Assembly: GCF_014595945.1 (NCBI RefSeq)
Contig: NZ_JABXWU010000001.1
Location: forward strand, 496,001-560,000
Reading direction: 5' to 3'
Length of the DNA: 64,000 nucleotides
Source of the DNA: Alkalibacillus aidingensis
Lineage (GTDB): Bacteria; Bacillota; Bacilli; Bacillales; Alkalibacillaceae
The notes beneath the pieces were generated by a model, which worked only from the letters and a program-made list of their open reading frames with translations, was not told where the DNA came from and ran no database searches. Shown here one piece after another: positions 1-64,000 of this stretch. The position numbers and the translations under genes are program-made. Position 1 is the stretch's first letter, and the number at the start of each line of letters is the position of its first letter.

Positions 1-1127
1 AAATCGTGCTCTTTATATCGCTCGGCCATTAGTTCATAATCATCAATACGTTCAGAACCACCAATGATCTCCCCGTAACCTTCTGGAGCAATTAAGTCAG
101 CGCAAAGAGCTACGTTTGGATTATCTGGGTCAGGCTTCATATAGAAGGCCTTGATTTCTACTGGAAAGTGAGTGATGAAAACCGGTTTGTCATACGCTTC
201 GGCAATCGCTGTTTCATGTGGTGCACCAAAGTCATCTCCCCAGTCAATATCATTAAACCCTTGATCTTTTAAGAACTGAATAGCATCATCATACGTAATT
301 CTCGGAAATGGTGCTTGTATATTTTCTAATTTAGAAGTGTCACGATCTAAAGTCTCTAATTCAATCTTACAATTTTTAAGTACAGATTGTACAACGAATG
401 CAACATACTCCTCTTGCATTTTTAAGCTGTCTTCATGATCCATAAATGCCATTTCAGGTTCAATCATCCAAAACTCAATTAAGTGTCTTCTGGTCTTAGA
501 CTTTTCGGCGCGAAAAGTAGGGCCGAATGAGAATACTCTTCCTAAAGCCATAGCAGCCGCTTCCATATATAATTGTCCACTCTGAGATAAATAAGCGTCC
601 TCATCAAAATATTTTGTATGGAATAATTCTGTTGTTCCTTCTGCTGAGGCACCAGTCAAGATCGGTGGATCGACTTTGACAAAACCTTCGTTATTAAAAA
701 ACTCATAAGTAGAACGGATAATTTCATTACGAACCTTCATAATCGCGTGTTGTTTTTTAGAGCGTAACCATAGATGACGATGGTCCATTAAAAATTCAGT
801 ACCATGCTCTTTAGGAGTAATTGGATAATCTTCTGCTTCTTGAATGACTTCTAGATCAGTTACTTGAAGCTCATAACCAAGAGGACTACGAGTATCTTCA
901 ACTACCGTCCCTGTAATATATAGAGATGATTCCTGTGTAATCGTTTTTGCTTGTTCAAACACCTCTTCAGAGACAGCTGATTTGGCTACAACCCCTTGGA
1001 TGAATCCAGTACCATCTCTCAGTTGTAAAAAGGCAATTTTCCCACTTGATCGTTTATTATGTAACCAGACACCAATAGTTACTGTTTCGTTTAGATGTTG
1101 GTTGACATTTGCAATAGTTGTTTTCAC
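1..1127 (-). CDS. asnS: Asparaginyl-tRNA synthetase (partial, 3' end outside window)
   Basis: Class II asparaginyl-tRNA synthetase, charging tRNA-Asn with asparagine in the cytoplasm. The reading frame is open from a GTG at 1127 to the window edge, giving about 375 residues. The N-terminal OB-fold anticodon-binding part (including the stretch [18 protein letters not shown]) is followed by the start of the class II catalytic core with [11 protein letters not shown] and the motif-2 region [20 protein letters not shown]. The GTG start is chosen because GGAGGAAG lies 4-5 bases upstream, overlapping the aspB stop, so the two genes are co-transcribed as in B. subtilis. The C-terminal ATP-binding motif 3 falls beyond the window. 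Confidence 0.95.
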
Positions 1128-1139
1128 TGATTCTTCCTC

Positions 1140-2324
1140 CTATCCACTATACTTTTCTACGAATCGTTTTAATCGTTTGGCCGCTTCCTCTAATTGATCT
1201 AGCGAAGTTGCATAGGACAAACGCACATTATCTTCAGCACCGAATCCTGAGCCAGGAACAATAGCTAATTTCTCCTCCTCAAGAAGTTGTTTAACCCATT
1301 CATCAGTTGAATCGAATGGGGAACGCTCAACGATGGTTTTCACGTTTGGAAAAAGATAAAATGCTCCATCTGGCTTAACGCATGATAGATTTGGAATCTC
1401 CAATATCCAATTATACAACTTATTAAGACGTTCTTCAAAAGCTACCTTCATTTGGTTAATCTCTTCTTCAGAATGTTGATAGGCAGCAATTGCTGCGTAT
1501 TGGGCAATGGATGTTGGATTTGACGTCGCATGTGAAGCTAAATTAGTCATGGCTTGGATAATAGATTCATGACCAGCCGCATAACCAATTCGCCACCCCG
1601 TCATTGAGTGTGACTTACTCACACCGTTAATAATAATCGTATGGTCCTTAAGTTCATCTGAAATAGCCGCAATGGATTGATGTTCCTTATCACCGTAAAT
1701 TAACTTTTCGTATATTTCATCAGATACAATGTAAAGGTTATGTTTAAGGGCTACCTCGCCTAAAGCTTCTAATTCATCTTTTGAGTAAAGCACTCCAGTT
1801 GGATTACTAGGTGAATTTAAGATCACAGCTTTAGTATATTCAGTAATAGACTCCTCTAACTGCTTAGGTGTTAATTTAAAACTGTTCTCCTCAGATGCAG
1901 TGACATAAACAGGTTGACCTTCAGCAAGTTTAATCTGCTCCGGATAACTAACCCAATATGGGATCGGAACAATAACCTCGTCTCCTCGATTTAATAAGAC
2001 TTGAAACAACGTATAGAGCGCATGTTTTGCTCCGGTAGTTACAATAATTTCGTTTGCCTGGTATTTTAAACCTTGGTCACGTGTAAATTTATCTATAATC
2101 GCTTGTTTTAATTCTGGTAAACCACCTGAAGCAGTATATTTCGTTTTACCCTCATCCATCGCAGCCTTTGCTGCATCTATAATATAAGAAGGTGTATTAA
2201 AATCTGGCTCACCTGCACCAAGTCCAATAACATCGTGACCTTCTTCCTTTAACGCTTTGGCCTTAGATGTGATTGCCAAAGTACTTGAAGGAGTTAATGA
2301 TTGTACACGATCAGCTAATTCCAT
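1140..2324 (-). CDS. aspB: Aspartate aminotransferase (class I)
   Basis: PLP-dependent class I aminotransferase interconverting aspartate/2-oxoglutarate and oxaloacetate/glutamate. About 394 residues, the family's usual length. Visible are the N-terminal GLGAGEPDF motif, the NPSNPTG substrate/PLP loop, SDEIYEKLIY and the Schiff-base lysine in VSKSHSMTGWRIGY at about residue 234. The start is the ATG at 2324 (MELADRVQSL), not an upstream in-frame GTG at 2333, because the GTG overlaps the AGGAG ribosome site that sits 8 bases before the ATG. It lies 12 bases before asnS and 15 bases after ypmB, the conserved ypmB-aspB-asnS order. Aspartate feeding Asn-tRNA synthesis is a plausible but unproven link. 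Confidence 0.95.
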   Translation of the reverse strand: MELADRVQSLTPSSTLAITSKAKALKEEGHDVIGLGAGEPDFNTPSYIIDAAKAAMDEGKTKYTASGGLPELKQAIIDKFTRDQGLKYQANEIIVTTGAKHALYTLFQVLLNRGDEVIVPIPYWVSYPEQIKLAEGQPVYVTASEENSFKLTPKQLEESITEYTKAVILNSPSNPTGVLYSKDELEALGEVALKHNLYIVSDEIYEKLIYGDKEHQSIAAISDELKDHTIIINGVSKSHSMTGWRIGYAAGHESIIQAMTNLASHATSNPTSIAQYAAIAAYQHSEEEINQMKVAFEERLNKLYNWILEIPNLSCVKPDGAFYLFPNVKTIVERSPFDSTDEWVKQLLEEEKLAIVPGSGFGAEDNVRLSYATSLDQLEEAAKRLKRFVEKYSG

Positions 2325-2339
2325 ATGTATCACTCCTAA

Positions 2340-2867
2340 TTAGTTTTTGCGAAATGAAATTGAATCATATAAGTCACCATCTGAAAAGAAGTATGTTTGA
2401 AAATACATCCGGTTTGCATCTTCATATATAATTTCCCAGATATATTCGTCATTGACAACTCCCGGTACGATACTCATTAGCTGGCAATCATCACAATCTT
2501 CTTCCCAAATAGTAAGCATGTCATCTTTTGATAATCCATCCTCTGTATTAATCCACTTTAGATCATCTTCTGTTAGGTCATCCTTCTGGGGAACAAATAC
2601 ATAGTAAGATTCATGATCCTGTTGACCATAAACGACTGTATAAGGCCCATCACCATTATATACATAAGTTTCTTTAATTGTCTCAATTGGTGAATGCTCC
2701 GTGGCTATTGTAGCATAAGATGCTTGTTTTGCCTTAAGCTCACTTTGAATTGTATTATAAAAGTAAGAAAAAACCACTAAGCCTACAATTAACAGGACTG
2801 CTAATATACCAGACGAGATAAGCAGAACTCTTCGTTTAAGCGACTGATTTTGTGCCAATATATTCAT
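2340..2867 (-). CDS. ypmB: YpmB-like membrane-anchored protein (DUF5590/PepSY-like)
   Basis: Homologue of B. subtilis YpmB, recognised by position and by the pattern YTVVYGQQDHESYYVFVP and a closing WEIIYEDANRMYFQTYFF region. About 175 residues: a short cytoplasmic N-terminus, one membrane segment near residues 13-35, then an extracytoplasmic domain with two PepSY-like halves. Function unknown. The ATG at 2867 is preferred over an in-frame TTG at 2879 because the GGGGAAAAGG tract lies between them. Unusual detail: a C-x2-C pair (EDCDDCQLM) in the external domain, which I do not recall in B. subtilis YpmB. Confidence 0.85.
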   Translation of the reverse strand: MNILAQNQSLKRRVLLISSGILAVLLIVGLVVFSYFYNTIQSELKAKQASYATIATEHSPIETIKETYVYNGDGPYTVVYGQQDHESYYVFVPQKDDLTEDDLKWINTEDGLSKDDMLTIWEEDCDDCQLMSIVPGVVNDEYIWEIIYEDANRMYFQTYFFSDGDLYDSISFRKN

Positions 2868-3004
2868 CCTTTTCCCCAAATACTAAAACCATTAATCCAC
2901 CCTCTATATTATAACAACTTTTAACACAAATTTAGACATTTTTAAAAAAAAGCTAAAAAAGAGTAGTTCGATTAAAGTTCTTATTGACACAAAATCGTCA
3001 CCAT

Positions 3005-3769
3005 TTATTTATGCTGGTTTAACTTTTCTAAGTAAACATCATAATCGTTTTCAAAAATGGAAATATGAATCGCTATAAAACGTTTTAAAAAATACGTGTC
3101 GACCCATGCTTCTTGAAATAGGTCATGTAAATGCTTATTTCTTTGAGGGTCTTTTTTCTCATTAATAATGGCAATCTCAGGATCTAATTCAATGACCTCT
3201 TCACCAAGCATATGATCATCCTTAATATACGAAGGAATATAAATCAATTCTGCTTGACGGGCTGCATGTTTTTCAGGGTTCATGTAAGATTCATACCAGT
3301 AAACAGTAAAGGAATCATTAGAAATCATGACACTGCCTTTTTTACTGTCATTTTCGCTTATATACTGAAGGTAAAAGTCATTACTTAATGCAATCGTTTC
3401 TTGTTTATTTAATGAAAATATGCGTGTATCTTTAGGTTCATCACATGATTGAAAGTCGGTATGTGGTACATAAACACTTTCAATTTCGTGATCTTCTAAC
3501 AAAGCCTTAAGGTTTCCACAATTTTCTGGTCTAAAAGCAGTTATTAATATTCCTTTAATCTCCTTTTCTGGCCATTGGTTAATCATCTCCTTAACACTTG
3601 GTAAACTTCCCCCATTCCCAGTATTAATTAAGAACATTTCTTCTTCATTTAAATGTAATAGAGCTATATCTCCAGAATCAATGGGCGTAAAGATCAATTC
3701 ACGTTCAGATGCCGTTTGAATTGTTGTATTTGTAAATAACAGTCCAATTAATAAGAGCTTCAACCACAT
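3005..3769 (-). CDS. Secreted/anchored ComEC-type metallo-beta-lactamase-fold protein with lost metal site
   Basis: 254 residues with an N-terminal hydrophobic segment (residues 1-20), probably a signal peptide or anchor. The following order of motifs resembles the ComEC-type metallo-beta-lactamase fold: a xIDSGDIALL strand at about 30-38 (family: DVGQGDS), FLINTGNGGS at 46-55 (family: IDTG), then TAFRPENCGNL at 77-87. In active members this last stretch reads THxHxDHxGG; here A78, R80, E82 and N83 stand where the His/Asp metal ligands belong. The protein is therefore probably not a metal hydrolase and may act as a binding or scaffolding protein. It occupies the place of ypmA between ypmB and dinG. 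Fold assignment is by motif reading only. Confidence 0.6.
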   Translation of the reverse strand: MWLKLLLIGLLFTNTTIQTASERELIFTPIDSGDIALLHLNEEEMFLINTGNGGSLPSVKEMINQWPEKEIKGILITAFRPENCGNLKALLEDHEIESVYVPHTDFQSCDEPKDTRIFSLNKQETIALSNDFYLQYISENDSKKGSVMISNDSFTVYWYESYMNPEKHAARQAELIYIPSYIKDDHMLGEEVIELDPEIAIINEKKDPQRNKHLHDLFQEAWVDTYFLKRFIAIHISIFENDYDVYLEKLNQHK

Positions 3770-3826
3770 TTAACCCAACACCTATCTCTTTTTTTGATGT
3801 TTGCTATTGGATAGGTTTTGTTAAAA

Positions 3827-6499
3827 TTAATCGTAATATGATACCCATTTTTTTGCACGTTTAAATAGCTTATCTTGCTCATCGTATATAACAGGGACAT
3901 CAGGCAACGATTCTAAAAACTTTTTACCGTAATTTTTCTTTTTAATCCGTTGATCTAAAATAATAAACATTCCTCGGTCATGTTCGTTTCGGATAATACG
4001 ACCAAACGCTTGCCTAAACCGTTGTATAGCGATTGGTAAAGCCAGGTCTTCAAATACATTATGGTCCACATCTAAGAGCTTACTTCTTGCTTGTATAAAA
4101 GGGTGATTAGGTGTTTCAAAAGGAAGCCTTACCATACAAACAACTTTAAATGGTTCGTCTTTAAGGTCTAAACCTTCCCAAAATGAATTGGTTCCAAGTA
4201 AAATAGCATGGTCTTCACTTTCATACATCTTCTTTAACTTGTCACGACTCCCGGTAGTAACACCTTGCCCTATGATTGTGTAACCATCAAGTGATTTCAG
4301 CAATTTTAAATGTTTATAAACCAGCTTTAACATTTCATATGAGGTAAAAAGAACCAATACCTTCCCGTGAACAGACGTAATAAACTTAGTTAGGAAGTCA
4401 GCAACATAAGTCGTATAAGTGCTCTGCTTAGTTTTTGAGACATCCGGTATATTATTAGGAATTAATATTCTTGTTTGTTCCTCATAATTAAATGGTGATT
4501 TGAACACCATACAAGGTGTATTTGCTTTTAAACCCGTTCGTTCGAGAAATGATTGAAACGATTGATTGGTTTGAAGGGTCGAACTAATAAACACATATGA
4601 ATCAGCTTGAGTTAAGATCTGCCTATTAATTTCCTCCGCCATCGTCACTGGCTCTAAATGAAGAGTGGCAGCATTTTTAGCACCAAGCTGGTCAATCTCT
4701 ATCCATCGAGCATCGGTGTTTGTTTTATCAAAGTATCTTTGAAATGCTTTAATCATTTCTGATAAATGTTGAGTTGCATAATCCATAATTAATACAGACC
4801 TTGTATCTGTATCTTTAGATGCCTTTATTTTCTCCAACAGACGTTCAATCGTCATTAAAAAGTTGTTTAACTGGACACGAATATTGCCATCCATCAACAA
4901 ATCTAGATAGTAATCATCGATTGTTAATTGCACCTTACCCGTATCAGAAAGCAAATCATCCTGACCATGCAGGAAATGAACCGCTTGATAAATTGACCTG
5001 AAAAAGGCATCAGCATAGTACTTTGCCTGATCAATAAGCTCATCATTAAAAACTTTTTGAATATCCTGTAATAAATGAACAGTGAAAACATAGCTTAACT
5101 CCTTAGATGCCTGAGTACGTGCTATATTTTCAAATTGGTGAGCCTCATCAATAATGGCATAATCGTAATTAGGAATTCTATTTTGTTTATGCAATAAATC
5201 ATTAAGTAAAAATGCATGATTAACCACAATTAGTTGAGAATTTTTAGCTTGATTTAAAGCTTGTTGAAAAAATGACCCAGAATCATTAAATCGAGCTCCC
5301 TCACAATTAATGTACTTCCATAATGCCAACCCATTAGATGGTAACTGCAACTCGTCAATATCTCCCGTTTTGGTCTCGGTTAACCACACTAATATAATTG
5401 CCAATGACAAGATAAAGTCGTAGTTATCATAATCCTCATAGTGGTCGAGCCAAGCCTGTAACCTACCTGTATCAAGATAATGATCAGGGCTTTTTAGAAG
5501 TGTCACTTGTGCACGTTTATTTAAGTGGTTGTGAAATAAATCATGAGCTTCACTGACGATCTGACTTTGCAACTGAATCGTACTTGTACTAATCACTATC
5601 TTTTGGTCATTGTTTCGAGTCTTAAACCAGGCGGGTAATAAATAAGCGGTCGTTTTTCCTAAGCCGGCTCCTGCTTCGATAACTGTATGTTGTTGTTGAT
5701 CAAAAGCATCTAATACTGTATGTGCCATCTGTTGCTGTTCGCCTCGATTACGGTAATGCTTATGATGAAAAACGTCATTCAACAGCGTTTGAAAGCTTCC
5801 ATCACCAGCAGGAAGTTCCTTATGAGAACTCTCTTGTCGGCTAATTGCTAAACCATTACTCATTTGATATAGATCCTCTTGATCGTACTGATTTCGTTTA
5901 GTTTCTAGGATCTGGTCAAACAATTCGTCAAGTTCACTATTAAGCTGTTCGATAAAAGGTCTTAGTTTCTTTAAAGTGACATATGGTAGGGTTTTAATTT
6001 TCTCTTGCATCTTTTGCCATAGTACCGCTGTAACAAAAGCATCTGATAATGCTCGATGGGGTGAGAAGTGTTCAATACCTAAATAGCTCGTAATATCAGA
6101 TAATTTATACCCCTGCGCTTTTGGATACATGATTCTCGATAGTTCTACTGTATCTATGGTTGGACAGGCTAGTGGCTCATATCCTGCATGTTCTAATGAA
6201 GAGCTTAAAAATTCATAATCAAATTGAACATGGTGAGCAATAAAATAGCTATTCTCAAAAAAAGGAATAATATCGGGGATAACCTCCTCAAAATATGGCG
6301 CGTCTTTCACATCATCTTCTTGAATACCTGTTAAATGTGAAATAAATGACGGAATTTTAGATTTTGGTTTTACCTTTGTTGTATACTCATCGACTATTTC
6401 ATTACCTTCAAGTAACACGATACCGATTTCAATAATTTCATCACCGTGCTTAACTGCGTGTCCTGTCGTTTCTAGGTCTACTACTACAAAACGCTCCAT
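3827..6499 (-). CDS. dinG: DinG-family 3'-5' exonuclease/helicase-like protein
   Basis: About 890 residues, close to the Bacillus/Staphylococcus DinG length. The N-terminal DEDDh exonuclease has VVVDLETTGH (Exo I), an internal FIAHHVQFDYEFL (Exo II) and HRALSDAFVT (Exo III). It is followed by an XPD/DinG-like superfamily 2 helicase domain with Walker A EAGAGLGKTTAYL near residue 284, DEAHQFE (motif II) and QAFGRIIRN (motif VI). No FeS-cluster cysteine set is apparent. Firmicute DinG proteins of this architecture are described as nucleases rather than active helicases. The start is the ATG at 6499, preceded by GAAAGGGGGACC; an in-frame GTG at 6520 overlaps that ribosome site. Confidence 0.93.
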   Translation of the reverse strand: MERFVVVDLETTGHAVKHGDEIIEIGIVLLEGNEIVDEYTTKVKPKSKIPSFISHLTGIQEDDVKDAPYFEEVIPDIIPFFENSYFIAHHVQFDYEFLSSSLEHAGYEPLACPTIDTVELSRIMYPKAQGYKLSDITSYLGIEHFSPHRALSDAFVTAVLWQKMQEKIKTLPYVTLKKLRPFIEQLNSELDELFDQILETKRNQYDQEDLYQMSNGLAISRQESSHKELPAGDGSFQTLLNDVFHHKHYRNRGEQQQMAHTVLDAFDQQQHTVIEAGAGLGKTTAYLLPAWFKTRNNDQKIVISTSTIQLQSQIVSEAHDLFHNHLNKRAQVTLLKSPDHYLDTGRLQAWLDHYEDYDNYDFILSLAIILVWLTETKTGDIDELQLPSNGLALWKYINCEGARFNDSGSFFQQALNQAKNSQLIVVNHAFLLNDLLHKQNRIPNYDYAIIDEAHQFENIARTQASKELSYVFTVHLLQDIQKVFNDELIDQAKYYADAFFRSIYQAVHFLHGQDDLLSDTGKVQLTIDDYYLDLLMDGNIRVQLNNFLMTIERLLEKIKASKDTDTRSVLIMDYATQHLSEMIKAFQRYFDKTNTDARWIEIDQLGAKNAATLHLEPVTMAEEINRQILTQADSYVFISSTLQTNQSFQSFLERTGLKANTPCMVFKSPFNYEEQTRILIPNNIPDVSKTKQSTYTTYVADFLTKFITSVHGKVLVLFTSYEMLKLVYKHLKLLKSLDGYTIIGQGVTTGSRDKLKKMYESEDHAILLGTNSFWEGLDLKDEPFKVVCMVRLPFETPNHPFIQARSKLLDVDHNVFEDLALPIAIQRFRQAFGRIIRNEHDRGMFIILDQRIKKKNYGKKFLESLPDVPVIYDEQDKLFKRAKKWVSYYD

Positions 6500-6583
6500 A
6501 TGATCTGGTCCCCCTTTCACCCTAAGTAATTATGTAATAGATAGTCTAATTATTATCAGTTAGTCGATAACAATAAATTAAAA

Positions 6584-6606
6584 TAACTCCCTAACCGAGG
6601 GAGTTA
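6584..6606 (-). terminator. Rho-independent terminator after panD
   Basis: Perfect 9-bp stem TAACTCCCT/AGGGAGTTA with a 5-base loop. On the minus strand it is followed by an ATTTTAATTT tract. The stem includes the panD stop codon (6604-6606), so it closes the pan-bir-cca-bsh-mgs-dap transcript. Confidence 0.8.
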
Positions 6607-6987
6607 TAAAACAGTTAGAGGGGTTTCTTCCACGATTATATCCCCAATTTGATTATTTTCTTCCATGATTGCAATTTTCGGATGATGACTTGCCAATTCA
6701 TCTTGTGATAGAGTCAAATAAGAGATGATAATTACTGTATCACCTTTTTGTACTCTTCTTGCTGCAGCACCATTTAAACAAATAATGCCACTATGTCGTT
6801 CACCCGCAATCACATATGTTTCAAATCGCTCCCCATTATTATTATTGACAATTTGTACTTTCTCATGAGGGAGAATTCCGACTTGTTCCAATATATGCGC
6901 ATCAATAGTAATGCTACCAATATAATTCAAGTTTGCTTCAGTGACTGTCGCTCTGTGAATCTTACTATTTAACATCGTGCGATACAT
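6604..6987 (-). CDS. panD: Aspartate 1-decarboxylase (pyruvoyl-dependent)
   Basis: Makes beta-alanine from aspartate for pantothenate synthesis. 127 residues, exactly the family length. The proenzyme self-cleaves at Gly24-Ser25, visible here as YIGSITID with serine at position 25, to form the pyruvoyl group. Other conserved positions are Lys9, the TYVI strand and the [16 protein letters not shown] segment (Asn72-type loop). The ATG at 6987 is preceded by AGGAGTG. It begins one base after the panC stop (TAACATG), so translation is probably coupled. Upstream in-frame residues are not part of the gene. Confidence 0.96.
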
Positions 6988-6988
6988 G

Positions 6989-7864
6989 TTATTCACTCCT
7001 GTATTTGATGTCCCCTGATGATGACAAGATAACATTATCTATCAATCGTGCGTCTTGATATTTTACAGCTATCGCAATAATTATATCATTATTTCCATGA
7101 ATGTCATCTTCTAAATCGGGATACGATAGACAATCAACATAATCGATCTTTCCTGAAATGTGTTGTTTTAAGTAAGTTTTTACCTGATCGATCACTCGAC
7201 TTCTTGTCCATGAATCAGTCTTTTGAATATAGCTTGCACCCACCAATAATGCTTGGTAAAGGTAAGGGGATTCTTTACGTTCATTCTCTTTTAAATTAAC
7301 ATTACGACTACTCATTGCCAACCCATCAGGTTCGCGAACGGTTGGAACAGGTACTAATTTAAGATCAAAATTCAAATCTGTGATGAGGGCATCGACGACG
7401 GCTACTTGTTGAGCATCTTTAATTCCAAAATAGACTTGGTCAGGGCCGATAATATGAAACAGTTTAGTTAAAACAACTAATACACCTTCAAAGTGCCCTG
7501 GTCGGGTTGCACCACACAACACATCTCCACGTCTAATTAAGCTCATCTCAATGGATAATGGGGAAGGATACATCTCTTCCTGGCTGGGATAAAAGATATA
7601 ATCAACTTGTTCGTTGGCTAATAGCTGCTCATCACGAGCGAAGTCTCTAGGGTAACCTTCTAAATCACTAGTTTGGTTAAATTGCAATGGATTAACAAAT
7701 ATACTTACGACAACCAAATCATTCTGTTTTCTAGCTTCTTTTACTAAACGTAAATGACCTTCGTGCAAATAACCCATGGTTGGAACAAAGCCGATTGTCA
7801 TACCTTTCTTATGTAAATGCTTCTGAACGTCCTTCATCTCATTAACCGTTTTAATCGTTCTCAT
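6989..7864 (-). CDS. panC: Pantothenate synthetase (pantoate-beta-alanine ligase)
   Basis: Condenses pantoate with beta-alanine using ATP. 291 residues. Nucleotidyl-transferase HIGH-like motif in [25 protein letters not shown], the [15 protein letters not shown] segment, GIKDAQQ, and the KMSKS-like [10 protein letters not shown] are all present. A GGAGG ribosome site stands before the ATG. Its start overlaps the panB 3' end by 14 bases, and panD starts one base past its stop. The three genes supply pantothenate for coenzyme A. Confidence 0.96.
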
Positions 7865-8696
7865 GGGATCCTCCGTACAACCCTTTTAATACGTCTTCAT
7901 TCAACGAGTAGATATGTTCCTCCTGTGGGAACTTTTCCTCTTTGACATCTTTAATATAGTTTGATATACCATCAACTGCTAGATGATTAACATCTCCATA
8001 TGGCTTGACGAATTTAGCTAGACGATCAACTCCGTATTGCAGTAAATCGTGATACACTAAAACTTGACCATCACAGTGAGCTCCTGCACCAATTCCGATG
8101 GTTGGTATAGAAATAGAACTTGTAATGTATTCTGCTAAAGTAGATGGTACACATTCCAAGACTAGCGCAACAGCTCCTGCTTGCTCAACCGCTTTTGCAT
8201 CGGTTAAGAGCTTATTAGCCTCTTCCTCAGACTTACCTTGAACACGGTAACCCCCGAGAACATTAAATGTTTGTGGTGTTAAACCAATATGGGCTACAAC
8301 AGGAATACCTGATTGAGTCAACGATTGAATTTGATCAGAAACCTCGGCGCCGCCCTCTAATTTAAGGGCAGATGGTTGAATTTCTTGGAACATCCTTTTA
8401 GCATTAAGAAGTGTATTTTCCATAGAAGCATGAAAAGACATAAATGGCATATCTACAACCGTAAATGTGTTAGGTGCTCCTCTTCTAACCGCTTTACCGT
8501 GGTGAATCATATCATCTACAGTGACTGGAATCGTCGAATCGTAACCTAAAACAACCATACCTAATGAATCTCCTACTAGGATGAGGTCGACACCAGCTTC
8601 CTCACACACTTTTGCAGATGGATAATCATAGGCCGTGATCATCGCCAACTTCTCACCATTCATTTTTTTCTTACTTAACATCCTTGTCGTCTTCAC
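7851..8696 (-). CDS. panB: 3-methyl-2-oxobutanoate hydroxymethyltransferase
   Basis: First committed enzyme of pantothenate synthesis, transferring a hydroxymethyl group from methylene-tetrahydrofolate to ketoisovalerate. About 281 residues. Conserved segments: [47 protein letters not shown], and [18 protein letters not shown]. Two in-frame GTG starts exist (8705 and 8696). The second (VKTTRML) is preferred because it lies 8 bases from the GGTGGGG site and matches the usual N-terminus. It lies 15 bases after birA and overlaps panC. Confidence 0.95.
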
Positions 8697-8711
8697 TTTA
8701 ATCACCCCACC

Positions 8712-9686
8712 TTATGACCATAAAATTTCAGCAGAATACAACAGGTGTTCATTACCTTGTTGATCGATGACTTTTAATGCACCATCCTCATGAATACCGA
8801 CTAGTTTTGCTGGCCATTCCCCTTGTGCTCTAACATTAATCCATTCACCAAGTTTATAGGCATACCCTTCCCATTCCGATTTAATCGAAAGAAACCCTTG
8901 CTCGATAAATCGCTCATAAAGCTGTTCAAAACTTAAGGCAACTTGCTGAAACAGTTCATTTAAATTATGAATTGTTCCTGTTTCAAGGTGTAACGAAGTG
9001 GCTTGTTGTTTAATTGACTGATCGAAATCATCTAATCCATGGTTAACATTTAAACCAATTCCTAAAACAATATAGTCAATTTGGTCTTGCTCAGCTTGCA
9101 TCTCTGTCAAAATACCAGCTAGTTTCCGATCGTTGATAAACAAATCATTCGGCCACTTAATTTTAATGTCAATGCCTAATTGTTTCATGACATCAGCTAC
9201 AGCTACGGCTGCAACTAATGTAATCTGTGTAGCATTTTTGGGTTCTAACTCATGTGGACGTAGAATCATGCTAAGCCATAAACCTAGACCACTTTTTGAA
9301 TCCCAATACCTTTTCATTCTTCCTTTTCCATTAGTTTGTTCGTTTGCAAGAACGATCGTCCCGTGACTAGCTCCTGCTCTTGCTAACTCATGTGCGACCA
9401 TCTGTGTGGATTGAACCGATTGATGAAATGAAATTCTAGAACCAAGCCAGTCAGTTTTTAACCCCCACCTTAATGCATCCTCAGATAAAGCATTCGGTAC
9501 ATTGATAATTCGGTAGCCTTTATTGGTTACAGCTTCTATTTCATAGCCACTCTTTTTAAGTTCGTTCATATGCTTCCAGATAGCAGAGCGAGAAATATTT
9601 AACTGTTCGGATAAAAACTGTCCAGAAACATAATCACTTTGATGAGAGAATAGTAATTCAATTAGCTGTTTTCTTGTTCCTTCCAT
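8712..9686 (-). CDS. birA: Biotin-protein ligase / biotin operon repressor
   Basis: Bifunctional BirA of 324 residues. The N-terminal winged helix-turn-helix (SGQFLSEQLNISRSAIWKHMNELKKSGY, read in parts) binds biotin operators. The catalytic core follows, with TNGKGRMKRYW (biotinyl-AMP loop), GLWLSMIL, IKWPNDLF and the LGIGLNVNH segment, ending in a small SH3-like C-terminal domain. The ATG is preceded by AGGTGAAG and lies inside the cca 3' end (25-base overlap), the same arrangement as in B. subtilis. Acts in the cytoplasm, biotinylating acetyl-CoA and pyruvate carboxylases. Confidence 0.95.
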   Translation of the reverse strand: MEGTRKQLIELLFSHQSDYVSGQFLSEQLNISRSAIWKHMNELKKSGYEIEAVTNKGYRIINVPNALSEDALRWGLKTDWLGSRISFHQSVQSTQMVAHELARAGASHGTIVLANEQTNGKGRMKRYWDSKSGLGLWLSMILRPHELEPKNATQITLVAAVAVADVMKQLGIDIKIKWPNDLFINDRKLAGILTEMQAEQDQIDYIVLGIGLNVNHGLDDFDQSIKQQATSLHLETGTIHNLNELFQQVALSFEQLYERFIEQGFLSIKSEWEGYAYKLGEWINVRAQGEWPAKLVGIHEDGALKVIDQQGNEHLLYSAEILWS

Positions 9687-10867
9687 GTCTTCACCTGACT
9701 CTCTATGACTTCTTTTTCATTTACCAATTTCTCAGTTAAGACTAGATTCTCAACCCGACTCAAATAGTCCCCAATCCAACTACCTCGTTTCTCATTAGGA
9801 AATAATTTTACAAGGTCGTGACCTGATATGGCTAAATCACTTTTGGATTGTATGGGTAATTGTCGGTACTGGTTTAATAATTCATCAAGATCAAGCAACT
9901 GACCGGTTATAACGTTAACCAGTTGAACAAACTGAGGCATCAAATCGTGACCAAGTTGGTACAATATGACATTAGTTATCCCGTCAAGTCGGAATGCCTT
10001 AAAGATTTCAACTAAGGCTTTAGCATCTTTTTTAACCTGATTAGATAGTTTATAGGCACGTACCCATTCGTGAATTGAATAATTTGAGTCCAACAAATGT
10101 AAACTAGCCACTAGTACACTGAAGCTATTAACTGGCTCATTTATATGCTTTTTTAATTTAAAAAATAGACTGAATTGTTGTTTGAAGATTGGCAACTCTT
10201 TATATAGGCCGGATTCCTCCATAACCTCTAATCCACAAGAAACGTTAGAACCATTGAATGTTTTCGTTAACTCAACTTGAATCCTTTCTACTGCTACCTT
10301 TCCTAATAAATCTCTATTTTCTTTAATTGCCGTTAAAACTTCATTGGATACTTGAAAGCCTAATTGACTTGAAAAACGAACAGCTCTCAACATTCTTAGG
10401 GCGTCCTCACTAAACCGTTCTTCTGCTGATCCAACTGTATGTATTAATCGGTTATTCAAGTCATTCATACCATTAAAAGGATCAATGACTTCACCCTCTA
10501 AGTCCATAGCAATCGCATTAATAGTAAAATCTCTACGACTTAAATCCAAAGTTAAATCACTCACGAATTCAACGTAATTTGGATGTCGGAAGTCATCATA
10601 CTCACCTTCAGACCGGTAAGTCGTCACTTCAAACTCATTATCTCCATCTAAAATGAGTACTGTTCCATGTTCTATACCAATAGGAACAGTTCGTTCAAAC
10701 AGCTCCATCATCGTATCAGGAGTGGCATTGGTCGCTAAATCCACATCACCAATATCCACATCTAATAGATAATCACGAACGGCCCCACCAACGAAGTAAC
10801 ATTCATATCCATGATTCTTAAAAGTCTTGAAAATATTTTTTGCTTGATTAAATGGATAGCCTAACAT
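9662..10867 (-). CDS. cca: CCA tRNA nucleotidyltransferase
   Basis: Class II CCA-adding enzyme, 401 residues. The signature CYFVGGAVRDYLLDVDIGDVD near residues 24-43 carries the GGxVRD and DxD catalytic carboxylates. RRDFTINAIAMD, the RFSEDALRMLRAVRFSSQLGF segment and the helical tail domain follow. It builds or repairs the 3'-CCA of tRNAs. Located between bshA and birA as in B. subtilis; AAAGGA precedes the ATG. Confidence 0.95.
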   Translation of the reverse strand: MLGYPFNQAKNIFKTFKNHGYECYFVGGAVRDYLLDVDIGDVDLATNATPDTMMELFERTVPIGIEHGTVLILDGDNEFEVTTYRSEGEYDDFRHPNYVEFVSDLTLDLSRRDFTINAIAMDLEGEVIDPFNGMNDLNNRLIHTVGSAEERFSEDALRMLRAVRFSSQLGFQVSNEVLTAIKENRDLLGKVAVERIQVELTKTFNGSNVSCGLEVMEESGLYKELPIFKQQFSLFFKLKKHINEPVNSFSVLVASLHLLDSNYSIHEWVRAYKLSNQVKKDAKALVEIFKAFRLDGITNVILYQLGHDLMPQFVQLVNVITGQLLDLDELLNQYRQLPIQSKSDLAISGHDLVKLFPNEKRGSWIGDYLSRVENLVLTEKLVNEKEVIESQVKTWKEQENS

Positions 10868-10879
10868 AATCTCGATCCT

Positions 10880-12028
10880 TTATTTATATTGACCTACAGA
10901 TGGCTCAGTCATCTGCTGATACAATTGCTCGTATTGTTTAACAACTTGTTCTGTTTGAAAGTGTTGCTCAACATGCTGCCTTGCATGCGTTGATAACTTA
11001 TGCCATAAGCTTCTGTCAGATAATAAATTAATGGTTTTGTGAGCGATCGTTTCAATATCTCCAAGCTCACATAAATAACCATTATACCCATCCTCTATAA
11101 CCTCTGGAATTCCACCGATTTTAGTTCCAATACATGGAATACCTTGGCTCATTGCTTCTAATAGCACCAGACCAAAGCTCTCCTTCTCTGACAGCAATAG
11201 CTTCACATCACTTATTTTAAGTAATGCTTGAATATTATCTTGTCTTCCTAAGAAAATGACCTGGTCATTCAAATTGAGTTCATCCACTTTGGACCTAACT
11301 TTTCCGTATTCTGGTCCATCACCTACTAACAATAATTTAGACGGTACATGTTCAGAGACGATTGAGAATGCATCGATGACTTGATCGACTCGCTTGACCT
11401 TGCGAAAATTAGAAATATGAATAAGGACTTTTTCATCTTCAGGAATCCCTAACATATTTTTTAAACCCTCATCATTTTCCGGTACGCGTTCAGTAAGGTC
11501 AATAAAGTTATGAATAACCTCAATTTGTTTGTTTGTCTTAAAAACATCAATAGTTTGTTGTTTTAGGCTTTCTGATACAGCTGTGACTGCATCAGATTCC
11601 TCAATCGCAAAACGGATCATATTCTGTAAACTATCATCTATACCTAAGACCGTAATATCTGTCCCATGAAGAGTGGTGATAATTTTTATGTCACGTTTAG
11701 ACATTTGTTTGGCAAAGATTGAACAAATCGCGTGAGGAATCGCATAATGGGCATGGATAATATCTAATTCCTCTCGATCAACAACTTCAGCAATTTTGTT
11801 TGCTAGTGATAAATCATAAGGGGGGTGTTTAAATACTGGGTAATTAGCTACTTCTACTTCATGAAAATATATATTTGGATATAACCGCTTTAACCTAAAT
11901 GGCATCGTGGTCGAAATAAAGTGCACCTCATATTGTTGTTCTGCTAAATACATCCCTAATTCGGTTGCCACTACACCTGAACCACCAACTGTTGGATAAC
12001 ACACTATACCTATTTTTTTATTCATCAT
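10880..12028 (-). CDS. bshA: N-acetyl-alpha-D-glucosaminyl L-malate synthase (bacillithiol)
   Basis: GT4-family glycosyltransferase joining UDP-GlcNAc to L-malate, the first step of bacillithiol synthesis. 382 residues with the N-terminal [47 protein letters not shown], and the C-terminal E-x7-E type segment [20 protein letters not shown]. It overlaps mgsA by 11 bases and has only a distant AAAGG, suggesting translational coupling. In B. subtilis bshB1 lies between mgsA and bshA; here nothing separates them. The bacillithiol disulfide reductase ypdA is at 41726. Confidence 0.94.
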
Positions 12029-12443
12029 ATAACACGGCCGATTCCTTTACCGTTCGCCAGTCAAGCCACCCATTCTCTAATCCACGTACGATAATCTCAG
12101 CAGATGCCTCGTTCGTTGCAACAGGAATTTTGAAAACATCACATAATCGCAACAATGCAGTGACATCTGGTTCATGTGGCTGAGCAGTTAAAGGATCTCT
12201 AAAGAAAATAACTAAGTCTAAATCGTCTTCAGCTATTTTAGCTCCTATCTGTTGATCACCACCCAGTGGACCAGACTGTAGCCGTTTGACCTCCAAGCCA
12301 ATTTCCGTGTTAATCATCTTTCCTGTTGTACCAGTTGCAATCAGTGTATGCTCTTTAAAAATAGGCTTATAAGCAGTAACAAAGTTTAGTAAGTTACGTT
12401 TTCTTTTATCGTGAGCAATTAAAGCAATTTTCAATATGTTCAC
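12018..12443 (-). CDS. mgsA: Methylglyoxal synthase
   Basis: Converts dihydroxyacetone phosphate to methylglyoxal, bypassing lower glycolysis. 141 residues. Active-site landmarks are [10 protein letters not shown] (phosphate site), [21 protein letters not shown] with the catalytic aspartate, [14 protein letters not shown] and [10 protein letters not shown]. Lies 3 bases after dapB and overlaps bshA, so it is part of one transcript with dapB and the downstream genes. Confidence 0.95.
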
Positions 12444-12446
12444 CTA

Positions 12447-13250
12447 CTATTCCATTAAATTTTCTAAACCATAGACATACTCATCCATCTGCATGACTCG
12501 CTCAACCGCAAATTGTACCCCACTCATAAATGAATAACGATCAGTTGAGTTATGAGTAATCTTTAAGGTTTGTCCAGGTTGACCGAAGACCACTTCTTGT
12601 TCAGCAATATAACCGGGTAATCTCACACTATGGATTCTAAATCCATCAAACTCAGCACCCCTTGCTCCTTTAATCGTTTCTTTTTCATCTAGATGACCTT
12701 GTTGTTGTGCCTCTCTAGTTTCCTTAATCAGTTGGGCCGTCTTAACAGCTGTTCCAGATGGTGCATCTAATTTTTGATCATGGTGTCTTTCGATAATTTC
12801 AACATTTGGGAAATACTTCGCGGCCATTTGAGAAAAACGCATCATTAATACCGCACCTATGGCAAAGTTCGGTGCAATTACAATTCCGGTTCTCTGCTCT
12901 TCACTTAATCGTTTAAGTGTATCAAGTTGCTCTTCAGAAAAACCAGATGTCCCTACAATCGGTCTGACTTGATGTAACATGGCTGTTTTAGTGTGATGAA
13001 AACCAACCTCAGGATTGGTTAGATCAATAAGAACATCTGCGTTTAATCGTTCAAAAGCTTCATCAGCATCAGTATATATAGGTGATTCTATATTTGGTAA
13101 TCCGTCAATATCTTTAACGAGATACCCATTATTCTTTCGATCAATACATCCTACTAAATTGAAATGATCTGTTCTACTGATGAGTTCTAAGGCTTCCTTA
13201 CCCATTTTTCCTCTTGGGCCTGCTAAAATAATGTTTACGGTTTCTGTCAT
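12447..13250 (-). CDS. dapB: 4-hydroxy-tetrahydrodipicolinate reductase
   Basis: NAD(P)H-dependent reductase of the lysine/diaminopimelate pathway, which also feeds spore dipicolinate and peptidoglycan. 267 residues. N-terminal nucleotide-binding AGPRGKMGKEA, GTSGFSEEQL, APNFAIGAVLMM, and the substrate loop ERHHDQKLDAPSGTA with the catalytic His and Lys. Its start overlaps the ypjD stop by 4 bases, so coupling is likely. Confidence 0.95.
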   Translation of the reverse strand: MTETVNIILAGPRGKMGKEALELISRTDHFNLVGCIDRKNNGYLVKDIDGLPNIESPIYTDADEAFERLNADVLIDLTNPEVGFHHTKTAMLHQVRPIVGTSGFSEEQLDTLKRLSEEQRTGIVIAPNFAIGAVLMMRFSQMAAKYFPNVEIIERHHDQKLDAPSGTAVKTAQLIKETREAQQQGHLDEKETIKGARGAEFDGFRIHSVRLPGYIAEQEVVFGQPGQTLKITHNSTDRYSFMSGVQFAVERVMQMDEYVYGLENLME

Positions 13251-13585
13251 GATTTATTCTCCTTCTTTGTCCAACGGTTTTGATCTCTTCTTTCAATTTT
13301 TGACATACTAAGGTCAAATGCCTCTGACATATCTATATCTAATGAATTAGCTAAAGTGATTAATACGAACAAAAGGTCTCCCAGCTCTTCTTCTAATGCC
13401 TTTTCACCTTCAGATTGCTTTTTTGGTTTCTCCCCATAATGATGATTTATTTCCCGAGCTAACTCTCCCATCTCCTCCGTTAATCTAGCTACCATCGTAA
13501 GTGGAGAGAAGTACCCTTCTTCAAATTGACTAATAAATGAATCGACACGTTTTTGCATATGTATTAATGATTCTTTTTCACTCAA
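13247..13585 (-). CDS. ypjD: MazG-like nucleotide pyrophosphohydrolase YpjD
   Basis: 112 residues from a TTG start (LSEKESLIHMQ), the length of B. subtilis YpjD (111). The all-alpha NTP pyrophosphatase signature EEMGELAREINHHYG with EEELGDLLFVLITLAN gives the EExxE and ExxD metal ligands. Substrate not known, possibly non-canonical NTP housecleaning. The TTG at 13585 lies 9 bases after AGAAGG; there is no ribosome site before any upstream in-frame codon. First gene of the leftward operon ending at panD. Confidence 0.88.
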   Translation of the reverse strand: MSEKESLIHMQKRVDSFISQFEEGYFSPLTMVARLTEEMGELAREINHHYGEKPKKQSEGEKALEEELGDLLFVLITLANSLDIDMSEAFDLSMSKIERRDQNRWTKKENKS

Positions 13586-13713
13586 AGAAATCACCCTTCT
13601 TTTACAATCTATCATTATGTTAGCTAAGAAACTGTGGTTTGACAAATCATTCATACAAATTATTTAATATTTTATCATTTTCAGCCAAAATATGACCATA
13701 ATCACGTATATAA

Positions 13714-13742
13714 TTGAACAGTTGGCTAATTTTGGATATAAT
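13714..13742 (+). promoter_or_regulatory. Sigma-A-type promoter of ypjC
   Basis: TTGAAC, a 17-base spacer and a perfect TATAAT lie 31 bases before the ypjC ATG. GAGGTGG serves as ribosome site. Confidence 0.75.
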
Positions 13743-13773
13743 ATCTTGAGTGGTTTAGAATCGAGGTGGTTTA

Positions 13774-14643
13774 ATGTTTACAGGTATTAAAGTTAAAAAT
13801 ATTTTGTTCATCATTTTAGGGGCAGCCATATTTGGTTTTGGAATTGTTAACTTTAATATGCAAAATAACCTATCTGAAGGTGGGTTCACTGGAATTACTT
13901 TATTGCTTTATTTTTTATTTTCACTAGACCCCGCCGTTATGAATTTGGTCTTAAATATTCCGGTTTTTTTCATTGGGCTTAGGTTACTAGGTAGAATAAC
14001 TTTTATTTATACAGTCATCGGTACAGTTGCAGCCTCTGTTTTTCTATGGATCTTTCAAATTTATACATACGAATTTTCCTTACGTGATGATATGACTTTA
14101 GCTGCTTTGTTTGCCGGTACGTTTATCGGTGTCGGATTAGGAATTATATTTAGGTTTGGCGGTACCACTGGTGGCGTTGACATTATAGCTAGACTCGTCC
14201 ATAAATATAGTGGATGGAGTATGGGTAGAACCATGTTCTTATTTGATGCCATCGTAATTGTTGCTTCAGTCATCTTTTATCTAAACGAAATTGAGGGGAT
14301 GTATACACTTGTCGCCGTCTTTATTGGGGCGCGAATCATTGATTTTATCCAAGAAGGAGCTTATGCAGCAAGGGGAGCAACGATTATATCAGAATATAGT
14401 CAGGAACTGGCTGATGATATACTAAAGCATATGGATCGTGGAGTAACGATTTTAAACGGAAGTGGAAGTTATACAGGAGAAACTCGCAAGGTATTATATT
14501 GCGTGGTAGCTAAAAACGAAATTGTTAAACTGAAAAATATTATTCAAGAAATAGATCCACATGCATTTGTTGCCGTCACCTCAGTTCATGATGTATTAGG
14601 TGAGGGCTTTACATTAGATGAAAACAAAAAGCCAATTGAATAA
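13774..14643 (+). CDS. ypjC: YitT-family membrane protein (DUF2179)
   Basis: 289 residues: five or six hydrophobic segments in the first 190 residues (YitT domain, including the family's GVGLGIIFRFGGTTGGVDIIAR), then a soluble DUF2179 domain (GVTILNGSGSYTGETRKVLY, and IIQEIDPHAFVAVTSVHDVLG). Members of the family lack an established transport substrate. Unlike its neighbours it is on the plus strand, with its own promoter and a strong terminator, so it is monocistronic. Position next to ypjD matches B. subtilis ypjC. Confidence 0.9.
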   Translation: MFTGIKVKNILFIILGAAIFGFGIVNFNMQNNLSEGGFTGITLLLYFLFSLDPAVMNLVLNIPVFFIGLRLLGRITFIYTVIGTVAASVFLWIFQIYTYEFSLRDDMTLAALFAGTFIGVGLGIIFRFGGTTGGVDIIARLVHKYSGWSMGRTMFLFDAIVIVASVIFYLNEIEGMYTLVAVFIGARIIDFIQEGAYAARGATIISEYSQELADDILKHMDRGVTILNGSGSYTGETRKVLYCVVAKNEIVKLKNIIQEIDPHAFVAVTSVHDVLGEGFTLDENKKPIE

Positions 14644-14646
14644 ACT

Positions 14647-14673
14647 GAGACTGGGGCTAATTGCCCCAGTCTC
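14647..14673 (+). terminator. Strong terminator between ypjC and yugP
   Basis: 11-bp perfect stem GAGACTGGGGC/GCCCCAGTCTC with 5-base loop, followed on the plus strand by ATTCTTATTTATT. It starts 4 bases after the ypjC stop. It may also stop the converging yugP transcript, but the minus-strand T tract is poor. Confidence 0.85.
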
Positions 14674-14681
14674 ATTCTTAT

Positions 14682-15365
14682 TTATTCTTGATTCATGTGT
14701 AAAAACATAAGGATAAAACGAAGTAACTCAAGTAACGCAACAACAGCGCCCGCTACGTAAGTCCAGGCAGCAGCATTTAGAACCTTCTTTGTTTCCCGGT
14801 GCTCTGCACTATTAATCATTCCTGTACTTACTAACTGACCCATCGCCCGGTTCGACGCATCAAACTCCACAGGTAGCGTCACCAGTTGAAACAATACAGC
14901 AAAGGCCATAAAGACAATACCAAGTAAGTACAACTCAGTTAATCCTAAAAGCAAACCTCCGAGTATAAGAAAAAACGACATATTAGAACCTAAACTGGCT
15001 ACAGGAACTAATGCATGTCTAAATCTTAAGAATGCATACTCTTCAGCATCCTGTATTGCATGACCCACCTCATGAGCAGCAACAGCAGCTGCAGATTGAG
15101 AAGGCTCATGAAAATTATGAGATGATAATCGAACAACTTTTTTTCTAGGGTCGTAATGATCTGAAAGAAATCCCTTCGTTTCCTCAACTCGTACGTCATA
15201 AATACCATTCTCTTGTAGTAGACGTCTGGCTACTTCTGCTCCCGTGACGTTGGATGAATTTCTAATTTTCATATGTTTTTGATATGTTTTTTTAACTTTA
15301 CTTTGTGCCCATAGTGGGAGAATTAATAATATTGCAAAGTAAATTAAATAAACTTCAATACTCAT
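14682..15365 (-). CDS. yugP: Membrane zinc metallopeptidase, YugP family
   Basis: 227 residues, Zn_peptidase_2 type. An N-terminal membrane segment (3-20), the domain VTGAEVARRLLQENGI, a DHYDP loop, the zinc motif AAHEVGHAIQD (HExxH), then three further hydrophobic segments with EFDASNRAM contributing a likely third ligand. Physiological substrate unknown. In B. subtilis yugP is elsewhere, so its place beside ypjC is a local rearrangement. Convergent with ypjC. Confidence 0.88.
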   Translation of the reverse strand: MSIEVYLIYFAILLILPLWAQSKVKKTYQKHMKIRNSSNVTGAEVARRLLQENGIYDVRVEETKGFLSDHYDPRKKVVRLSSHNFHEPSQSAAAVAAHEVGHAIQDAEEYAFLRFRHALVPVASLGSNMSFFLILGGLLLGLTELYLLGIVFMAFAVLFQLVTLPVEFDASNRAMGQLVSTGMINSAEHRETKKVLNAAAWTYVAGAVVALLELLRFILMFLHMNQE

Positions 15366-15401
15366 CTCATATTCCTCCCGTATATTATTATATGGTCAAT
15401 T

Positions 15402-15599
15402 TTAGTCAAACCTTTCATCATCGTCAATTTGTTTGCTTTGATCTTGCTCTTCTTGTTTATATTTTTTCCAACCAACATAAATCAATGTTGTTAAAATAAT
15501 CAATGAGACAAGTATGATCGTCGTAACCAACTCATGTTGTTTAGCAGTAAGCAATAGCAATAAAGGGAGTAAAAACAACTCAAAACTAACTAAGGCCAC
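15402..15599 (-). CDS. Short membrane protein, probable YpjB remnant or minimal YpjB
   Basis: 65 residues from a GTG start with a good AAAGGGGAG site. Two hydrophobic stretches (about 4-17 and 24-43) are followed by a charged tail YVGWKKYKQEEQDQSKQ. It sits exactly where B. subtilis has ypjB (between ypjA and ypjC), a sporulation protein of about 264 residues with a C-terminal membrane anchor. The anchor-plus-KYK tail resembles what I remember of the YpjB C-terminus, but the large extracytoplasmic domain is missing. Homology is therefore an inference from position and a short match. Confidence 0.5.
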   Translation of the reverse strand: MALVSFELFLLPLLLLLTAKQHELVTTIILVSLIILTTLIYVGWKKYKQEEQDQSKQIDDDERFD

Positions 15600-15636
15600 C
15601 TGGAATCTCCCCTTTACCTTCAGTTTTATTATATGC

Positions 15637-16218
15637 TTATGCTAAACCATCAGAACGGGTTCTTTTTATACCGTATTTATATACTAGAAATATCGATAAT
15701 AAACTTAACCAGAATGTAAAATATCCGATGTGGTGTTCATAATCAGATAAAGTACGGTACATTGGCATCATCCCGTAAACATAATCAATTACATCGTTAT
15801 GTAACGTCCAGACCGCCGCTACTACTAAATGTTTCATTTCTATACGGTAAAAAGGTGAATATAATAGGGCTTGTACGGCCATGGCTCCGTGCGAGAATAT
15901 TAACATTAGTGCCATCATGGTAACTGGTGCACCATGAATAAAAGTTAGAATGTTCATGACCACAGCCCAAACACCATATTTAAATAAGGTAAGCATCGCT
16001 AAAGCTTCCATATATTTAAAATTCCTATTTAACAAAAATCCAATTAATACAAATACAAAAAATAGAGATGCTGTCGGGCTGTCTGGTACAAACGCTATAA
16101 AAATTGGTGGTGTGGTTTCTAACTGAAAACGATACCAATAATACCCATATAAAGTACCAAAGATATTAACGATCAAAAGTACATTGAGAATTCTGCGGTC
16201 TATTAATAAAAACTTCAT
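15637..16218 (-). CDS. ypjA: DUF1405 membrane protein YpjA
   Basis: 193 residues with about five to six transmembrane segments. Diagnostic DUF1405 features: the start LLIDRRILNVLLIVNIFGTLYGYYWY (read in parts), FVPDSPTASLFF, LFKYGVWAVVMN, and TLHNDVIDYVYGMMP. Function unknown. It follows qcrC, as in B. subtilis, but a terminator separates them. AGGAGAAG precedes the ATG. Confidence 0.9.
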   Translation of the reverse strand: MKFLLIDRRILNVLLIVNIFGTLYGYYWYRFQLETTPPIFIAFVPDSPTASLFFVFVLIGFLLNRNFKYMEALAMLTLFKYGVWAVVMNILTFIHGAPVTMMALMLIFSHGAMAVQALLYSPFYRIEMKHLVVAAVWTLHNDVIDYVYGMMPMYRTLSDYEHHIGYFTFWLSLLSIFLVYKYGIKRTRSDGLA

Positions 16219-16250
16219 AATAACTCTTCTCCTAATACAATATGTAATGA

Positions 16251-16280
16251 AAAAGCTGACTTTATTAAAAGTCAGCTTTT
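16251..16280 (-). terminator. Terminator after qcrC
   Basis: 13-bp A+T-flanked stem AAAAGCTGACTTT/AAAGTCAGCTTTT with 4-base loop. On the minus strand it ends in TTTTT. It lies between the qcrC stop and ypjA. Confidence 0.8.
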
Positions 16281-16300
16281 ATAATGTGTCTTATTTAACT

Positions 16301-17077
16301 TTACTCTGTACTAGTATTTTCAATGATAAAGTCTGCAAGCTGTTCAAGCTCTTCATCAGTACCATCAAACATACCTGGAGGCATATCACCAATACCTTCA
16401 ACAGCTATTTCTTGTAATACTTCAGCTGTATGAGGTAAATCAAGTAAATCTGGTCCTAAACCAGGTTCACCTTCAAGATTACCACCATGACAACTCATAC
16501 AGTTATTAACAAACGTTTCGTATCCTGGGTGACTTTCATCAACTTCGTGTTCAACTGCATTTTCAACTGAATACTCAGCACGCTCATCCCAATCAACTGC
16601 AGCAACAGACTCATATGTTAACCAAATAGTTGCTATTACACCAATTAACATCATTCCCGTTGCAATTGGACGCTTGGATGGGCGACGACCAGGACCACGA
16701 TCTAAGAAAGGTGCTAATAGTAAGGCACCAAACGCTAGACCTGGAATACCAACCGTACCAATAATGACATAGTCACCTGCGGCATATTCAAATTTTAATT
16801 GTTCATATAAGAATAAGAAATACCAGTCCGGTAGCGGAATATAAGCTGAGTTATTTGGGTCAGCTTGTGTTTCTAATGGAGATGGCGCTGCCGCAACTAA
16901 ACATAAAAAACCAATTAAGAAAACCGCACCAACTAGCCATTCCTTTAATAAAAAGTTTGGCCAGAACGCTTCTGTTCTACCAGGGTATTCAGAATAATCT
17001 TTGGGTATTGTATTACGTTCACTTCTATCTTGGATTCTTGAATCCCCGACAAACTTCATTCCTTTACCTCTATGCAC
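16301..17077 (-). CDS. qcrC: Menaquinol:cytochrome c reductase, cytochrome b/c subunit
   Basis: 258 residues; fuses the C-terminal part of cytochrome b (subunit IV-like, three membrane segments, PLPDWYFLFLYEQLK) with a C-terminal cytochrome c domain that has the haem motif CMSCH and a distal methionine in GIGDMPPGMFDG. Passes electrons to cytochrome c or oxidases. Starts at GTG (VHRGKGMKFVGDSR), which matches the B. subtilis N-terminus and follows GGAGGG by 6 bases. The loop between haem domain and membrane is very acidic. Needs the cytochrome c maturation proteins encoded by resABC in this window. Confidence 0.95.
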   Translation of the reverse strand: MHRGKGMKFVGDSRIQDRSERNTIPKDYSEYPGRTEAFWPNFLLKEWLVGAVFLIGFLCLVAAAPSPLETQADPNNSAYIPLPDWYFLFLYEQLKFEYAAGDYVIIGTVGIPGLAFGALLLAPFLDRGPGRRPSKRPIATGMMLIGVIATIWLTYESVAAVDWDERAEYSVENAVEHEVDESHPGYETFVNNCMSCHGGNLEGEPGLGPDLLDLPHTAEVLQEIAVEGIGDMPPGMFDGTDEELEQLADFIIENTSTE

Positions 17078-17109
17078 AGTGTTCCCTCCTTATCAATAAG
17101 TTTTAAGTC

Positions 17110-17784
17110 TTATAGTGGACCTGAGATTCCTTGACGTCGAATCATGATAAAGTGTAAGGCCATTAACCCGAATAAAGCTGCAGGCAAGAAGAACACATGA
17201 ATCGCAAAGAATCTTGTTAGGGTCTGTGCACCAACTATTTCTGGATCACCTGCTAGCAATGTCTTAATATCTGTACCGATCACAGGAACACTCTCAGCAA
17301 TCTCTAGACCTACTTGAGTAGCAAAGAATGCTTTATTATCCCATGGTAATAGGTATCCAGTAAACCCTAATCCTAACATAACAAAGAATAGTAACACACC
17401 AACAACCCAGTTAAGTTCACGTGGTTTTTTATAAGCACCTTGGAAGAACACACGTAATGTATGTAGGAAAATCATTACGATGACCACACTAGCGCCCCAG
17501 TGGTGCATACCACGAACAATTTGTCCATGTGCAACTTGTGATTGTAGGTATTCTACTGAATTCCATGCATTTTCAATATCTGGTACGTAATACATAGTTA
17601 AGAACATACCAGATAGGACTTGGATTACCGTTACAAAGAACGTTAAACCACCAAAACAATACACAAAAGCAGAGAAATGGTGGGCTGGGTTTACGTGCTC
17701 TGGTACTTCGTGATCAGCGATGTCACGCCAAATAGGCGTAATATCTAGCCGTTCATCTACCCAGTCATAAAGTTTTTGTAGCAT
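17110..17784 (-). CDS. qcrB: Menaquinol:cytochrome c reductase, cytochrome b subunit
   Basis: 224 residues from ATG at 17784, four transmembrane helices. Paired haem-ligating histidines are in VRGMHHWGAS and FFAIHVFFLP-type segments. Cys43 in FVYCFGGLTFF is the position that carries the covalently bound third haem in the Bacillus b6c-type complex. The ending GISGPL is identical to that of B. subtilis. It starts 3 bases after the qcrA stop; the G-rich 3' end of qcrA supplies the ribosome site. Confidence 0.96.
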   Translation of the reverse strand: MLQKLYDWVDERLDITPIWRDIADHEVPEHVNPAHHFSAFVYCFGGLTFFVTVIQVLSGMFLTMYYVPDIENAWNSVEYLQSQVAHGQIVRGMHHWGASVVIVMIFLHTLRVFFQGAYKKPRELNWVVGVLLFFVMLGLGFTGYLLPWDNKAFFATQVGLEIAESVPVIGTDIKTLLAGDPEIVGAQTLTRFFAIHVFFLPAALFGLMALHFIMIRRQGISGPL

Positions 17785-17787
17785 CAA

Positions 17788-18297
17788 TTACGCCCCCCCT
17801 CGTGGATTCGCTCTACCTAAATATAATCTTCCATCTTCTACTCTGTACTCATATGCGTGTAGAGGTTCAGTCGGAGGTGTACCTGGAATATTCACACCTT
17901 TACTGTCATAACGACCATTGTGACAAGGACAGAAAAATTCATTATCTTGATTTCCTGTTTCCCAGTCAACTACACAACCTAAGTGTGTACAGATTGGAGA
18001 TAATGCTAAGATATCTCCATTTTCGTCTCTGAAAATCCATGCAGTACGTTCAGCTTCTGATTCATACCAACCGTCTTGCTGTTCAATACTAAAGCTTTTA
18101 CGTTGTGGTTCTTCTGTAATCTCATCAACATCCATGACATAAATAAAATCACCTGAAGAATCAGCCTTTAATAATGGATCAACAGCCATTCCGACCATCG
18201 GCGCGATCATTGCAGCACCCATGAAACCACCCACACCAGTCAGTGTGTAGTTTAAGAACTGCCTACGAGAGACTTGATTGTTTTTCTTTTCACTCAT
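17788..18297 (-). CDS. qcrA: Menaquinol:cytochrome c reductase, Rieske iron-sulfur subunit
   Basis: About 169 residues. The twin-arginine signal-anchor SRRQFLNYTLTGVGG indicates Tat-dependent membrane insertion. The Rieske domain has the two cluster-binding boxes CTHLGC and CPCHNG, and the GTPP loop. The ATG at 18297 is preceded by GAGGGGGGAAAG; in-frame residues further upstream contain no ribosome site. First gene of qcrABC, driven by the promoter at 18360-18387. Confidence 0.95.
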   Translation of the reverse strand: MSEKKNNQVSRRQFLNYTLTGVGGFMGAAMIAPMVGMAVDPLLKADSSGDFIYVMDVDEITEEPQRKSFSIEQQDGWYESEAERTAWIFRDENGDILALSPICTHLGCVVDWETGNQDNEFFCPCHNGRYDSKGVNIPGTPPTEPLHAYEYRVEDGRLYLGRANPRGGA

Positions 18298-18359
18298 GTC
18301 TTTCCCCCCTCTATCCATCTGATACAACGAACAGGGTTTTTACACTTATTTATTAGGAC

Positions 18360-18387
18360 AATATAATGATAGCGTATACGTTGTCAA
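18360..18387 (-). promoter_or_regulatory. Sigma-A-type promoter of qcrABC
   Basis: On the minus strand a perfect TTGACA, a 16-base spacer and TATATT lie about 63 bases before the qcrA start. In B. subtilis this operon is repressed by Spo0A/AbrB; I did not identify such a site here. Confidence 0.65.
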
Positions 18388-18417
18388 CGGTCAATAAAAA
18401 CCATACTTTGGATATAA

Positions 18418-18441
18418 AAATGTCATAAACTCGTGACATTT
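18418..18441 (-). terminator. Terminator after ypiF
   Basis: Stem AAATGTCA/TGACATTT with an 8-base loop, followed on the minus strand by TTTTTATAT. It separates the aro-ypi transcript from the qcr promoter. Confidence 0.65.
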
Positions 18442-18447
18442 CATACT

Positions 18448-18918
18448 TTATGACTCCTCATTCCATTGTTCCTTAATCAGTTCTTCAATATCACCTATTT
18501 GTGATTGTACAAGCTGTTGTTTATCCACTTGATTTAAATCACCCTCTTTAGGTGCAGGTAACCAAATTAACTCAGCATTTAAGCTCGTTCCATATTTACG
18601 CCATTTCTTATCAAATGTAAATAGAAATACATGTTCAAAAGGCTGTTTTTGAATATGATCAATGGTTTCTTGAAGACGGTTGCTCTCCATATCTAGTGTG
18701 TTTTGTTTGAGGTAATTATATACAGGCAATAAAAAGACTCGCCCTTTAAGTTGCTTTTCTATTTGAGTCATGAATATAACCATTACTTCATTTTGAAAAG
18801 CTAGTTTCCTCATATCATCATCCTCTTCGAAGGAATACGGTATAAGAGGCATAATTGCTGTATCGATATATTCCTTTGCGTGCGTATAATTTTGAACATC
18901 CTGATAGATCCATTTCAA
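18448..18918 (-). CDS. ypiF: YpiF family protein (DUF2487)
   Basis: 156 residues, soluble. Starts MKWIYQDVQNYTHAKEYIDTA and carries the VFLLPVYNYLKQ and LNAELIWLPA segments typical of DUF2487. Function unknown. It follows ypiB by 6 bases and ends the aroC-aroB-aroA-ypiA-ypiB-ypiF transcript, as in B. subtilis. Confidence 0.85.
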   Translation of the reverse strand: MKWIYQDVQNYTHAKEYIDTAIMPLIPYSFEEDDDMRKLAFQNEVMVIFMTQIEKQLKGRVFLLPVYNYLKQNTLDMESNRLQETIDHIQKQPFEHVFLFTFDKKWRKYGTSLNAELIWLPAPKEGDLNQVDKQQLVQSQIGDIEELIKEQWNEES

Positions 18919-18924
18919 GTATAA

Positions 18925-19479
18925 CTACCTCCCTTCATAATCATGCATCTGTAATTCTTTAAGCCGTTTACTGTAGTAATTAAACGATTGGAAATCTCCT
19001 TTATCTAATGCCATGTCAATTTTTGATTTAAGTTTCTCCACATATTGTTGTTGAATAACATAGTCCAAGAAAGAGTCAATGGCTTTATAGTCTTTATCCT
19101 TCAAGTAGTAGTCATCTGGCAAATACGGATTGTCTTCTAGCACCGACATATATTCTTGAGAATGACGTACATTTGGATAAATAACTTCCACAAATAAAGA
19201 CTCTTCGGGGTTCATGCGAATATCATGAAAGGCTTTCTCAACTTCGGTTGTCACCACATGCTCCTTATAATAGCGAAACGGTCTATTGTCATGATCCTGA
19301 ACTGAGATGATCATACTTCTAGGACATAGATGAGCTTCAAAAACAAAATGGATATTATTTAATAATTCATCCCTTTTTAACATGTAGTCAAATAGCCAAA
19401 CCAATTCTCGCTGAGGCATTGAGTAATGCTCCATAAACCAATCTATAAAGGCTCTTTTTTGGATTGGAGAAAGATCCAT
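18925..19479 (-). CDS. ypiB: UPF0302 protein YpiB (ReoY homologue)
   Basis: 184 residues; N-terminal region KRAFIDWFMEHY with RRELVWL-like PQRELVWLFDYML, the CPRSMIIS core, and a C-terminal helix KIDMALDKGDFQSFNYYSKRL. The Listeria homologue ReoY takes part with ReoM in controlling ClpCP-dependent degradation of MurA (established for Listeria). That role is inferred here by homology. MecB/YpbH, another ClpC adaptor-type protein, is also in the window. Confidence 0.85.
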   Translation of the reverse strand: MDLSPIQKRAFIDWFMEHYSMPQRELVWLFDYMLKRDELLNNIHFVFEAHLCPRSMIISVQDHDNRPFRYYKEHVVTTEVEKAFHDIRMNPEESLFVEVIYPNVRHSQEYMSVLEDNPYLPDDYYLKDKDYKAIDSFLDYVIQQQYVEKLKSKIDMALDKGDFQSFNYYSKRLKELQMHDYEGR

Positions 19480-19498
19480 AATACCACCTCTTTTATCC

Positions 19499-20752
19499 CT
19501 ACTCAGATTGCATTCTTATAACAAACTCTCTAACATCTTCATCTTCTGGTTCATGCTGCAGATATGTTGTTAATATTTGTGTGGCTTTTTCTGTTGCACC
19601 TTCTTCGATTAAAAATAAACCATATTCTTTTAGGAAATTTGGATCATCACTATACTCAGGGTACGCCTTTTCATACATTTTCTTAGCATCCTCAAACTCT
19701 TCAAACGCATTATATACCTGAGCAGCTCGCCAATTTAACAGGGAAGGATAGCCTTCAAATTTTAGTAATTCATCAACTAATTCTTTGGCTTCATCAAGCT
19801 TGTCTTCATCAAGATAAATTTTTATTAACATATCAACCCCATCTTCATAGCCTGGGTCAATAGCAACTGCTTCTTTTAAATAATCAATGGCTTGGTCTAC
19901 TTTATTTAACTTAACTGCGTATTCAGCAGCTAATAAGTATAATTCATTATTGTGTTCATCTTTTTTGATACCTTGCACAGTTATATCGAAAGCTTCTTGA
20001 AGGGCACCCTCTTCGTATAACGAGGTAGCAAGTAAAGGGTAAACACTTGTATACTCTGGATCCAATTCTAATAATTCATTCCACACTCTAGTACATATAT
20101 CGTAGCGATCTAATTGATAGGCTGTATAGCCATACTTAAATAGTTGATCTGGTGACTCTAACTTAACCTGCTCGTAATAACCAAGAGCCTCTTCCCAGTT
20201 ACCAATAGATGATAAGGATTCCGCTAAACGTTCCTTGATATTAACGACGCTAATATCATCATCATAGCGCTCCACCCTCTCATAATATGGTATGGCTTTT
20301 TGATATTCACCATTAGAAAAAGCTAATTCTGCTAATGCCAAGTCAATTATAGGCTCCCCCGAATCTAACTCCTTAGCTTCTAAAAGCTTTTTTTCTGCAA
20401 CTTCAAATAGCCCTTGCGATTGATACATATCAGCCATCTGTACTAAAGCTGGGATGTAAGCTTCATCTTCTGAATCGATTTCTTCTAAGATTTCAATGAC
20501 TTCTTCATCATTACCCAGATCAGTTTCAATTTCAGCTAGTAGAAGTCGAACATAATGATCATTAGGGTACAAGATCAGCATATCTTCATAAACTTCTTTA
20601 GCATCATTTAAAAGACCCCATTCATGTAACAGTTGTGCGATATCTAAACGCTCAGAGTCTTCTGCTTCGCTTATGTAGTTTTTAAGTAACTGAACAGCTT
20701 CACTAATACGTCCTTGTTCTTTAAGTTCTAGCGCTTCACTAATTGTTTCCAT
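19499..20752 (-). CDS. ypiA: TPR-repeat protein YpiA
   Basis: About 417 residues built of some ten to eleven tetratricopeptide-like helix pairs across the whole length (for example ALELKEQGRISEAVQLL, AIDYLKEAVAIDPGYEDG). Very acidic. No signal peptide or membrane segment. Function unknown, probably protein-protein interaction. The ATG at 20752 is 8 bases after AAAGG; an in-frame GTG at 20761 overlaps that site. Order aroA-ypiA-ypiB-ypiF matches B. subtilis. Confidence 0.88.
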   Translation of the reverse strand: METISEALELKEQGRISEAVQLLKNYISEAEDSERLDIAQLLHEWGLLNDAKEVYEDMLILYPNDHYVRLLLAEIETDLGNDEEVIEILEEIDSEDEAYIPALVQMADMYQSQGLFEVAEKKLLEAKELDSGEPIIDLALAELAFSNGEYQKAIPYYERVERYDDDISVVNIKERLAESLSSIGNWEEALGYYEQVKLESPDQLFKYGYTAYQLDRYDICTRVWNELLELDPEYTSVYPLLATSLYEEGALQEAFDITVQGIKKDEHNNELYLLAAEYAVKLNKVDQAIDYLKEAVAIDPGYEDGVDMLIKIYLDEDKLDEAKELVDELLKFEGYPSLLNWRAAQVYNAFEEFEDAKKMYEKAYPEYSDDPNFLKEYGLFLIEEGATEKATQILTTYLQHEPEDEDVREFVIRMQSE

Positions 20753-20782
20753 GATTATCACCTTTCTATTCTATCCGTAACA

Positions 20783-22075
20783 TTAACTTTCACGACTAAG
20801 TAGTTGTTTAAAATGATCAAAAAAGCTTGGGTAAGATATGTTAATGCAAGTAACATCATCAATTTCGATAGGATGATCTGAAATCGTAGAAGCTATTGCT
20901 GCCATCATTGCCATCCGGTGGTCTCCGTTCGTCCTCACACGACCACCTGTTAAGTTAACTTTACCGTTAACAGTCATCGTATCATTTTTGGAATCGATAT
21001 TGGCGCCAAGAGACTTAAGAATCTGTACAGTTGTTTCGATACGATCCGTTTCTTTATACCGTAATTCTTCTATATTGTTGATCTCCATAGTTCCTTGCGC
21101 CTGTGTGGCGACTAAAGCTAATAATGGAATTTCATCAATTAAGCTAGGGATTTCACTACTTTCTAAAGTAGTCGGTTGTAGCTTGGAATAATTCACCTCA
21201 ATATTCCCAATTGGCTCATCCCCGATATACCCAGTCACCTGTAAACTGATCTTTGCCCCCATTCTTTTTAACACATCGACTAAGCCTGTGCGAGTTTGAT
21301 TTAATCCAACATTTTGAATGAGGATATGACTACCAGGGGTGATGACTGCAGCTGCGATCCAAAAAGCTGCACTTGAAGCATCTCCTGGTACAGTTAACTC
21401 GGCTCCACTTAACTGTTGTGGACCTGCAATTGAAATCTGATCGTTATTAACTTCAACCTCTCCACCAAAAGCAGAAAGCATTTTTTCTGTATGGTTGCGA
21501 GTTTGGTTTCGTTCAAAGACCGTTGTTTGACCATCTGTTAATAAACCGGAAAGTAAAATCGCAGACTTTACTTGAGCACTATCAACAGGTAAGTGATAAT
21601 TAATAGGTTTTAAAGTCCCACCCTTGACCGTTAACGGTAGTGTCATTCTATTATTACTCGTAATAAAATCAGCACCCATTTTAGTTAGTGGATCAATAAC
21701 CCTTCCCATAGGCCTTTGACTAAGCGAGGCATCACCTATCAACTCTGTCTCAAACGGTAATCCAGCTAAAATTCCAGATATTAATCGGGTGGTTGTTCCT
21801 GAATTCCCCATATTTAAGGGTTGGTTAGGTTGTTGAAAAGAATAATAACCCTTACTCTTAATGGTGACAAGTGTTTTATCAACTTCAATATCAACCCCAA
21901 GCTCTTTAAATGCTTCTACTGTCCTCATACAATCTTCCGAGGTCAAAAAATTATCAACTTTAGTGGTACCATTGGCAAGTGCACCTAACATAATGGCTCG
22001 ATGGGAAATCGATTTATCACCTGGTACCTGAAGCTCTCCTATTAGTGGTTGATTTTTAAAATGAACTTCTTCCAT
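20783..22075 (-). CDS. aroA: 3-phosphoshikimate 1-carboxyvinyltransferase (EPSP synthase)
   Basis: Sixth shikimate-pathway step. 430 residues. PGDKSISHRAIMLGALA (S3P site), NMGNSGTTTRLISG, SLSQRPMGRVIDPL, the PVDSAQVKSAILL segment, and RYKETDRIETT and DHRMAMM near the C-terminus are intact. The gene (aroE in B. subtilis nomenclature) follows aroB by 14 bases. The aroH-trp-hisC-tyrA genes normally found between aroB and this gene are not here. Confidence 0.95.
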   Translation of the reverse strand: MEEVHFKNQPLIGELQVPGDKSISHRAIMLGALANGTTKVDNFLTSEDCMRTVEAFKELGVDIEVDKTLVTIKSKGYYSFQQPNQPLNMGNSGTTTRLISGILAGLPFETELIGDASLSQRPMGRVIDPLTKMGADFITSNNRMTLPLTVKGGTLKPINYHLPVDSAQVKSAILLSGLLTDGQTTVFERNQTRNHTEKMLSAFGGEVEVNNDQISIAGPQQLSGAELTVPGDASSAAFWIAAAVITPGSHILIQNVGLNQTRTGLVDVLKRMGAKISLQVTGYIGDEPIGNIEVNYSKLQPTTLESSEIPSLIDEIPLLALVATQAQGTMEINNIEELRYKETDRIETTVQILKSLGANIDSKNDTMTVNGKVNLTGGRVRTNGDHRMAMMAAIASTISDHPIEIDDVTCINISYPSFFDHFKQLLSRES

Positions 22076-22089
22076 TAAGCACTTCCCCT

Positions 22090-23193
22090 TTAAAAAAGAG
22101 TCTTTATAAACTTATGTTGTTTCAGCTCTTTAATAAATTGATCTAACAGCTGATGGACGTCCTCTGCATCAAACGATTTAACATAAGGCTTACTAAGACC
22201 TTCTAATAATACAAAATGAACCTTTTGCTCATAATTCTTTTTATCATTTAACATTTGATCGACCAAACGAGAAATATCCCATTTAGATAAGTCAACACGA
22301 TACCCTAAACGTGTAATCCATTGAAGAAATCTAGGGTTATACAACTTTTGATCATTTAATTGATCCGATATATACAGAGCAAATATCATGCCAATCATAA
22401 CACATTCCCCATGTGTAGGTTTATATGAGCTATAAACCGATTCAATTGCATGTCCTAATGTATGTCCAAAATTTAAATAGCGACGTATATCCAGTTCTCT
22501 TTCATCTTGTTCGATGATTTCTTTTTTGACTTGAATAGATGTTCTTAATACATCGTTGCTCTTTAGTTGTTTAACTTCAATGGAATTTGAACAGATATCC
22601 ATTAACAACTTAAGTAGGTTGGGATCACTTATAAAACCGTGCTTGACAACCTCAGCAAATCCAGACCTCAACTCTTTAGAGGTTAACGTTTCTAGGGTTT
22701 CTTCGTCATATAAAACAATATGTGGCGTATAAAATTGACCGATGATGTTCTTAGTTCCCTCTAGATTTATAGCTACTTTCCCACCAACACTACTATCATG
22801 AGCTAATAAAGTCGTAGGCATCTGGATAAAGCCAATCCCACGCATATACGTTGAAGCAACAAAACCAGCCAAGTCACCAATTACACCCCCACCCAATGCA
22901 ATTACAGCTGAATTGCGATCAAAATAATGCTTCAATAAAAACTCTTGTAAGTCTTGAAAGTAATTTAGCGACTTAATCCATTCACCAGAAGGTAAAATAT
23001 AGGATTTGACCGTAACGTGAGGAGATAGCTCTTCGACTAAATCGTTGAGATAATAATTCGCGACATTTTCATCAGTTATAATCGCAATTTGATTAAATGA
23101 AAAAGGTTTTATATAGTCCCAAGCCCGTTTACGTATTCCTTGGTCAATATAGATCCAATAATTTCTAATGCTTTTCACTTCTATTTTCTTCAT
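22090..23193 (-). CDS. aroB: 3-dehydroquinate synthase
   Basis: NAD- and metal-dependent cyclase, second shikimate step. 367 residues. IITDENVANYY, ILPSGEWIKSL, GGGVIGDLAGFVASTYMRG, PTTLLAHDSSVGGKVAIN, SGFAEVVKHGFI and NFGHTLGHAIES carry NAD, substrate and zinc ligands. The start codon overlaps the aroC stop by one base (TAATG), indicating translational coupling. Confidence 0.95.
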   Translation of the reverse strand: MKKIEVKSIRNYWIYIDQGIRKRAWDYIKPFSFNQIAIITDENVANYYLNDLVEELSPHVTVKSYILPSGEWIKSLNYFQDLQEFLLKHYFDRNSAVIALGGGVIGDLAGFVASTYMRGIGFIQMPTTLLAHDSSVGGKVAINLEGTKNIIGQFYTPHIVLYDEETLETLTSKELRSGFAEVVKHGFISDPNLLKLLMDICSNSIEVKQLKSNDVLRTSIQVKKEIIEQDERELDIRRYLNFGHTLGHAIESVYSSYKPTHGECVMIGMIFALYISDQLNDQKLYNPRFLQWITRLGYRVDLSKWDISRLVDQMLNDKKNYEQKVHFVLLEGLSKPYVKSFDAEDVHQLLDQFIKELKQHKFIKTLF

Positions 23194-24356
23194 TAAAACG
23201 TTCGAATCCTTTCTCGATAGTCATTAATTGCTTGCTTTAACTGACCGAGATAATCAGAAGGAAATTGATCAACAATTGCCTGAGCAACTTCCCACGCCAC
23301 CACATGCTCCATCACGACAGCTGCTGCCGGAACTGCACAACTATCAGATCGTTCCACACTTGCTTTAAACGTATCCTTAGTATTAATATCCACGCTTTCT
23401 AATGGTTTATAAAGAGTCGGGATCGGCTTCATCACACCCTTTACCACTATCGGCATTCCTGTTGTCATTCCCCCTTCAAAACCACCTAATCGATTAGTTC
23501 GGCGAAAATAGCCATTTGTTTCATCGTAATCAATTTCGTCGTGCGTTTCACTTCCACGCATCTGTGCGGCTTGAAACCCTACTCCAAATTCGACACCCTT
23601 AAATGCATTAATGCTTATCACTGAACTAGCAATTTTTGCATCGAGCTTTCGATCAAAATGCACGTATGAACCCAGTCCTGCTGGTACACCTTCAACAGTT
23701 ACTTCAACAACGCCTCCGATCGAGTCGCCATCCTCTTTGGCTTGATCGATCGCTTTCATCATAGCTTCTTCCTTACTGCGATCGACCGTTCTTACTGGCG
23801 AAGCGTTAGAGAGTTCGATCTTTTGACCTACAGAGATTGGTTGATCTTCTGCTTCAACGTCATAAATTCGTTTAACATACCCTACAATTGAAATATCTAA
23901 TTCTTTTAGTAACTTCTTAGCAATGGACCCAGCGGCAACCCTTGCTGCTGTTTCTCTTGCTGAAGAACGCTCCAGTACATTTCTCATATCACGATGATTA
24001 TATTTTAATGCCCCATTTAAATCAGCGTGTCCTGGCCTCGGCTTAGTAACTTGTCGTCTAATGGTATCGTTTTCTTCTAGAGGCTCTTCGCCCATAATAT
24101 CTTCCCAATTTTTATAATCATCATTGGTTATAACCAATGTTAACGGTGAACCTAAAGTATACCCATGACGTACACCACTATTGATGGATACAAGGTCCTT
24201 CTCAATTTTCATGCGCCGTCCACGACCATAACCACCTTGACGCCGAATAAGTGATTCGTTAACATCTTCCTTCTCTAAGGGAAGTTGTGCTGGAACCCCT
24301 TCAATAATTGTTGTTAATTGTTTACCGTGCGACTCCCCTGCCGTTAAATATCGCAT
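23193..24356 (-). CDS. aroC: Chorismate synthase
   Basis: FMN-dependent last step to chorismate. 387 residues. N-terminal [53 protein letters not shown] (read in parts), [18 protein letters not shown] and [12 protein letters not shown] are conserved signatures. Its start overlaps the cheR 3' end by 13 bases. Called aroF in B. subtilis. Chorismate also feeds the menaquinone made with the neighbouring hep/men genes. Confidence 0.95.
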
Positions 24357-25147
24357 GATGACACCCCATCTTTTTTACATTTTTTATAAAAGAAAGTCTC
24401 AGCAATATCTAAATTATAGCTCTGTGGATTAAATATTTGCTCAGTACTTCCGACAAATAAGATTCCTCCCTCAACAAGAGAATCTGAGAATTTCTTATAT
24501 ACATAGGATTTTGCATCTTCAGTAAAATAAATTAAAACATTCCGACAGACAATTAAGTCATAGCTATTGTTGTACCGATCTGCCAATAAATTTTGCTTTT
24601 TAAACTCAACACTTTGTTTGATCTGATCCGAGAGACGATACAAAGCACCATCCTTCTCAAAAAACTTCGCTCTTTTCTTACTTGGGACCTCTTTTAATGA
24701 CCTTTCCGGGTAACGGCCTTTTTGAGCTCTACTTAAAGCATTTTCATCTATATCTGTTGCATGAACAGTGATCATATCAAGTGGCATATAATCACTCAAA
24801 ATCATGGCTATTGTATACGGCTCCTCACCAGTTGAACAGGCTGCACTCCATATTTTCAGCCTATCTTTCCCCTTAATAAGTTCAGGTAGAATCGATTTCT
24901 CAAAAGTCTCCCATCGCTTATAGTTACGATAAAACTCCGAAACATTAATCGTCATTCGGTCTAAAAATTCATGAAATAATTGACTATCGTCCTTAAGTGC
25001 ATGAAAGTAAGATGAAAAGTTATCATACCCTCGTTTTTCTCTTAAAGTCGTTAACCTTCTTTTCATTTGCTTTTCCTTGTATAAAGCTAAATCAATCCCT
25101 GTCTCGTGCTTAACTCTTTCAATAAACTCTATGTAATCGTCCTTCAT
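24344..25147 (-). CDS. cheR: Chemotaxis protein methyltransferase
   Basis: SAM-dependent methyltransferase modifying glutamates of chemoreceptors. 267 residues from ATG 25147, chosen because GGGAGAG lies 8 bases upstream and because it matches the B. subtilis CheR length and N-terminus. Conserved parts: the N-terminal all-helical domain with [27 protein letters not shown], the SAM pocket [30 protein letters not shown], and [11 protein letters not shown]. The location between ndk and aroC, away from other chemotaxis genes, is the Bacillus arrangement. Confidence 0.94.
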
Positions 25148-25239
25148 AGGTGTTCTCTCCCGTTTCTCTTTAATACCTACCATTATATTAAAAAAAGTAG
25201 AACTATGCCATCCATTGTCACTGTATTCGCCATATAAAA

Positions 25240-25269
25240 AAACCTTGTGCACCTATGTACACAAGGTTT
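25240..25269 (-). terminator. Terminator after ndk
   Basis: 10-bp stem AAACCTTGTG/CACAAGGTTT with 10-base loop, followed on the minus strand by TTTTTTTATAT. It lies inside the cheR 5' leader, 15 bases after the ndk stop. Confidence 0.85.
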
Positions 25270-25283
25270 GTCGTTTCACACTC

Positions 25284-25730
25284 TTAATAAATCCACTGAT
25301 CAGCATCTTTTTTATAATCAATTAAATCACTTTCATTAAAAAATAGGCCAATTTCACGCTCAGCGGATTCTGGTGAATCAGAACCATGAATAACGTTTTT
25401 ACCTACTGTTAAGCCAAAGTCTCCACGAATAGTCCCGATATCAGACTCAGCTGGGTTGGTTGCACCCATCATTTTACGTGCAGTAGCAATAACATTTTCA
25501 CCCTCCCAAACCATTGCGAATACAGGTCCAGAAGTAATAAAGCCAGTTAACTCACCAAAAAATGGCTTGTCCTTATGCTCACCATAATGCTCCTCAGCTA
25601 ATTCGTTAGAAATTTGCATTAACTTAGCTGCCTTTAATTTAAATCCTTTTTGTTCAAAACGAGTCACGATGTCGCCTACTAAGTTTCTTTGCACACCGTC
25701 TGGTTTAACCATAATAAACGTTTGTTCCAT
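25284..25730 (-). CDS. ndk: Nucleoside diphosphate kinase
   Basis: 148 residues. [13 protein letters not shown] at the N-terminus, the [11 protein letters not shown] segment, and the phosphohistidine motif [17 protein letters not shown] are all present. Equilibrates NTP and NDP pools. It lies between hepT and cheR as in B. subtilis. Confidence 0.96.
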
Positions 25731-25802
25731 TTCAATTCACCTCTTTAAGAATTTTCAATACAAACCGTAAAAAGTTTATCAAATTTTGCTAAAAAAAACA
25801 AT

Positions 25803-26768
25803 TTAAAATTTTCTCTTTCCTAAATACGCAGCAATTTTTTGTAAGGTCCGTTTTGATTTTGTGTTTGGAAGACCATCCAATTGATCCAACGCCTTACGTA
25901 AATAGGTCTGACTATATTGAAAGGCCTCTTCTATGGCATCAGAATGTTTAATATCTGAGATAACTTGTTCAACCTCTTCTGTTTGGTTAGGGTTGGCAAA
26001 AAAGCGACTTACCCTTTGGTAAATACTTGAATCTTCAAAAGCTAATATCGTAGGCAAGGTTAAATTACCATTTAACAAATCACTTCCAGCCGGCTTCCCT
26101 AGCTCTTCTTCGGTTGATGTGAAGTCTAAAATATCATCAATGATTTGGTAAGACATCCCTATGTAATAACCATAACGCGCTAATCGATTAATAACCTCTT
26201 GGTCAGCATTAGCCGCTATAGCCCCTAATCGAGTGCTTGTTGCGATTAACAGTGCTGTTTTTCTTTTAATTCTTTTGAAATAGTTAAAAATACTTTGATC
26301 AACTTGAAACTGATCTCTCATTTGTTCGATCTCACCAATACACACTTGATGAATCGTTTCAGAAAGGACCTGGTGGATTTCTTCCTCATTCTTTCCTTTG
26401 ACTAACTCTAATGTTCGAGCAAAGAGGAAATCACCCATATACATAGCCGTCAAATTATCCCATTTGTTATTAACTGTTTGATTCCCTCTTCTTGTATCAG
26501 CAAAATCAATCACATCATCATGAACTAAAGAAGCCATATGGATTAATTCCAACGACACAGCAACATTAATAATCTGACTTGTATCAGCTTGTCCAAAATG
26601 AGAAGAAAGCAAAACAAAAATAGGGCGAATTCTTTTTCCTCCTGCTTCAATTAAATGGTTAGAAGCATCTGAAATAATTTCATGCTCAGCCCCGGTAATT
26701 TCTTTCATTCGATTTTCAATTTCGTTAATATCATCATTCATAAACCTTATCGTTGTAGCCAACTTCAT
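25803..26768 (-). CDS. hepT: Heptaprenyl diphosphate synthase component II
   Basis: Catalytic subunit making the C35 side chain for menaquinone-7. About 321 residues. First aspartate-rich motif LVHDDVIDFADTRRG, second QIIDDILDFTSTEEELGKPAGSDL (read in parts), and the KRIRPIFVLLSS substrate loop. The ATG at 26768 follows AAAGG by 8 bases; the in-frame GTG at 26777 overlaps that site. Works with HepS (27519-28181) as a heterodimer. Confidence 0.95.
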   Translation of the reverse strand: MKLATTIRFMNDDINEIENRMKEITGAEHEIISDASNHLIEAGGKRIRPIFVLLSSHFGQADTSQIINVAVSLELIHMASLVHDDVIDFADTRRGNQTVNNKWDNLTAMYMGDFLFARTLELVKGKNEEEIHQVLSETIHQVCIGEIEQMRDQFQVDQSIFNYFKRIKRKTALLIATSTRLGAIAANADQEVINRLARYGYYIGMSYQIIDDILDFTSTEEELGKPAGSDLLNGNLTLPTILAFEDSSIYQRVSRFFANPNQTEEVEQVISDIKHSDAIEEAFQYSQTYLRKALDQLDGLPNTKSKRTLQKIAAYLGKRKF

Positions 26769-26793
26769 CGAATTCACCTTTTTGATTAATGGA

Positions 26794-27498
26794 TTACTTA
26801 ATACCTAGGTGCATTGCCGCAGCACCCAGCGCAAAACTTTTAATCAGTACTTCTTCAAAACCAGCTTCTTCAAACATCTGCTTCAACTTCTCTTTGTTTG
26901 GGAAATTCTTAGTAGATTCGTGAAGCCAAGCATATTCATCATAACTTTTGGCAAAGACTTTTCCAAACAGAGGCATGACATTTTTAAAATAGAAAAAATA
27001 AAACTGTTTGTAAACAGGTAAGGTTGGTTGTGATGTTTCTAAACAGACTACCTTCCCACCTTTTTTCACCACTCGATACATTTCATTGAGTACTTGCATA
27101 TAATCGGGGACATTGCGTAATCCAAATCCAATCGTTACATAATCAAATGAATTGTCTTCAAATGGTAGGGACATGGCATCACCATGGATAAAATTAATAT
27201 GGTCAATACCATGTCCTTGTTGTTTTTCCCGACCAACTGCTAGCATATTCTCACTAAAGTCTAATCCAACAACTGAGCCATCTTCACCTGTAGCTTCTGC
27301 TAAGGATATCGTCCAATCACCAGTGCCACAACAAACGTCTAGACATGCTGCCCCTTTTTTAACATCCATTATTTTCATAACAGATTTTCTCCAAGATTTA
27401 TGTCTTTGGAACGAAATGATTGAATTCATCCGATCATATCTATGTGAAATTTTTTCAAAAACGTTATGTACCTTTTCTGATTTTACTTTCGGATCCAT
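26794..27498 (-). CDS. menG: Demethylmenaquinone methyltransferase
   Basis: SAM-dependent C-methyltransferase for the last step of menaquinone synthesis (UbiE/MenG family). 234 residues. Motifs: [20 protein letters not shown] motif [47 protein letters not shown] (read in parts) and the C-terminal [17 protein letters not shown]. Lies between hepT and hepS, the conserved hepS-menG-hepT cluster. Confidence 0.95.
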
Positions 27499-27518
27499 GA
27501 CTGCTCCTACCCTTATCT

Positions 27519-28181
27519 TTAATATTGTTGATAAATTGTTTTGGTTTGTAATAACTCTTTCCTTTGTTGAAAGTAATCATACGTATCTTGATCTCCATTT
27601 TCTAATAAGTTCTTAATCCAGGGTAATTCCGGATTTTGATAAATTAATTCATATTGAATCAGAGGAAGCCAATTACTATGATAATCTTTCACATTAAAGT
27701 AGCTAGCGATGCCATTAAATAAACCACTATAAATTAACTCAAGTTTATCCAGATACTCAATCTTAGAACGATTTCTATGTAATAAGTCAACTTTATGTTC
27801 ATTAATAATTTTAATATAACCTAAAAAATGATATAAAGCCTCGGTTTTACGATATTTAGATAACAATTTATAAAACAAAGAGCTGTGATAATCTCCCATG
27901 AGAACTTTTATTTGATTATTCTCTAAAGATTGATGGGAATCATCATCACTAAAGAATTGATCCACTTCATCATGTATATTTAATGAAATTTGCATATTAA
28001 TTAATGCATCAGTAATGAGTTCTCTGTGTTCTGTTCTAACTTCTTTCATCATTTGAGTGATTAAGTAGATTTGTTTGGCTAAGATTTCATCATCATAGAA
28101 AGAAGACTTAATATACTCATGCTTATACTTATTAAGAAATTCTGACTTTAACTCTAACAATTTATCGGATTTTGAATTCAT
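27519..28181 (-). CDS. hepS: Heptaprenyl diphosphate synthase component I
   Basis: Non-catalytic regulatory subunit (about 220 residues), poorly conserved in general. The diagnostic segment [18 protein letters not shown] matches the HepS family, together with [10 protein letters not shown]. It sets product chain length with HepT. ATG at 28181 follows AGGTG; the in-frame GTG at 28190 overlaps that site. In B. subtilis mtrA(folE) and mtrB precede hepS; here the next gene upstream is hbs. Confidence 0.88.
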
Positions 28182-28283
28182 ATTGATCACCTAAACTTAT
28201 CTAAGCAACAAATTTTGTTATACGTCCCTCGTAGTATTTTAGCACGTTCAAAGCCTTTTATCTAATGTATTGAATAACAAATT

Positions 28284-28313
28284 AAAAAAAGAGGGGAATC
28301 CCCCTCTTTTTTT
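28284..28313 (-). terminator. Terminator after hbs
   Basis: GAGGGG/CCCCTC stem with a 4-base loop, flanked by seven A on one side and seven T on the other, so it can act in both directions. It starts 14 bases after the hbs stop. Confidence 0.88.
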
Positions 28314-28327
28314 GCCCTATGTATGAC

Positions 28328-28600
28328 TTACTTAACAGCATCCTTAAGGGCTTTACCTGGTTTAAACGCAGGTACTTTACTTGCTGGAATGTCAATTTCT
28401 TTTCCAGTTTGTGGGTTGCGTCCTTTACGTGCAGAACGTTCACGAACCTCAAAGTTACCGAAACCAATTAATTGTACCTTTTCAGATTTAGTTAATGAAT
28501 CTGTAATTGCTTCAAATACAGAATCAACTGCTTTAGATGCATCCTTTTTGGAAAGATCAGCATTTTCTGCTACTGCATTGATTAGGTCTGTCTTATTCAT
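28328..28600 (-). CDS. hbs: DNA-binding protein HU
   Basis: 90-residue histone-like [22 protein letters not shown], the [21 protein letters not shown] beta arm (read in parts) with the minor-groove [12 protein letters not shown] tip are canonical. The ATG at 28600 has GGGAGGAGGTGAG as a very strong ribosome site, fitting an abundant nucleoid protein. It is monocistronic: own promoter and terminator, with hepS downstream. Confidence 0.97.
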
Positions 28601-28749
28601 ACGTCTCACCTCCTCCCAAAGAGTTTGATGATTAAAATTTAAGAAGGCTAAGCTTCTTAAAATTATCAATAAACTTTTACCATCAAAATGGTTAAAAGTT
28701 TTATTAAGATTTTTAAGACAATTTTAAACTTATCAAAATTTTAAATGAA

Positions 28750-28768
28750 TTGGTACCATTGTTACCAA
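28750..28768 (-). promoter_or_regulatory. Inverted repeat overlapping the hbs transcription start (possible operator)
   Basis: A perfect 6-bp inverted repeat TTGGTA-N7-TACCAA lies immediately downstream of the predicted -10 box of hbs, spanning the probable transcription start. Position suggests a repressor site or a 5'-end RNA hairpin. Neither is proven. Confidence 0.35.
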
Positions 28769-28796
28769 ATTCTAAACAAAAATACGTATAAAGCAA
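28769..28796 (-). promoter_or_regulatory. Predicted sigma-A promoter of hbs
   Basis: Minus-strand TTGCTT, 16-base spacer, TAGAAT about 170 bases before the hbs start. The 390-base gap between spoIVA and hbs is very A+T-rich and otherwise holds only the spoIVA terminator. B. subtilis hbs has more than one promoter, so others may exist. Confidence 0.4.
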
Positions 28797-29021
28797 TTTT
28801 TATTAACTTTAAATTTTTGAAGCCTTGCCATATGTAGGGATAGCAGTTTTTTCTAGCTATTGTATTTGCATATTATCATATGCTATATCGTCTTTCAACA
28901 CGAAAATGCATGAAATCAGTGTTTTTATCATATTTTTGGGTATTTTGTCTCATAATTAACCTAAATTTAGGCTCTATTAATAACGAGATTACAATGGGAT
29001 GTTTGATTAAAACAATAAAAA

Positions 29022-29052
29022 AAACAAGTGACACCATGTGTATCACTTGTTT
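29022..29052 (-). terminator. Terminator after spoIVA
   Basis: 10-bp stem AAACAAGTGA/TCACTTGTTT, extended by ACAC/GTGT with one bulged base, followed on the minus strand by eight T. Located 9 bases after the spoIVA stop. Confidence 0.88.
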
Positions 29053-29060
29053 GATAATTG

Positions 29061-30539
29061 TTATAAGATTATGGCTATTAATCCTCCACTGCCTTCGTTT
29101 ATAATTCTTTCTAAGGTATCCTTTAGTTTGTATCTTGCATGTTCAGGCATTAATGTTAGTTTGGCATGAATACCTTCCCTTACAATGGAGCTTAACGAAC
29201 GACCAAATATATCAGACTTCCAAATAGATAAAGGGTCCTCCTCAAAGTCTTGCATTAAATAACGAACTAACTCTTCACTTTGCTTCTCTGTACCTATGAT
29301 TGGTGCAAACTCTGACTCAACTTCAACTTTAATCATATGGATAGATGGAGCAACAGCCTTCAGTCTTACACCAAATCTAGAACCTTGCCTAATGATTTCA
29401 GGCTCTTCTAATCTCATGTCCTCAAGAGACGGGCTTGCAATTCCGTAGCCTGTTTGTTTAACCATAGCTAAAGCATCAGACACTTGGTCATACTCTCTTT
29501 TAGCATCGGTGTAATCTTGTAATAATTCTAACAAGTGGTCCTTGCCTCTTATTTCAACACCGACAATTTCGTTTAGAATTTGATCGTACAACTCATCAGA
29601 AGCGTACAGATCAATCTCTGCTACTCCTTCTCCCATTTCCATACCTGCCATTCTTGCTTCTGTGATGAAGTCATAATCATAAAATTCACCTACGACTCGG
29701 TCAACGTCTCGTAACCGTTTAATGTTCTGTACCGTGTCTTGGATGGCTTCTTGGAATTGTTTGCGAAGCCAATGATCTTCTTTCAGAGACATAACCCAGC
29801 TAGGTAGGTTAACATTAACTTCTAGAACTGGGAACTCATAAAGTGCTTCTCTTAGGATATTTTGAACATCGTCTTCTTGTAAATTTTCTACAGATACTGG
29901 TAGTACAGGTATATCATACTCTTCTGCCAGCTCTTCTCTTAAAGAGCTTGTTTCAAAATGATGAGGTTGACTAGAGTTGAGTACCATGATGAATGGTTTG
30001 CCTACATCTTTTAATTCTTCAACAACCTGTCTTTCAGCTTCTACATAATCTTCTCTTGGTATGTCACCAAAAGAACCATCAGTCGTAACAACAACACCTA
30101 TGGTTGAGTGTTCTTGAATGACTTTTCGTGTCCCCATTTCTGCTGCGTCATGAAATGGGATCGCTTCTTCATACCATGGAGTATGAATCATTCTAGGTCC
30201 ATTTTCATCTTCAAAACCTTGAGCTCCATCAACCGTATACCCGACACAATCTACCAGACGAACTTTTACATCTAATCCATCATCTACTGTTAACTCAACA
30301 GCATGATTTGGAATGAACTTAGGCTCAGTAGTCATAATTGTTCTTCCAGCAGCACTTTGAGGCAATTCATCTTTTGCGCGTTCCCTCTCTTGTTCATCTG
30401 CCATATTCGGTAAAACAACTAAATCCATAAACCGTTTAATAAATGTTGATTTACCAGTACGTACTGCTCCTACGACACCTAAATAAATGTCTCCGTTCGT
30501 CCGTCTAGATATGTCATGAAACACGTCAAACTTTTCCAT
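29061..30539 (-). CDS. spoIVA: Stage IV sporulation protein A (spore coat morphogenetic ATPase)
   Basis: 492 residues from ATG 30539, exactly the B. subtilis length. GTPase-derived ATPase domain with Walker A GAVRTGKSTFIKRF, a switch-like DCVGYTVDGAQGF and the NSSQPHH region, then middle and C-terminal domains ending in GGLIAIIL, the tail that anchors to SpoVM on the forespore surface. It polymerises to form the basement layer of the coat. GGAGGGATAAA precedes the ATG. A sigma-E-like promoter lies upstream at 30594-30623. Confidence 0.97.
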   Translation of the reverse strand: MEKFDVFHDISRRTNGDIYLGVVGAVRTGKSTFIKRFMDLVVLPNMADEQERERAKDELPQSAAGRTIMTTEPKFIPNHAVELTVDDGLDVKVRLVDCVGYTVDGAQGFEDENGPRMIHTPWYEEAIPFHDAAEMGTRKVIQEHSTIGVVVTTDGSFGDIPREDYVEAERQVVEELKDVGKPFIMVLNSSQPHHFETSSLREELAEEYDIPVLPVSVENLQEDDVQNILREALYEFPVLEVNVNLPSWVMSLKEDHWLRKQFQEAIQDTVQNIKRLRDVDRVVGEFYDYDFITEARMAGMEMGEGVAEIDLYASDELYDQILNEIVGVEIRGKDHLLELLQDYTDAKREYDQVSDALAMVKQTGYGIASPSLEDMRLEEPEIIRQGSRFGVRLKAVAPSIHMIKVEVESEFAPIIGTEKQSEELVRYLMQDFEEDPLSIWKSDIFGRSLSSIVREGIHAKLTLMPEHARYKLKDTLERIINEGSGGLIAIIL

Positions 30540-30593
30540 TTTATCCCTCCGACCTGATCCATTATCGACCACTTGTTATGATTTGGCACTACT

Positions 30594-30623
30594 AATTTAT
30601 GTCGTTGTCCTAATCAAATATGA
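30594..30623 (-). promoter_or_regulatory. Sigma-E-like promoter of spoIVA
   Basis: Minus strand reads TCATATT, 15-base spacer, CATAAATT, close to the sigma-E consensus (KMATATT, N14-15, CATACANT). It lies about 55 bases before the spoIVA start. spoIVA is a known sigma-E regulon member in B. subtilis. Confidence 0.65.
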
Positions 30624-30638
30624 CTTAATTCATAAAAA

Positions 30639-30676
30639 AATAGAGATTCTATTCAGCTTATAATAGAATCTCTATT
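30639..30676 (-). terminator. Terminator after yphF
   Basis: 15-bp perfect stem AATAGAGATTCTATT/AATAGAATCTCTATT with 8-base loop. On the minus strand it runs into TTTTTTTATG. Confidence 0.88.
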
Positions 30677-30691
30677 CAATCATCCTCATAT

Positions 30692-31414
30692 TTAGTCATC
30701 ATCTATTTCAGATGTTAATTCAATCTGATCATTTTCAAGGATCATCTTCGGGGAATATGCTGGTACAATAGGGTAATAATCTAACAGTAAATAACGTAAA
30801 TCACCCTCATATGAATCTATACCTTCTCTTTCAAGTAATTGATATACTTCGGGGCGATAATCGACCACTGCCTCACCTGATCTGGACATTATAATATCCA
30901 GCTCTTGATTAGTATACGGACTAGTCACAACAGGTTCAACATTCATATTTATTCTATCTTCATTTAGTTTAAAATACCCATCCCCGACTGATTCACCATA
31001 TGGAGGATGTCCATTTTTACTACGATACATATTTATTTCATAATTAACAGATCTTAGCTTTTGTGAGATTCTTGTATCTGCGACTTTTACAATAGCTTCA
31101 TCCTCGGGGTCAACGATCACATAGGAATAAACGCCACCCTGTTCAAAAGCATTTCCAGGGGTTTCACCTAATAAATTTTCTTCTTTTAATAAGTTAAAAT
31201 TTACTGGGTATTTAATCAATAACGGAGTCTCTTGATCTCTTGTTTGAATGGGTAATAGTCCATTATGGAGCTCTTGGTATTCATGAACGGCATCTTGAAC
31301 CCGATTTAACTGTTCTTCATTTGTTGCTTGATTTTCAGTCCGTTGCTCGTTCGGATACAAGCAGGCTGATAATAGCAAGGTAGACAATATAATTGTCACG
31401 ATTTTAAGCTTCAT
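30692..31414 (-). CDS. yphF: Lipoprotein YphF
   Basis: About 240 residues. Signal peptide with a lipobox LLLSAC places the lipid-modified cysteine near residue 18, so the protein is anchored to the outer face of the membrane. The rest is acidic and soluble; segments such as YRSKNGHPPYGE and PYTNQELDIIMSRSGEAVVDYRP (read in parts) suggest a repeated type II pseudopilin-like or PepSY-like fold, but I cannot assign a function. The second ATG (31414) has the better ribosome-site spacing. yphF-yphE order beside spoIVA matches B. subtilis. Confidence 0.8.
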   Translation of the reverse strand: MKLKIVTIILSTLLLSACLYPNEQRTENQATNEEQLNRVQDAVHEYQELHNGLLPIQTRDQETPLLIKYPVNFNLLKEENLLGETPGNAFEQGGVYSYVIVDPEDEAIVKVADTRISQKLRSVNYEINMYRSKNGHPPYGESVGDGYFKLNEDRINMNVEPVVTSPYTNQELDIIMSRSGEAVVDYRPEVYQLLEREGIDSYEGDLRYLLLDYYPIVPAYSPKMILENDQIELTSEIDDD

Positions 31415-31428
31415 AGTCATCCCTCTCT

Positions 31429-31629
31429 TTATGCCGGTGTTGGCCCACTAAATACAATGAAGAATATGATAAAGCCTCCGACAAGCATACAAATGTAAGC
31501 TAATGCAGTAACAATACCACTAATAATTCCGGTTAATTTGTGTCTGGCCAATAAGATTAACCCAGTTGCTAAAAATAATAAAATCATGCCCGCAAAAGAT
31601 ATGTACATCCTTAACATTGGTTCTGACAT
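31429..31629 (-). CDS. yphE: Small membrane protein YphE (DUF2768)
   Basis: 66 residues with two membrane segments (about 8-27 and 34-61) linked by RHKLTGI. Matches DUF2768 in size and position. Function unknown. Lies 14 bases before yphF and is probably co-transcribed with it. Confidence 0.82.
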   Translation of the reverse strand: MSEPMLRMYISFAGMILLFLATGLILLARHKLTGIISGIVTALAYICMLVGGFIIFFIVFSGPTPA

Positions 31630-31720
31630 AACTTACGTCCTCTCTTTCCTAAGGCTTGTTCGTTCAGATTATAACATGAATTAAAAAAATAACTAAAAAT
31701 AGAGCCTGTCTACACATTTA

Positions 31721-31750
31721 AAAAGAGGTGTAGGGGCGTACACCTCTTTT
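31721..31750 (-). terminator. Terminator after the spoVIF-like gene
   Basis: 12-bp perfect stem AAAAGAGGTGTA/TACACCTCTTTT with 6-base loop, running into TTTTTAAATG on the minus strand and TTTTGAC on the plus strand. Confidence 0.8.
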
Positions 31751-31842
31751 GACTAACTCCTCACAAGTAGCTCAATATTCTATTACATTCCATCATATGA
31801 AGTTTACCATAGCTACGCCAAGTCCTCTTGCCCAAAAAGTAA

Positions 31843-32106
31843 CTATTTTTTGAAAATCTGTTGTAGTGTTGAATAATCTATTGAGTGGTTTTTCTTCACA
31901 ATTAAGTCTACTAAATGATCTTCCTTCTGCTGACTCATTGGTCTATTAGCCATTTTTGCTAGTCGACGAACTAAACCTCTTACAGTTTGTTCATCCGAAA
32001 AGTCTGCATTTTGCATTGATTGTGCTACTTGCATGATTTCTTCCGGTGAAATATTGGCCTTTTTATTTAAGTGTTCAAAAATTGACTGTTGAAAGTCTTG
32101 GTTCAT
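31843..32106 (-). CDS. Stage VI sporulation protein F-like
   Basis: 87 residues from ATG 32106, preceded by an excellent AAGGAGG. The pattern NISPEEIMQVAQSMQNADF followed by DEQTVRGLVRRLAKMANRPMS (read in parts) closely resembles B. subtilis SpoVIF (YjcC), a coat-assembly factor made late under sigma-K. In B. subtilis spoVIF is not at this locus, so this may be the orthologue relocated or a paralogue; no symbol is given for that reason. Confidence 0.78.
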   Translation of the reverse strand: MNQDFQQSIFEHLNKKANISPEEIMQVAQSMQNADFSDEQTVRGLVRRLAKMANRPMSQQKEDHLVDLIVKKNHSIDYSTLQQIFKK

Positions 32107-32212
32107 GCAGAAACCTCCTTCACTGAATGCATTCGTAATAATATATGCAAACAGAAAGAAGGTGTTCAATGCTTGAAGAAATCTAGAGGCCCATCACATA
32201 TTTAATTAGTGA

Positions 32213-33220
32213 TTAATTTTCCACTTCCTGTGTTTTTCCACGGTTCATTAACTGATCAACTACCTGCTTTGGATCTTTTTCGTGTACTAATAACTCATAT
32301 AGTCCATTAGTAATTGGCATATCAACACCTAACTTTTCGGAAAGCTGATAGGCAGCTTTCGTAGTACGAACGCCTTCTACAACCATACCCATTTGATCTA
32401 AAACGTCTTGTAGTACGTAACCTTTACCTAACATATTACCTGCTCGCCAATTTCGACTATGTTGACTTGTACAAGTAACAATGAGATCTCCAACTCCCGT
32501 TAAACCAGCAAATGTTAATGGATTAGCCTCAAGTTCACTGCCTAACCTCGCAATTTCTGCTAAACCTCTTGTAATTAAGGCGGCTTTAGCATTATCTCCA
32601 TAACCCAAACCATCGGAGATCCCTGCTCCTAATGCAATAATGTTCTTTAACGCTCCACCGATTTCAACACCAACTAGATCTTCGTTTGTATAAACGCGAA
32701 AATTCTCATTCATAAATAAGTCCTGTGTTTTTTCTGCCTGATCAATTTGAAGCGATGAAGCCGTCACCGTTGTCGGTTGTCTTTCACCAACTTCTTCTGC
32801 GTGACTTGGCCCTGATAGAACAACAATCTTCTGTCCAAATGATTCGCCCAATTCCTCTGTCATCATTTCTGAAATCCGTTTATTGGTCTCAGGCTCAATT
32901 CCTTTGGATGCATGAATAATTAATTGATCGTCATTTAAAAATGGTTTTACTTGTTGACATACGTCTCTAATCGCCTTCGTTGGCACAACAAATAAAACAG
33001 CATCGGCATCTTTAACGGCTTTTTCCAATTGATGGCAAGCTACAATTTGTTCATCTAGTTTTACACCGGGTAGATACTGTTTATTTTCCTTATCCTGATT
33101 TATCTGATTAACTTGTTCCTCTCTGTGTGACCATAGCTTCACTCGATGGTTATTATCGGCTAATACAGTGGATAAAGCCGTTCCCCAACTACCTGCACCT
33201 AAAATAGCTATTGTTCTCAC
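32213..33220 (-). CDS. gpsA: Glycerol-3-phosphate dehydrogenase [NAD(P)+]
   Basis: Reduces dihydroxyacetone phosphate to sn-glycerol 3-phosphate for phospholipids. About 335 residues from GTG 33220 (VRTIAILGAGSWGTALS), chosen because GGGGGTGG lies 5 bases upstream and because it matches the usual N-terminus. Rossmann motif GAGSWGTA, LSGPSHAEEV, and the catalytic lysine segment GGALKNIIALGAGISDG are present. Follows der by 16 bases. Confidence 0.94.
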   Translation of the reverse strand: MRTIAILGAGSWGTALSTVLADNNHRVKLWSHREEQVNQINQDKENKQYLPGVKLDEQIVACHQLEKAVKDADAVLFVVPTKAIRDVCQQVKPFLNDDQLIIHASKGIEPETNKRISEMMTEELGESFGQKIVVLSGPSHAEEVGERQPTTVTASSLQIDQAEKTQDLFMNENFRVYTNEDLVGVEIGGALKNIIALGAGISDGLGYGDNAKAALITRGLAEIARLGSELEANPLTFAGLTGVGDLIVTCTSQHSRNWRAGNMLGKGYVLQDVLDQMGMVVEGVRTTKAAYQLSEKLGVDMPITNGLYELLVHEKDPKQVVDQLMNRGKTQEVEN

Positions 33221-33236
33221 ACTTGCCACCCCCACT

Positions 33237-34547
33237 TTAAGATCTTTGTCTAGCATAAATTTTAATCGGTGTCCCTTCAAAACCAAATGCTTCACGAATA
33301 CGGTTTTCTAAAAAGCGCTCATAAGTAAAATGCATCAGTGAAGGATCATTAACAAACACCACAAACGTTGGTGGCTTAGTTGCGACTTGTGTTGTATATA
33401 AGATTTTCAGCTTCTGCCCTTTAATTGACGGAGTTGGATTGATCGCCAGTGAATCTTCAATAACTTCATTTAATAAATTAGTCTTCACTCTTTTAGAATG
33501 GTTCTCACTAGCTTCGATCACTTTCGGTAATAATGTGTGTATTCTTTTCGTTGTTTTAGCTGATAAGAATACAACCGGAGCATAAGACAGGTATTGAAAC
33601 TGTTTACGAATTTCTTCTTCAAACTTCTTCATCGTGTCTTGTTCACGATCAACCGTATCCCACTTGTTAACCACAATAACTATTGCTTTTCCTGCTTCAT
33701 GAGCATGGCCAGCAATCCTTTTATCCTGTTCAATAATTCCTGTATCAGCATCAATGACTACTAATACAACATCAGACCGTTCAATGGCCTTTAACGCGCG
33801 TAACACACTATATTTCTCTGTTGATTCATAAACTTTCCCACGCTTACGCATCCCAGCAGTATCAATGATGGTAAAATCTCGATCTTCTCTTGTAAATGAT
33901 GTATCGATCGCATCCTTAGTAGTACCAGCTATATTACTAACAATGACACGGTCCTCGCCAAGTAAAGCGTTAACTAAAGATGACTTACCCACGTTAGGAC
34001 GTCCGATTAATGAAAAATATATGCGATCTTCATCTTCTTCCTGTTCAATTTCTGTTGGGAAGTGCTTGACCACTTCATCTAATACGTCCCCTAAACCTAA
34101 ACCATGTGTTCCTGAAACAGGAAATGGCTGTCCAAGCCCGAGTGAATAATATTCGTAGAGTAAATCTTGCATCTCATAGTTATCAATTTTATTAACAGCT
34201 AATACAACAGGTTTATTTGATTTAAAAAGCATCTTAGCTACTTCTTCATCTGAAGCAGTAATCCCTTCACGTCCATTGACTAAAAAGATAATTACATCTG
34301 CCTCATTGATGGCAATTTCTGCTTGCTCTCTTATTTGCACAATAAGTGGTTCATCACTTAAATCAATCCCACCTGTATCAATGACATTAAATGATGTATT
34401 TAACCATTCTGCTTCTGCATAAATACGATCACGCGTGACTCCTGGGACATCTTCCACAATGGAAATTCTTTCACCAACTAAACGATTAAAAATAGTTGAT
34501 TTTCCTACGTTCGGTCTACCGACAATCGCGACTACTGATTTTCTCAT
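33237..34547 (-). CDS. der: Ribosome-assembly GTPase Der (EngA)
   Basis: 436 residues, the B. subtilis length. Two tandem GTPase domains: [14 protein letters not shown] with DTGG and NKID, then [16 protein letters not shown] with DTAG and NKWD, followed by the KH-like C-terminal domain ([27 protein letters not shown]). Essential for 50S maturation. The second ATG (34547) has correct spacing from AAAGGA. Confidence 0.97.
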
Positions 34548-34676
34548 TCTTCTCATTCCTTTATGTCTTGCTATTGTCCATTATTATAACCAACGTTTCA
34601 TGATATAGAAGAAGAAAAGAGTGGCCAAAAGCCACCCAAAATTTTTATTGGCCTATATTCTAAACAGCAAAGTGTT

Positions 34677-34982
34677 TATTGCACAAAAGCAATATGATGT
34701 TCATTAACTTTTTGTTGTTGGTCAGTGTTTCTCAATGACGTTTTGCGCTTCAAACGGTGGTGAAACGTCATCGAAAGAGCGTCTCACTTACGTTTTGCGC
34801 TTCAAACGGTGGTGAAACGTCATCGAAAGGGCGCCTCGCTTACGTTTTGCGCTTCAACCAGTGGTGAAATGTCATCGAGAGAGCGTCTCGCTTACGTTTT
34901 GGACTTCACACGAGGTCAAAACGTCATTGAGAGACCAAGAACGTCTGAGTGTTAATGAACATTCTCCATCTTTTGTGCAATA
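34677..34982. repeat. Intergenic element A: nested inverted repeats enclosing four 52-bp hairpin units
   Basis: Fills most of the gap between ypfD and der. Outer arms: TATTGCACAAAAG (34677-34689) pairs perfectly with 34970-34982; ATGTTCATTAAC (34697-34708) with 34951-34962; TCTCAATGACGTTTTG (34730-34745) with 34917-34932. Inside, units begin with ACGTTTTG at 34738, 34790, 34842 and 34894, an exact 52-base period. Each unit carries an internal pair such as ACGTTT/AAACGT. The end motif recurs in elements B and C. No open frame is convincing. A short hairpin (34621-34635, GTGGC/GCCAC) lies between it and der. Family not recognised. Confidence 0.85.
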
Positions 34983-35010
34983 GCCAACCTTGAAAAAGCG
35001 TTTAGTTATT

Positions 35011-36150
35011 TTATTTGTTAAAATCTTTCAATTGGTCACCGATTAAGTCTCCTAATTGGAAAGAATGATCATCATCTTTTTGATATTTTTCAACTTCCGC
35101 ATGCTCTTTAGCTTCTTCAACTTCTTTAATACTTAGTGAAATTCGTTTTTCCTTTTCATTCACATCTAGCACTTTAACTTGTACTTTTTGGCCGACTTTC
35201 AACACTTCTTGAGGTGAGCCAATATGTTCTTTGGATATTTCAGATACGTGCACTAAACCTTCTACTTGTGGTTGTACTTCAACAAATGCACCAAAATTAA
35301 CAAGCCTCTTAACCGTACCTTCCACAATTGAACCAACTTGAACTTTATCCTTAATACCAGCCCAAGGTCCAGGTTGCATTTCTTTTATAGACAACCCAAT
35401 GCGTTCTGTATCACGGTCGACTGTAATCACTTTAACTTTAACCTGCTGTCCAACCTCAACAACATCCTCAGCTTTATCAACATGGTCGTGCGATAGTTGA
35501 GAAATATGGATTAACCCATCTAGTCCTCCTAAATCAACAAAAACACCGAATGAGGCAATTCTTTGAACTACCCCTTCAACGATATCTCCTGGCTCAATTT
35601 GTTGAATAACCTGTTGCCTTCTTTTTTCCTGCTCTAATTCGGTAACGGCTCGATGTGAAAGGATGACACGGTTACGTTCTTGATCTATTTCAATAATTTT
35701 TACTGAAAGTGTTTTACCTTTGTAGTTACTTAAATCATCAACATAATAGGTTTCAACGTGTGATGCCGGAATAAATCCACGAACGCCTACATTTACAATT
35801 AGTCCTGCATCGACAACTTCCGTTACTTCAGCTTCAATGGTTTCTTCCTTTTCATATTTTTCTAATAGGTCATCCCATGCAAGTTGTTGGTCTTTTGCTT
35901 TTTTAGATAGGATAATGGCTTCCTCTTCTACTTTGATAACGATCGCATTAAATACATCACCTTCAGATAGAACCTCACTGGTATGATCTACATGTAGATG
36001 AGAAAGTTCTGAGATAGGGATAATACCATCATACTTACCACCTATATCAACAACTACTTGTTTTTCTTCTAGTTTAACAACCGTAGCTTGAACTTCATCC
36101 CCTACATTTATAACCTTTTCATTCATATTTTCATGACCTTCACTCATCAT
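35011..36150 (-). CDS. ypfD: S1-domain RNA-binding protein YpfD (RpsA-like)
   Basis: 379 residues with four S1 RNA-binding repeats, each about 70-75 residues (GDEVQATVVKLEEKQ, ETIEAEVTEVVDAGL, GDIVEGVVQRIASFGVFVD, GSIVEGTVKRLVNFGAFVE). The C-terminal GDLIGDQLKDF tail is as in B. subtilis YpfD. Related to ribosomal protein S1 but shorter, and not a stable ribosomal protein in Bacillus. Two adjacent ATGs follow AAGGAGGAG; 36147 is an equally good start. fni, found next to it in B. subtilis, is absent. Confidence 0.92.
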   Translation of the reverse strand: MMSEGHENMNEKVINVGDEVQATVVKLEEKQVVVDIGGKYDGIIPISELSHLHVDHTSEVLSEGDVFNAIVIKVEEEAIILSKKAKDQQLAWDDLLEKYEKEETIEAEVTEVVDAGLIVNVGVRGFIPASHVETYYVDDLSNYKGKTLSVKIIEIDQERNRVILSHRAVTELEQEKRRQQVIQQIEPGDIVEGVVQRIASFGVFVDLGGLDGLIHISQLSHDHVDKAEDVVEVGQQVKVKVITVDRDTERIGLSIKEMQPGPWAGIKDKVQVGSIVEGTVKRLVNFGAFVEVQPQVEGLVHVSEISKEHIGSPQEVLKVGQKVQVKVLDVNEKEKRISLSIKEVEEAKEHAEVEKYQKDDDHSFQLGDLIGDQLKDFNK

Positions 36151-36217
36151 GACTCCTCCTTCTTCCTCATGTCAGATCTTAATTATTTATGTAGTTAATA
36201 ATAATTAAATCATAACA

Positions 36218-36820
36218 TCATTTTTGATATTCATCTAATAAAGACTGTATATTCTCCATAATTTCATCAGTAACTACTTGGGCTGATGGCTTCTCACCTT
36301 CTAGAGATTTAAATTCTATTGGTTTACCGTATACTACAGTTAATGGTTTAAAATATTGATAAGGTCCAATGATTGCACATGGAATCACCTTTGCATCTGA
36401 TCTCATTGCGAAGAATCCTGCTCCAGCCAATCCTTGTTTTAATTGACCGTCCTTGCTGCGAGTACCTTCAGGGAATAACCCTAATGTATGACCCTCTTCC
36501 AATTGTTTTAAGCCATTGCGTAACGCATTTCTATCGCGCATACCACGTTTAACTGGAAACGCATTTAAGTTTCGGAGTAATAATCCAATGAATTTTTTTT
36601 CGAACAATTCTTCCTTAGCCATAAAACTAATATCTCGAGGACAAGTAATACCGACTACGGGTGGATCAAAATTAGAAATATGATTCGAGCAAACAATTAC
36701 CGGTCCATTTTTAGGTAGATTTTCTTTACCGATAACTTTAATACGAAAGAGTAATTTACATACTATTAAGACAGTGTATTTTGCAATTTTATAGACCATA
36801 TTCTTAAACTCCTTTAGCAT
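36218..36820 (-). CDS. plsC: 1-acyl-sn-glycerol-3-phosphate acyltransferase
   Basis: 200 residues. Acyltransferase box [10 protein letters not shown] (HX4D), block [10 protein letters not shown]-type region, block [13 protein letters not shown] and the substrate segment [13 protein letters not shown]. An N-terminal hydrophobic segment anchors it to the membrane. Converts lysophosphatidate to phosphatidate, downstream of GpsA's product. Its start overlaps the cmk 3' end by 17 bases. Confidence 0.93.
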
Positions 36821-37478
36821 TAGTTTGACGTTTAATGATCGTCAAAATTTTATCTACTACCTTATCAATTGTTAAAGAAGTCGTATCAATTTCAATTGCA
36901 TCTTGAGCTTTGGTTAATGGTGCCATTTCTCGCTCAGAATCAATTTTATCACGCCGTTCAATTTCCTGTTTTAATTGTTCGAGGTTAGAATCCATACCTT
37001 GATCAAGGTTTTCTTTATGACGTCTTTCAGCCCGTTCAGTTACAGAAGCAACTAAAAATATTTTAACCTCTGCTTCAGGTAAGACATAGGTTCCAATATC
37101 ACGTCCGTCAACTACGACATTTGCCTCATCTGCAAGCTCTCTTTGCATTTGTACCATTTTCTCTCTAACTTTCTTATGTTTGGCTACAATGGACACATTA
37201 TTAGTTACATCGTCTTCTCTAATGGCTTTTGATACATTTTCGTCATTTAACAATACTTCTTGACCGTCCTCTTTATGGCGGAACGAAATCACAACATTTT
37301 GTGATAACTTAGCGAGGTCTTCTTCGTTTTCCAAGTCAATATTTTCTCTTAAGGCGGCCAGGGTTAAAGCCCGGTACATAGCGCCTGTATCAATATATAA
37401 ATAATTTAGTTGTTTAGCAATTTTTTTAGCAACAGTACTTTTACCTGCGGCTGCTGGTCCATCGATTGCTACTTTCAT
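36804..37478 (-). CDS. cmk: Cytidylate kinase
   Basis: 224 residues. Walker [35 protein letters not shown] (CMP site), [21 protein letters not shown] and the [10 protein letters not shown] lid are present. Phosphorylates CMP and dCMP. Between ypfA and plsC as in many Bacillaceae; the tiny ypfB of B. subtilis is not seen in the 37-base gap upstream. Confidence 0.96.
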
Positions 37479-37515
37479 CTTAATCCTCCTAAAAATTCTG
37501 TTTATGACTGTATTC

Positions 37516-38181
37516 CTATTTTGATACTCTAAGCTTCCTTCTTCTTTCTAATTGTTCGTCAAAACAATATTTTATAATCTTCTCTTGCGTCTCCTCTTTA
37601 ATTGATTTGAATTTAATAGATAATTTATATGTAGTTTCAAGGCCATCAATCACCGTATAACTTATAACCTCACCTTTCATGGAGAGGTAAGCATAATGGT
37701 TAATTTCAACTGGAAGAACAATCATAATATCCAGCTCTTCTCCCTGTTCAAATTGACAAGTATCAGCTCGAACAGCTACACCTCCACCACTGATGTCAAT
37801 TGTTCGAGAGATTAGTGGTTCTATATCGCGTTCTAATGAATAAATAGCAATATCAAGTGATTTATCAATTCTTACAAATTTTCTGCGTTGGATTTTAATC
37901 AATTCATCTTTTTTCGGATATGGAATTTCTAATACAGGAATCGTCAGCTTTTTACGACCTTTTATTTCCGTTTGAAACCTGTAGACTACTCCTTTACTAA
38001 TAAATGAGACTCTAATTTGTGATCCTTCTAAGAAATATCCTGTTCTCCCCGTGTCTTGATTAATTGGAAAATCCATAAATATTTTCTTTTTAGTTAAGTC
38101 AACAATAGTTGCTTGGAACGTCTCTTTGACTTCATTGTCTATAAATGTTTCAATGGTTAGCTTCATACCAACTGAAAACAT
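37516..38181 (-). CDS. ypfA: c-di-GMP-binding PilZ protein (MotI/DgrA, YpfA)
   Basis: About 221 residues: an N-terminal YcgR-like flagellar-brake domain, then a PilZ domain with the c-di-GMP residues in RRKFVRI (RxxxR) and DISGGGVAV (D/NxSxxG). The B. subtilis homologue, bound to c-di-GMP, acts on the flagellar stator MotA to slow motility; that role is inferred here. ATG at 38181 is 8 bases after the GGGG site; an in-frame GTG two codons upstream is too close to it. With cheR this suggests a motile cell. Confidence 0.9.
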
Positions 38182-38233
38182 ACTCACTTCCCCTTTTACC
38201 CGAGTTAATCTTATTATGACAAAAAAGTATAAA

Positions 38234-38262
38234 AAGGAAAAGACAAACTTTGTCTTTTCCTT
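38234..38262 (-). terminator. Terminator after ypeB
   Basis: 14-bp perfect inverted repeat AAGGAAAAGACAAA/TTTGTCTTTTCCTT around one base. The minus strand runs into TTTTTATAC. It lies 11 bases after the ypeB stop. Confidence 0.8.
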
Positions 38263-38273
38263 AGTTATTTGTG

Positions 38274-39617
38274 TTAACTATAAACTTCTTCGCTTTGTTT
38301 TAAGCGTTCAACTCTTTCTTCAAAGCCAGTATCTGCATTGATGAAAACTCGGTAAGTTGTTGAGTCGATTGTACCTATGATTTCATAAGTAAGTACCTCT
38401 TCTCCTAAATCATTCTCTATAACCGTTAATCGTTCTTCATAAATTTCTAGGTTCGGATTTACTTCCTCTTTAGCTTCTTCTGGTGTTAAGGATGCTTCAA
38501 AATCTAGATCTGTTCGCGTTTCTTGGTTCAATACATAGTCTCTAGCGGTTAACCCAATGATTTCTCCGGTATCCAACGCAACTTTAACTTGAATGCCGTC
38601 CGGGTAGTATAAAATATCATCTTCCTTGTGTACAAATTCATATACGCCCACTTTATCATATTGGATACTTTCGACAACATCTAGATCATCAAAATCAAGG
38701 TCATCAAGGAGCTCTTGAGCTTGATTCATTCCTTCATGTAAGCCAATTTCATTTTCTTCTAAGTCTCGACTTAATAAATATGACAACACATGACCACCTT
38801 GTTTGGTAACCTCTGCATAGCCATGCAACTCCTCTGTATCAAAAGAGACGTTAAACATAGGTAAATCTGCCCCTTCACCCGTCTCTGTGATCGTTAGCTC
38901 AACATTATCATCAAGCTCAAAAAACTCTCTAATCTTTTGACTAACCTCTTCTTCCGTGTGATCTTCACCTTCTAATTGAATTTCATCTTGTTCATCAGGA
39001 GTAACTGTTAGTCCAGCAGTTTCATTAAATACATCATAGCTTTCCGCATTTTTCTCTATCGTTTGCATTCCATCTATAATTGAGTTATCTCTTGGTTCGT
39101 TAGTCGCCAGTTCAACTTCAACATCCATCCATCTTAGACCATCATTTAATACTTGGTGTTGAACTGATCGTAAGTCACTTCTAACTTCGTCAGATTGCTC
39201 ACTTAATTCTCGTAACACTTCCATCTCTTCATCATCTAAAGGATCATCATCTAGACCTCGGATTGCAACTTCATAGGCAAAATCACCAATATTACTTAGA
39301 AACTCTTCCGTTTTATTGAAAGGCAATAAGGTTAAAGGTAATTGTGCGACATCTGCCTGTGCTTCAGATGTAATTTTCCAAATATCAGTCATTTGAGGTG
39401 AGAGTCTATCTGGTGTGTTCATAGCTAATACGGTATCTATCTTTTCATTTAATAAATCAACGCGATAACTCAAGTCGTGGAAAGCGCGTTGGTAGTTGTT
39501 TTCAGCCTTTATTAATACAGCATTTTTCTCTTGTTGTTCTTGATAACCCCAAATAACAGCACCAATAACACCAATCAAGAGAACAACATAAATAATCCAC
39601 CTTAGTGCTCCACTCAT
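38274..39617 (-). CDS. ypeB: Germination protein YpeB
   Basis: 447 residues. One N-terminal membrane segment (about 7-23), a helical middle region, then three PepSY-type modules (for example GHVLSYLLSRDLEENEIG and VALDTGEIIGLTARDYV). Needed for localisation and stability of the cortex-lytic enzyme SleB in spores; in B. subtilis the pair is made in the forespore under sigma-G. Follows sleB by 14 bases. Markedly acidic. Confidence 0.94.
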   Translation of the reverse strand: MSGALRWIIYVVLLIGVIGAVIWGYQEQQEKNAVLIKAENNYQRAFHDLSYRVDLLNEKIDTVLAMNTPDRLSPQMTDIWKITSEAQADVAQLPLTLLPFNKTEEFLSNIGDFAYEVAIRGLDDDPLDDEEMEVLRELSEQSDEVRSDLRSVQHQVLNDGLRWMDVEVELATNEPRDNSIIDGMQTIEKNAESYDVFNETAGLTVTPDEQDEIQLEGEDHTEEEVSQKIREFFELDDNVELTITETGEGADLPMFNVSFDTEELHGYAEVTKQGGHVLSYLLSRDLEENEIGLHEGMNQAQELLDDLDFDDLDVVESIQYDKVGVYEFVHKEDDILYYPDGIQVKVALDTGEIIGLTARDYVLNQETRTDLDFEASLTPEEAKEEVNPNLEIYEERLTVIENDLGEEVLTYEIIGTIDSTTYRVFINADTGFEERVERLKQSEEVYS

Positions 39618-39631
39618 TTAGTTCACTCCTT

Positions 39632-40645
39632 TTATTTCATAAAAATATGCTTACCAATACGTTTAATTTGTGGACGTGACCAAATCCAATCAGAGGTTGC
39701 TGTATCAGGGTTGAAATAATAAATCGCATCACCCGAAGGATCCCAACCATTTATGGCATCCATAACAGCCTCTCTAGATTGTTCATCAGGCTCTAAGTTA
39801 ATTTGTCCATCATCAACTGCCTCAAATGCTAATGGTTCATAGATGATGCCTGAAATAGAGTCTGGAAATTCGTCGCTTTCCAAACGATTCAAAATAACTG
39901 CTGCAATGGCCACCTGTCCGTTATAAGGCTCACCACGCCCTTCAGCATAAACTGCTTTTGCCATTAGCTCGATATCATTCTGTGAGAAACCTCCTGGTAC
40001 ATTAACAGCTGACTCCCCAGGAGCTCCTTCTTCTTCAGGTGCTTCTTCTTGTGGTGCCTCTTCCGGAACTGCCTCTTCATCTTCAGGTGCTTGTTGTGCA
40101 CCTTGATCTGGCTGTTCTTCGGGGGTTCCTTCTCCTTCTTGAGGTTGTTCGCCTTCTTGTGGCTGTTGTTCACCATCAGGTTGACCTTCCTGTGGTTGTT
40201 CTGCTTGTCCTTCAGGTGGCTGCTCCCCTTTATCCCCTTCCTTTTGGTCTCGAGGAGCATATGGCTCTTGCCCTCCGTAATGTGTAAAATCCTTGCCACT
40301 TCGAATCTGTTCGTGTACCCATTCTTTATCAAATTCTGTTGCACGTAATAACATATCTTTTGTCTTTTCCCCTACTAAACCATCAACTAACTCCAAGTCA
40401 AACTCCTCTTGAAAGTTAATAACAGCCCAGTAGGTTTCCCAACCAAAAACACCATCAATTTTTCCGTTATAAAAACCGATATATTGAAGTCTAGCTTGTA
40501 ACTCAATGACATCGTCACCTGTTGCCCCTTTTTGAATGACTTGTTCACTAAATCCTTCTACTTGATGTTCGGGGACAAATGTCGTCATTCCAACACTTAA
40601 TACCATAAGTAGTAATAGTTTTGCCAAAACAGGTTTCCTGCTCAA
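39632..40645 (-). CDS. sleB: Spore cortex-lytic enzyme SleB
   Basis: 337 residues: signal peptide (1-31), peptidoglycan-binding domain (about 37-100, GATGDDVIELQARLQYIGFY), a long low-complexity linker (about 120-212) made almost only of P, E, G, Q and A, then the C-terminal SleB lytic transglycosylase domain with the catalytic glutamate in AVYAEGRGEPYNGQ and the closing IYYFNPDTATSDWIWSR. Starts at TTG, 5 bases after GAGGAGG. It degrades cortex muramic-lactam peptidoglycan at germination. The acidic repetitive linker is longer than in B. subtilis (305 residues in total). Confidence 0.94.
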   Translation of the reverse strand: MSRKPVLAKLLLLMVLSVGMTTFVPEHQVEGFSEQVIQKGATGDDVIELQARLQYIGFYNGKIDGVFGWETYWAVINFQEEFDLELVDGLVGEKTKDMLLRATEFDKEWVHEQIRSGKDFTHYGGQEPYAPRDQKEGDKGEQPPEGQAEQPQEGQPDGEQQPQEGEQPQEGEGTPEEQPDQGAQQAPEDEEAVPEEAPQEEAPEEEGAPGESAVNVPGGFSQNDIELMAKAVYAEGRGEPYNGQVAIAAVILNRLESDEFPDSISGIIYEPLAFEAVDDGQINLEPDEQSREAVMDAINGWDPSGDAIYYFNPDTATSDWIWSRPQIKRIGKHIFMK

Positions 40646-40725
40646 TGTTTAATCCTCCTCATTCTGTCTAATCTTGATGCTTATTTTTTGTATCTTTGGA
40701 CGTAATATTCTTCTAAAATAAAAAA

Positions 40726-40759
40726 ACTAAGGTCGATATCTTATTCTATCGACCTTAGT
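40726..40759 (-). terminator. Terminator after ansA
   Basis: 13-bp perfect stem ACTAAGGTCGATA/TATCGACCTTAGT with 8-base loop. Minus strand runs into TTTTTTTATTTT. It begins 4 bases after the ansA stop. Confidence 0.88.
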
Positions 40760-40763
40760 TATG

Positions 40764-41720
40764 CTAAAAATGAAAGTTATCAGTACCGGCTGCTAGTTGT
40801 ACAGCCAATTTAACTCTTGCCTTTTTACTGTCATAATCACTACCTAGCACGACTCCTTCTTGGATGAGCTGATAAGCACTTCCTTCATAATCATACGTTG
40901 GATAAACAGCGCCTTCTTCTGAAGCGGTAGTAATCACAACCACTATATTTTGATTCAAACACTCTCTTATTGCCGGCATCATTTTAGGTGGTACTTGACC
41001 TCTACCAACACCTTCTAAAATAATCCCTTTAGCCCCGGCCTGGACTAAGCCTTGAAGTAAGACACCATCTCCATCCGTATAACACTTAATTATATCCACA
41101 CGCGGAAGTTGATGGTTAATTGTGTAGACTTCGCGTTTTAACGGTTTTTGGTAAATTTCCACTAAGTCATTATCAATAATACCTAAGTAACCAAACCCGA
41201 AAGAGTTAAATCCTTGGATATTACTTGCATGTTCTTTCTTTACATACTTAGCTGCAAAGATTCTCTCATTAAAAACGACAACGGCCCCAGCACCAATTAA
41301 ATCTGGGCTACAAGCAGAATAGATTGCGTGTCTTAAATTAATATAGACGTCACTACCTAAATCTGTAATTGAACGCTGCGATCCCGTTATAACAACCGGG
41401 CGATCATCTTGGACAGTCAGATCTAAGAAATAAGCAGTTTCCTCAATGGTATCTGTTCCATGTGTGACCACAACTCCACTCACTGATTCATCTTTAAAGT
41501 GGTGCTCGATTTTATTTTTTAACTTTATCCAATCCTGAGAATCTAGATGAATACTTGGCTTCTGGAATGCTGAATCAATAACAACCTCAATATCTTTTGG
41601 TAGATCACAATTAGCAGCTAACTCTTCACCAGTCATTTCACCGGATGAAAGTTTTCCACTGGGTTCTTTCGGCTTGCTTGCAATCGTACCACCTGTAGTG
41701 ATTAATACGACTTTGCTCAT
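40764..41720 (-). CDS. ansA: L-asparaginase
   Basis: About 318 residues, type I cytoplasmic asparaginase without a signal peptide. First catalytic threonine in LITTGGTIAS, second triad in VVVTHGTDTIEETA with the downstream lysine, and a GSQRSITDLGSDVYINL substrate loop. Hydrolyses asparagine to aspartate and ammonia. It starts 5 bases after ypdA and shares its transcript. In B. subtilis ansA is elsewhere (ansAB); the gene here sits where prsW would be. Confidence 0.92.
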   Translation of the reverse strand: MSKVVLITTGGTIASKPKEPSGKLSSGEMTGEELAANCDLPKDIEVVIDSAFQKPSIHLDSQDWIKLKNKIEHHFKDESVSGVVVTHGTDTIEETAYFLDLTVQDDRPVVITGSQRSITDLGSDVYINLRHAIYSACSPDLIGAGAVVVFNERIFAAKYVKKEHASNIQGFNSFGFGYLGIIDNDLVEIYQKPLKREVYTINHQLPRVDIIKCYTDGDGVLLQGLVQAGAKGIILEGVGRGQVPPKMMPAIRECLNQNIVVVITTASEEGAVYPTYDYEGSAYQLIQEGVVLGSDYDSKKARVKLAVQLAAGTDNFHF

Positions 41721-41725
41721 TATAT

Positions 41726-42712
41726 TCACCGACCATTTCGTTTTTGTAGAATGTCTTTTGCAATTAGCTCGCCGTGGTAACGACCGTTTTCTATAAAGAT
41801 CTCATTATTATTATAACCTGCGGCTATGACTCCTGCTATATAAATATCATCCACATTAGTCTCCATAGTTTGCTCATTAAAGTGTGGTCTTCCCGTCTCA
41901 TTATCAATGTCGATTCCTAAGTCAGTTAAGAAACCTTGGTCAGGATGGTAACCGATCATCGCGAAGACAAAGTCTGCTTCAACACTTCTTAATTCACCGT
42001 CAACCTGATAATGAACACGATCTTCTGTAATTTCCCTAATGTCTGCATTGAACTCCATGTCGACTTTCTCATGGCGTATGAGGGAATCGAATAAAGGTAA
42101 AATCCATGGTTTTACACTTGGTGAATAATCCTTACCACGGTATAAAACAGTAACATGGGCCCCTGCTTTCTCAAGCTCAAGTGTAGCATCAACTGCTGAA
42201 TTTTTCCCTCCAATTACAACGACCTTTTGATTATAATAAGGGTGAGCTTCTTTGAAATAATGGTAAACATGGGGTAGTGATTCACCTTTCACATTAAGTT
42301 TGTTTGGGTGATCATAATAGCCAGTAGCAATTATAAGATAAGGTGCTTGATATTCTTTTTTCTGACCGTTTTTAACTTCGGATTGAATGATATAGCCACT
42401 ATCAACTTTATGAACCTTTTCAACTTTTTCATAAGTATTTATTCGCAAATTCTCTCTTTGTGCAACAGTACGATAATAAGTTAGCGCTTCATTTCTCACC
42501 GGTTTTTGTCTTTCTGAAATAAACGGTATATGACCAACTTCTAATTTCTCGCTTGTACTAAAAAACGTTTGATGAGTTGGATAATGATATATAGAGTTCG
42601 CAACATTCCCCTTCTCAATTAATAATGGATCTACTCCTTGCCTTTTAAGTTCAAGGGCGGCTGATAACCCACAAGGACCAGCTCCTATGATGATGACTTC
42701 TTCCGTTTGCAT
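41726..42712 (-). CDS. ypdA: Bacillithiol disulfide reductase YpdA
   Basis: About 328 residues. FAD motif IIGAGPCGLSAALE at the N-terminus, NADPH-binding VVIGGKNSAVDATLE in the middle, and the C-terminal YIAGVIAAGYNNNEIFIENGR segment with GRYHGELIA. No CxxC redox pair of thioredoxin reductase type. Known family members recycle oxidised bacillithiol (BSSB). ATG at 42712 follows AGGGGTG; an in-frame GTG at 42721 lies inside that site. Next to gudB as in B. subtilis, but separated by element B. Confidence 0.92.
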   Translation of the reverse strand: MQTEEVIIIGAGPCGLSAALELKRQGVDPLLIEKGNVANSIYHYPTHQTFFSTSEKLEVGHIPFISERQKPVRNEALTYYRTVAQRENLRINTYEKVEKVHKVDSGYIIQSEVKNGQKKEYQAPYLIIATGYYDHPNKLNVKGESLPHVYHYFKEAHPYYNQKVVVIGGKNSAVDATLELEKAGAHVTVLYRGKDYSPSVKPWILPLFDSLIRHEKVDMEFNADIREITEDRVHYQVDGELRSVEADFVFAMIGYHPDQGFLTDLGIDIDNETGRPHFNEQTMETNVDDIYIAGVIAAGYNNNEIFIENGRYHGELIAKDILQKRNGR

Positions 42713-42900
42713 CTCTAACACCCCTAATATTTAATGTAATTAATGGTTTTCATATCATTTATTGCTTTTTATATTTAATCTAAGTTAAATGACATATGTA
42801 TTTAGTGAATACTAACACCTTAAGTCCAATAGTCTAGAATTGTTAATAGCCTTCTCGTTCTTCTATAAGAGTAGTTCAGTTATTATAACGCACTTGATCG

Positions 42901-43286
42901 GTAATGTTTATTGACTTGGCTGTGATCGGGTTTGATGACATGATGAGCAATTAGGTGCGGTAAAAACGTTTGATAGTAGGAGTCTCAATGACGTTTTGAC
43001 TTCCTTTGAAGCGCAAAATGTCCGAGAGACGTGGTCTCAAGACCGTTTTAGCCCCGTTTCAAGCGTGAAATGTCCGAGAGAATCGGTCTAATTAACGTTC
43101 CACCACCTTGTAAAGCCATCACCGTCAATTAGACGCAATCTAATTAACGTTCCACCACCTCGGGTAACTATTACCGTTAATTAGAAGCAGTCTCATGAAC
43201 GATACGTCTTCTTGTGAAGCTCAGAACGTCAATTAGAAACTAGCCGACTAACCTGTAAAGTAATGAACTTCATATCACTCATGTGA
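42901..43286. repeat. Intergenic element B: about six diverged 52-bp hairpin units, element A family
   Basis: Lies in the 670-base gap between gudB and ypdA, outside the gudB terminator. Unit starts at 42938, 42991, 43042, 43095, 43147 and 43199 keep a 51-53-base spacing although sequences differ. The fifth unit has an 11-bp perfect stem TCTAATTAACG/CGTTAATTAGA; the second pairs GTCTC...TTTTG with CAAAA...GAGAC. The right end (43260-43276, reverse strand) carries the family end motif; the left end shares ATGAGCAATTAGGTG (42943-42957) with element C (51493-51507, reverse strand). Nothing else is seen in 42713-42900. Confidence 0.8.
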
Positions 43287-43318
43287 AACAAAACCTATAT
43301 AAAAAATGCCGTAAAAAA

Positions 43319-43354
43319 ACAAATCCCCTACCAAAATAATCATAGGAGATTTGT
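43319..43354 (-). terminator. Terminator after gudB
   Basis: Stem ACAAATCCCCTA/TAGGAGATTTGT with one mismatch and a 12-base loop. Minus strand runs into seven T. It lies 33 bases past the gudB stop, before element B. Confidence 0.8.
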
Positions 43355-43386
43355 TCTTATTAATCAACTTGAAAACACTATTCAGA

Positions 43387-44661
43387 TTAAATCCAACCTC
43401 TAAATCTGGCCGCTTCTGTCATCTTACGAACACCGACCATATAAGCTGCCAGACGCATATCAATCTGACGGTTTTGTGCGGTTGTATATACATTATTGAA
43501 AGACTTAACAAGTACCTCACGTAGTTTTTCTTGTACCTCTTCTTCCTTCCAATAATACCCCTGATTATTTTGTACCCATTCAAAGTAGGATACCGTAACG
43601 CCACCAGCTGACGCTAACACATCTGGGACAATCAGTATATCACGTTCAGTTAAGATTTTTGTTGCTTCTAACGTAGTAGGACCATTTGCTGCTTCCACAA
43701 CAATTTCTGCTTTGATATTGTGTGCATTATCTTTGGTAATTTGGTTTTCAATAGCAGCCGGAACCAAAATGTCCGTTTCTAATTCCAACATTTCTTCATT
43801 AGTAATCGTATCATCAAATAAATTAGTGACTGTGCCAAAACTATCGCGACGATCGAGGAGATATTCGATATCTAGCCCTTCAGGATCATATAACGCCCCC
43901 TCGGCATCTGAGATCGCGATCACTTTTGCACCCATATCATGCATAAATTTAGCTAGGAAACTTCCTGCATTACCGAAGCCCTGAACAATTACACGAGCCC
44001 CTTTAAGATCAATTCCTCGTTTCTTACATGCTTCTTCAATACAAATTGTAACACCTTTTGCTGTAGCAGACTCCCTACCATGTGAACCACCAAGAACAAT
44101 TGGTTTACCAGTAATAAAACCTGGGCTGTTGAACTCGTCAATTCGACTGTATTCGTCCATCATCCAAGCCATAATTTGTGAATTAGTAAATACGTCTGGT
44201 GCAGGAATATCTTTAGTTGGACCGACAACTTGTGACAATGCGCGAACATATCCACGGCTGACACCTTCTAGCTCACGAAAAGACATCTCTCGTGGGTCAC
44301 ATACAATACCACCTTTACCTCCACCATATGGTAAATCAACAATACCAGACTTAAGCGTCATCCAGATTGACAACGCACGTACTTCTGTTTCACTGACATT
44401 AGGGTGAAAGCGCACCCCACCTTTTGTTGGTCCAACAGCATCATTATGCTGAGCACGATAACCGGTAAAAACTTTAACTTTACCATCGTCCATTCGAACT
44501 GGAATTCTAACAGTCACCATTCGAACAGGTTCTTTCATCAGCTCATACGCTTCTTCTGGATAACCTAACTTATCCAAAGCCTCACGGATCACTGACTGTG
44601 TTGATGATAAAATATCGTTTGGTTGTTCATTTTGAGAATCTGCTGGCTTTTCGGCTACCAT
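43387..44661 (-). CDS. gudB: NAD-specific glutamate dehydrogenase
   Basis: 424 residues. Substrate lysine in PTKGGVRFHPN, catalytic GGGKGGIVCDP, PAPDVFTNSQIMAWMMDEY and the Rossmann VIVQGFGNAGSF segment are intact. Catabolic deamination of glutamate. I see no in-frame duplication of the kind that inactivates gudB in B. subtilis 168, so the enzyme should be active. AGGAGG precedes the ATG; promoter at 44719-44746. gudB and rocG cannot be told apart by sequence alone; the symbol is by position beside ypdA. Confidence 0.92.
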   Translation of the reverse strand: MVAEKPADSQNEQPNDILSSTQSVIREALDKLGYPEEAYELMKEPVRMVTVRIPVRMDDGKVKVFTGYRAQHNDAVGPTKGGVRFHPNVSETEVRALSIWMTLKSGIVDLPYGGGKGGIVCDPREMSFRELEGVSRGYVRALSQVVGPTKDIPAPDVFTNSQIMAWMMDEYSRIDEFNSPGFITGKPIVLGGSHGRESATAKGVTICIEEACKKRGIDLKGARVIVQGFGNAGSFLAKFMHDMGAKVIAISDAEGALYDPEGLDIEYLLDRRDSFGTVTNLFDDTITNEEMLELETDILVPAAIENQITKDNAHNIKAEIVVEAANGPTTLEATKILTERDILIVPDVLASAGGVTVSYFEWVQNNQGYYWKEEEVQEKLREVLVKSFNNVYTTAQNRQIDMRLAAYMVGVRKMTEAARFRGWI

Positions 44662-44718
44662 TCGTTTACCTCCTATTATCTATAGAACAATCTTTAAGTA
44701 TTATTTCTTTCAATGATA

Positions 44719-44746
44719 AGTATACATCTTAAAAAAGAATATGCAA
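44719..44746 (-). promoter_or_regulatory. Sigma-A-type promoter of gudB
   Basis: Minus strand TTGCAT, 16-base spacer, TATACT, about 58 bases before the gudB ATG. Confidence 0.55.
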
Positions 44747-44781
44747 TATAATTGCTAGTTAAATTTATCAAAATTCTTTAT

Positions 44782-45720
44782 TTATTGTTTATATTTCTGT
44801 AGAGTTAATTGAATAAATTGATTAATCATGTCTTCATAGGTCATATTGATGGCTCCAGCCGCATCTGGATAAAGGCTCGTCGGTGTCATTCCAGGTAATG
44901 TATTGACCTCTAAAATGATTGGGCTTTCTTTTTTATTTAGGATAAAGTCTACCCTCGAGTAAGTTTCACACCCTAATGCTTGATGAGCTAAAACTGCTTG
45001 ATCCTGTATTTGTTTGGTTAAATCCTGATCAATCTCTGCAGGGACGATGTGTTCACTCCCCCCTTCAGCATATTTTGACTCGTAATCGTAGTATTTACTC
45101 TTTGGAACAATTTCAATAATTGGTAGAGCTTTCTCTTGACCTTTGTTCCCTAGGACTGCCACTGTTAACTCTCTCCCTGTTATAAAGGTTTCCACGATTA
45201 TGGCTGAATCATGCGCGAAACCTAATTGAACTGCTTCTTCTAATTGATCCCATTCCTCTAAAACAGTCAGACCTAATGTAGAGCCTTCTTGATTAGGCTT
45301 AATAACAAAAGGTAAGTTAAAATCACGCTTGATCTTAGTACAAATATCATTTAGTGATTCATAATGATAGTATGTCTGACTGTTGGCAATTGGTATACCA
45401 TGCATTGAGAAAACTTGTTTCGCCTTGGCTTTATCCATTGCTAGCGATGAGGATAGGACTCCTGAGCCAACATATGGAACCTCTAAAAGATCTAACATCC
45501 CTTGAACTGTACCGTCTTCACCCTGTTTCCCGTGTAAACCAATAAATACTAAATCTACACTTTTAATTTGTTCAATCAAGTTAATTAATTCAGATGGGTT
45601 AAAATCAATTGCGAGAACGTCATGCCCTAGTTGCCTCAAAGCCTCAATAATCCCTTGACCTGTTGAGAGAGACACTTCCCTTTCTTTTGATGTCCCACCA
45701 TATAAAACAGCAATTTTCAA
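44782..45720 (-). CDS. ddl: D-alanine-D-alanine ligase (short, DdlB-like)
   Basis: About 312 residues, ATP-grasp ligase. VLYGGTSKEREVSLSTG at the N-terminus, FIGLHGKQGEDGTVQG, VIKPNQEGSTLGLT, and the metal/ADP site SRVDFILNKKESPIILEVNTLPGMT (read in parts). Makes the D-Ala-D-Ala dipeptide for peptidoglycan. Shorter than the roughly 354-residue Ddl of B. subtilis, which is at another locus, so this could be a second isozyme. Start is TTG 45720, 8 bases after GAGG; the in-frame GTG at 45729 is part of the ribosome site. Follows mecB by 16 bases. Confidence 0.9.
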   Translation of the reverse strand: MKIAVLYGGTSKEREVSLSTGQGIIEALRQLGHDVLAIDFNPSELINLIEQIKSVDLVFIGLHGKQGEDGTVQGMLDLLEVPYVGSGVLSSSLAMDKAKAKQVFSMHGIPIANSQTYYHYESLNDICTKIKRDFNLPFVIKPNQEGSTLGLTVLEEWDQLEEAVQLGFAHDSAIIVETFITGRELTVAVLGNKGQEKALPIIEIVPKSKYYDYESKYAEGGSEHIVPAEIDQDLTKQIQDQAVLAHQALGCETYSRVDFILNKKESPIILEVNTLPGMTPTSLYPDAAGAINMTYEDMINQFIQLTLQKYKQ

Positions 45721-45736
45721 TGAATTCACCTCAAAA

Positions 45737-46309
45737 TTAACTAAAATATTGGTTCATGACCTCAATTGCACGGTCTTTGACGATTACAGAACCGTACTCT
45801 TGTAAAATATGCGAAGTCACAGTGCTTGGAGAAGCAAACTCTGACATAATCGAAATCAAATCATCACGTTCATCACTGGATAGTGATTCACCGGAAATCA
45901 TCATAAAGTAATCACCATCTAGTTGAAAAATCGTTGTTTTTAAAGACTGCTTTGTTCTTAACGTTTTTGATACTTGAATAATCGATTCGAATGAATCAAA
46001 AGCAAACATTAATTCCTTGCTTTCATCCATCGTCACTTTTAATTCAATATATTCATCATCATTTGTGGATTCATCCTGAGTAACCACAATGATCATTCCT
46101 TGTGCTTGTAGCATGTGTACACGAACCATTAACATTCCATCTAAGTCCATTTCTAGTTCTTCTGATGCTTCATACAACATATCCTGAAAAAGCTGATTAG
46201 CCTTCGGAAGGTTATTCCATAAATCCTCTCTAGAGTAACCTCTGTCTTTTAAATCATCATAGGTTAGAAAAATCTTAAACTGGTTAACGCTTATTCTTTC
46301 AAGTCTCAC
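45737..46309 (-). CDS. mecB: ClpC adaptor protein MecB (YpbH)
   Basis: About 190 residues from GTG 46309 (VRLERISVNQFKIFLTYDDL), preceded by GGGGGTGG. MecA/MecB family: the N-terminal substrate-binding part includes GYSREDLWNNLPKANQLFQ, and the C-terminal ClpC-binding domain starts after the acidic DEYIELKV region. A paralogue of the competence adaptor MecA, which B. subtilis also has elsewhere. Here it shares a transcript with ddl, not with ypbG as in B. subtilis. Confidence 0.88.
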   Translation of the reverse strand: MRLERISVNQFKIFLTYDDLKDRGYSREDLWNNLPKANQLFQDMLYEASEELEMDLDGMLMVRVHMLQAQGMIIVVTQDESTNDDEYIELKVTMDESKELMFAFDSFESIIQVSKTLRTKQSLKTTIFQLDGDYFMMISGESLSSDERDDLISIMSEFASPSTVTSHILQEYGSVIVKDRAIEVMNQYFS

Positions 46310-46467
46310 GTGAACCACCCCCAAAATTGTCATCTATATATTATATGTTTTTAACTACACTAAAATTGCTTGTATAGGCATGTATAAATCTTTGACCATA
46401 TCATATATTCTAAAACATGTCCGTGAAATTAAAAACTCTTGAAACTTATTTTTCCTAATAATTTTTC

Positions 46468-46686
46468 TTAACTTGGAATAAATGAAAGATAGTATAAAGG
46501 AATACCGATAATTAACAAAATGAACAATATCAATAAGGTATGTATGATAAATTTATGAATGAAAAGAGGATTTTTCGTCACACCTTTTTCACTCTTTGAT
46601 GTTTTTTGATGCACCTCACTTCTAGGAGGTAAATTTAGCGGGTCTAATGATTCTTCTTTATCGATTAAGTGCTGATCTTGATTCAT
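46468..46686 (-). CDS. Short YpbE-like membrane protein without LysM domain
   Basis: 72 residues: a hydrophilic cytoplasmic N-terminus (LPPRSEVHQKTSKSEKG), KNPLF, then one membrane segment (about 46-67) and a stop. GAGGTGACAAC precedes the ATG. B. subtilis ypbE, at the same place beside ypbD, begins in the same way but continues outside the membrane into a LysM domain (about 240 residues). Here no LysM sequence follows the stop in the remaining 158 bases before mecB. Either a truncated allele or a minimal form; the similarity is short. Confidence 0.55.
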   Translation of the reverse strand: MNQDQHLIDKEESLDPLNLPPRSEVHQKTSKSEKGVTKNPLFIHKFIIHTLLILFILLIIGIPLYYLSFIPS

Positions 46687-46692
46687 GTGTTG

Positions 46693-47271
46693 TCACCTCA
46701 TAAACAGTCGATAATAAACACCTAATAAAAAGTCAATGATAAAATGCGCTGTGATTGGAACGAGTAAATTATGAGTCAGCTCATACATATATCCAATGAC
46801 AAATGACAAAAGCAATACAGAAACTAACAAAACCATTTTATTTAAATATCTGAAATGAATAAGCGCAAAAATTAAGCTTGCAATAATTAACCCAGCAAAT
46901 GTATGAATTACTCCACGGAATAATACCTCTTCACTTATAGCAATCACGAGAGCAATAATAAAGATATGAGGAATAGAAATTGATTTAAATAGTCTTTCGT
47001 TAATTCCCCCATCGTCATAATATTGTTTAGGTAAAAATTGAATTAAAATTATATCAATTACAACAATGATAATCCCCGGAACTACGCCATAATACCATAT
47101 TTGTGCAAAATCGAACTGCCACAAGATTAAAAAGTCATCTAACTTGTCAAATAAAAACCAACCGACGATGATCGCAATTAATAAGAACAACCCTTGTGAG
47201 GCATACACATTTAAAAGCAACTCCCGGTCACTTAACTGTTTAACTACTTCCGCTTGACTCTTTCTTTTCAA
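46693..47271 (-). CDS. ypbD: CPBP-family intramembrane protease YpbD
   Basis: 192 residues, five to six membrane segments. CAAX-protease/bacteriocin-processing (Abi) motifs: SEEVLFRGVIHTF (EExxxR), FALIHFRYL (FxxxH) and the closing HFIIDFLLG (HxxxN/D). Substrate not known. It sits 4 bases after recS and 6 bases before the ypbE-like gene, keeping the ypbE-ypbD-recS order. Confidence 0.9.
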   Translation of the reverse strand: MKRKSQAEVVKQLSDRELLLNVYASQGLFLLIAIIVGWFLFDKLDDFLILWQFDFAQIWYYGVVPGIIIVVIDIILIQFLPKQYYDDGGINERLFKSISIPHIFIIALVIAISEEVLFRGVIHTFAGLIIASLIFALIHFRYLNKMVLLVSVLLLSFVIGYMYELTHNLLVPITAHFIIDFLLGVYYRLFMR

Positions 47272-47275
47272 TTAA

Positions 47276-48742
47276 TCACCTTCTATTAAAAAGAATTCTA
47301 AGTCGCTCTTCCCAGTTTAGTTCAATACCTTTTGAGCGTTTTTCCTCTTTCCAGTTCCACTGGTCGATATCAAAATCGCACTGGTCACAGCAAAAAGAAA
47401 GTGGACTAGAAAATGAATCTTGGAACCCTTGATATAACATTTTTCTTCTGCAAGAGTCCGTTTTTATCCAATTGACCATGGTTATAATACTATTTCTTTT
47501 AACAGCTAGTCGTTCATCTCGTAATGATTTAATTTTTGAAATCGCATCATCTGTCGTGAACCCCAGTTGATGCCACTGATCAAACTGAAAGGTTAAGAAT
47601 CTATGTTTAGTTTCAGATAACAATTCCTTTAAGTAGCTACTATCTTCTTGAAAAGGAAATTGTTCAATTTCCTCATCCTCAGGAAGTTCATTACCAATTA
47701 GTTGAAAAGGAAGAGATTCGTCTCCTTTTTGATATAAAAGTAACGCAACACAATGGTAACCATCCCGCCCTGCTCGTCCTACCTCTTGAATATATGATTC
47801 GATAGTTGGTGGGATATGAAAATGGATGACTAATCGTATGTTAGGCTTATCAACACCCATTCCAAAAGCACTTGTACAACAAATAATGTCCAACTGATCA
47901 TACATAAATTGTTGTTGAATCAATAAACGATCCTCTTGTTCCATCCCACCGTGATAGTATGACACACTTTTATCGGGGAATTTACCTTGTAAAAGCCTAC
48001 TTACTTCTTCACAAACTTTCCTACTTGAAAAGTAAATCATCGTAGGTACATGATTGTTGCTTAGGAGATTTTCTAAAGCTTCTACTTTATCCTCATGAAT
48101 GTCTAAGTGTTTAACTGCAAAAGTAATGTTTTCTCTGTCCATTGGGTAGATAATTTTGTGCATATCTAGATTTAAGTGCTTCACTATATCGGCTTGAACT
48201 TCAGGCGTTGCTGTAGCACTTAAAGCCAATAAGGTAGGCTCGCCTAACTGATTATGTACCTGTTTAATCTTTAAATAATCAGGGCGAAACTCGTGACCCC
48301 ATTGAGAGATACAATGAGCTTCGTCAACGACTAAATAATTAATGTGACATCCTTTCAGCTTATTAAGAACAAACTCTTGCTGCATCATTTCTGGAGAACA
48401 AAAAACAATTTTGTACTGCTGCAGATGTGTTAATACCTGTTGCTTTTGTTGATGATTCATTAAGCTATTTAAGGCTGCTACACGTTTAATCCCTTTTGAT
48501 TTCAGAATTTTTACTTGATCTACCATTAAGGATATCAGTGGTGAAATAACAACTGTGACCCCTTCTCCTAATAAGGCTGGAAGCTGATAACAAATAGATT
48601 TACCACTACCAGTTGGTAATGTTGCTAGCGTATGGTTTCCTTTCATGATCGAAGAAATGATCTCTTTTTGTCCTTGACGGAATGTAGAAAAGCCAAAATA
48701 GATATTTAATGCCTCTTCTAAAGTATCTTTTGTTTTATACAT
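47276..48742 (-). CDS. recS: RecQ-family DNA helicase RecS
   Basis: 488 residues. Helicase motifs: 0 GFSTFRQGQKEII, Walker A TLPTGSGKSICYQLP, DEAHCISQWGHEFRPDY, SATATP, and motif VI QEVGRAGRDG. Zn-binding cysteines follow in the RecQ-Ct region (CRRKML then CCDQCDFD). It lacks the HRDC domain, as does B. subtilis RecS (YpbC, 496 residues), separating it from RecQ. Its start overlaps the ypbB end by 8 bases. Confidence 0.92.
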   Translation of the reverse strand: MYKTKDTLEEALNIYFGFSTFRQGQKEIISSIMKGNHTLATLPTGSGKSICYQLPALLGEGVTVVISPLISLMVDQVKILKSKGIKRVAALNSLMNHQQKQQVLTHLQQYKIVFCSPEMMQQEFVLNKLKGCHINYLVVDEAHCISQWGHEFRPDYLKIKQVHNQLGEPTLLALSATATPEVQADIVKHLNLDMHKIIYPMDRENITFAVKHLDIHEDKVEALENLLSNNHVPTMIYFSSRKVCEEVSRLLQGKFPDKSVSYYHGGMEQEDRLLIQQQFMYDQLDIICCTSAFGMGVDKPNIRLVIHFHIPPTIESYIQEVGRAGRDGYHCVALLLYQKGDESLPFQLIGNELPEDEEIEQFPFQEDSSYLKELLSETKHRFLTFQFDQWHQLGFTTDDAISKIKSLRDERLAVKRNSIITMVNWIKTDSCRRKMLYQGFQDSFSSPLSFCCDQCDFDIDQWNWKEEKRSKGIELNWEERLRILFNRR

Positions 48743-49802
48743 TTAGATCCTCTATCTCCTTATCCTCAATTATATTATTTGGTTTAGCTAGTACCAACCG
48801 GATTTGAAAATAACTGACGGACTCTGGTAGTTGTGATTTTATTTTTTTCAACCTTTTGGACTTTACTTGGTCAATAGCTTGATTAATCATTTCTTCTAAT
48901 TCTAATGATACATAATCACGGATTGAAAAGGTACGGTCTTTCGTAGCAATTTCTATCACATGATCTTCTATTGTACTCCTTTTAAGACCACGACTATGAA
49001 CAATTTGCTCAATGTTCATTCCTTTTTTTATATAATTTAGTGTTACTTTTGTCGATTTCATCAGCTTGTCGTTTTCATTGTCATCTACTAATTGACTTAA
49101 CCACGGATATGAATTCGGATGATTAATTAACTCTTGTAAGAACTGATGTATAATTGATTTTACTTTTAAACGAATAACGTGCACTGACTGATCAAATCGT
49201 TCAGCTAATTGCTCTGAACTCAACCCCACTTGACCTACACCAGTTAGAGTTAGACTATAGAGTTCTGCTTCTTCAGTCGTTAATTGGCTAAAAAGCTGAT
49301 AAACTTCCTTCAATATCGGTTTAAAATCTTCTTCACTATTACGAATCTGTTGAATATGCTTTCTTACCTCTTGCTGAATGATGAATCCCTCTATAATTGG
49401 GATGAAATTCGATTGCCGATAACTTAAATGAGATGCCGTTTGACAAAGTAGAAGTAACTTTTGGTGAAAACTTTGATCCATCTGATGATATTCCTGCCCA
49501 TTCCAAAATAAAGAAGAAAACCAATGCTTTTGATTCAAAAGCTCACGACCAGACTTAGTAAGGTTAAATTGACTAGAATCTATCACAATCAACTTCTTGT
49601 TCTCAAGTTCACGAATCACGTTCTCATAAGTAGCTTTGTGCAATGAAGGGTATATACCAAAATAAGGAGATAATTTAAATAAATAAGCATCTTGAATCGC
49701 TTGAGAGGATTTTTTCCCACGCAGCATGTAAAAAATTGAATTGGGTGTTCTCTCATTTTCAACATGACTTAATAAATATAAAATAAATAGATCGAAGTTC
49801 AT
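48735..49802 (-). CDS. ypbB: YpbB helix-turn-helix protein
   Basis: About 355 residues, hypothetical DNA-helicase partner always found before recS in Bacillaceae. The N-terminal half is helical. The C-terminal part has KVTLNYIKKGMNIEQIVHSRGLKRSTIEDHVIEIA (read in parts), the HTH seen at the C-terminus of RecQ-like helicases. Thus YpbB may supply a domain missing from RecS (inference). ATG at 49802 follows AAGGGAGAGAAG; an earlier in-frame ATG at 49826 has no ribosome site. Divergent from fer. Confidence 0.86.
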   Translation of the reverse strand: MNFDLFILYLLSHVENERTPNSIFYMLRGKKSSQAIQDAYLFKLSPYFGIYPSLHKATYENVIRELENKKLIVIDSSQFNLTKSGRELLNQKHWFSSLFWNGQEYHQMDQSFHQKLLLLCQTASHLSYRQSNFIPIIEGFIIQQEVRKHIQQIRNSEEDFKPILKEVYQLFSQLTTEEAELYSLTLTGVGQVGLSSEQLAERFDQSVHVIRLKVKSIIHQFLQELINHPNSYPWLSQLVDDNENDKLMKSTKVTLNYIKKGMNIEQIVHSRGLKRSTIEDHVIEIATKDRTFSIRDYVSLELEEMINQAIDQVKSKRLKKIKSQLPESVSYFQIRLVLAKPNNIIEDKEIEDLNV

Positions 49803-49830
49803 TCTCTTCTCTCCCTTAATTTTCATACAG

Positions 49831-49859
49831 TTTACAACTACTAATTAATCCTCTACTAT
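49831..49859 (+). promoter_or_regulatory. Predicted promoter of fer
   Basis: TTTACA, 17-base spacer, TACTAT, about 30 bases before the fer ATG, which has its own AGGAGG site. A TATAAT overlaps at 49857-49862 but has a 20-base spacing. Confidence 0.45.
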
Positions 49860-49876
49860 AATAATATACTTATTAG

Positions 49877-50140
<264 letters not shown>

Positions 50141-50160
50141 ATTTGTCCTACACCACTACA

Positions 50161-50183
50161 AGATGGCTGATTTACGGCCATCT
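50161..50183. terminator. Bidirectional terminator between fer and the XRE gene
   Basis: 7-bp stem AGATGGC/GCCATCT with a 9-base loop, followed by TTTTC on the plus strand. It overlaps the stop codon of the convergent XRE-family gene. Confidence 0.7.
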
Positions 50184-50639
50184 TTTCTTAATTAAATCAA
50201 GGAAAATATTCTGCGTTTCATCTATATCAGTCGAACGAAAATGAGTTATAAGTCCTTGATCAATAATTCGATAGTGTTTGAAGAAATGATGCCTTTGTAA
50301 TTGCAAACCTTTGCGCTCATCAATCGTTTCCCAAAACTGATGGAAGTAAGTAGATGATCTATCTATATCGAGCCTAATACTTGTCCGGCCAACTGATTGG
50401 ATCAGTTCAACGGGATTTCTTTCGCCGAGAGTTTGCTTTAACAAGGCGCTTTCATTAAACAAAGCGACAAATGCCACTAATACTGTCCAGCTTGCAAGAA
50501 TTCTCCCTTTCTCAATTTGAATTAATGACTTTTTCGATATTCCTAGAATCCTGGACATTTCATCTTGAGTTAGTTCTTGTTCAATTCTTACAAGCTTAAA
50601 TTTAGGTGATAATACCTTTTGAACATCCTCCCTCTTCAT
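50172..50639 (-). CDS. XRE-family helix-turn-helix regulator, unknown target
   Basis: 155 residues. The N-terminal Cro/C1-type HTH covers about residues 12-65: VRIEQELTQDEMSRILGISKKSLIQIEKGR (read in parts). The C-terminal 90 residues match nothing I recognise and have no metal site or membrane segment. ATG at 50639 follows AAGGGG by 8 bases. It stands alone, convergent with fer and divergent from ppa, so it may regulate itself or ppa; this is only positional. No counterpart at this place in B. subtilis. Confidence 0.75.
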   Translation of the reverse strand: MKREDVQKVLSPKFKLVRIEQELTQDEMSRILGISKKSLIQIEKGRILASWTVLVAFVALFNESALLKQTLGERNPVELIQSVGRTSIRLDIDRSSTYFHQFWETIDERKGLQLQRHHFFKHYRIIDQGLITHFRSTDIDETQNIFLDLIKKRWP

Positions 50640-50773
50640 CCCAAACACCCCTTCTAACACAATCAGACAAATTTTTTAGACTTTCCTATATTTTAACATG
50701 GTTGTTTCTTCCCTTACTATATAAAGATTGATATAATGAGTAATCGAACAAGTAGAATAAGGAGGAACAGATT

Positions 50774-51262
50774 GTGGCAAATAATAAAATTATTGATGTA
50801 TTTGTAGAAATTCCTACTGGTAGCCAAAACAAATATGAGTACGATAAGGAACAAGGCGTATTTAAGCTGGATCGTGTACTCTTTTCACCTCAGTTTTACC
50901 CTGGAGAATATGGTTATATTGATGAAACCTTAGCACTTGATGGTGACCCATTAGATGCACTAGTATTAGTAACTAATCCAACTTTCCCTGGTTGCGTAAT
51001 TGAGTCACGTGTATTAGGTTTCTTAAATATGATCGATGATGGTGATGAGGACCAAAAACTAATCGCTGTACCGGTTGAGGACCCTCGTTTTAAAGATGTT
51101 CATTCTTTAGAAGATATTCCGAAACATAAACTAGATGAAATTGCACACTTCTTCCAGACATATAAGGACTTACAAGGTAAGAAAACCGAAATTGGTGAAT
51201 ATGAAGGCGTAGAAGCGGCGAACAAATTAATTGATGATTGTATTGCCCGTTATAATCGCTAA
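50774..51262 (+). CDS. ppa: Inorganic pyrophosphatase (family I)
   Basis: 162 residues, soluble Mg-dependent family I enzyme. Active-site blocks: VEIPTGSQNKYEYDKE, PGEYGYIDETLALDGDPLDALVLV (read in parts, DxDPxD metal ligands) and VPVEDPRF with DIPKH. Starts at GTG with AGGAGG upstream; a TATAAT at 50732-50737 may be its -10 box but its -35 is poor. B. subtilis uses the unrelated family II PpaC instead, so the gene marks a different pyrophosphatase choice. Confidence 0.94.
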   Translation: MANNKIIDVFVEIPTGSQNKYEYDKEQGVFKLDRVLFSPQFYPGEYGYIDETLALDGDPLDALVLVTNPTFPGCVIESRVLGFLNMIDDGDEDQKLIAVPVEDPRFKDVHSLEDIPKHKLDEIAHFFQTYKDLQGKKTEIGEYEGVEAANKLIDDCIARYNR

Positions 51263-51272
51263 CTGAAACAAT

Positions 51273-51318
51273 AAGCTGTCCCACATGTTGTATAAAACAA
51301 CTGGGACAGCTTTTTTAT
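51273..51318 (+). terminator. Terminator after ppa
   Basis: AAGCTGTCCCA pairs with TGGGACAGCTT, with an inner GTTGT/ACAAC hairpin, then TTTTTTATCG. It ends just before element C. Confidence 0.85.
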
Positions 51319-51324
51319 CGTTTA

Positions 51325-51570
51325 ACACATAAGCTATATGATGCTCAGTAACTTTTCGTTAGGTGGTGCTTTTCATTGACCTTTTGCGCTTCACACGAGG
51401 GCAAAACGGCATTGAGACCCCTTCTCTCTTACGTTTTTCGCTTCACACCAGGGCAAAACGGCATTGACACCACACTCTCGAACAATTTACCCCACCTAAT
51501 TGCTCATAATGTCATTGAGCCCGACACACAGATTAGTTAATAAACATAACCCATCATTTGTGAAGTATTG
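51325..51570. repeat. Intergenic element C: three 52-bp units, element A family
   Basis: Lies in the convergent gap between the ppa terminator and rsiX. Left end ATATGATGCTCAGTAAC (51336-51352) differs at two positions from the element A end. Units start at 51379, 51431 and about 51482 (52-base spacing); the first two share CGCTTCACACxAGGGCAAAACGG with internal TTTTGC/GCAAAA-type pairing. The right end includes CACCTAATTGCTCAT (51493-51507), the exact complement of a stretch in element B, and TTAATAAACATAAC near 51537. No open frame is convincing. Confidence 0.8.
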
Positions 51571-51599
51571 CTTTGAAAAATGCAACTTAAAATTTAACT

Positions 51600-52829
51600 C
51601 TATCTAGTTAATGGATTGATATAGTCAGGTACTTCAGTGGATCCATTCAATAAATACTGGTTTAAATGGTCGATAGAATCTTCTGTATCAAATTCAACAT
51701 ATTGATACCCATATGATTTTGCCGTAAATAAAATAGCTTCTATCATGGTCAATAAATCTTCAGATGGTTCAAGTGGCTCACTTGGATCAAGTTCAATGGA
51801 TACAGTCTGTTGATCTAATTCATTAATGACAAGCTCTAAATCCTCATAAATTGTAGATTTAATATCGAGTGTTTCGTTACCCTCTTTCATCATTTCTAAA
51901 GCTTCTTCAAAAGTATAACTTGGCTCTATCTGTTCAGGCACTAAATAACTTTGTCTATCCTCATCAACTTCTTTGAGTCGATATATTTCAGGCTCGCGTT
52001 CAGGTACTTCAAGCTGATCGAACTCCCCAAAGTGTGATAGCATAGCGGTTTCATTTTGATCACTTTGAAACCTGACTAAATCGATACCAAACTGATCAAA
52101 AAAGCTTAATATACCTGTTATAAGTAAATTCTCTGCCGAACTTCCACCAACATACTCATCCGTTACATCGTTATCAATCTCAATGATAGGCTGGCCATCT
52201 TCATGGTCACCAATATATTGAATAGGTTCATAAAGAGATGATTGGAATTCATCCATTTGGTCAAAGATCTCTGTAATATAATCAATACTTTCATACGGTT
52301 GATTTGTTGGATTGGGCACCGTCACTGGAACTAGGTATTCTAATTGATGATCTGGAATATAAAGTGTGACAAACTGATTAGCTTCATCTTCATCAACATA
52401 TAAAGCCTTAGACTCTAAGTTAACATCAGTGATTTCTGACTCCATGCCGCTGTCTTCTGCTGTATCTTCGTTGAAATGCTCAGCTTCATCCATACTTGAG
52501 AAATTGTTAGCGTCATCGTCCGTATTTTTTTCTACTTCTGAACCTTCTCTTTCTTCGGTAGTGGATTGACCCATATTAGCATCAAAAGTCGAAGCATCTT
52601 CCATTTGACTACCGCTACCAAAAAACTGCATACCGACAATAAAAGCTAAAAATAACCCGGCGGCTGTTGCAAGTAAAGGCATCCATACAGGCTTTTTATG
52701 ACGCTTGGGGACGTTTTCGTCTAACTGTTCGGCTATTTTATCATAGTAATGATCAAACGTCTGTTGGTCCTTAATTTGGGGCATTTCCGACAACAGTTTT
52801 TCTATATCTTTGTTTTCGTATTTACTCAT
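51600..52829 (-). CDS. rsiX: Anti-sigma-X factor RsiX
   Basis: 409 residues. A short cytoplasmic N-terminus (about 1-46) that should bind SigX, one membrane segment (about 47-70, MPLLATAAGLFLAFIVGMQF), a very acidic linker (about 75-140), then an extracytoplasmic domain with two similar halves (GerMN-like LLITGILSFFDQFGIDLVRF). Overlaps sigX by 8 bases, the expected sigX-rsiX pair next to resE. Somewhat longer than B. subtilis RsiX because of the acidic linker. Confidence 0.88.
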   Translation of the reverse strand: MSKYENKDIEKLLSEMPQIKDQQTFDHYYDKIAEQLDENVPKRHKKPVWMPLLATAAGLFLAFIVGMQFFGSGSQMEDASTFDANMGQSTTEEREGSEVEKNTDDDANNFSSMDEAEHFNEDTAEDSGMESEITDVNLESKALYVDEDEANQFVTLYIPDHQLEYLVPVTVPNPTNQPYESIDYITEIFDQMDEFQSSLYEPIQYIGDHEDGQPIIEIDNDVTDEYVGGSSAENLLITGILSFFDQFGIDLVRFQSDQNETAMLSHFGEFDQLEVPEREPEIYRLKEVDEDRQSYLVPEQIEPSYTFEEALEMMKEGNETLDIKSTIYEDLELVINELDQQTVSIELDPSEPLEPSEDLLTMIEAILFTAKSYGYQYVEFDTEDSIDHLNQYLLNGSTEVPDYINPLTR

Positions 52830-53355
52830 CTTCCACGCCCTCCTTCGCTTGCTCCATAATGTCTCTTAGGTGTTTAAGAGCCCGATGTTGAGTTGTTTTT
52901 ACCTTACTTTCGGACCAACCTAAAACATTAGCCGTTTCTTTAATCGACATTTCTTGTATATACCTTAAAACAATAACCAATTTATGGTTTTCAGAACATA
53001 AGTCTAAGCAACGATACATTTGCTGAACTGACTCGTTTTTGACAGCTACTTCTTCAGGAATTGGGCTCTGATCTTGGATATACTGTCCATATTCTTCAAA
53101 CTCATAACGTTCAGCCGTATGTTTTTTTCTGGTCCCTTGTTTTCGAAAATAATCAATTGTGATATGTCTTGCTATTGAGAATAACCATGTCTTTTGGCTA
53201 CTTTTGCCAGCAAAAGAATCATATGATTTCAAAACTTTGATATATACCTCTTGAACAAGATCCTCAGTAGTTGCTTGATCCTTAACCATATAAAAAATAA
53301 ATTGAAATAAGTCCTGATGATATTCTTCATAAAGCTCCTGAAAGATGTTTTTCAT
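52822..53355 (-). CDS. sigX: ECF sigma factor SigX
   Basis: About 177 residues. Region 2 (HQDLFQFIFYMVKDQATTEDLVQEVYIKVLKSYDSF, read in parts, with TWLFSIARHITIDYFRK) and region 4 (EMSIKETANVLGWSESKVKTTQHRALKHL, read in parts). In B. subtilis SigX controls cell-envelope modification (dlt operon, peptide resistance). ATG at 53355 follows GGGGGC. Its promoter at 53382-53408 matches the SigX consensus, implying autoregulation. Confidence 0.92.
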   Translation of the reverse strand: MKNIFQELYEEYHQDLFQFIFYMVKDQATTEDLVQEVYIKVLKSYDSFAGKSSQKTWLFSIARHITIDYFRKQGTRKKHTAERYEFEEYGQYIQDQSPIPEEVAVKNESVQQMYRCLDLCSENHKLVIVLRYIQEMSIKETANVLGWSESKVKTTQHRALKHLRDIMEQAKEGVEDE

Positions 53356-53381
53356 CTTCGAGCCCCCGTTCACTACTATTA

Positions 53382-53408
53382 GTCGTTTTAATTCAATAAA
53401 ACGTTACA
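53382..53408 (-). promoter_or_regulatory. SigX-type autoregulatory promoter of sigX-rsiX
   Basis: Minus strand TGTAAC, exactly 17-base spacer, CGAC, the ECF SigX/SigW-type consensus, 27 bases before the sigX start. Confidence 0.75.
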
Positions 53409-53428
53409 AATATTTTAACATAAAATTT

Positions 53429-53469
53429 GGAGCATTATAGATTGACTTTTTATCAACCTATAATGCTCC
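53429..53469 (-). terminator. Terminator between resE and sigX
   Basis: 12-bp perfect stem GGAGCATTATAG/CTATAATGCTCC with a 17-base loop that itself can pair TTGA/TCAA. The minus strand follows with AAATTTTATG, a weak T tract. Confidence 0.65.
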
Positions 53470-53479
53470 ACCTATACCA

Positions 53480-55225
53480 CTAGTTTTCATAGGGTATCGT
53501 AAATGTGAAAGTTGTTCCTTCTCCCAATTTACTTTTAGCGTATATCATTCCACCATGTGCCTCTATAATATGTTTAGCAATCGATAACCCTAATCCAGTT
53601 CCTTTTTCAGAGCGGGTCCGTGCCTTATCACTTTTGTAGAAGCGTTCAAAGATAAACGGTAAGTCTTCTTCAGCTATTCCGGATCCATTATCTGTTACAT
53701 CCACTACTAATGCCCCGTCTTGATCATATACTTCAACATTTACTTTGCCACTCTCGTGTGTATGTCTAAAGGCATTATCAATAAGATTAGTCAAAACCTG
53801 TTCAATACGATCAGGGTCAAACTTTAACAATAGGTTTTCGAAATGAACATTCGAGGTAAATTGAATGTTTTTATCATCAGCTAGTGATGAGAATTTTTTC
53901 GTGATCCGATTAATAAATTGGTTGACTCTCACTTCTTCTACGCTTAATTGAATATGACCTGCTTCCATCCTAGCTAAATCCAATAGCTCATTGACGAGCC
54001 GACTCATTCTAAGTGATTCATCATAAATGATCTTTGCTAATTCTTGCTTTTCTTCCTTTGTTTCTGCAACGTCATCTACAATTGCCTCAGAATAACCTTG
54101 CATCATAGCTATCGGTGTTCTTAGTTCATGTGAAACGTTTGCTAGAAAGTCTTTTCTTAATTTATCTAACTGTCTTTCATCAGTCATATCTCGAATTATG
54201 GCGACTGTCCCAGTTACGACTGATTCGTCATAAAGTGGTGTCATCACCAATACATACGAGCGTCCTTGAACCGTTAGCTCAACTGAATATTCCTTTTTAC
54301 CTGCTTGTACTTTTTTAAAATAATTGATGAGTTCATCAGGCAAGGCGTCTTCATTCACACTGGCTTCATATGAGAATTGCTCAAGAAAATGTTCGGCAGG
54401 TGGATTAATCAGCATAATTTCTTGTTTCTTATTAACAGTTATGACACCGTCGGCCATCGACTTCAGAATACTTGATAGCTGCGATTTTTCCTGGTTTAAT
54501 GCTGTAATATGGTAATTGAGTTGCCTTCTCATTCTATTAAATGAGTTCGCCAATTCACCGATTTCGTCATATGTTAATACCGGAACTGTTGTATGGAATT
54601 CTCCCCTCGATAACTCAGCTGCAGCTTTACGCATTTTTATTAGAGGTGCAGTAATTCTTGTTGATAAGAAAAATGCAAAAATAGTTGTTAAAATAATGGC
54701 TATTGAAGCGGATAATAAGATGATCTTTGTCGTTTGCTCAGTCGTTTGTTCAACAACATTTAATGACTGGTAGACGAAGATCGCGCCTTGGCCATCATTT
54801 GATGGGATTCCTACAATTATAATTTCTTGATTAGATTCGGGTAAGGTAGTTATTTTCTTTATCGATTCATCCTCATCAAAAACTTGGTTAATCTCCGAAT
54901 TAGTAATAAACCAACTAGGCTCTATATCCATAATAGAGTTTAATGAGGACTGATTTTGCCAATATTGATGTTCATCAAAGAAGACGGTCACTCTAGTTGA
55001 TGGGTCCATCAACTGATTGATCGTCTCCATACCAAGTTCTTCATCCTCGTGACCTTCAATGACAGTTTTTACATTTTCAGCCTGATTTAACAAATTCATT
55101 TCTGCATCCTCTACATAGAAATTTTCAAAGAATTCAAGGAGAAGAACTGTTAAAATCATGAGGACGAAAGCCACTAGTAAAATAATCGTAAACCAGAGCT
55201 TAAAAACGACGCTTTTCCAAAACAT
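53480..55225 (-). CDS. resE: Sensor histidine kinase ResE
   Basis: 581 residues: membrane segment (about 8-30), extracytoplasmic sensor (31-165), second membrane segment (about 166-188), HAMP (about 190-243), PAS (about 255-350), HisKA with phospho-His in NVSHELRTPIAMMQGY, and HATPase with DNAFRHT, DNGSGI and GTGLGLSI. Partner of ResD in the response to oxygen limitation and nitric oxide. Start overlaps the resD stop by one base (TAATG). Confidence 0.95.
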   Translation of the reverse strand: MFWKSVVFKLWFTIILLVAFVLMILTVLLLEFFENFYVEDAEMNLLNQAENVKTVIEGHEDEELGMETINQLMDPSTRVTVFFDEHQYWQNQSSLNSIMDIEPSWFITNSEINQVFDEDESIKKITTLPESNQEIIIVGIPSNDGQGAIFVYQSLNVVEQTTEQTTKIILLSASIAIILTTIFAFFLSTRITAPLIKMRKAAAELSRGEFHTTVPVLTYDEIGELANSFNRMRRQLNYHITALNQEKSQLSSILKSMADGVITVNKKQEIMLINPPAEHFLEQFSYEASVNEDALPDELINYFKKVQAGKKEYSVELTVQGRSYVLVMTPLYDESVVTGTVAIIRDMTDERQLDKLRKDFLANVSHELRTPIAMMQGYSEAIVDDVAETKEEKQELAKIIYDESLRMSRLVNELLDLARMEAGHIQLSVEEVRVNQFINRITKKFSSLADDKNIQFTSNVHFENLLLKFDPDRIEQVLTNLIDNAFRHTHESGKVNVEVYDQDGALVVDVTDNGSGIAEEDLPFIFERFYKSDKARTRSEKGTGLGLSIAKHIIEAHGGMIYAKSKLGEGTTFTFTIPYEN

Positions 55226-55941
55226 TATGAATCAATAACCTCAAACTTATAACCAACACCCCAGACAGTCACGATCATTTTAGCTGCATCTTCAGAAACT
55301 TTGTTTAACTTTTCTCGTAGCCTTTTAACATGGGTATCAACCGTTCTTAGATCACCAAAGAATTCATATTCCCACACTTCTTTTAATAACTCTTCACGAT
55401 CAAATACTTTATCTGGTGATTTAGCTAAATAATAGAGGAGTTCGTACTCTTTAGGTGTCAGACTCACTTCAACATTATCTGCTAGTACACGATGCGCATC
55501 TTTATCGATAGTCAGATGTGGGAAAACTAATACATCTTGTGAATCAGGTTTTGTTTCAAGATATTTAGTTGCAGATGCGCGTCTAAGTAAGGCCTTTACT
55601 CTCAACACTACTTCTCTTGGGCTAAAAGGTTTCACTATATAATCATCTGCTCCAACTTCAAAACCATGGACTCGATTAGATTCTTCACCTTTCGCTGTTA
55701 ACATGATTACAGGTGTTGCCTTTTGTTCACGAAGCTCTTCACACACTTCCATCCCGTCTTTATTTGGTAACATTAAGTCAAGAAGAATGAGATCATAATC
55801 GACCTTTAATGCTTTAGATAAAGCAGAATCTCCATCTTCTGCTTCATCAATTTCAAAGCCTTCACGTGATAAGTACAATTTTAATAGACGACGAATTCTC
55901 TCCTCATCATCTACAACTAAAATCCTAGTTTCTTCAGACAT
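55225..55941 (-). CDS. resD: Response regulator ResD
   Basis: 238 residues, OmpR/PhoB family. Receiver domain with acidic pair DDEE (about 11-14), phospho-Asp55 in LILLDLMLPNKDG, Thr in MLTAK and Lys in IVKPFSPRE; winged-helix DNA-binding domain from about residue 135 (SLTPKEYELLYYLA, VDTHVKRLREKL). In B. subtilis it activates ctaA, resA, fnr and anaerobic respiration genes. Follows resC by 31 bases. Confidence 0.95.
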   Translation of the reverse strand: MSEETRILVVDDEERIRRLLKLYLSREGFEIDEAEDGDSALSKALKVDYDLILLDLMLPNKDGMEVCEELREQKATPVIMLTAKGEESNRVHGFEVGADDYIVKPFSPREVVLRVKALLRRASATKYLETKPDSQDVLVFPHLTIDKDAHRVLADNVEVSLTPKEYELLYYLAKSPDKVFDREELLKEVWEYEFFGDLRTVDTHVKRLREKLNKVSEDAAKMIVTVWGVGYKFEVIDS

Positions 55942-55972
55942 ATAAAGACAACTCCTTTAAACTTCAAATTAA

Positions 55973-57160
55973 TTATGCATATGAATGTAAGCCTGCAATC
56001 ACTAAGTTAATAACGATTAGGTTAAACATGATAATAACAAAGCCAATCACTGCTAACCATGCCGATTTCTTACCGTGCCATCCTTTAGCTAATCTTAAGT
56101 GTAGGAATACAGCGTAGAAAAACCAGGTAACAAGTGCCCATACCTCTTTCGGGTCCCATCCCCAAAAACGGCCCCAAGCTTCTTGTGCCCAAATGGCTGC
56201 AAAGATTAAGCCACCAAGTGTAAATAACGGAAAACCAATGGCAACCGCACGATACATAATGTCATCTACGACATCTGGACTGATTTTACCAAACTTAGGT
56301 TGTAAGTAAGCAGCTACACGTTGACGTAAAATTAAGCGGATTATAGCGTATAAAATTAAGCCAACAACTAATGATAGAACCAGTGAATTTAGCTTCGGAC
56401 CTGCATCGACTCCTTGCATCCACCCTGGTGTTTCAAGACCAGAGGCAAAACGGTCCTCAGTTATGATTTCTGAATCATGTGGAGCAAAAAGTGCTGGCAT
56501 GTCATATTCTATCTCCTCTTGATAACCATCAATTTCTTTTGTGAATACTGCCTCGTAATCCATTGCTCCAAACGTCGTTGACAGTATAATAAAGCCAATT
56601 GTAGATAGAATACCATAAATAATTAATTCTAGGAATGTTGTTTCTTTAGAACGAACAGATTGATCAACTTTAACAATTAAAAATAGCATTCCAGCTATAA
56701 AACTGATCGCCAAAATCGCTTGTGCTAACCCTACAGTTGTGACGTGAATATACAACCAACTAGACTGTAGTGATGGCACTAATGGTGCAACTTCTTGAGG
56801 AAACATACTTCCGTACCCAATAACCACAATCGCAACTGGCAGAGCAATTAAGCCTAATGCTGATATTCCGTAGACATAATGAATGACAATAAAAGCCAGA
56901 ATTAACATCATGCCAAAGAAGTACACATATTCAAACATATTACTGACAGGTATATGGCCTGCTTCTAACCATCTGAAAATATATGACGTTAATTGTGATA
57001 TAAAACCAATGATAGTAAAAATCATCGCATATTTAGTAGCTTTGGACTTTTTATTATCATCTCGTTTATTTCCAAGCGTCATTCCAAAGAAGGCTGTCGC
57101 AATTAAATAAATAAAAAATGTTGCATATAAAAAGCCACTACTGATCGAATAAAAATCCAT
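55973..57160 (-). CDS. resC: Cytochrome c biogenesis protein ResC (CcsA)
   Basis: 395 residues, eight or so membrane segments. Haem-handling tryptophan-rich motif WGRFWGWDPKEVWALVTW with flanking histidines (VHLRL-type FLHLRLAKGWHG; LYIHVTTVG). With ResB it forms the system II haem delivery complex that attaches haem to apocytochrome c outside the membrane, for QcrC in this window. Follows resB by 26 bases. Confidence 0.94.
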   Translation of the reverse strand: MDFYSISSGFLYATFFIYLIATAFFGMTLGNKRDDNKKSKATKYAMIFTIIGFISQLTSYIFRWLEAGHIPVSNMFEYVYFFGMMLILAFIVIHYVYGISALGLIALPVAIVVIGYGSMFPQEVAPLVPSLQSSWLYIHVTTVGLAQAILAISFIAGMLFLIVKVDQSVRSKETTFLELIIYGILSTIGFIILSTTFGAMDYEAVFTKEIDGYQEEIEYDMPALFAPHDSEIITEDRFASGLETPGWMQGVDAGPKLNSLVLSLVVGLILYAIIRLILRQRVAAYLQPKFGKISPDVVDDIMYRAVAIGFPLFTLGGLIFAAIWAQEAWGRFWGWDPKEVWALVTWFFYAVFLHLRLAKGWHGKKSAWLAVIGFVIIMFNLIVINLVIAGLHSYA

Positions 57161-57186
57161 TATATCCCTCCTTATTCATGAACCTA

Positions 57187-58815
57187 TTATTTCATCTCCT
57201 GCTGGTCTGTAAATTCGCCTACATTTGTTCCACTTGTTACCTTATCTAGTTCCTGTTTCATACCGAACCAATTTTTATTGGTGTGAACACCAATGAGGTA
57301 TTTGCCATCCTTCGGGTGAATCCATATCCGACGATGGTACCAATAAAGTCCTTGGACAACACCTATCATAAAGATAGCCGCACCAACTCCAAAGAGTGGT
57401 AATGTATAATCCTTTTTTACGGATAAGCCTGAAGCTGAACGACGATCGACTTCAGTCACTTCAACAGCTAATTGGTTTTCATCCGATAATGGAACAATGT
57501 CTTCTTGTAAATAGAAAAAACGTTCTAAATTGTTTGTTTCAGGGTTCTCAACGGAAAGAATCATCCCTGGGTTTCTAGGAAACTTAGAAAATGATGATGG
57601 CCCACTCTCTGTGAACTCTAATTCTGGAAACCATCCATCTACATTAACAGTTGTACCACTTTCCAACTCGAACTGAGGTGGGGCATCATCTGTATCAAAT
57701 GTGAACTCACCTAAGGATTCATCTTCTAAACTAACCGTAAATGTCATGGAATCATACTCGGATTCGACTTGAGTACCTGCTTGATACAGTGAATAACCAT
57801 CAAATGTAACCGGTTGGTTTAACCGAACTTCTCCTCGCTCAACCTCTTCAAGTTCTGGCTCTTGCCCAGTTATTGTTTCACCAACTGCTTTATAGATAAT
57901 CGCGTTTGTTTGGAAGTTCTTCGGCACTGGGTTTTCAACATCTTCTAAAGCCATTCTAAACTGTTCCTGTTGTACAGGATCATAAACTTCATAAATAAAC
58001 TCTTCATTTTTTACATAATACTCCTGATTTGTACTGGGAATAACTCTCGTTTCACCTTCACGGACCCATACATAATCCTCTACGTGCATAACCTCAAACA
58101 TTCGGAAAATCGCAGCAATCAAAATTATAATTAAACCGATATGGTTCACATATGCTCCCCATCTTGAGAAACGGTTTTTTTCTGCCATAATATGTCCATC
58201 ATCTTCGTATACTTTATACCGTTTGCTTTTCAGATTTGTTTTTAACTGGTTCAAATCATCTTCTGTCAGATTGTTATCTTCACTAACTAATCGTTGTCTT
58301 TTCACAAAGATTTCATGGCGTTTAGTTTTTTGATTTTTCAAAGCCCTGCGTAAAGGTACATAACGATCAATACTACAAATAATTAAAGATACACCTATGA
58401 GTGCCACTAATGTTATGTACCACCAAGAATCGTACATATTATGAAAACCTAACTGGTAAAAGATTTTCCCTGTTAGACCATATTCTTCAACATAGAATTG
58501 TGAAGAAGGTAGTGGTGAATTTTTAAATTTCTCTTGTGGATAGATGGTTCCTAACGCAGATAAGACAAGTGTAATAACAATCAGCCATACACCCACTTTT
58601 ACAGAAGAGAAAAACGCCCATGTTTTATCAATAAACGTTCTTTTATAGGTTTTAGAACGTCTTGCACTACCTTCATAACGCATCTCTAAAACGTGTTTTT
58701 CGTCATTACCATCTATATGTTGATTACCTTCAATTGGTTTACCACAAGCCTCACAGAGCACCGTACCTTCATGGTTAATATGTCCACAATCACATTTTAC
58801 TGATTTAACGCTCAT
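57187..58815 (-). CDS. resB: Cytochrome c biogenesis protein ResB (Ccs1)
   Basis: 542 residues. Starts with a small zinc ribbon (CDCGH, CEACGK), then three membrane segments (about 73-93, 131-150, 220-240), a large extracytoplasmic domain rich in acidic residues, and a fourth segment near 480-500. FFSSVKVGVWLIVITLVLSALGT (read in parts) and the SRWGAYVNHIGLIIIL segment with a conserved histidine are typical of Ccs1. ATG preceded by GAGGGG. Confidence 0.93.
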   Translation of the reverse strand: MSVKSVKCDCGHINHEGTVLCEACGKPIEGNQHIDGNDEKHVLEMRYEGSARRSKTYKRTFIDKTWAFFSSVKVGVWLIVITLVLSALGTIYPQEKFKNSPLPSSQFYVEEYGLTGKIFYQLGFHNMYDSWWYITLVALIGVSLIICSIDRYVPLRRALKNQKTKRHEIFVKRQRLVSEDNNLTEDDLNQLKTNLKSKRYKVYEDDGHIMAEKNRFSRWGAYVNHIGLIIILIAAIFRMFEVMHVEDYVWVREGETRVIPSTNQEYYVKNEEFIYEVYDPVQQEQFRMALEDVENPVPKNFQTNAIIYKAVGETITGQEPELEEVERGEVRLNQPVTFDGYSLYQAGTQVESEYDSMTFTVSLEDESLGEFTFDTDDAPPQFELESGTTVNVDGWFPELEFTESGPSSFSKFPRNPGMILSVENPETNNLERFFYLQEDIVPLSDENQLAVEVTEVDRRSASGLSVKKDYTLPLFGVGAAIFMIGVVQGLYWYHRRIWIHPKDGKYLIGVHTNKNWFGMKQELDKVTSGTNVGEFTDQQEMK

Positions 58816-58846
58816 TCAAACCCCTCACGATGTTATAGTTTGTTTA

Positions 58847-59383
58847 TTACTGAGGTAATATTTCTAAGAAATACTCTTCTAATCTCTCAAGTGTTAATGG
58901 TCCTTGTACAACTCTTTCAATCGTCCCGTCAGGATTAATAAAATAAGAAGTAGGTAATGGTATAACCTCATAAGCTTCCATTACGGTTTCATTTTTATCG
59001 TGAACACTAGGAAAAGATAAATCTAAACTATTATAAAAATTATTGATGACGATCTCATTCTTATCTACACTAACAGCGATAATCTCGATCCCTTGATCGT
59101 TATATTCTTCATAAAGTTGATCCATATATGGCATTTCTTCTTTACACGGTTCACAATAAGTTGCCCAAAAGTTTATCATAACTCCTTGACCTTCTAGATC
59201 TGCTAATTCTATCGTTTCACCTTCTTGGTCTAGGCGATCTAACTTAAAGTTTGGTGCTGGATCACCTTCTTCCAGCTTTGGTCTATCTTGATTAGCGTTC
59301 ACTACTAAAACAAAAATTAATGTAAGAACTAAGACGGATAAAACAATCGTTCTGAACACTAAACGTTTCTTCTTCTTTTCCAT
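58847..59383 (-). CDS. resA: Thiol-disulfide oxidoreductase ResA
   Basis: 178 residues. N-terminal membrane anchor (about 10-30), then an extracytoplasmic thioredoxin fold with redox motif CEPC (Cys77, Cys80), the ResA-specific EP dipeptide and a downstream cis-Pro in PLPTSYFINPDG. It reduces apocytochrome c cysteines before haem attachment. Head of the resABCDE operon; 66 bases after rluB. Confidence 0.94.
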   Translation of the reverse strand: MEKKKKRLVFRTIVLSVLVLTLIFVLVVNANQDRPKLEEGDPAPNFKLDRLDQEGETIELADLEGQGVMINFWATYCEPCKEEMPYMDQLYEEYNDQGIEIIAVSVDKNEIVINNFYNSLDLSFPSVHDKNETVMEAYEVIPLPTSYFINPDGTIERVVQGPLTLERLEEYFLEILPQ

Positions 59384-59448
59384 CTATACCACCTCTTAAT
59401 GGTCATTATATCACTCGGCATTTCAGACACTTTATCAGTGTTTGAACA

Positions 59449-60180
59449 TTATTTAACATTTTTATTTGTCAGATCAACGAGTTGTTTCACTTCATGAGGT
59501 GTTAACTCTCGGTACTCTCCTGGCTGTAATTTCCCTAAAGTTAATGTTCCAAAACGTTCACGCTTTAGTTTTTCAACGCGATAACCGATCGCTTCGAACA
59601 TACGACGAACTTGTCTATTTTTACCTTGATGAAGGGTTAATTCAACCTTTGTTTTCTCTTTCTTTTTATCAACCTCTAGTATTCGTGCGTGGACACACTT
59701 AAGTCGTTCACCTTCATGTGTCACTCCTTTTTTTAAAGTCGTTAAATCTTGTTTAGTTAACATACCTTTCACTTTGGCGACATAGACTTTATCAACACCA
59801 TATTTAGGGTGAATAAGTTTGTTAGTTAACGATCCATCGTTGGTTAGTAATAACAATCCAGTCGTGTCATAATCCAATCTGCCAACAGGATAAACACGCT
59901 CTTCAATATCCTCTCCTAATAAATCTGTAATCACGGAACGTCCTTTATCATCCTTTACAGAAGATAAGACTCTTCTTGGTTTATTAACCATAATATAGAT
60001 GGGTGCTTCTTTTTCTATAAGTATATCATCAACTTCAACTTCATCGTTATTTGACACTTTTGTTCCTAATTCTTTAACTACTTTCCCGTTGACTTTGACC
60101 CGTCCATCTTGAATGAGAGTCTCCGCTTTTCTTCTTGATGTTACGCCACTTTTGGCAATAACTTTTTGTAGTCTTTCCAT
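59449..60180 (-). CDS. rluB: 23S rRNA pseudouridine synthase RluB
   Basis: About 243 residues. N-terminal S4 RNA-binding domain (ERLQKVIAKSGVTSRRKAETL) and a RsuA-type catalytic domain with the aspartate in YPVGRLDYDTTGLLLLTNDG and HQGKNRQVRRMFEAIG. ATG at 60180 follows AGAAGG by 8 bases; an in-frame GTG at 60189 overlaps the site. Between spmB and resA as in B. subtilis. Confidence 0.94.
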   Translation of the reverse strand: MERLQKVIAKSGVTSRRKAETLIQDGRVKVNGKVVKELGTKVSNNDEVEVDDILIEKEAPIYIMVNKPRRVLSSVKDDKGRSVITDLLGEDIEERVYPVGRLDYDTTGLLLLTNDGSLTNKLIHPKYGVDKVYVAKVKGMLTKQDLTTLKKGVTHEGERLKCVHARILEVDKKKEKTKVELTLHQGKNRQVRRMFEAIGYRVEKLKRERFGTLTLGKLQPGEYRELTPHEVKQLVDLTNKNVK

Positions 60181-60262
60181 ATACTCCACCTTCTTTTTTA
60201 CAATTAGTTCGTTAGTTTAACCACTGACATTTCATATTCCTTAATAACAGTATGCCATTATA

Positions 60263-60291
60263 AAAGCGTTAACTTCACCTGTTAACGCTTT
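60263..60291 (-). terminator. Terminator after spmB
   Basis: 11-bp perfect stem AAAGCGTTAAC/GTTAACGCTTT with 7-base loop; minus strand continues TTATAATG. It separates spmAB from rluB-res. Confidence 0.65.
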
Positions 60292-60308
60292 GTTTCATTT
60301 ATATACCA

Positions 60309-60836
60309 TTATGAACCAAAAATAAGGTAACATACAAACAACGATGCTATTATACCAATGAAATCTGCAACTAGTCCAACTTTAAGCGCATCTCCCATTT
60401 TCCTAATTCCAACTGCTCCAAAATAGACCGTTAACACATACAAAGTAGTATCCGTACTACCTTGCATAGTTGAAGCAAGTTGTCCAATAAATGAGTCAGG
60501 ACCTTCTGTTTTAATTAAATCCGTAGCTATACTTAGTGAGGCTGTACCAGAGATCGGTCGAGTAATAGCCAGTGGTACAATTTCTGAAGGTATATGGAAA
60601 AATGATAAAACGGGATCTATTAAGCCAACAAAAGCATCTAATGCTCCTGATGCGCGAAAAATACTAATTGAAACAATCATTCCTAATAAAAAAGGAAGTA
60701 AGGAAATGGCCATTTTAACTCCTTCCTTACCTCCTTCAACAAACGTTTCATAAGTCGGCACTCGCTTATATGTACCGTATAATAATACGACCAAAATAAT
60801 GAGCGGAATAATTAAATTACTAATATGTACTAACAT
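60309..60836 (-). CDS. spmB: Spore maturation protein B
   Basis: About 175 residues, nucleoside-recognition (Gate) domain membrane protein with four to five segments. GMIVSISIFRASGALD, PLAITRPISGTASLSIATDL and DSFIGQLASTMQGSTDTTLY (each conserved). With SpmA it is needed for spore core dehydration. ATG at 60836 begins one base after the spmA stop (TAGGATG), so translation is coupled; AAGGAG lies 11 bases upstream. Confidence 0.92.
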   Translation of the reverse strand: MLVHISNLIIPLIILVVLLYGTYKRVPTYETFVEGGKEGVKMAISLLPFLLGMIVSISIFRASGALDAFVGLIDPVLSFFHIPSEIVPLAITRPISGTASLSIATDLIKTEGPDSFIGQLASTMQGSTDTTLYVLTVYFGAVGIRKMGDALKVGLVADFIGIIASLFVCYLIFGS

Positions 60837-60837
60837 C

Positions 60838-61428
60838 CTAAGTGAGTCTCCTTTGTCTCCGATAATAAAAATAGCGATCAACTAATATCGCTCCAATAGT
60901 TGAAATAAACGTAGCGATAATGGTTGAGCCAACAATTTCGGTCGGAGCCATAGAATCGTATTGCATGCGAATACCAATGATGGTTGTTGGCACCAACGTC
61001 ACACTTGAGGTATTTAAAGCTAAAAAGGTTATCATCGACCTTGAAGCTTCAGAACTATCATTATTAAGCTTCTTCATCTCATGCATGGCTTTGATTCCTA
61101 AAGGTGTTGCTGCGTTCCCCAACCCAAATAAATTAGCTGAGAAGTTGGATAATATATAACCCATAGCCGGATGATTAGCTGGGATCTCTGGAAACAATCG
61201 AGTAAATATCGGTTTGAACAGTTGTGCCAGTTTCTCTAATAACCCAGCCTCCTCAGCAATTTTCATTAACCCTAACCAGAACACTAAAACACTAACTAAA
61301 CTGATGGTTAATGTGACTGCTTCTTGTGCACTTGTAAAGATGACCTCATTCACTTCTTCAATAGTGCCATTAAAAAGCGCATAAACGATTCCAATAGCAG
61401 CCAAAGCTACCCAAATGATATTTACCAT
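60838..61428 (-). CDS. spmA: Spore maturation protein A
   Basis: About 196 residues, nucleoside-recognition domain membrane protein. LFPEIPANHPAMGYILSNFSANLFGLGNAATPLGIKAM (read in parts) is the family core, plus FLALNTSSVTLVPTTIIGIR. Its start meets the dacB stop. Partner of SpmB. Preceded by AAGGAG. Confidence 0.93.
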   Translation of the reverse strand: MVNIIWVALAAIGIVYALFNGTIEEVNEVIFTSAQEAVTLTISLVSVLVFWLGLMKIAEEAGLLEKLAQLFKPIFTRLFPEIPANHPAMGYILSNFSANLFGLGNAATPLGIKAMHEMKKLNNDSSEASRSMITFLALNTSSVTLVPTTIIGIRMQYDSMAPTEIVGSTIIATFISTIGAILVDRYFYYRRQRRLT

Positions 61429-62321
61429 CAAATCGCTCCTTGTAAATACCGAAACGATTGTACGATTGAATCAAAGAATGTGTTTGGACTTTCCTCTTGA
61501 TCGAAAAAGATCGGAATTTCCGGTTGTTCTTCAATTTGTTCGAAGCCGTGTTTATATAAAACGCGATGATCATTCCAATCATCAGACGCGTCAATGGTCA
61601 CTACGACAATCTCTTTTCCATCTTGCTCGGCTGTTGTGACTAAAGTTCTACCTGCAACACTTGTATAACCCGTTTTACCACCCGTGCACACTTGATCAAA
61701 TGTCATTAACAATTTATTTTTGTTCATCCAATAATAACCGACTTGATCGGATAAATAACGCTTAGTCCCAAAGATTTCTCTAAATTCATCGCTTGTATTC
61801 ATCGCATATGCGGTTAATAAGGCCATGTCATAAGCTGTAGAATAATGTCCTTCCTCATCTAACCCATGAGGATTTTGAAATGAACTATTCTCCATTCCAA
61901 TCCAATCTGCTTTTTCATTCATTAAAAAGGCAAACCCTTTTTCACTTCCACCTACATGCTCTGCGATGGCATAAGCTGCGTCATTTCCGGATCTAAGCAT
62001 CAGTCCGTATAATAAATCTTTTAACGGGTATTCATCCCCTGGTTTCGTATATATAGACGAACCGATCGTCTTTGATGCTTGATTAGATATTTCAACCGGA
62101 TCATCGAAATCACTATTTTCAATTGCAACGATAGCTGTCATTATTTTTGTAATACTGGCAATAGGGCGTTGGTCATTCATATTCTTTTCATAAAGAACCT
62201 CTAAATTTTCCATATCCAGTACAACAGCACTTTTAGCAGAAATGTGTGGTTCTGCTTTGGTTTGTACAGGTGGAACACTTAATAAAATAAATATGATAGA
62301 AAGCGTTATAATTTTTCTCAT
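61428..62321 (-). CDS. dacB: Sporulation D-alanyl-D-alanine carboxypeptidase, short form
   Basis: 297 residues with a signal peptide (1-23). Penicillin-binding motifs: Ser56-x-x-Lys59 in ASITKIM, S111-G-N, and KTG in GGKTGYTSVAGRTLVTTA. The B. subtilis orthologue DacB (PBP5*), which trims cortex peptide cross-links, has 382 residues. Here the C-terminal beta-rich domain is missing, but a terminal amphipathic helix (FFDSIVQSFRYL) that resembles the B. subtilis end is kept. Position dacB-spmA-spmB is as in B. subtilis. A sigma-E-like promoter precedes it. Confidence 0.92.
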   Translation of the reverse strand: MRKIITLSIIFILLSVPPVQTKAEPHISAKSAVVLDMENLEVLYEKNMNDQRPIASITKIMTAIVAIENSDFDDPVEISNQASKTIGSSIYTKPGDEYPLKDLLYGLMLRSGNDAAYAIAEHVGGSEKGFAFLMNEKADWIGMENSSFQNPHGLDEEGHYSTAYDMALLTAYAMNTSDEFREIFGTKRYLSDQVGYYWMNKNKLLMTFDQVCTGGKTGYTSVAGRTLVTTAEQDGKEIVVVTIDASDDWNDHRVLYKHGFEQIEEQPEIPIFFDQEESPNTFFDSIVQSFRYLQGAI

Positions 62322-62395
62322 AAGAAATCTCCCATCCTGTCTTTAGTCACTAGTCAACATGTCCATCTCAAGAATAAGTATATGTCCAAGTTTTG

Positions 62396-62425
62396 TATGT
62401 ATGCTTAAACTGTTAAGCAATGTTC
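62396..62425 (-). promoter_or_regulatory. Sigma-E-like promoter of dacB-spmAB
   Basis: Minus strand GAACATT, 15-base spacer, CATACATA, one mismatch in each sigma-E box, about 75 bases before dacB. dacB is under sigma-E in B. subtilis. Confidence 0.5.
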
Positions 62426-62506
62426 CACAGTTTAGAATCATTTACTATTCCATACGTTAGATACCATAATTAAATGATCATTTAGAAAATACTGTACATA
62501 AAAAAA

Positions 62507-62531
62507 GCTAAGTGTGCCCAACACACTTAGC
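62507..62531 (-). terminator. Terminator after ypuI
   Basis: 10-bp perfect stem GCTAAGTGTG/CACACTTAGC with 5-base loop; minus strand runs into TTTTTTTATG. Confidence 0.88.
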
Positions 62532-62541
62532 ATAACTAACC

Positions 62542-63012
62542 TTATAACGCCTCCAGAAAATCAAGTTGCTCTCTTAACTCATGAAATGTAGGCTCAACGA
62601 TATGAGTAACCTCAATAATATCCTCACCTGGATGGTTTTGGAACACAATCGAGCACTTATTAAGGTATGAAGCTCGACTGTCTTCATGCCAAAGGTCATC
62701 CTTTGGGGAGAAAAACTCGTGAATACACTTTTGATAAACTCCTTGATAAATCTTTTGTAATACTTCTTCTTGAATCTCCTCTGTAACCATTAAACGTTCA
62801 AGAGCTCGCTTACCCTCTGTACAGTAAACTTCCAAAAAGCGAAGGTGTTTAACAATCGCCATGACATATTCTTTATCTAAATTTAGATCGTTTTTAATAA
62901 TCATATGAACACTTTTGTTATTTAAAAATTCTCCTAAATCTTTTTCAAGCGTAGATAGTTGGTGATAGATTTTCTTAGCATGAATATTTAACTGTGTGCT
63001 CATTGGACACAA
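62542..63012 (-). CDS. ypuI: YpuI family protein (DUF3907)
   Basis: About 156 residues. Mostly helical and soluble, with the family segments FLEVYCTEGKRALERL and the closing HIVEPTFHELREQLDFLE. Function unknown. Start is uncertain: AAGGAGG lies 5 bases before a TTG (63012) and 14 bases before an ATG (63003); TTG is chosen for spacing. Follows scpB by 33 bases, matching the scpA-scpB-ypuI-dacB order. Confidence 0.85.
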   Translation of the reverse strand: MCPMSTQLNIHAKKIYHQLSTLEKDLGEFLNNKSVHMIIKNDLNLDKEYVMAIVKHLRFLEVYCTEGKRALERLMVTEEIQEEVLQKIYQGVYQKCIHEFFSPKDDLWHEDSRASYLNKCSIVFQNHPGEDIIEVTHIVEPTFHELREQLDFLEAL

Positions 63013-63045
63013 GGTGACCTCCTTAGAGTACATATAATCAAAAAC

Positions 63046-63627
63046 TTAAGCAGATGGTTCATCCATTTCTTCAAAGAATAAATCCGCCTCTTGAACTGCT
63101 TCCTTGAAGTCTTCATCGGGTAGAGGGGGTAATTCATCTAATGAGCTCAACCCAAAAAATGTGAGGAACTCTTTAGTTGTTTGGAATAAAATAGGCCGGC
63201 CACTCGTCTCCTTTCGTCCATTTTCTTCAATCAGAAATCGTGAAATTAACGTTTGAATCGGGCCGTCACTTTTAACCCCTCTAATTTCATCAATCTCTAC
63301 TCGTGTGATTGGCTGACGGTAGGCTACTATTGCTAAAGTCTCTAAAGCAGCCTGTGAGAGTTTGGAGCTAGAGTTGGCCTCCTGCATCTTCTCAAAATAT
63401 AAGGCATGCTCTGATTTAGTCGTTAAATAATAAACTCCTTTTTGTTCCAAGATCGATAAGCCTCTTTGACCGTGATCATAGTCATATTTAAGCTCTTCAA
63501 TTAGAATTTCAGCAGTCTCCGCGTTCACGGATAGTACTTTTTTTATTTGACTCATAGCTAATCCTTCGTCCCCGGAGACGAATAATAAACCTTCTAATAC
63601 ACCTTTTAACTGATTTAATTCCATCAT
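63046..63627 (-). CDS. scpB: Segregation and condensation protein B
   Basis: 193 residues, two winged-helix domains. LKGVLEGLLFVSGDEGLAM at the N-terminus, SKLSQAALETLAIVAYRQPIT and EIDEIRGVKSDGPIQTLI (each conserved), and the GRPILFQTTKEFL segment. Dimer that binds ScpA in the SMC complex. Its ATG overlaps the scpA stop (ATGA). A second ATG three bases on is equally well placed from GGAGG. Confidence 0.95.
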   Translation of the reverse strand: MMELNQLKGVLEGLLFVSGDEGLAMSQIKKVLSVNAETAEILIEELKYDYDHGQRGLSILEQKGVYYLTTKSEHALYFEKMQEANSSSKLSQAALETLAIVAYRQPITRVEIDEIRGVKSDGPIQTLISRFLIEENGRKETSGRPILFQTTKEFLTFFGLSSLDELPPLPDEDFKEAVQEADLFFEEMDEPSA

Positions 63628-64000
63628 TCATCCTCCACTAAAGCAACTGTTATATCCTCAAAATTATTCATTTGATAGCACATGATTTTAAGGGATTTCA
63701 TCAATTCTAATAAAGCTAAAAAAGTGGTTACAATCTCGAACCGTTCCTGATAATCAAATAGATTTTCAAATGAAGCTTTTCCTTTCATCTTTTGTAAGGA
63801 TACTAAGACATCATTCATCCGTTCTTCAATTGAAATTTCTTGTCTTTGAACCGTTGTCTCCATAGGCTGTAAGAGTTGTTTTCTTCTTAATAATCTTTGA
63901 AAAGCATTTGTTAAATCTGTTACAGATAAAACTTCACTACGACTTACTTTTCGATCAGATTGGTAGTCTGTTAAGTCTAATGGGGGCCTAGTGTAAATTT
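63624..64000 (-). CDS. scpA: Segregation and condensation protein A (partial, 5' end outside window)
   Basis: Open in frame from the window edge to TGA at 63624, about 125 C-terminal residues. The reading IYTRPPLDLTDYQ, then VLSVTDLTNAFQRLLRRKQ and TVQRQEISIEERMNDVL match the middle and C-terminal parts of ScpA, the kleisin that bridges SMC heads. The C-terminal winged helix (ENLFDYQERFEIVTTFLALLELMKS) is present. Translationally coupled to scpB. Confidence 0.93.
   Translation of the reverse strand, partial: IYTRPPLDLTDYQSDRKVSRSEVLSVTDLTNAFQRLLRRKQLLQPMETTVQRQEISIEERMNDVLVSLQKMKGKASFENLFDYQERFEIVTTFLALLELMKSLKIMCYQMNNFEDITVALVEDE

Follow-up and report, generated by a model that had tools for sequence, protein, structure and literature searches.

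Tandem 52-nt arrays between genes of Alkalibacillus aidingensis keep unit length and sequence frame rather than base pairing

Does a tandem repeat whose arms can fold into a perfect hairpin owe its form to selection for that hairpin? The question is raised by a short array, array B, in the 64-kb stretch of Alkalibacillus aidingensis DNA analysed here (the window). An initial annotation held that both arms of its units change together, took this as the signature of selection for pairing, and proposed an undescribed structured RNA or a hairpin-dependent mobile element. We found the observation to be true but selected, and the array to be a member of a published 52-nt class. Within this genome, unit length and a sequence frame are kept, and base pairing is not.

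Two arrays and their family in the genome

Array B (42983..43237, + strand) consists of five 47-nt units that start at 42983, 43035, 43087, 43139 and 43191, with a 5-nt linker after each, giving a period of 52. One period ahead of the first unit lies a degenerate leader unit (42931..42977, +), which was assigned by eye; a similar stretch of the form ..ATGAGCAATT.GGTG.. stands upstream of many other arrays. The array occupies the gap between two minus-strand genes, at 43387-44661 and 41726-42721, which we take from the look of their sequences to encode glutamate dehydrogenase and a reductase-like protein, respectively. Array A (34730..34932, - strand) has four units of the same period (starts 34730, 34782, 34834 and 34886), is oriented opposite to array B, and lies between two further genes on one common strand.

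The hairpin that raised the question is real. In the array B unit at 43139, the left arm TCTAATTAACG (43139..43149, +) and the right arm CGTTAATTAGA (43175..43185, +) form 11 of 11 pairs, and the unit at 43087-43133 forms 10 of 11, with one A-C. These are the units that had been described as the fifth, perfectly paired, and the fourth, nearly so; that numbering seems to take the degenerate leader as unit one.

Used as a BLASTN query, array B found 59 places in the 2.84-Mb genome, and a unit model gave at least 147 matches among the best 150 candidates scored, so the repeat family greatly exceeds what chance would give. The fetched loci hold 187 units of 47 nt in 37 arrays, with arrays known only from fragments (L091) excluded; units were read as ungapped windows, so that every unit-based count either misses those bearing indels or reads them in a shifted frame. 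Spacing between units was 52 in 143 of 150 cases and 51 in five (the two others were 103 and 84), and this constancy was kept although neighbouring units differ at a mean of 7.7 of 47 bases. Near-identical tandem neighbours also occur within arrays. Four or more repeats, the describers' search threshold for the class (PMC8161180), were present in 25 of the 37 arrays, including arrays A and B with four and five, and fewer in 12. In 400 kb of contig C12, Tandem Repeats Finder identified 15 arrays with a period of 51-53, 12 of them absent from our set; therefore, 37 is a lower bound for the genome.

The arrays are noncoding: none of the 37 lies inside an ORF above 97 codons, and three overlap ORFs of 75-97 codons. 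ORFs of at least 70 codons flank 35 of them on both sides, and these genes are codirectional in 24 instances, convergent in 9 and divergent in 2. Among the codirectional cases the array ran with the genes in 9 and against them in 15, which is no significant preference. The array of the window is one of many intergenic arrays of a constant-length 52-nt class of Bacillales. Several repeat words coexist in this one genome. In a partial sample of arrays, type I words were common on contig C1, whereas TCTATCGGACA, CTCTTTGACC and arrays of direct words predominated on contig C12; the choice of word may thus vary between regions of the chromosome.

Pairing and covariation of the arms

We counted Watson-Crick pairs in the outer 11-nt arms of every unit. 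Array B gave 7, 6, 10, 11 and 8, and array A 8, 7, 7 and 9. The mean over the 187 units was 7.5, and the unit at 43139 was the only one to be fully paired; an uninterrupted 11-bp run anywhere on the unit axis was found in three. The claim that most units pair TCTCAATGACG with CGTCATTGAGA was therefore overstated. Moreover, a right arm pairs with the left arm of the next unit (7.45 pairs, n=150 neighbours) about as well as with its own (7.51). The same holds for the 31 neighbours with left arms that differ by at least three bases (6.39 pairs with the next unit and 6.52 within it), and for arms of 16 nt (10.29 and 10.45). Arms drawn from different arrays form 6.72 pairs at 11 nt and 9.25 at 16 nt.

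Covariation was assessed against a tree null, in which independent columns were simulated along a FastTree tree of 173 distinct units in 400 replicates; this home-made analogue of R-scape covers 47 columns and ignores recombination between units. One of 16 stem pairs fell below 0.05 (7-41, p=0.0175), which is not significant for 16 tests; the next were 4-44 (p=0.057) and 6-42 (p=0.072), with the remainder larger. After correction there was thus no covariation above phylogenetic expectation in this simulation. Along the unit tree, 4 double changes kept a pair as opposed to 391 one-sided changes. Those that left a Watson-Crick pair went to G-T in 57 instances, to A-C in 65 and to other mismatches in 92. 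The G-T pair pointed out in the second unit does exist (positions 11-37), but the family has no bias toward G-U wobble. APC-corrected mutual information with array weighting singled out only 4-44 and 7-41, and the mean of the true stem diagonal was not above that of shifted diagonals. Selection for pairing, as first proposed, is not borne out by these results.

Some excess pairing was nonetheless observed. Five stem pairs (1-47, 2-46, 11-37, 12-36 and 15-33) were paired more often than simulated (p 0.005-0.02), which we read as arm sequence conservation. The 16-bp stem formed in 73.2% of cells as compared with 67.7% after partner shuffling. The covariation score and the number of cells changed on both sides exceeded all 500 shuffles, an excess that relatedness alone can cause; the pairs changed on both sides (59/500) and the pair types (133/500) were not in excess.

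RNAalifold returned no consensus structure for 64 distinct units on either the forward or the reverse strand; the 15 type II units alone gave a reverse-strand stem of -8.3 kcal/mol with no covariation part. Folded as RNA, array consensuses were more stable on the reverse strand in 26 of 37 cases and on the forward strand in 10, and z was below -2 for 23 of the 37 reverse and 16 of the 37 forward consensuses; as the arrays are related to each other, these counts are not independent.

In the unit set, 15 of 37 arrays were mirror-symmetric. Such symmetry was found in three of 14 arrays of period 51-53 from contig C12 and the window, among them array B and not array A, and the other 11 were not significantly symmetric. 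Among 30 arrays of period 40-42 from this species and two congeners, 26 were built of direct 20-21-bp words and none was mirror-symmetric. Constant length is therefore general among these arrays, and pairing is not.

A published class and a frame shared by part of it

The class to which array B belongs is already in print, so the family is not undescribed as had been suggested. Reportedly, it was founded in a 2020 J Bacteriol paper. Subirana and Messeguer described tandem repeats of Bacillus that have a constant length (52 or 20-21 nt) and a variable sequence; they call the class, which occurs in many relatives of Bacillus, enigmatic and its function unknown, consider nucleoid proteins or small RNAs, and note that 20-21 bp is about two turns of B-DNA (PMC8161180). 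Our arrays have in common with their 52-nt class a period of 51-53, mostly 4-10 units, many arrays per genome, species-specific words, a sister class of 20-21 nt, and short signals that often occur with their reverse within one unit. One of the array units that we recovered, in genome G230, is the B. coagulans family 1_52_139 of that report. Of 27 published consensuses, 18 were mirror-symmetric about some axis, with a 5-nt centre among the best axes in 8 of the 18; AGA-N5-TCT was present in four, as compared with 0.22 in shuffles, and 23 were without it. The main text of PMC8161180 contains no words beginning 'terminal', 'transpos' or 'intergenic'. Six repeat words sought as text strings in the literature gave matches in three papers, which are unrelated by title.

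How far does the family extend? The unit model gave matches in one of six genomes of the genus and one of 22 of the family, among the best 150 of about 750-1170 candidates per genome. Across the order it matched one of 397 genomes, a weak test given its stricter filters and best 15 candidates, under which only 19 matches of its own genome were recovered. Sites A and B were without an array in all five congeners. A restriction of the family to this species holds only in a narrower sense: the model (R1) was null in 21 relatives, yet word-agnostic searches show the class elsewhere. Congener G003 had 24 arrays in 400 kb, 23 of them of period 20-21 or a multiple, as were all 16 arrays in 200 kb of congener G002; congener G005 had none in 360 kb (L135-L152), and 200 kb of G017, from another genus, held six arrays of mixed periods. 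The samples of G003 (L095-L114) and G002 (L153-L162) correspond to 60-80 arrays per Mb, mostly of the 20-21-bp words TTTATCAGCGCTC, CTATTCGGTAATAA and GTCCGACATTAA. In congener G001 the site of element A is occupied by a repeat that is unrelated and strongly palindromic (L086:1150-1540), so this intergenic gap has received repeats in two lineages. There was no match of array B or of a G003 array to plasmids, or of array A to phages. An exact-core scan gave no match in viral contigs, and its two single matches among named genomes, in unrelated MAGs, were read as chance.

We then searched the order with a pattern that is independent of the words, TCT-N5-ACG-N25-YGT-N5-AGA-N5-TCT-N5-ACG, allowing one mismatch. 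The frame TCT-N5-ACG..YGT-N5-AGA at 52 bp was found in 21 of 397 genomes and 15 of 136 genera; the backwards control had one match in all. Matches numbered 184 in this genome, 59 in G006 and 17 in G112. Arrays with a period of 51-52 were present at all 20 fetched places, from 14 genomes; a further six of the 21 genomes have single matches, outside these places, which may be chance. As the frame was the search pattern, its constancy among the hits is so by construction. The frame is common to only part of the 52-nt class and is not universal.

These arrays allowed the arms to be compared between lineages. The input comprised 19 arrays of the 20 loci (L186 was dropped by the frame filter) and our own 37, and one array per genus was drawn for each of ten genera. 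Arms of the same array matched at 112 of 160 positions, a value reached in 1 of 4000 draws, as opposed to 90 between arrays. The variable core behaved likewise (32/50 vs 22, p=0.0065), and the loop control gave nothing (16.6 vs 18.8 of 70). Single positions were weak, with only position 4 below 0.05 (p=0.036). In the arms of 22 array consensuses, 193 of 242 pairs were Watson-Crick, 7 G-T, 9 A-C and 33 others. It is therefore true between lineages that both arms change together, as the initial annotation had it; the part of that claim that fails is within the genome, where pairing inside a unit does not exceed pairing with its neighbour. Whereas the describers state that the class has no sequence conservation across species, and give no arm geometry (PMC8161180), the present arrays add a frame in part of the class and a co-change of the arms between lineages. 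Arrays also stood at matching places, with flanks similar by eye, in two species of one genus, in L192 (G133) and L198 (G392) and again in L188 (G188) and L190 (G339). Arrays may thus be inherited vertically while their units change.

Half-sites, hairpins, satellites and mobile elements

Since the arrays do not conserve pairing, we consider an RNA hairpin unlikely; sites on DNA that are read by a protein fit better. We tentatively favour the reading that the arms are inverted half-sites within the 52-nt Bacillales class, and that the arrays are candidate binding platforms for a DNA protein; we regard this as a serious possibility, short of probable. A DNA protein would read the half-sites. A length of 52 bp is about five turns of B-DNA, and a fixed unit of this size would present all units on one face of the helix. 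One reader's recognition would govern both arms, and for this reason they may drift together between lineages and not as strict complements. The near-identical neighbours suggest that entire units are duplicated in tandem as arrays grow, and some arrays of this species, bounded by terminal inverted repeats, may ride inside a mobile element. Our analyses found no binding protein for the arrays. The centres of the half-sites are 31 and 21 bp apart with 16-nt arms and 36 and 16 bp apart with 11-nt arms; an argument from the first pair of spacings, as whole helical turns in support of phasing, was dropped since it depends on the arm length chosen. A partly common frame and a mirrored layout of half-sites make the class a testable binding-site problem, in that a bait sequence can be made. 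A broader proposal, which we think rather unlikely, is that Bacillales have in common a single, rapidly evolving system for reading DNA: a family of proteins, possibly nucleoid ones, would read inverted 52-bp half-sites or direct 20-21-bp words, with a TCT-N5-ACR frame fixed in one branch and a 5-base core coevolving with the reader in each lineage, and the mirrored arms would be the footprint of this coevolution.

The chief rival to the half-site reading is template switching, which could copy the arms onto each other without selection. In this account the arrays are a neutral satellite with no function, which arose by slippage and spread by recombination, its arms matched by replication switching templates between imperfect inverted repeats, a documented route to matched arms (PMC8794818). 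The near-identical units inside arrays and the species-specific words agree with it. That ten genera share a fixed period of 51-52 is not readily explained by neutral drift, and the units do not change evenly: on the unit tree, columns 3, 13, 35, 38, 39, 41 and 45 changed 2-5 times, as compared with 11-37 times for the loop columns 17-31, although other arm columns changed up to 32 times. We consider this account possible but not likely. That each unit is instead a hairpin of a transcript, with its arms kept complementary, is improbable, even though palindromic units do fold, the reverse strand is the more stable RNA in most array consensuses, type II units have their reverse-strand stem, the arms co-vary between genera, and satellites of B. 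coagulans with 52-nt repeats are reported as transcribed on the evidence of published reads (PMC8625621). The counts of pairs, the covariation tests, RNAalifold and the symmetry tests led us to reject an RNA hairpin as the general explanation; in addition, the arrays showed no significant orientation relative to genes, and nothing in the 64-kb window matched Rfam at the gathering threshold. As the pairing tests failed, the published RNA proposal carries less weight.

What also remains of the initial proposal of a structured RNA or a hairpin-dependent mobile element, whose RNA part the covariation tests do not support, is that terminal inverted repeats enclose a subset of the arrays, as expected of a mobile element. 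Element A has GATGTTCATTAAC at 34696..34708 (+) and AATGTTCATTAAC at 34951..34963 (-), together with a 13-nt outward extension, TATTGCACAAAAG, at 34677..34689 (+) that is matched on the other side at 34970..34982 (-). Around array B the repeats are degenerate, with three mismatches to GATGTTCATTAAC on the left (42903..42915, +) and three mismatches on the right (43259..43271, -). Of 34 loci, 15 have inverted ends like GATGTTCATTAAC on both sides with at most three mismatches, and 21 have such an end on either side with at most two (L023, L036, L037, L090 and L092 were excluded from this count); the stretch between array and right end varies in length (15 cases: 5, then 15-23). Such elements would consist of a left end, the leader, a number of tandem modules as cargo, and a right end. 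The layout is that of BOX of Streptococcus pneumoniae (boxA, tandem boxB, boxC), which is likewise modular and combines inverted ends with tandem modules whose number varies (PMC3049150), but the likeness is by analogy, in layout and not from a comparison of sequences, and only part of the present arrays have ends. The empty sites A and B of the five congeners would agree with mobility, as would similar ends around other cargo, seen by eye: in L042:830-1275 and L043:795-1090, what lies between ends resembling those of element A is a different, large palindromic sequence (..AGACTCCTG..GAGGCTTCAGCC..) and not a 52-bp array. Against this, no consistent target-site duplication was seen by eye, one element (L030) having an 11-bp direct repeat; no autonomous copy was noticed in the part of 55 end matches (control 36) that was inspected; and 20 arrays of other genera had no terminal repeats beyond those of shuffled pairs (mean score 7.95 vs 7.74). 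The end word was not above control in five congeners. A mobile element may therefore explain the spread of one subfamily and not the class, and as an explanation of the arrays at large we hold it to be very doubtful. An origin as the REP or BIME system of a RAYT transposase is scarcely credible, and was rejected. The genome does encode one RAYT-like Y1 transposase (L089:1471-2046, at about 210.6 kb of G000:C12; NF047646, 79.8 bits, cut-off 80), and it is the only one of six genomes of the genus to do so. REP, BIME and REPIN repeats are imperfect palindromes that lie between genes in many copies per genome, and the present arrays resemble them in this; the RAYT-like gene, by contrast, is flanked by a repeat of its own, GTGCCTGTCACTTCC, which is unlike the array units, the unit model found nothing in its locus, and PF01797 had no match in congeners G002 and G003, although both carry word arrays.

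The flanking repeat of this transposase occurred at 17 places in this genome, with up to one mismatch, and at none in five congeners. In REP systems, a GTAG or CGTC tag is reported beside the palindrome (PMC3733652). At one locus (L133:9748-10130), two word arrays, CACGGATTGG and TTGTTGATTG, with a spacing of about 21 bp, are enclosed by two inverted copies of the RAYT repeat, as though carried in a REPIN-like unit.
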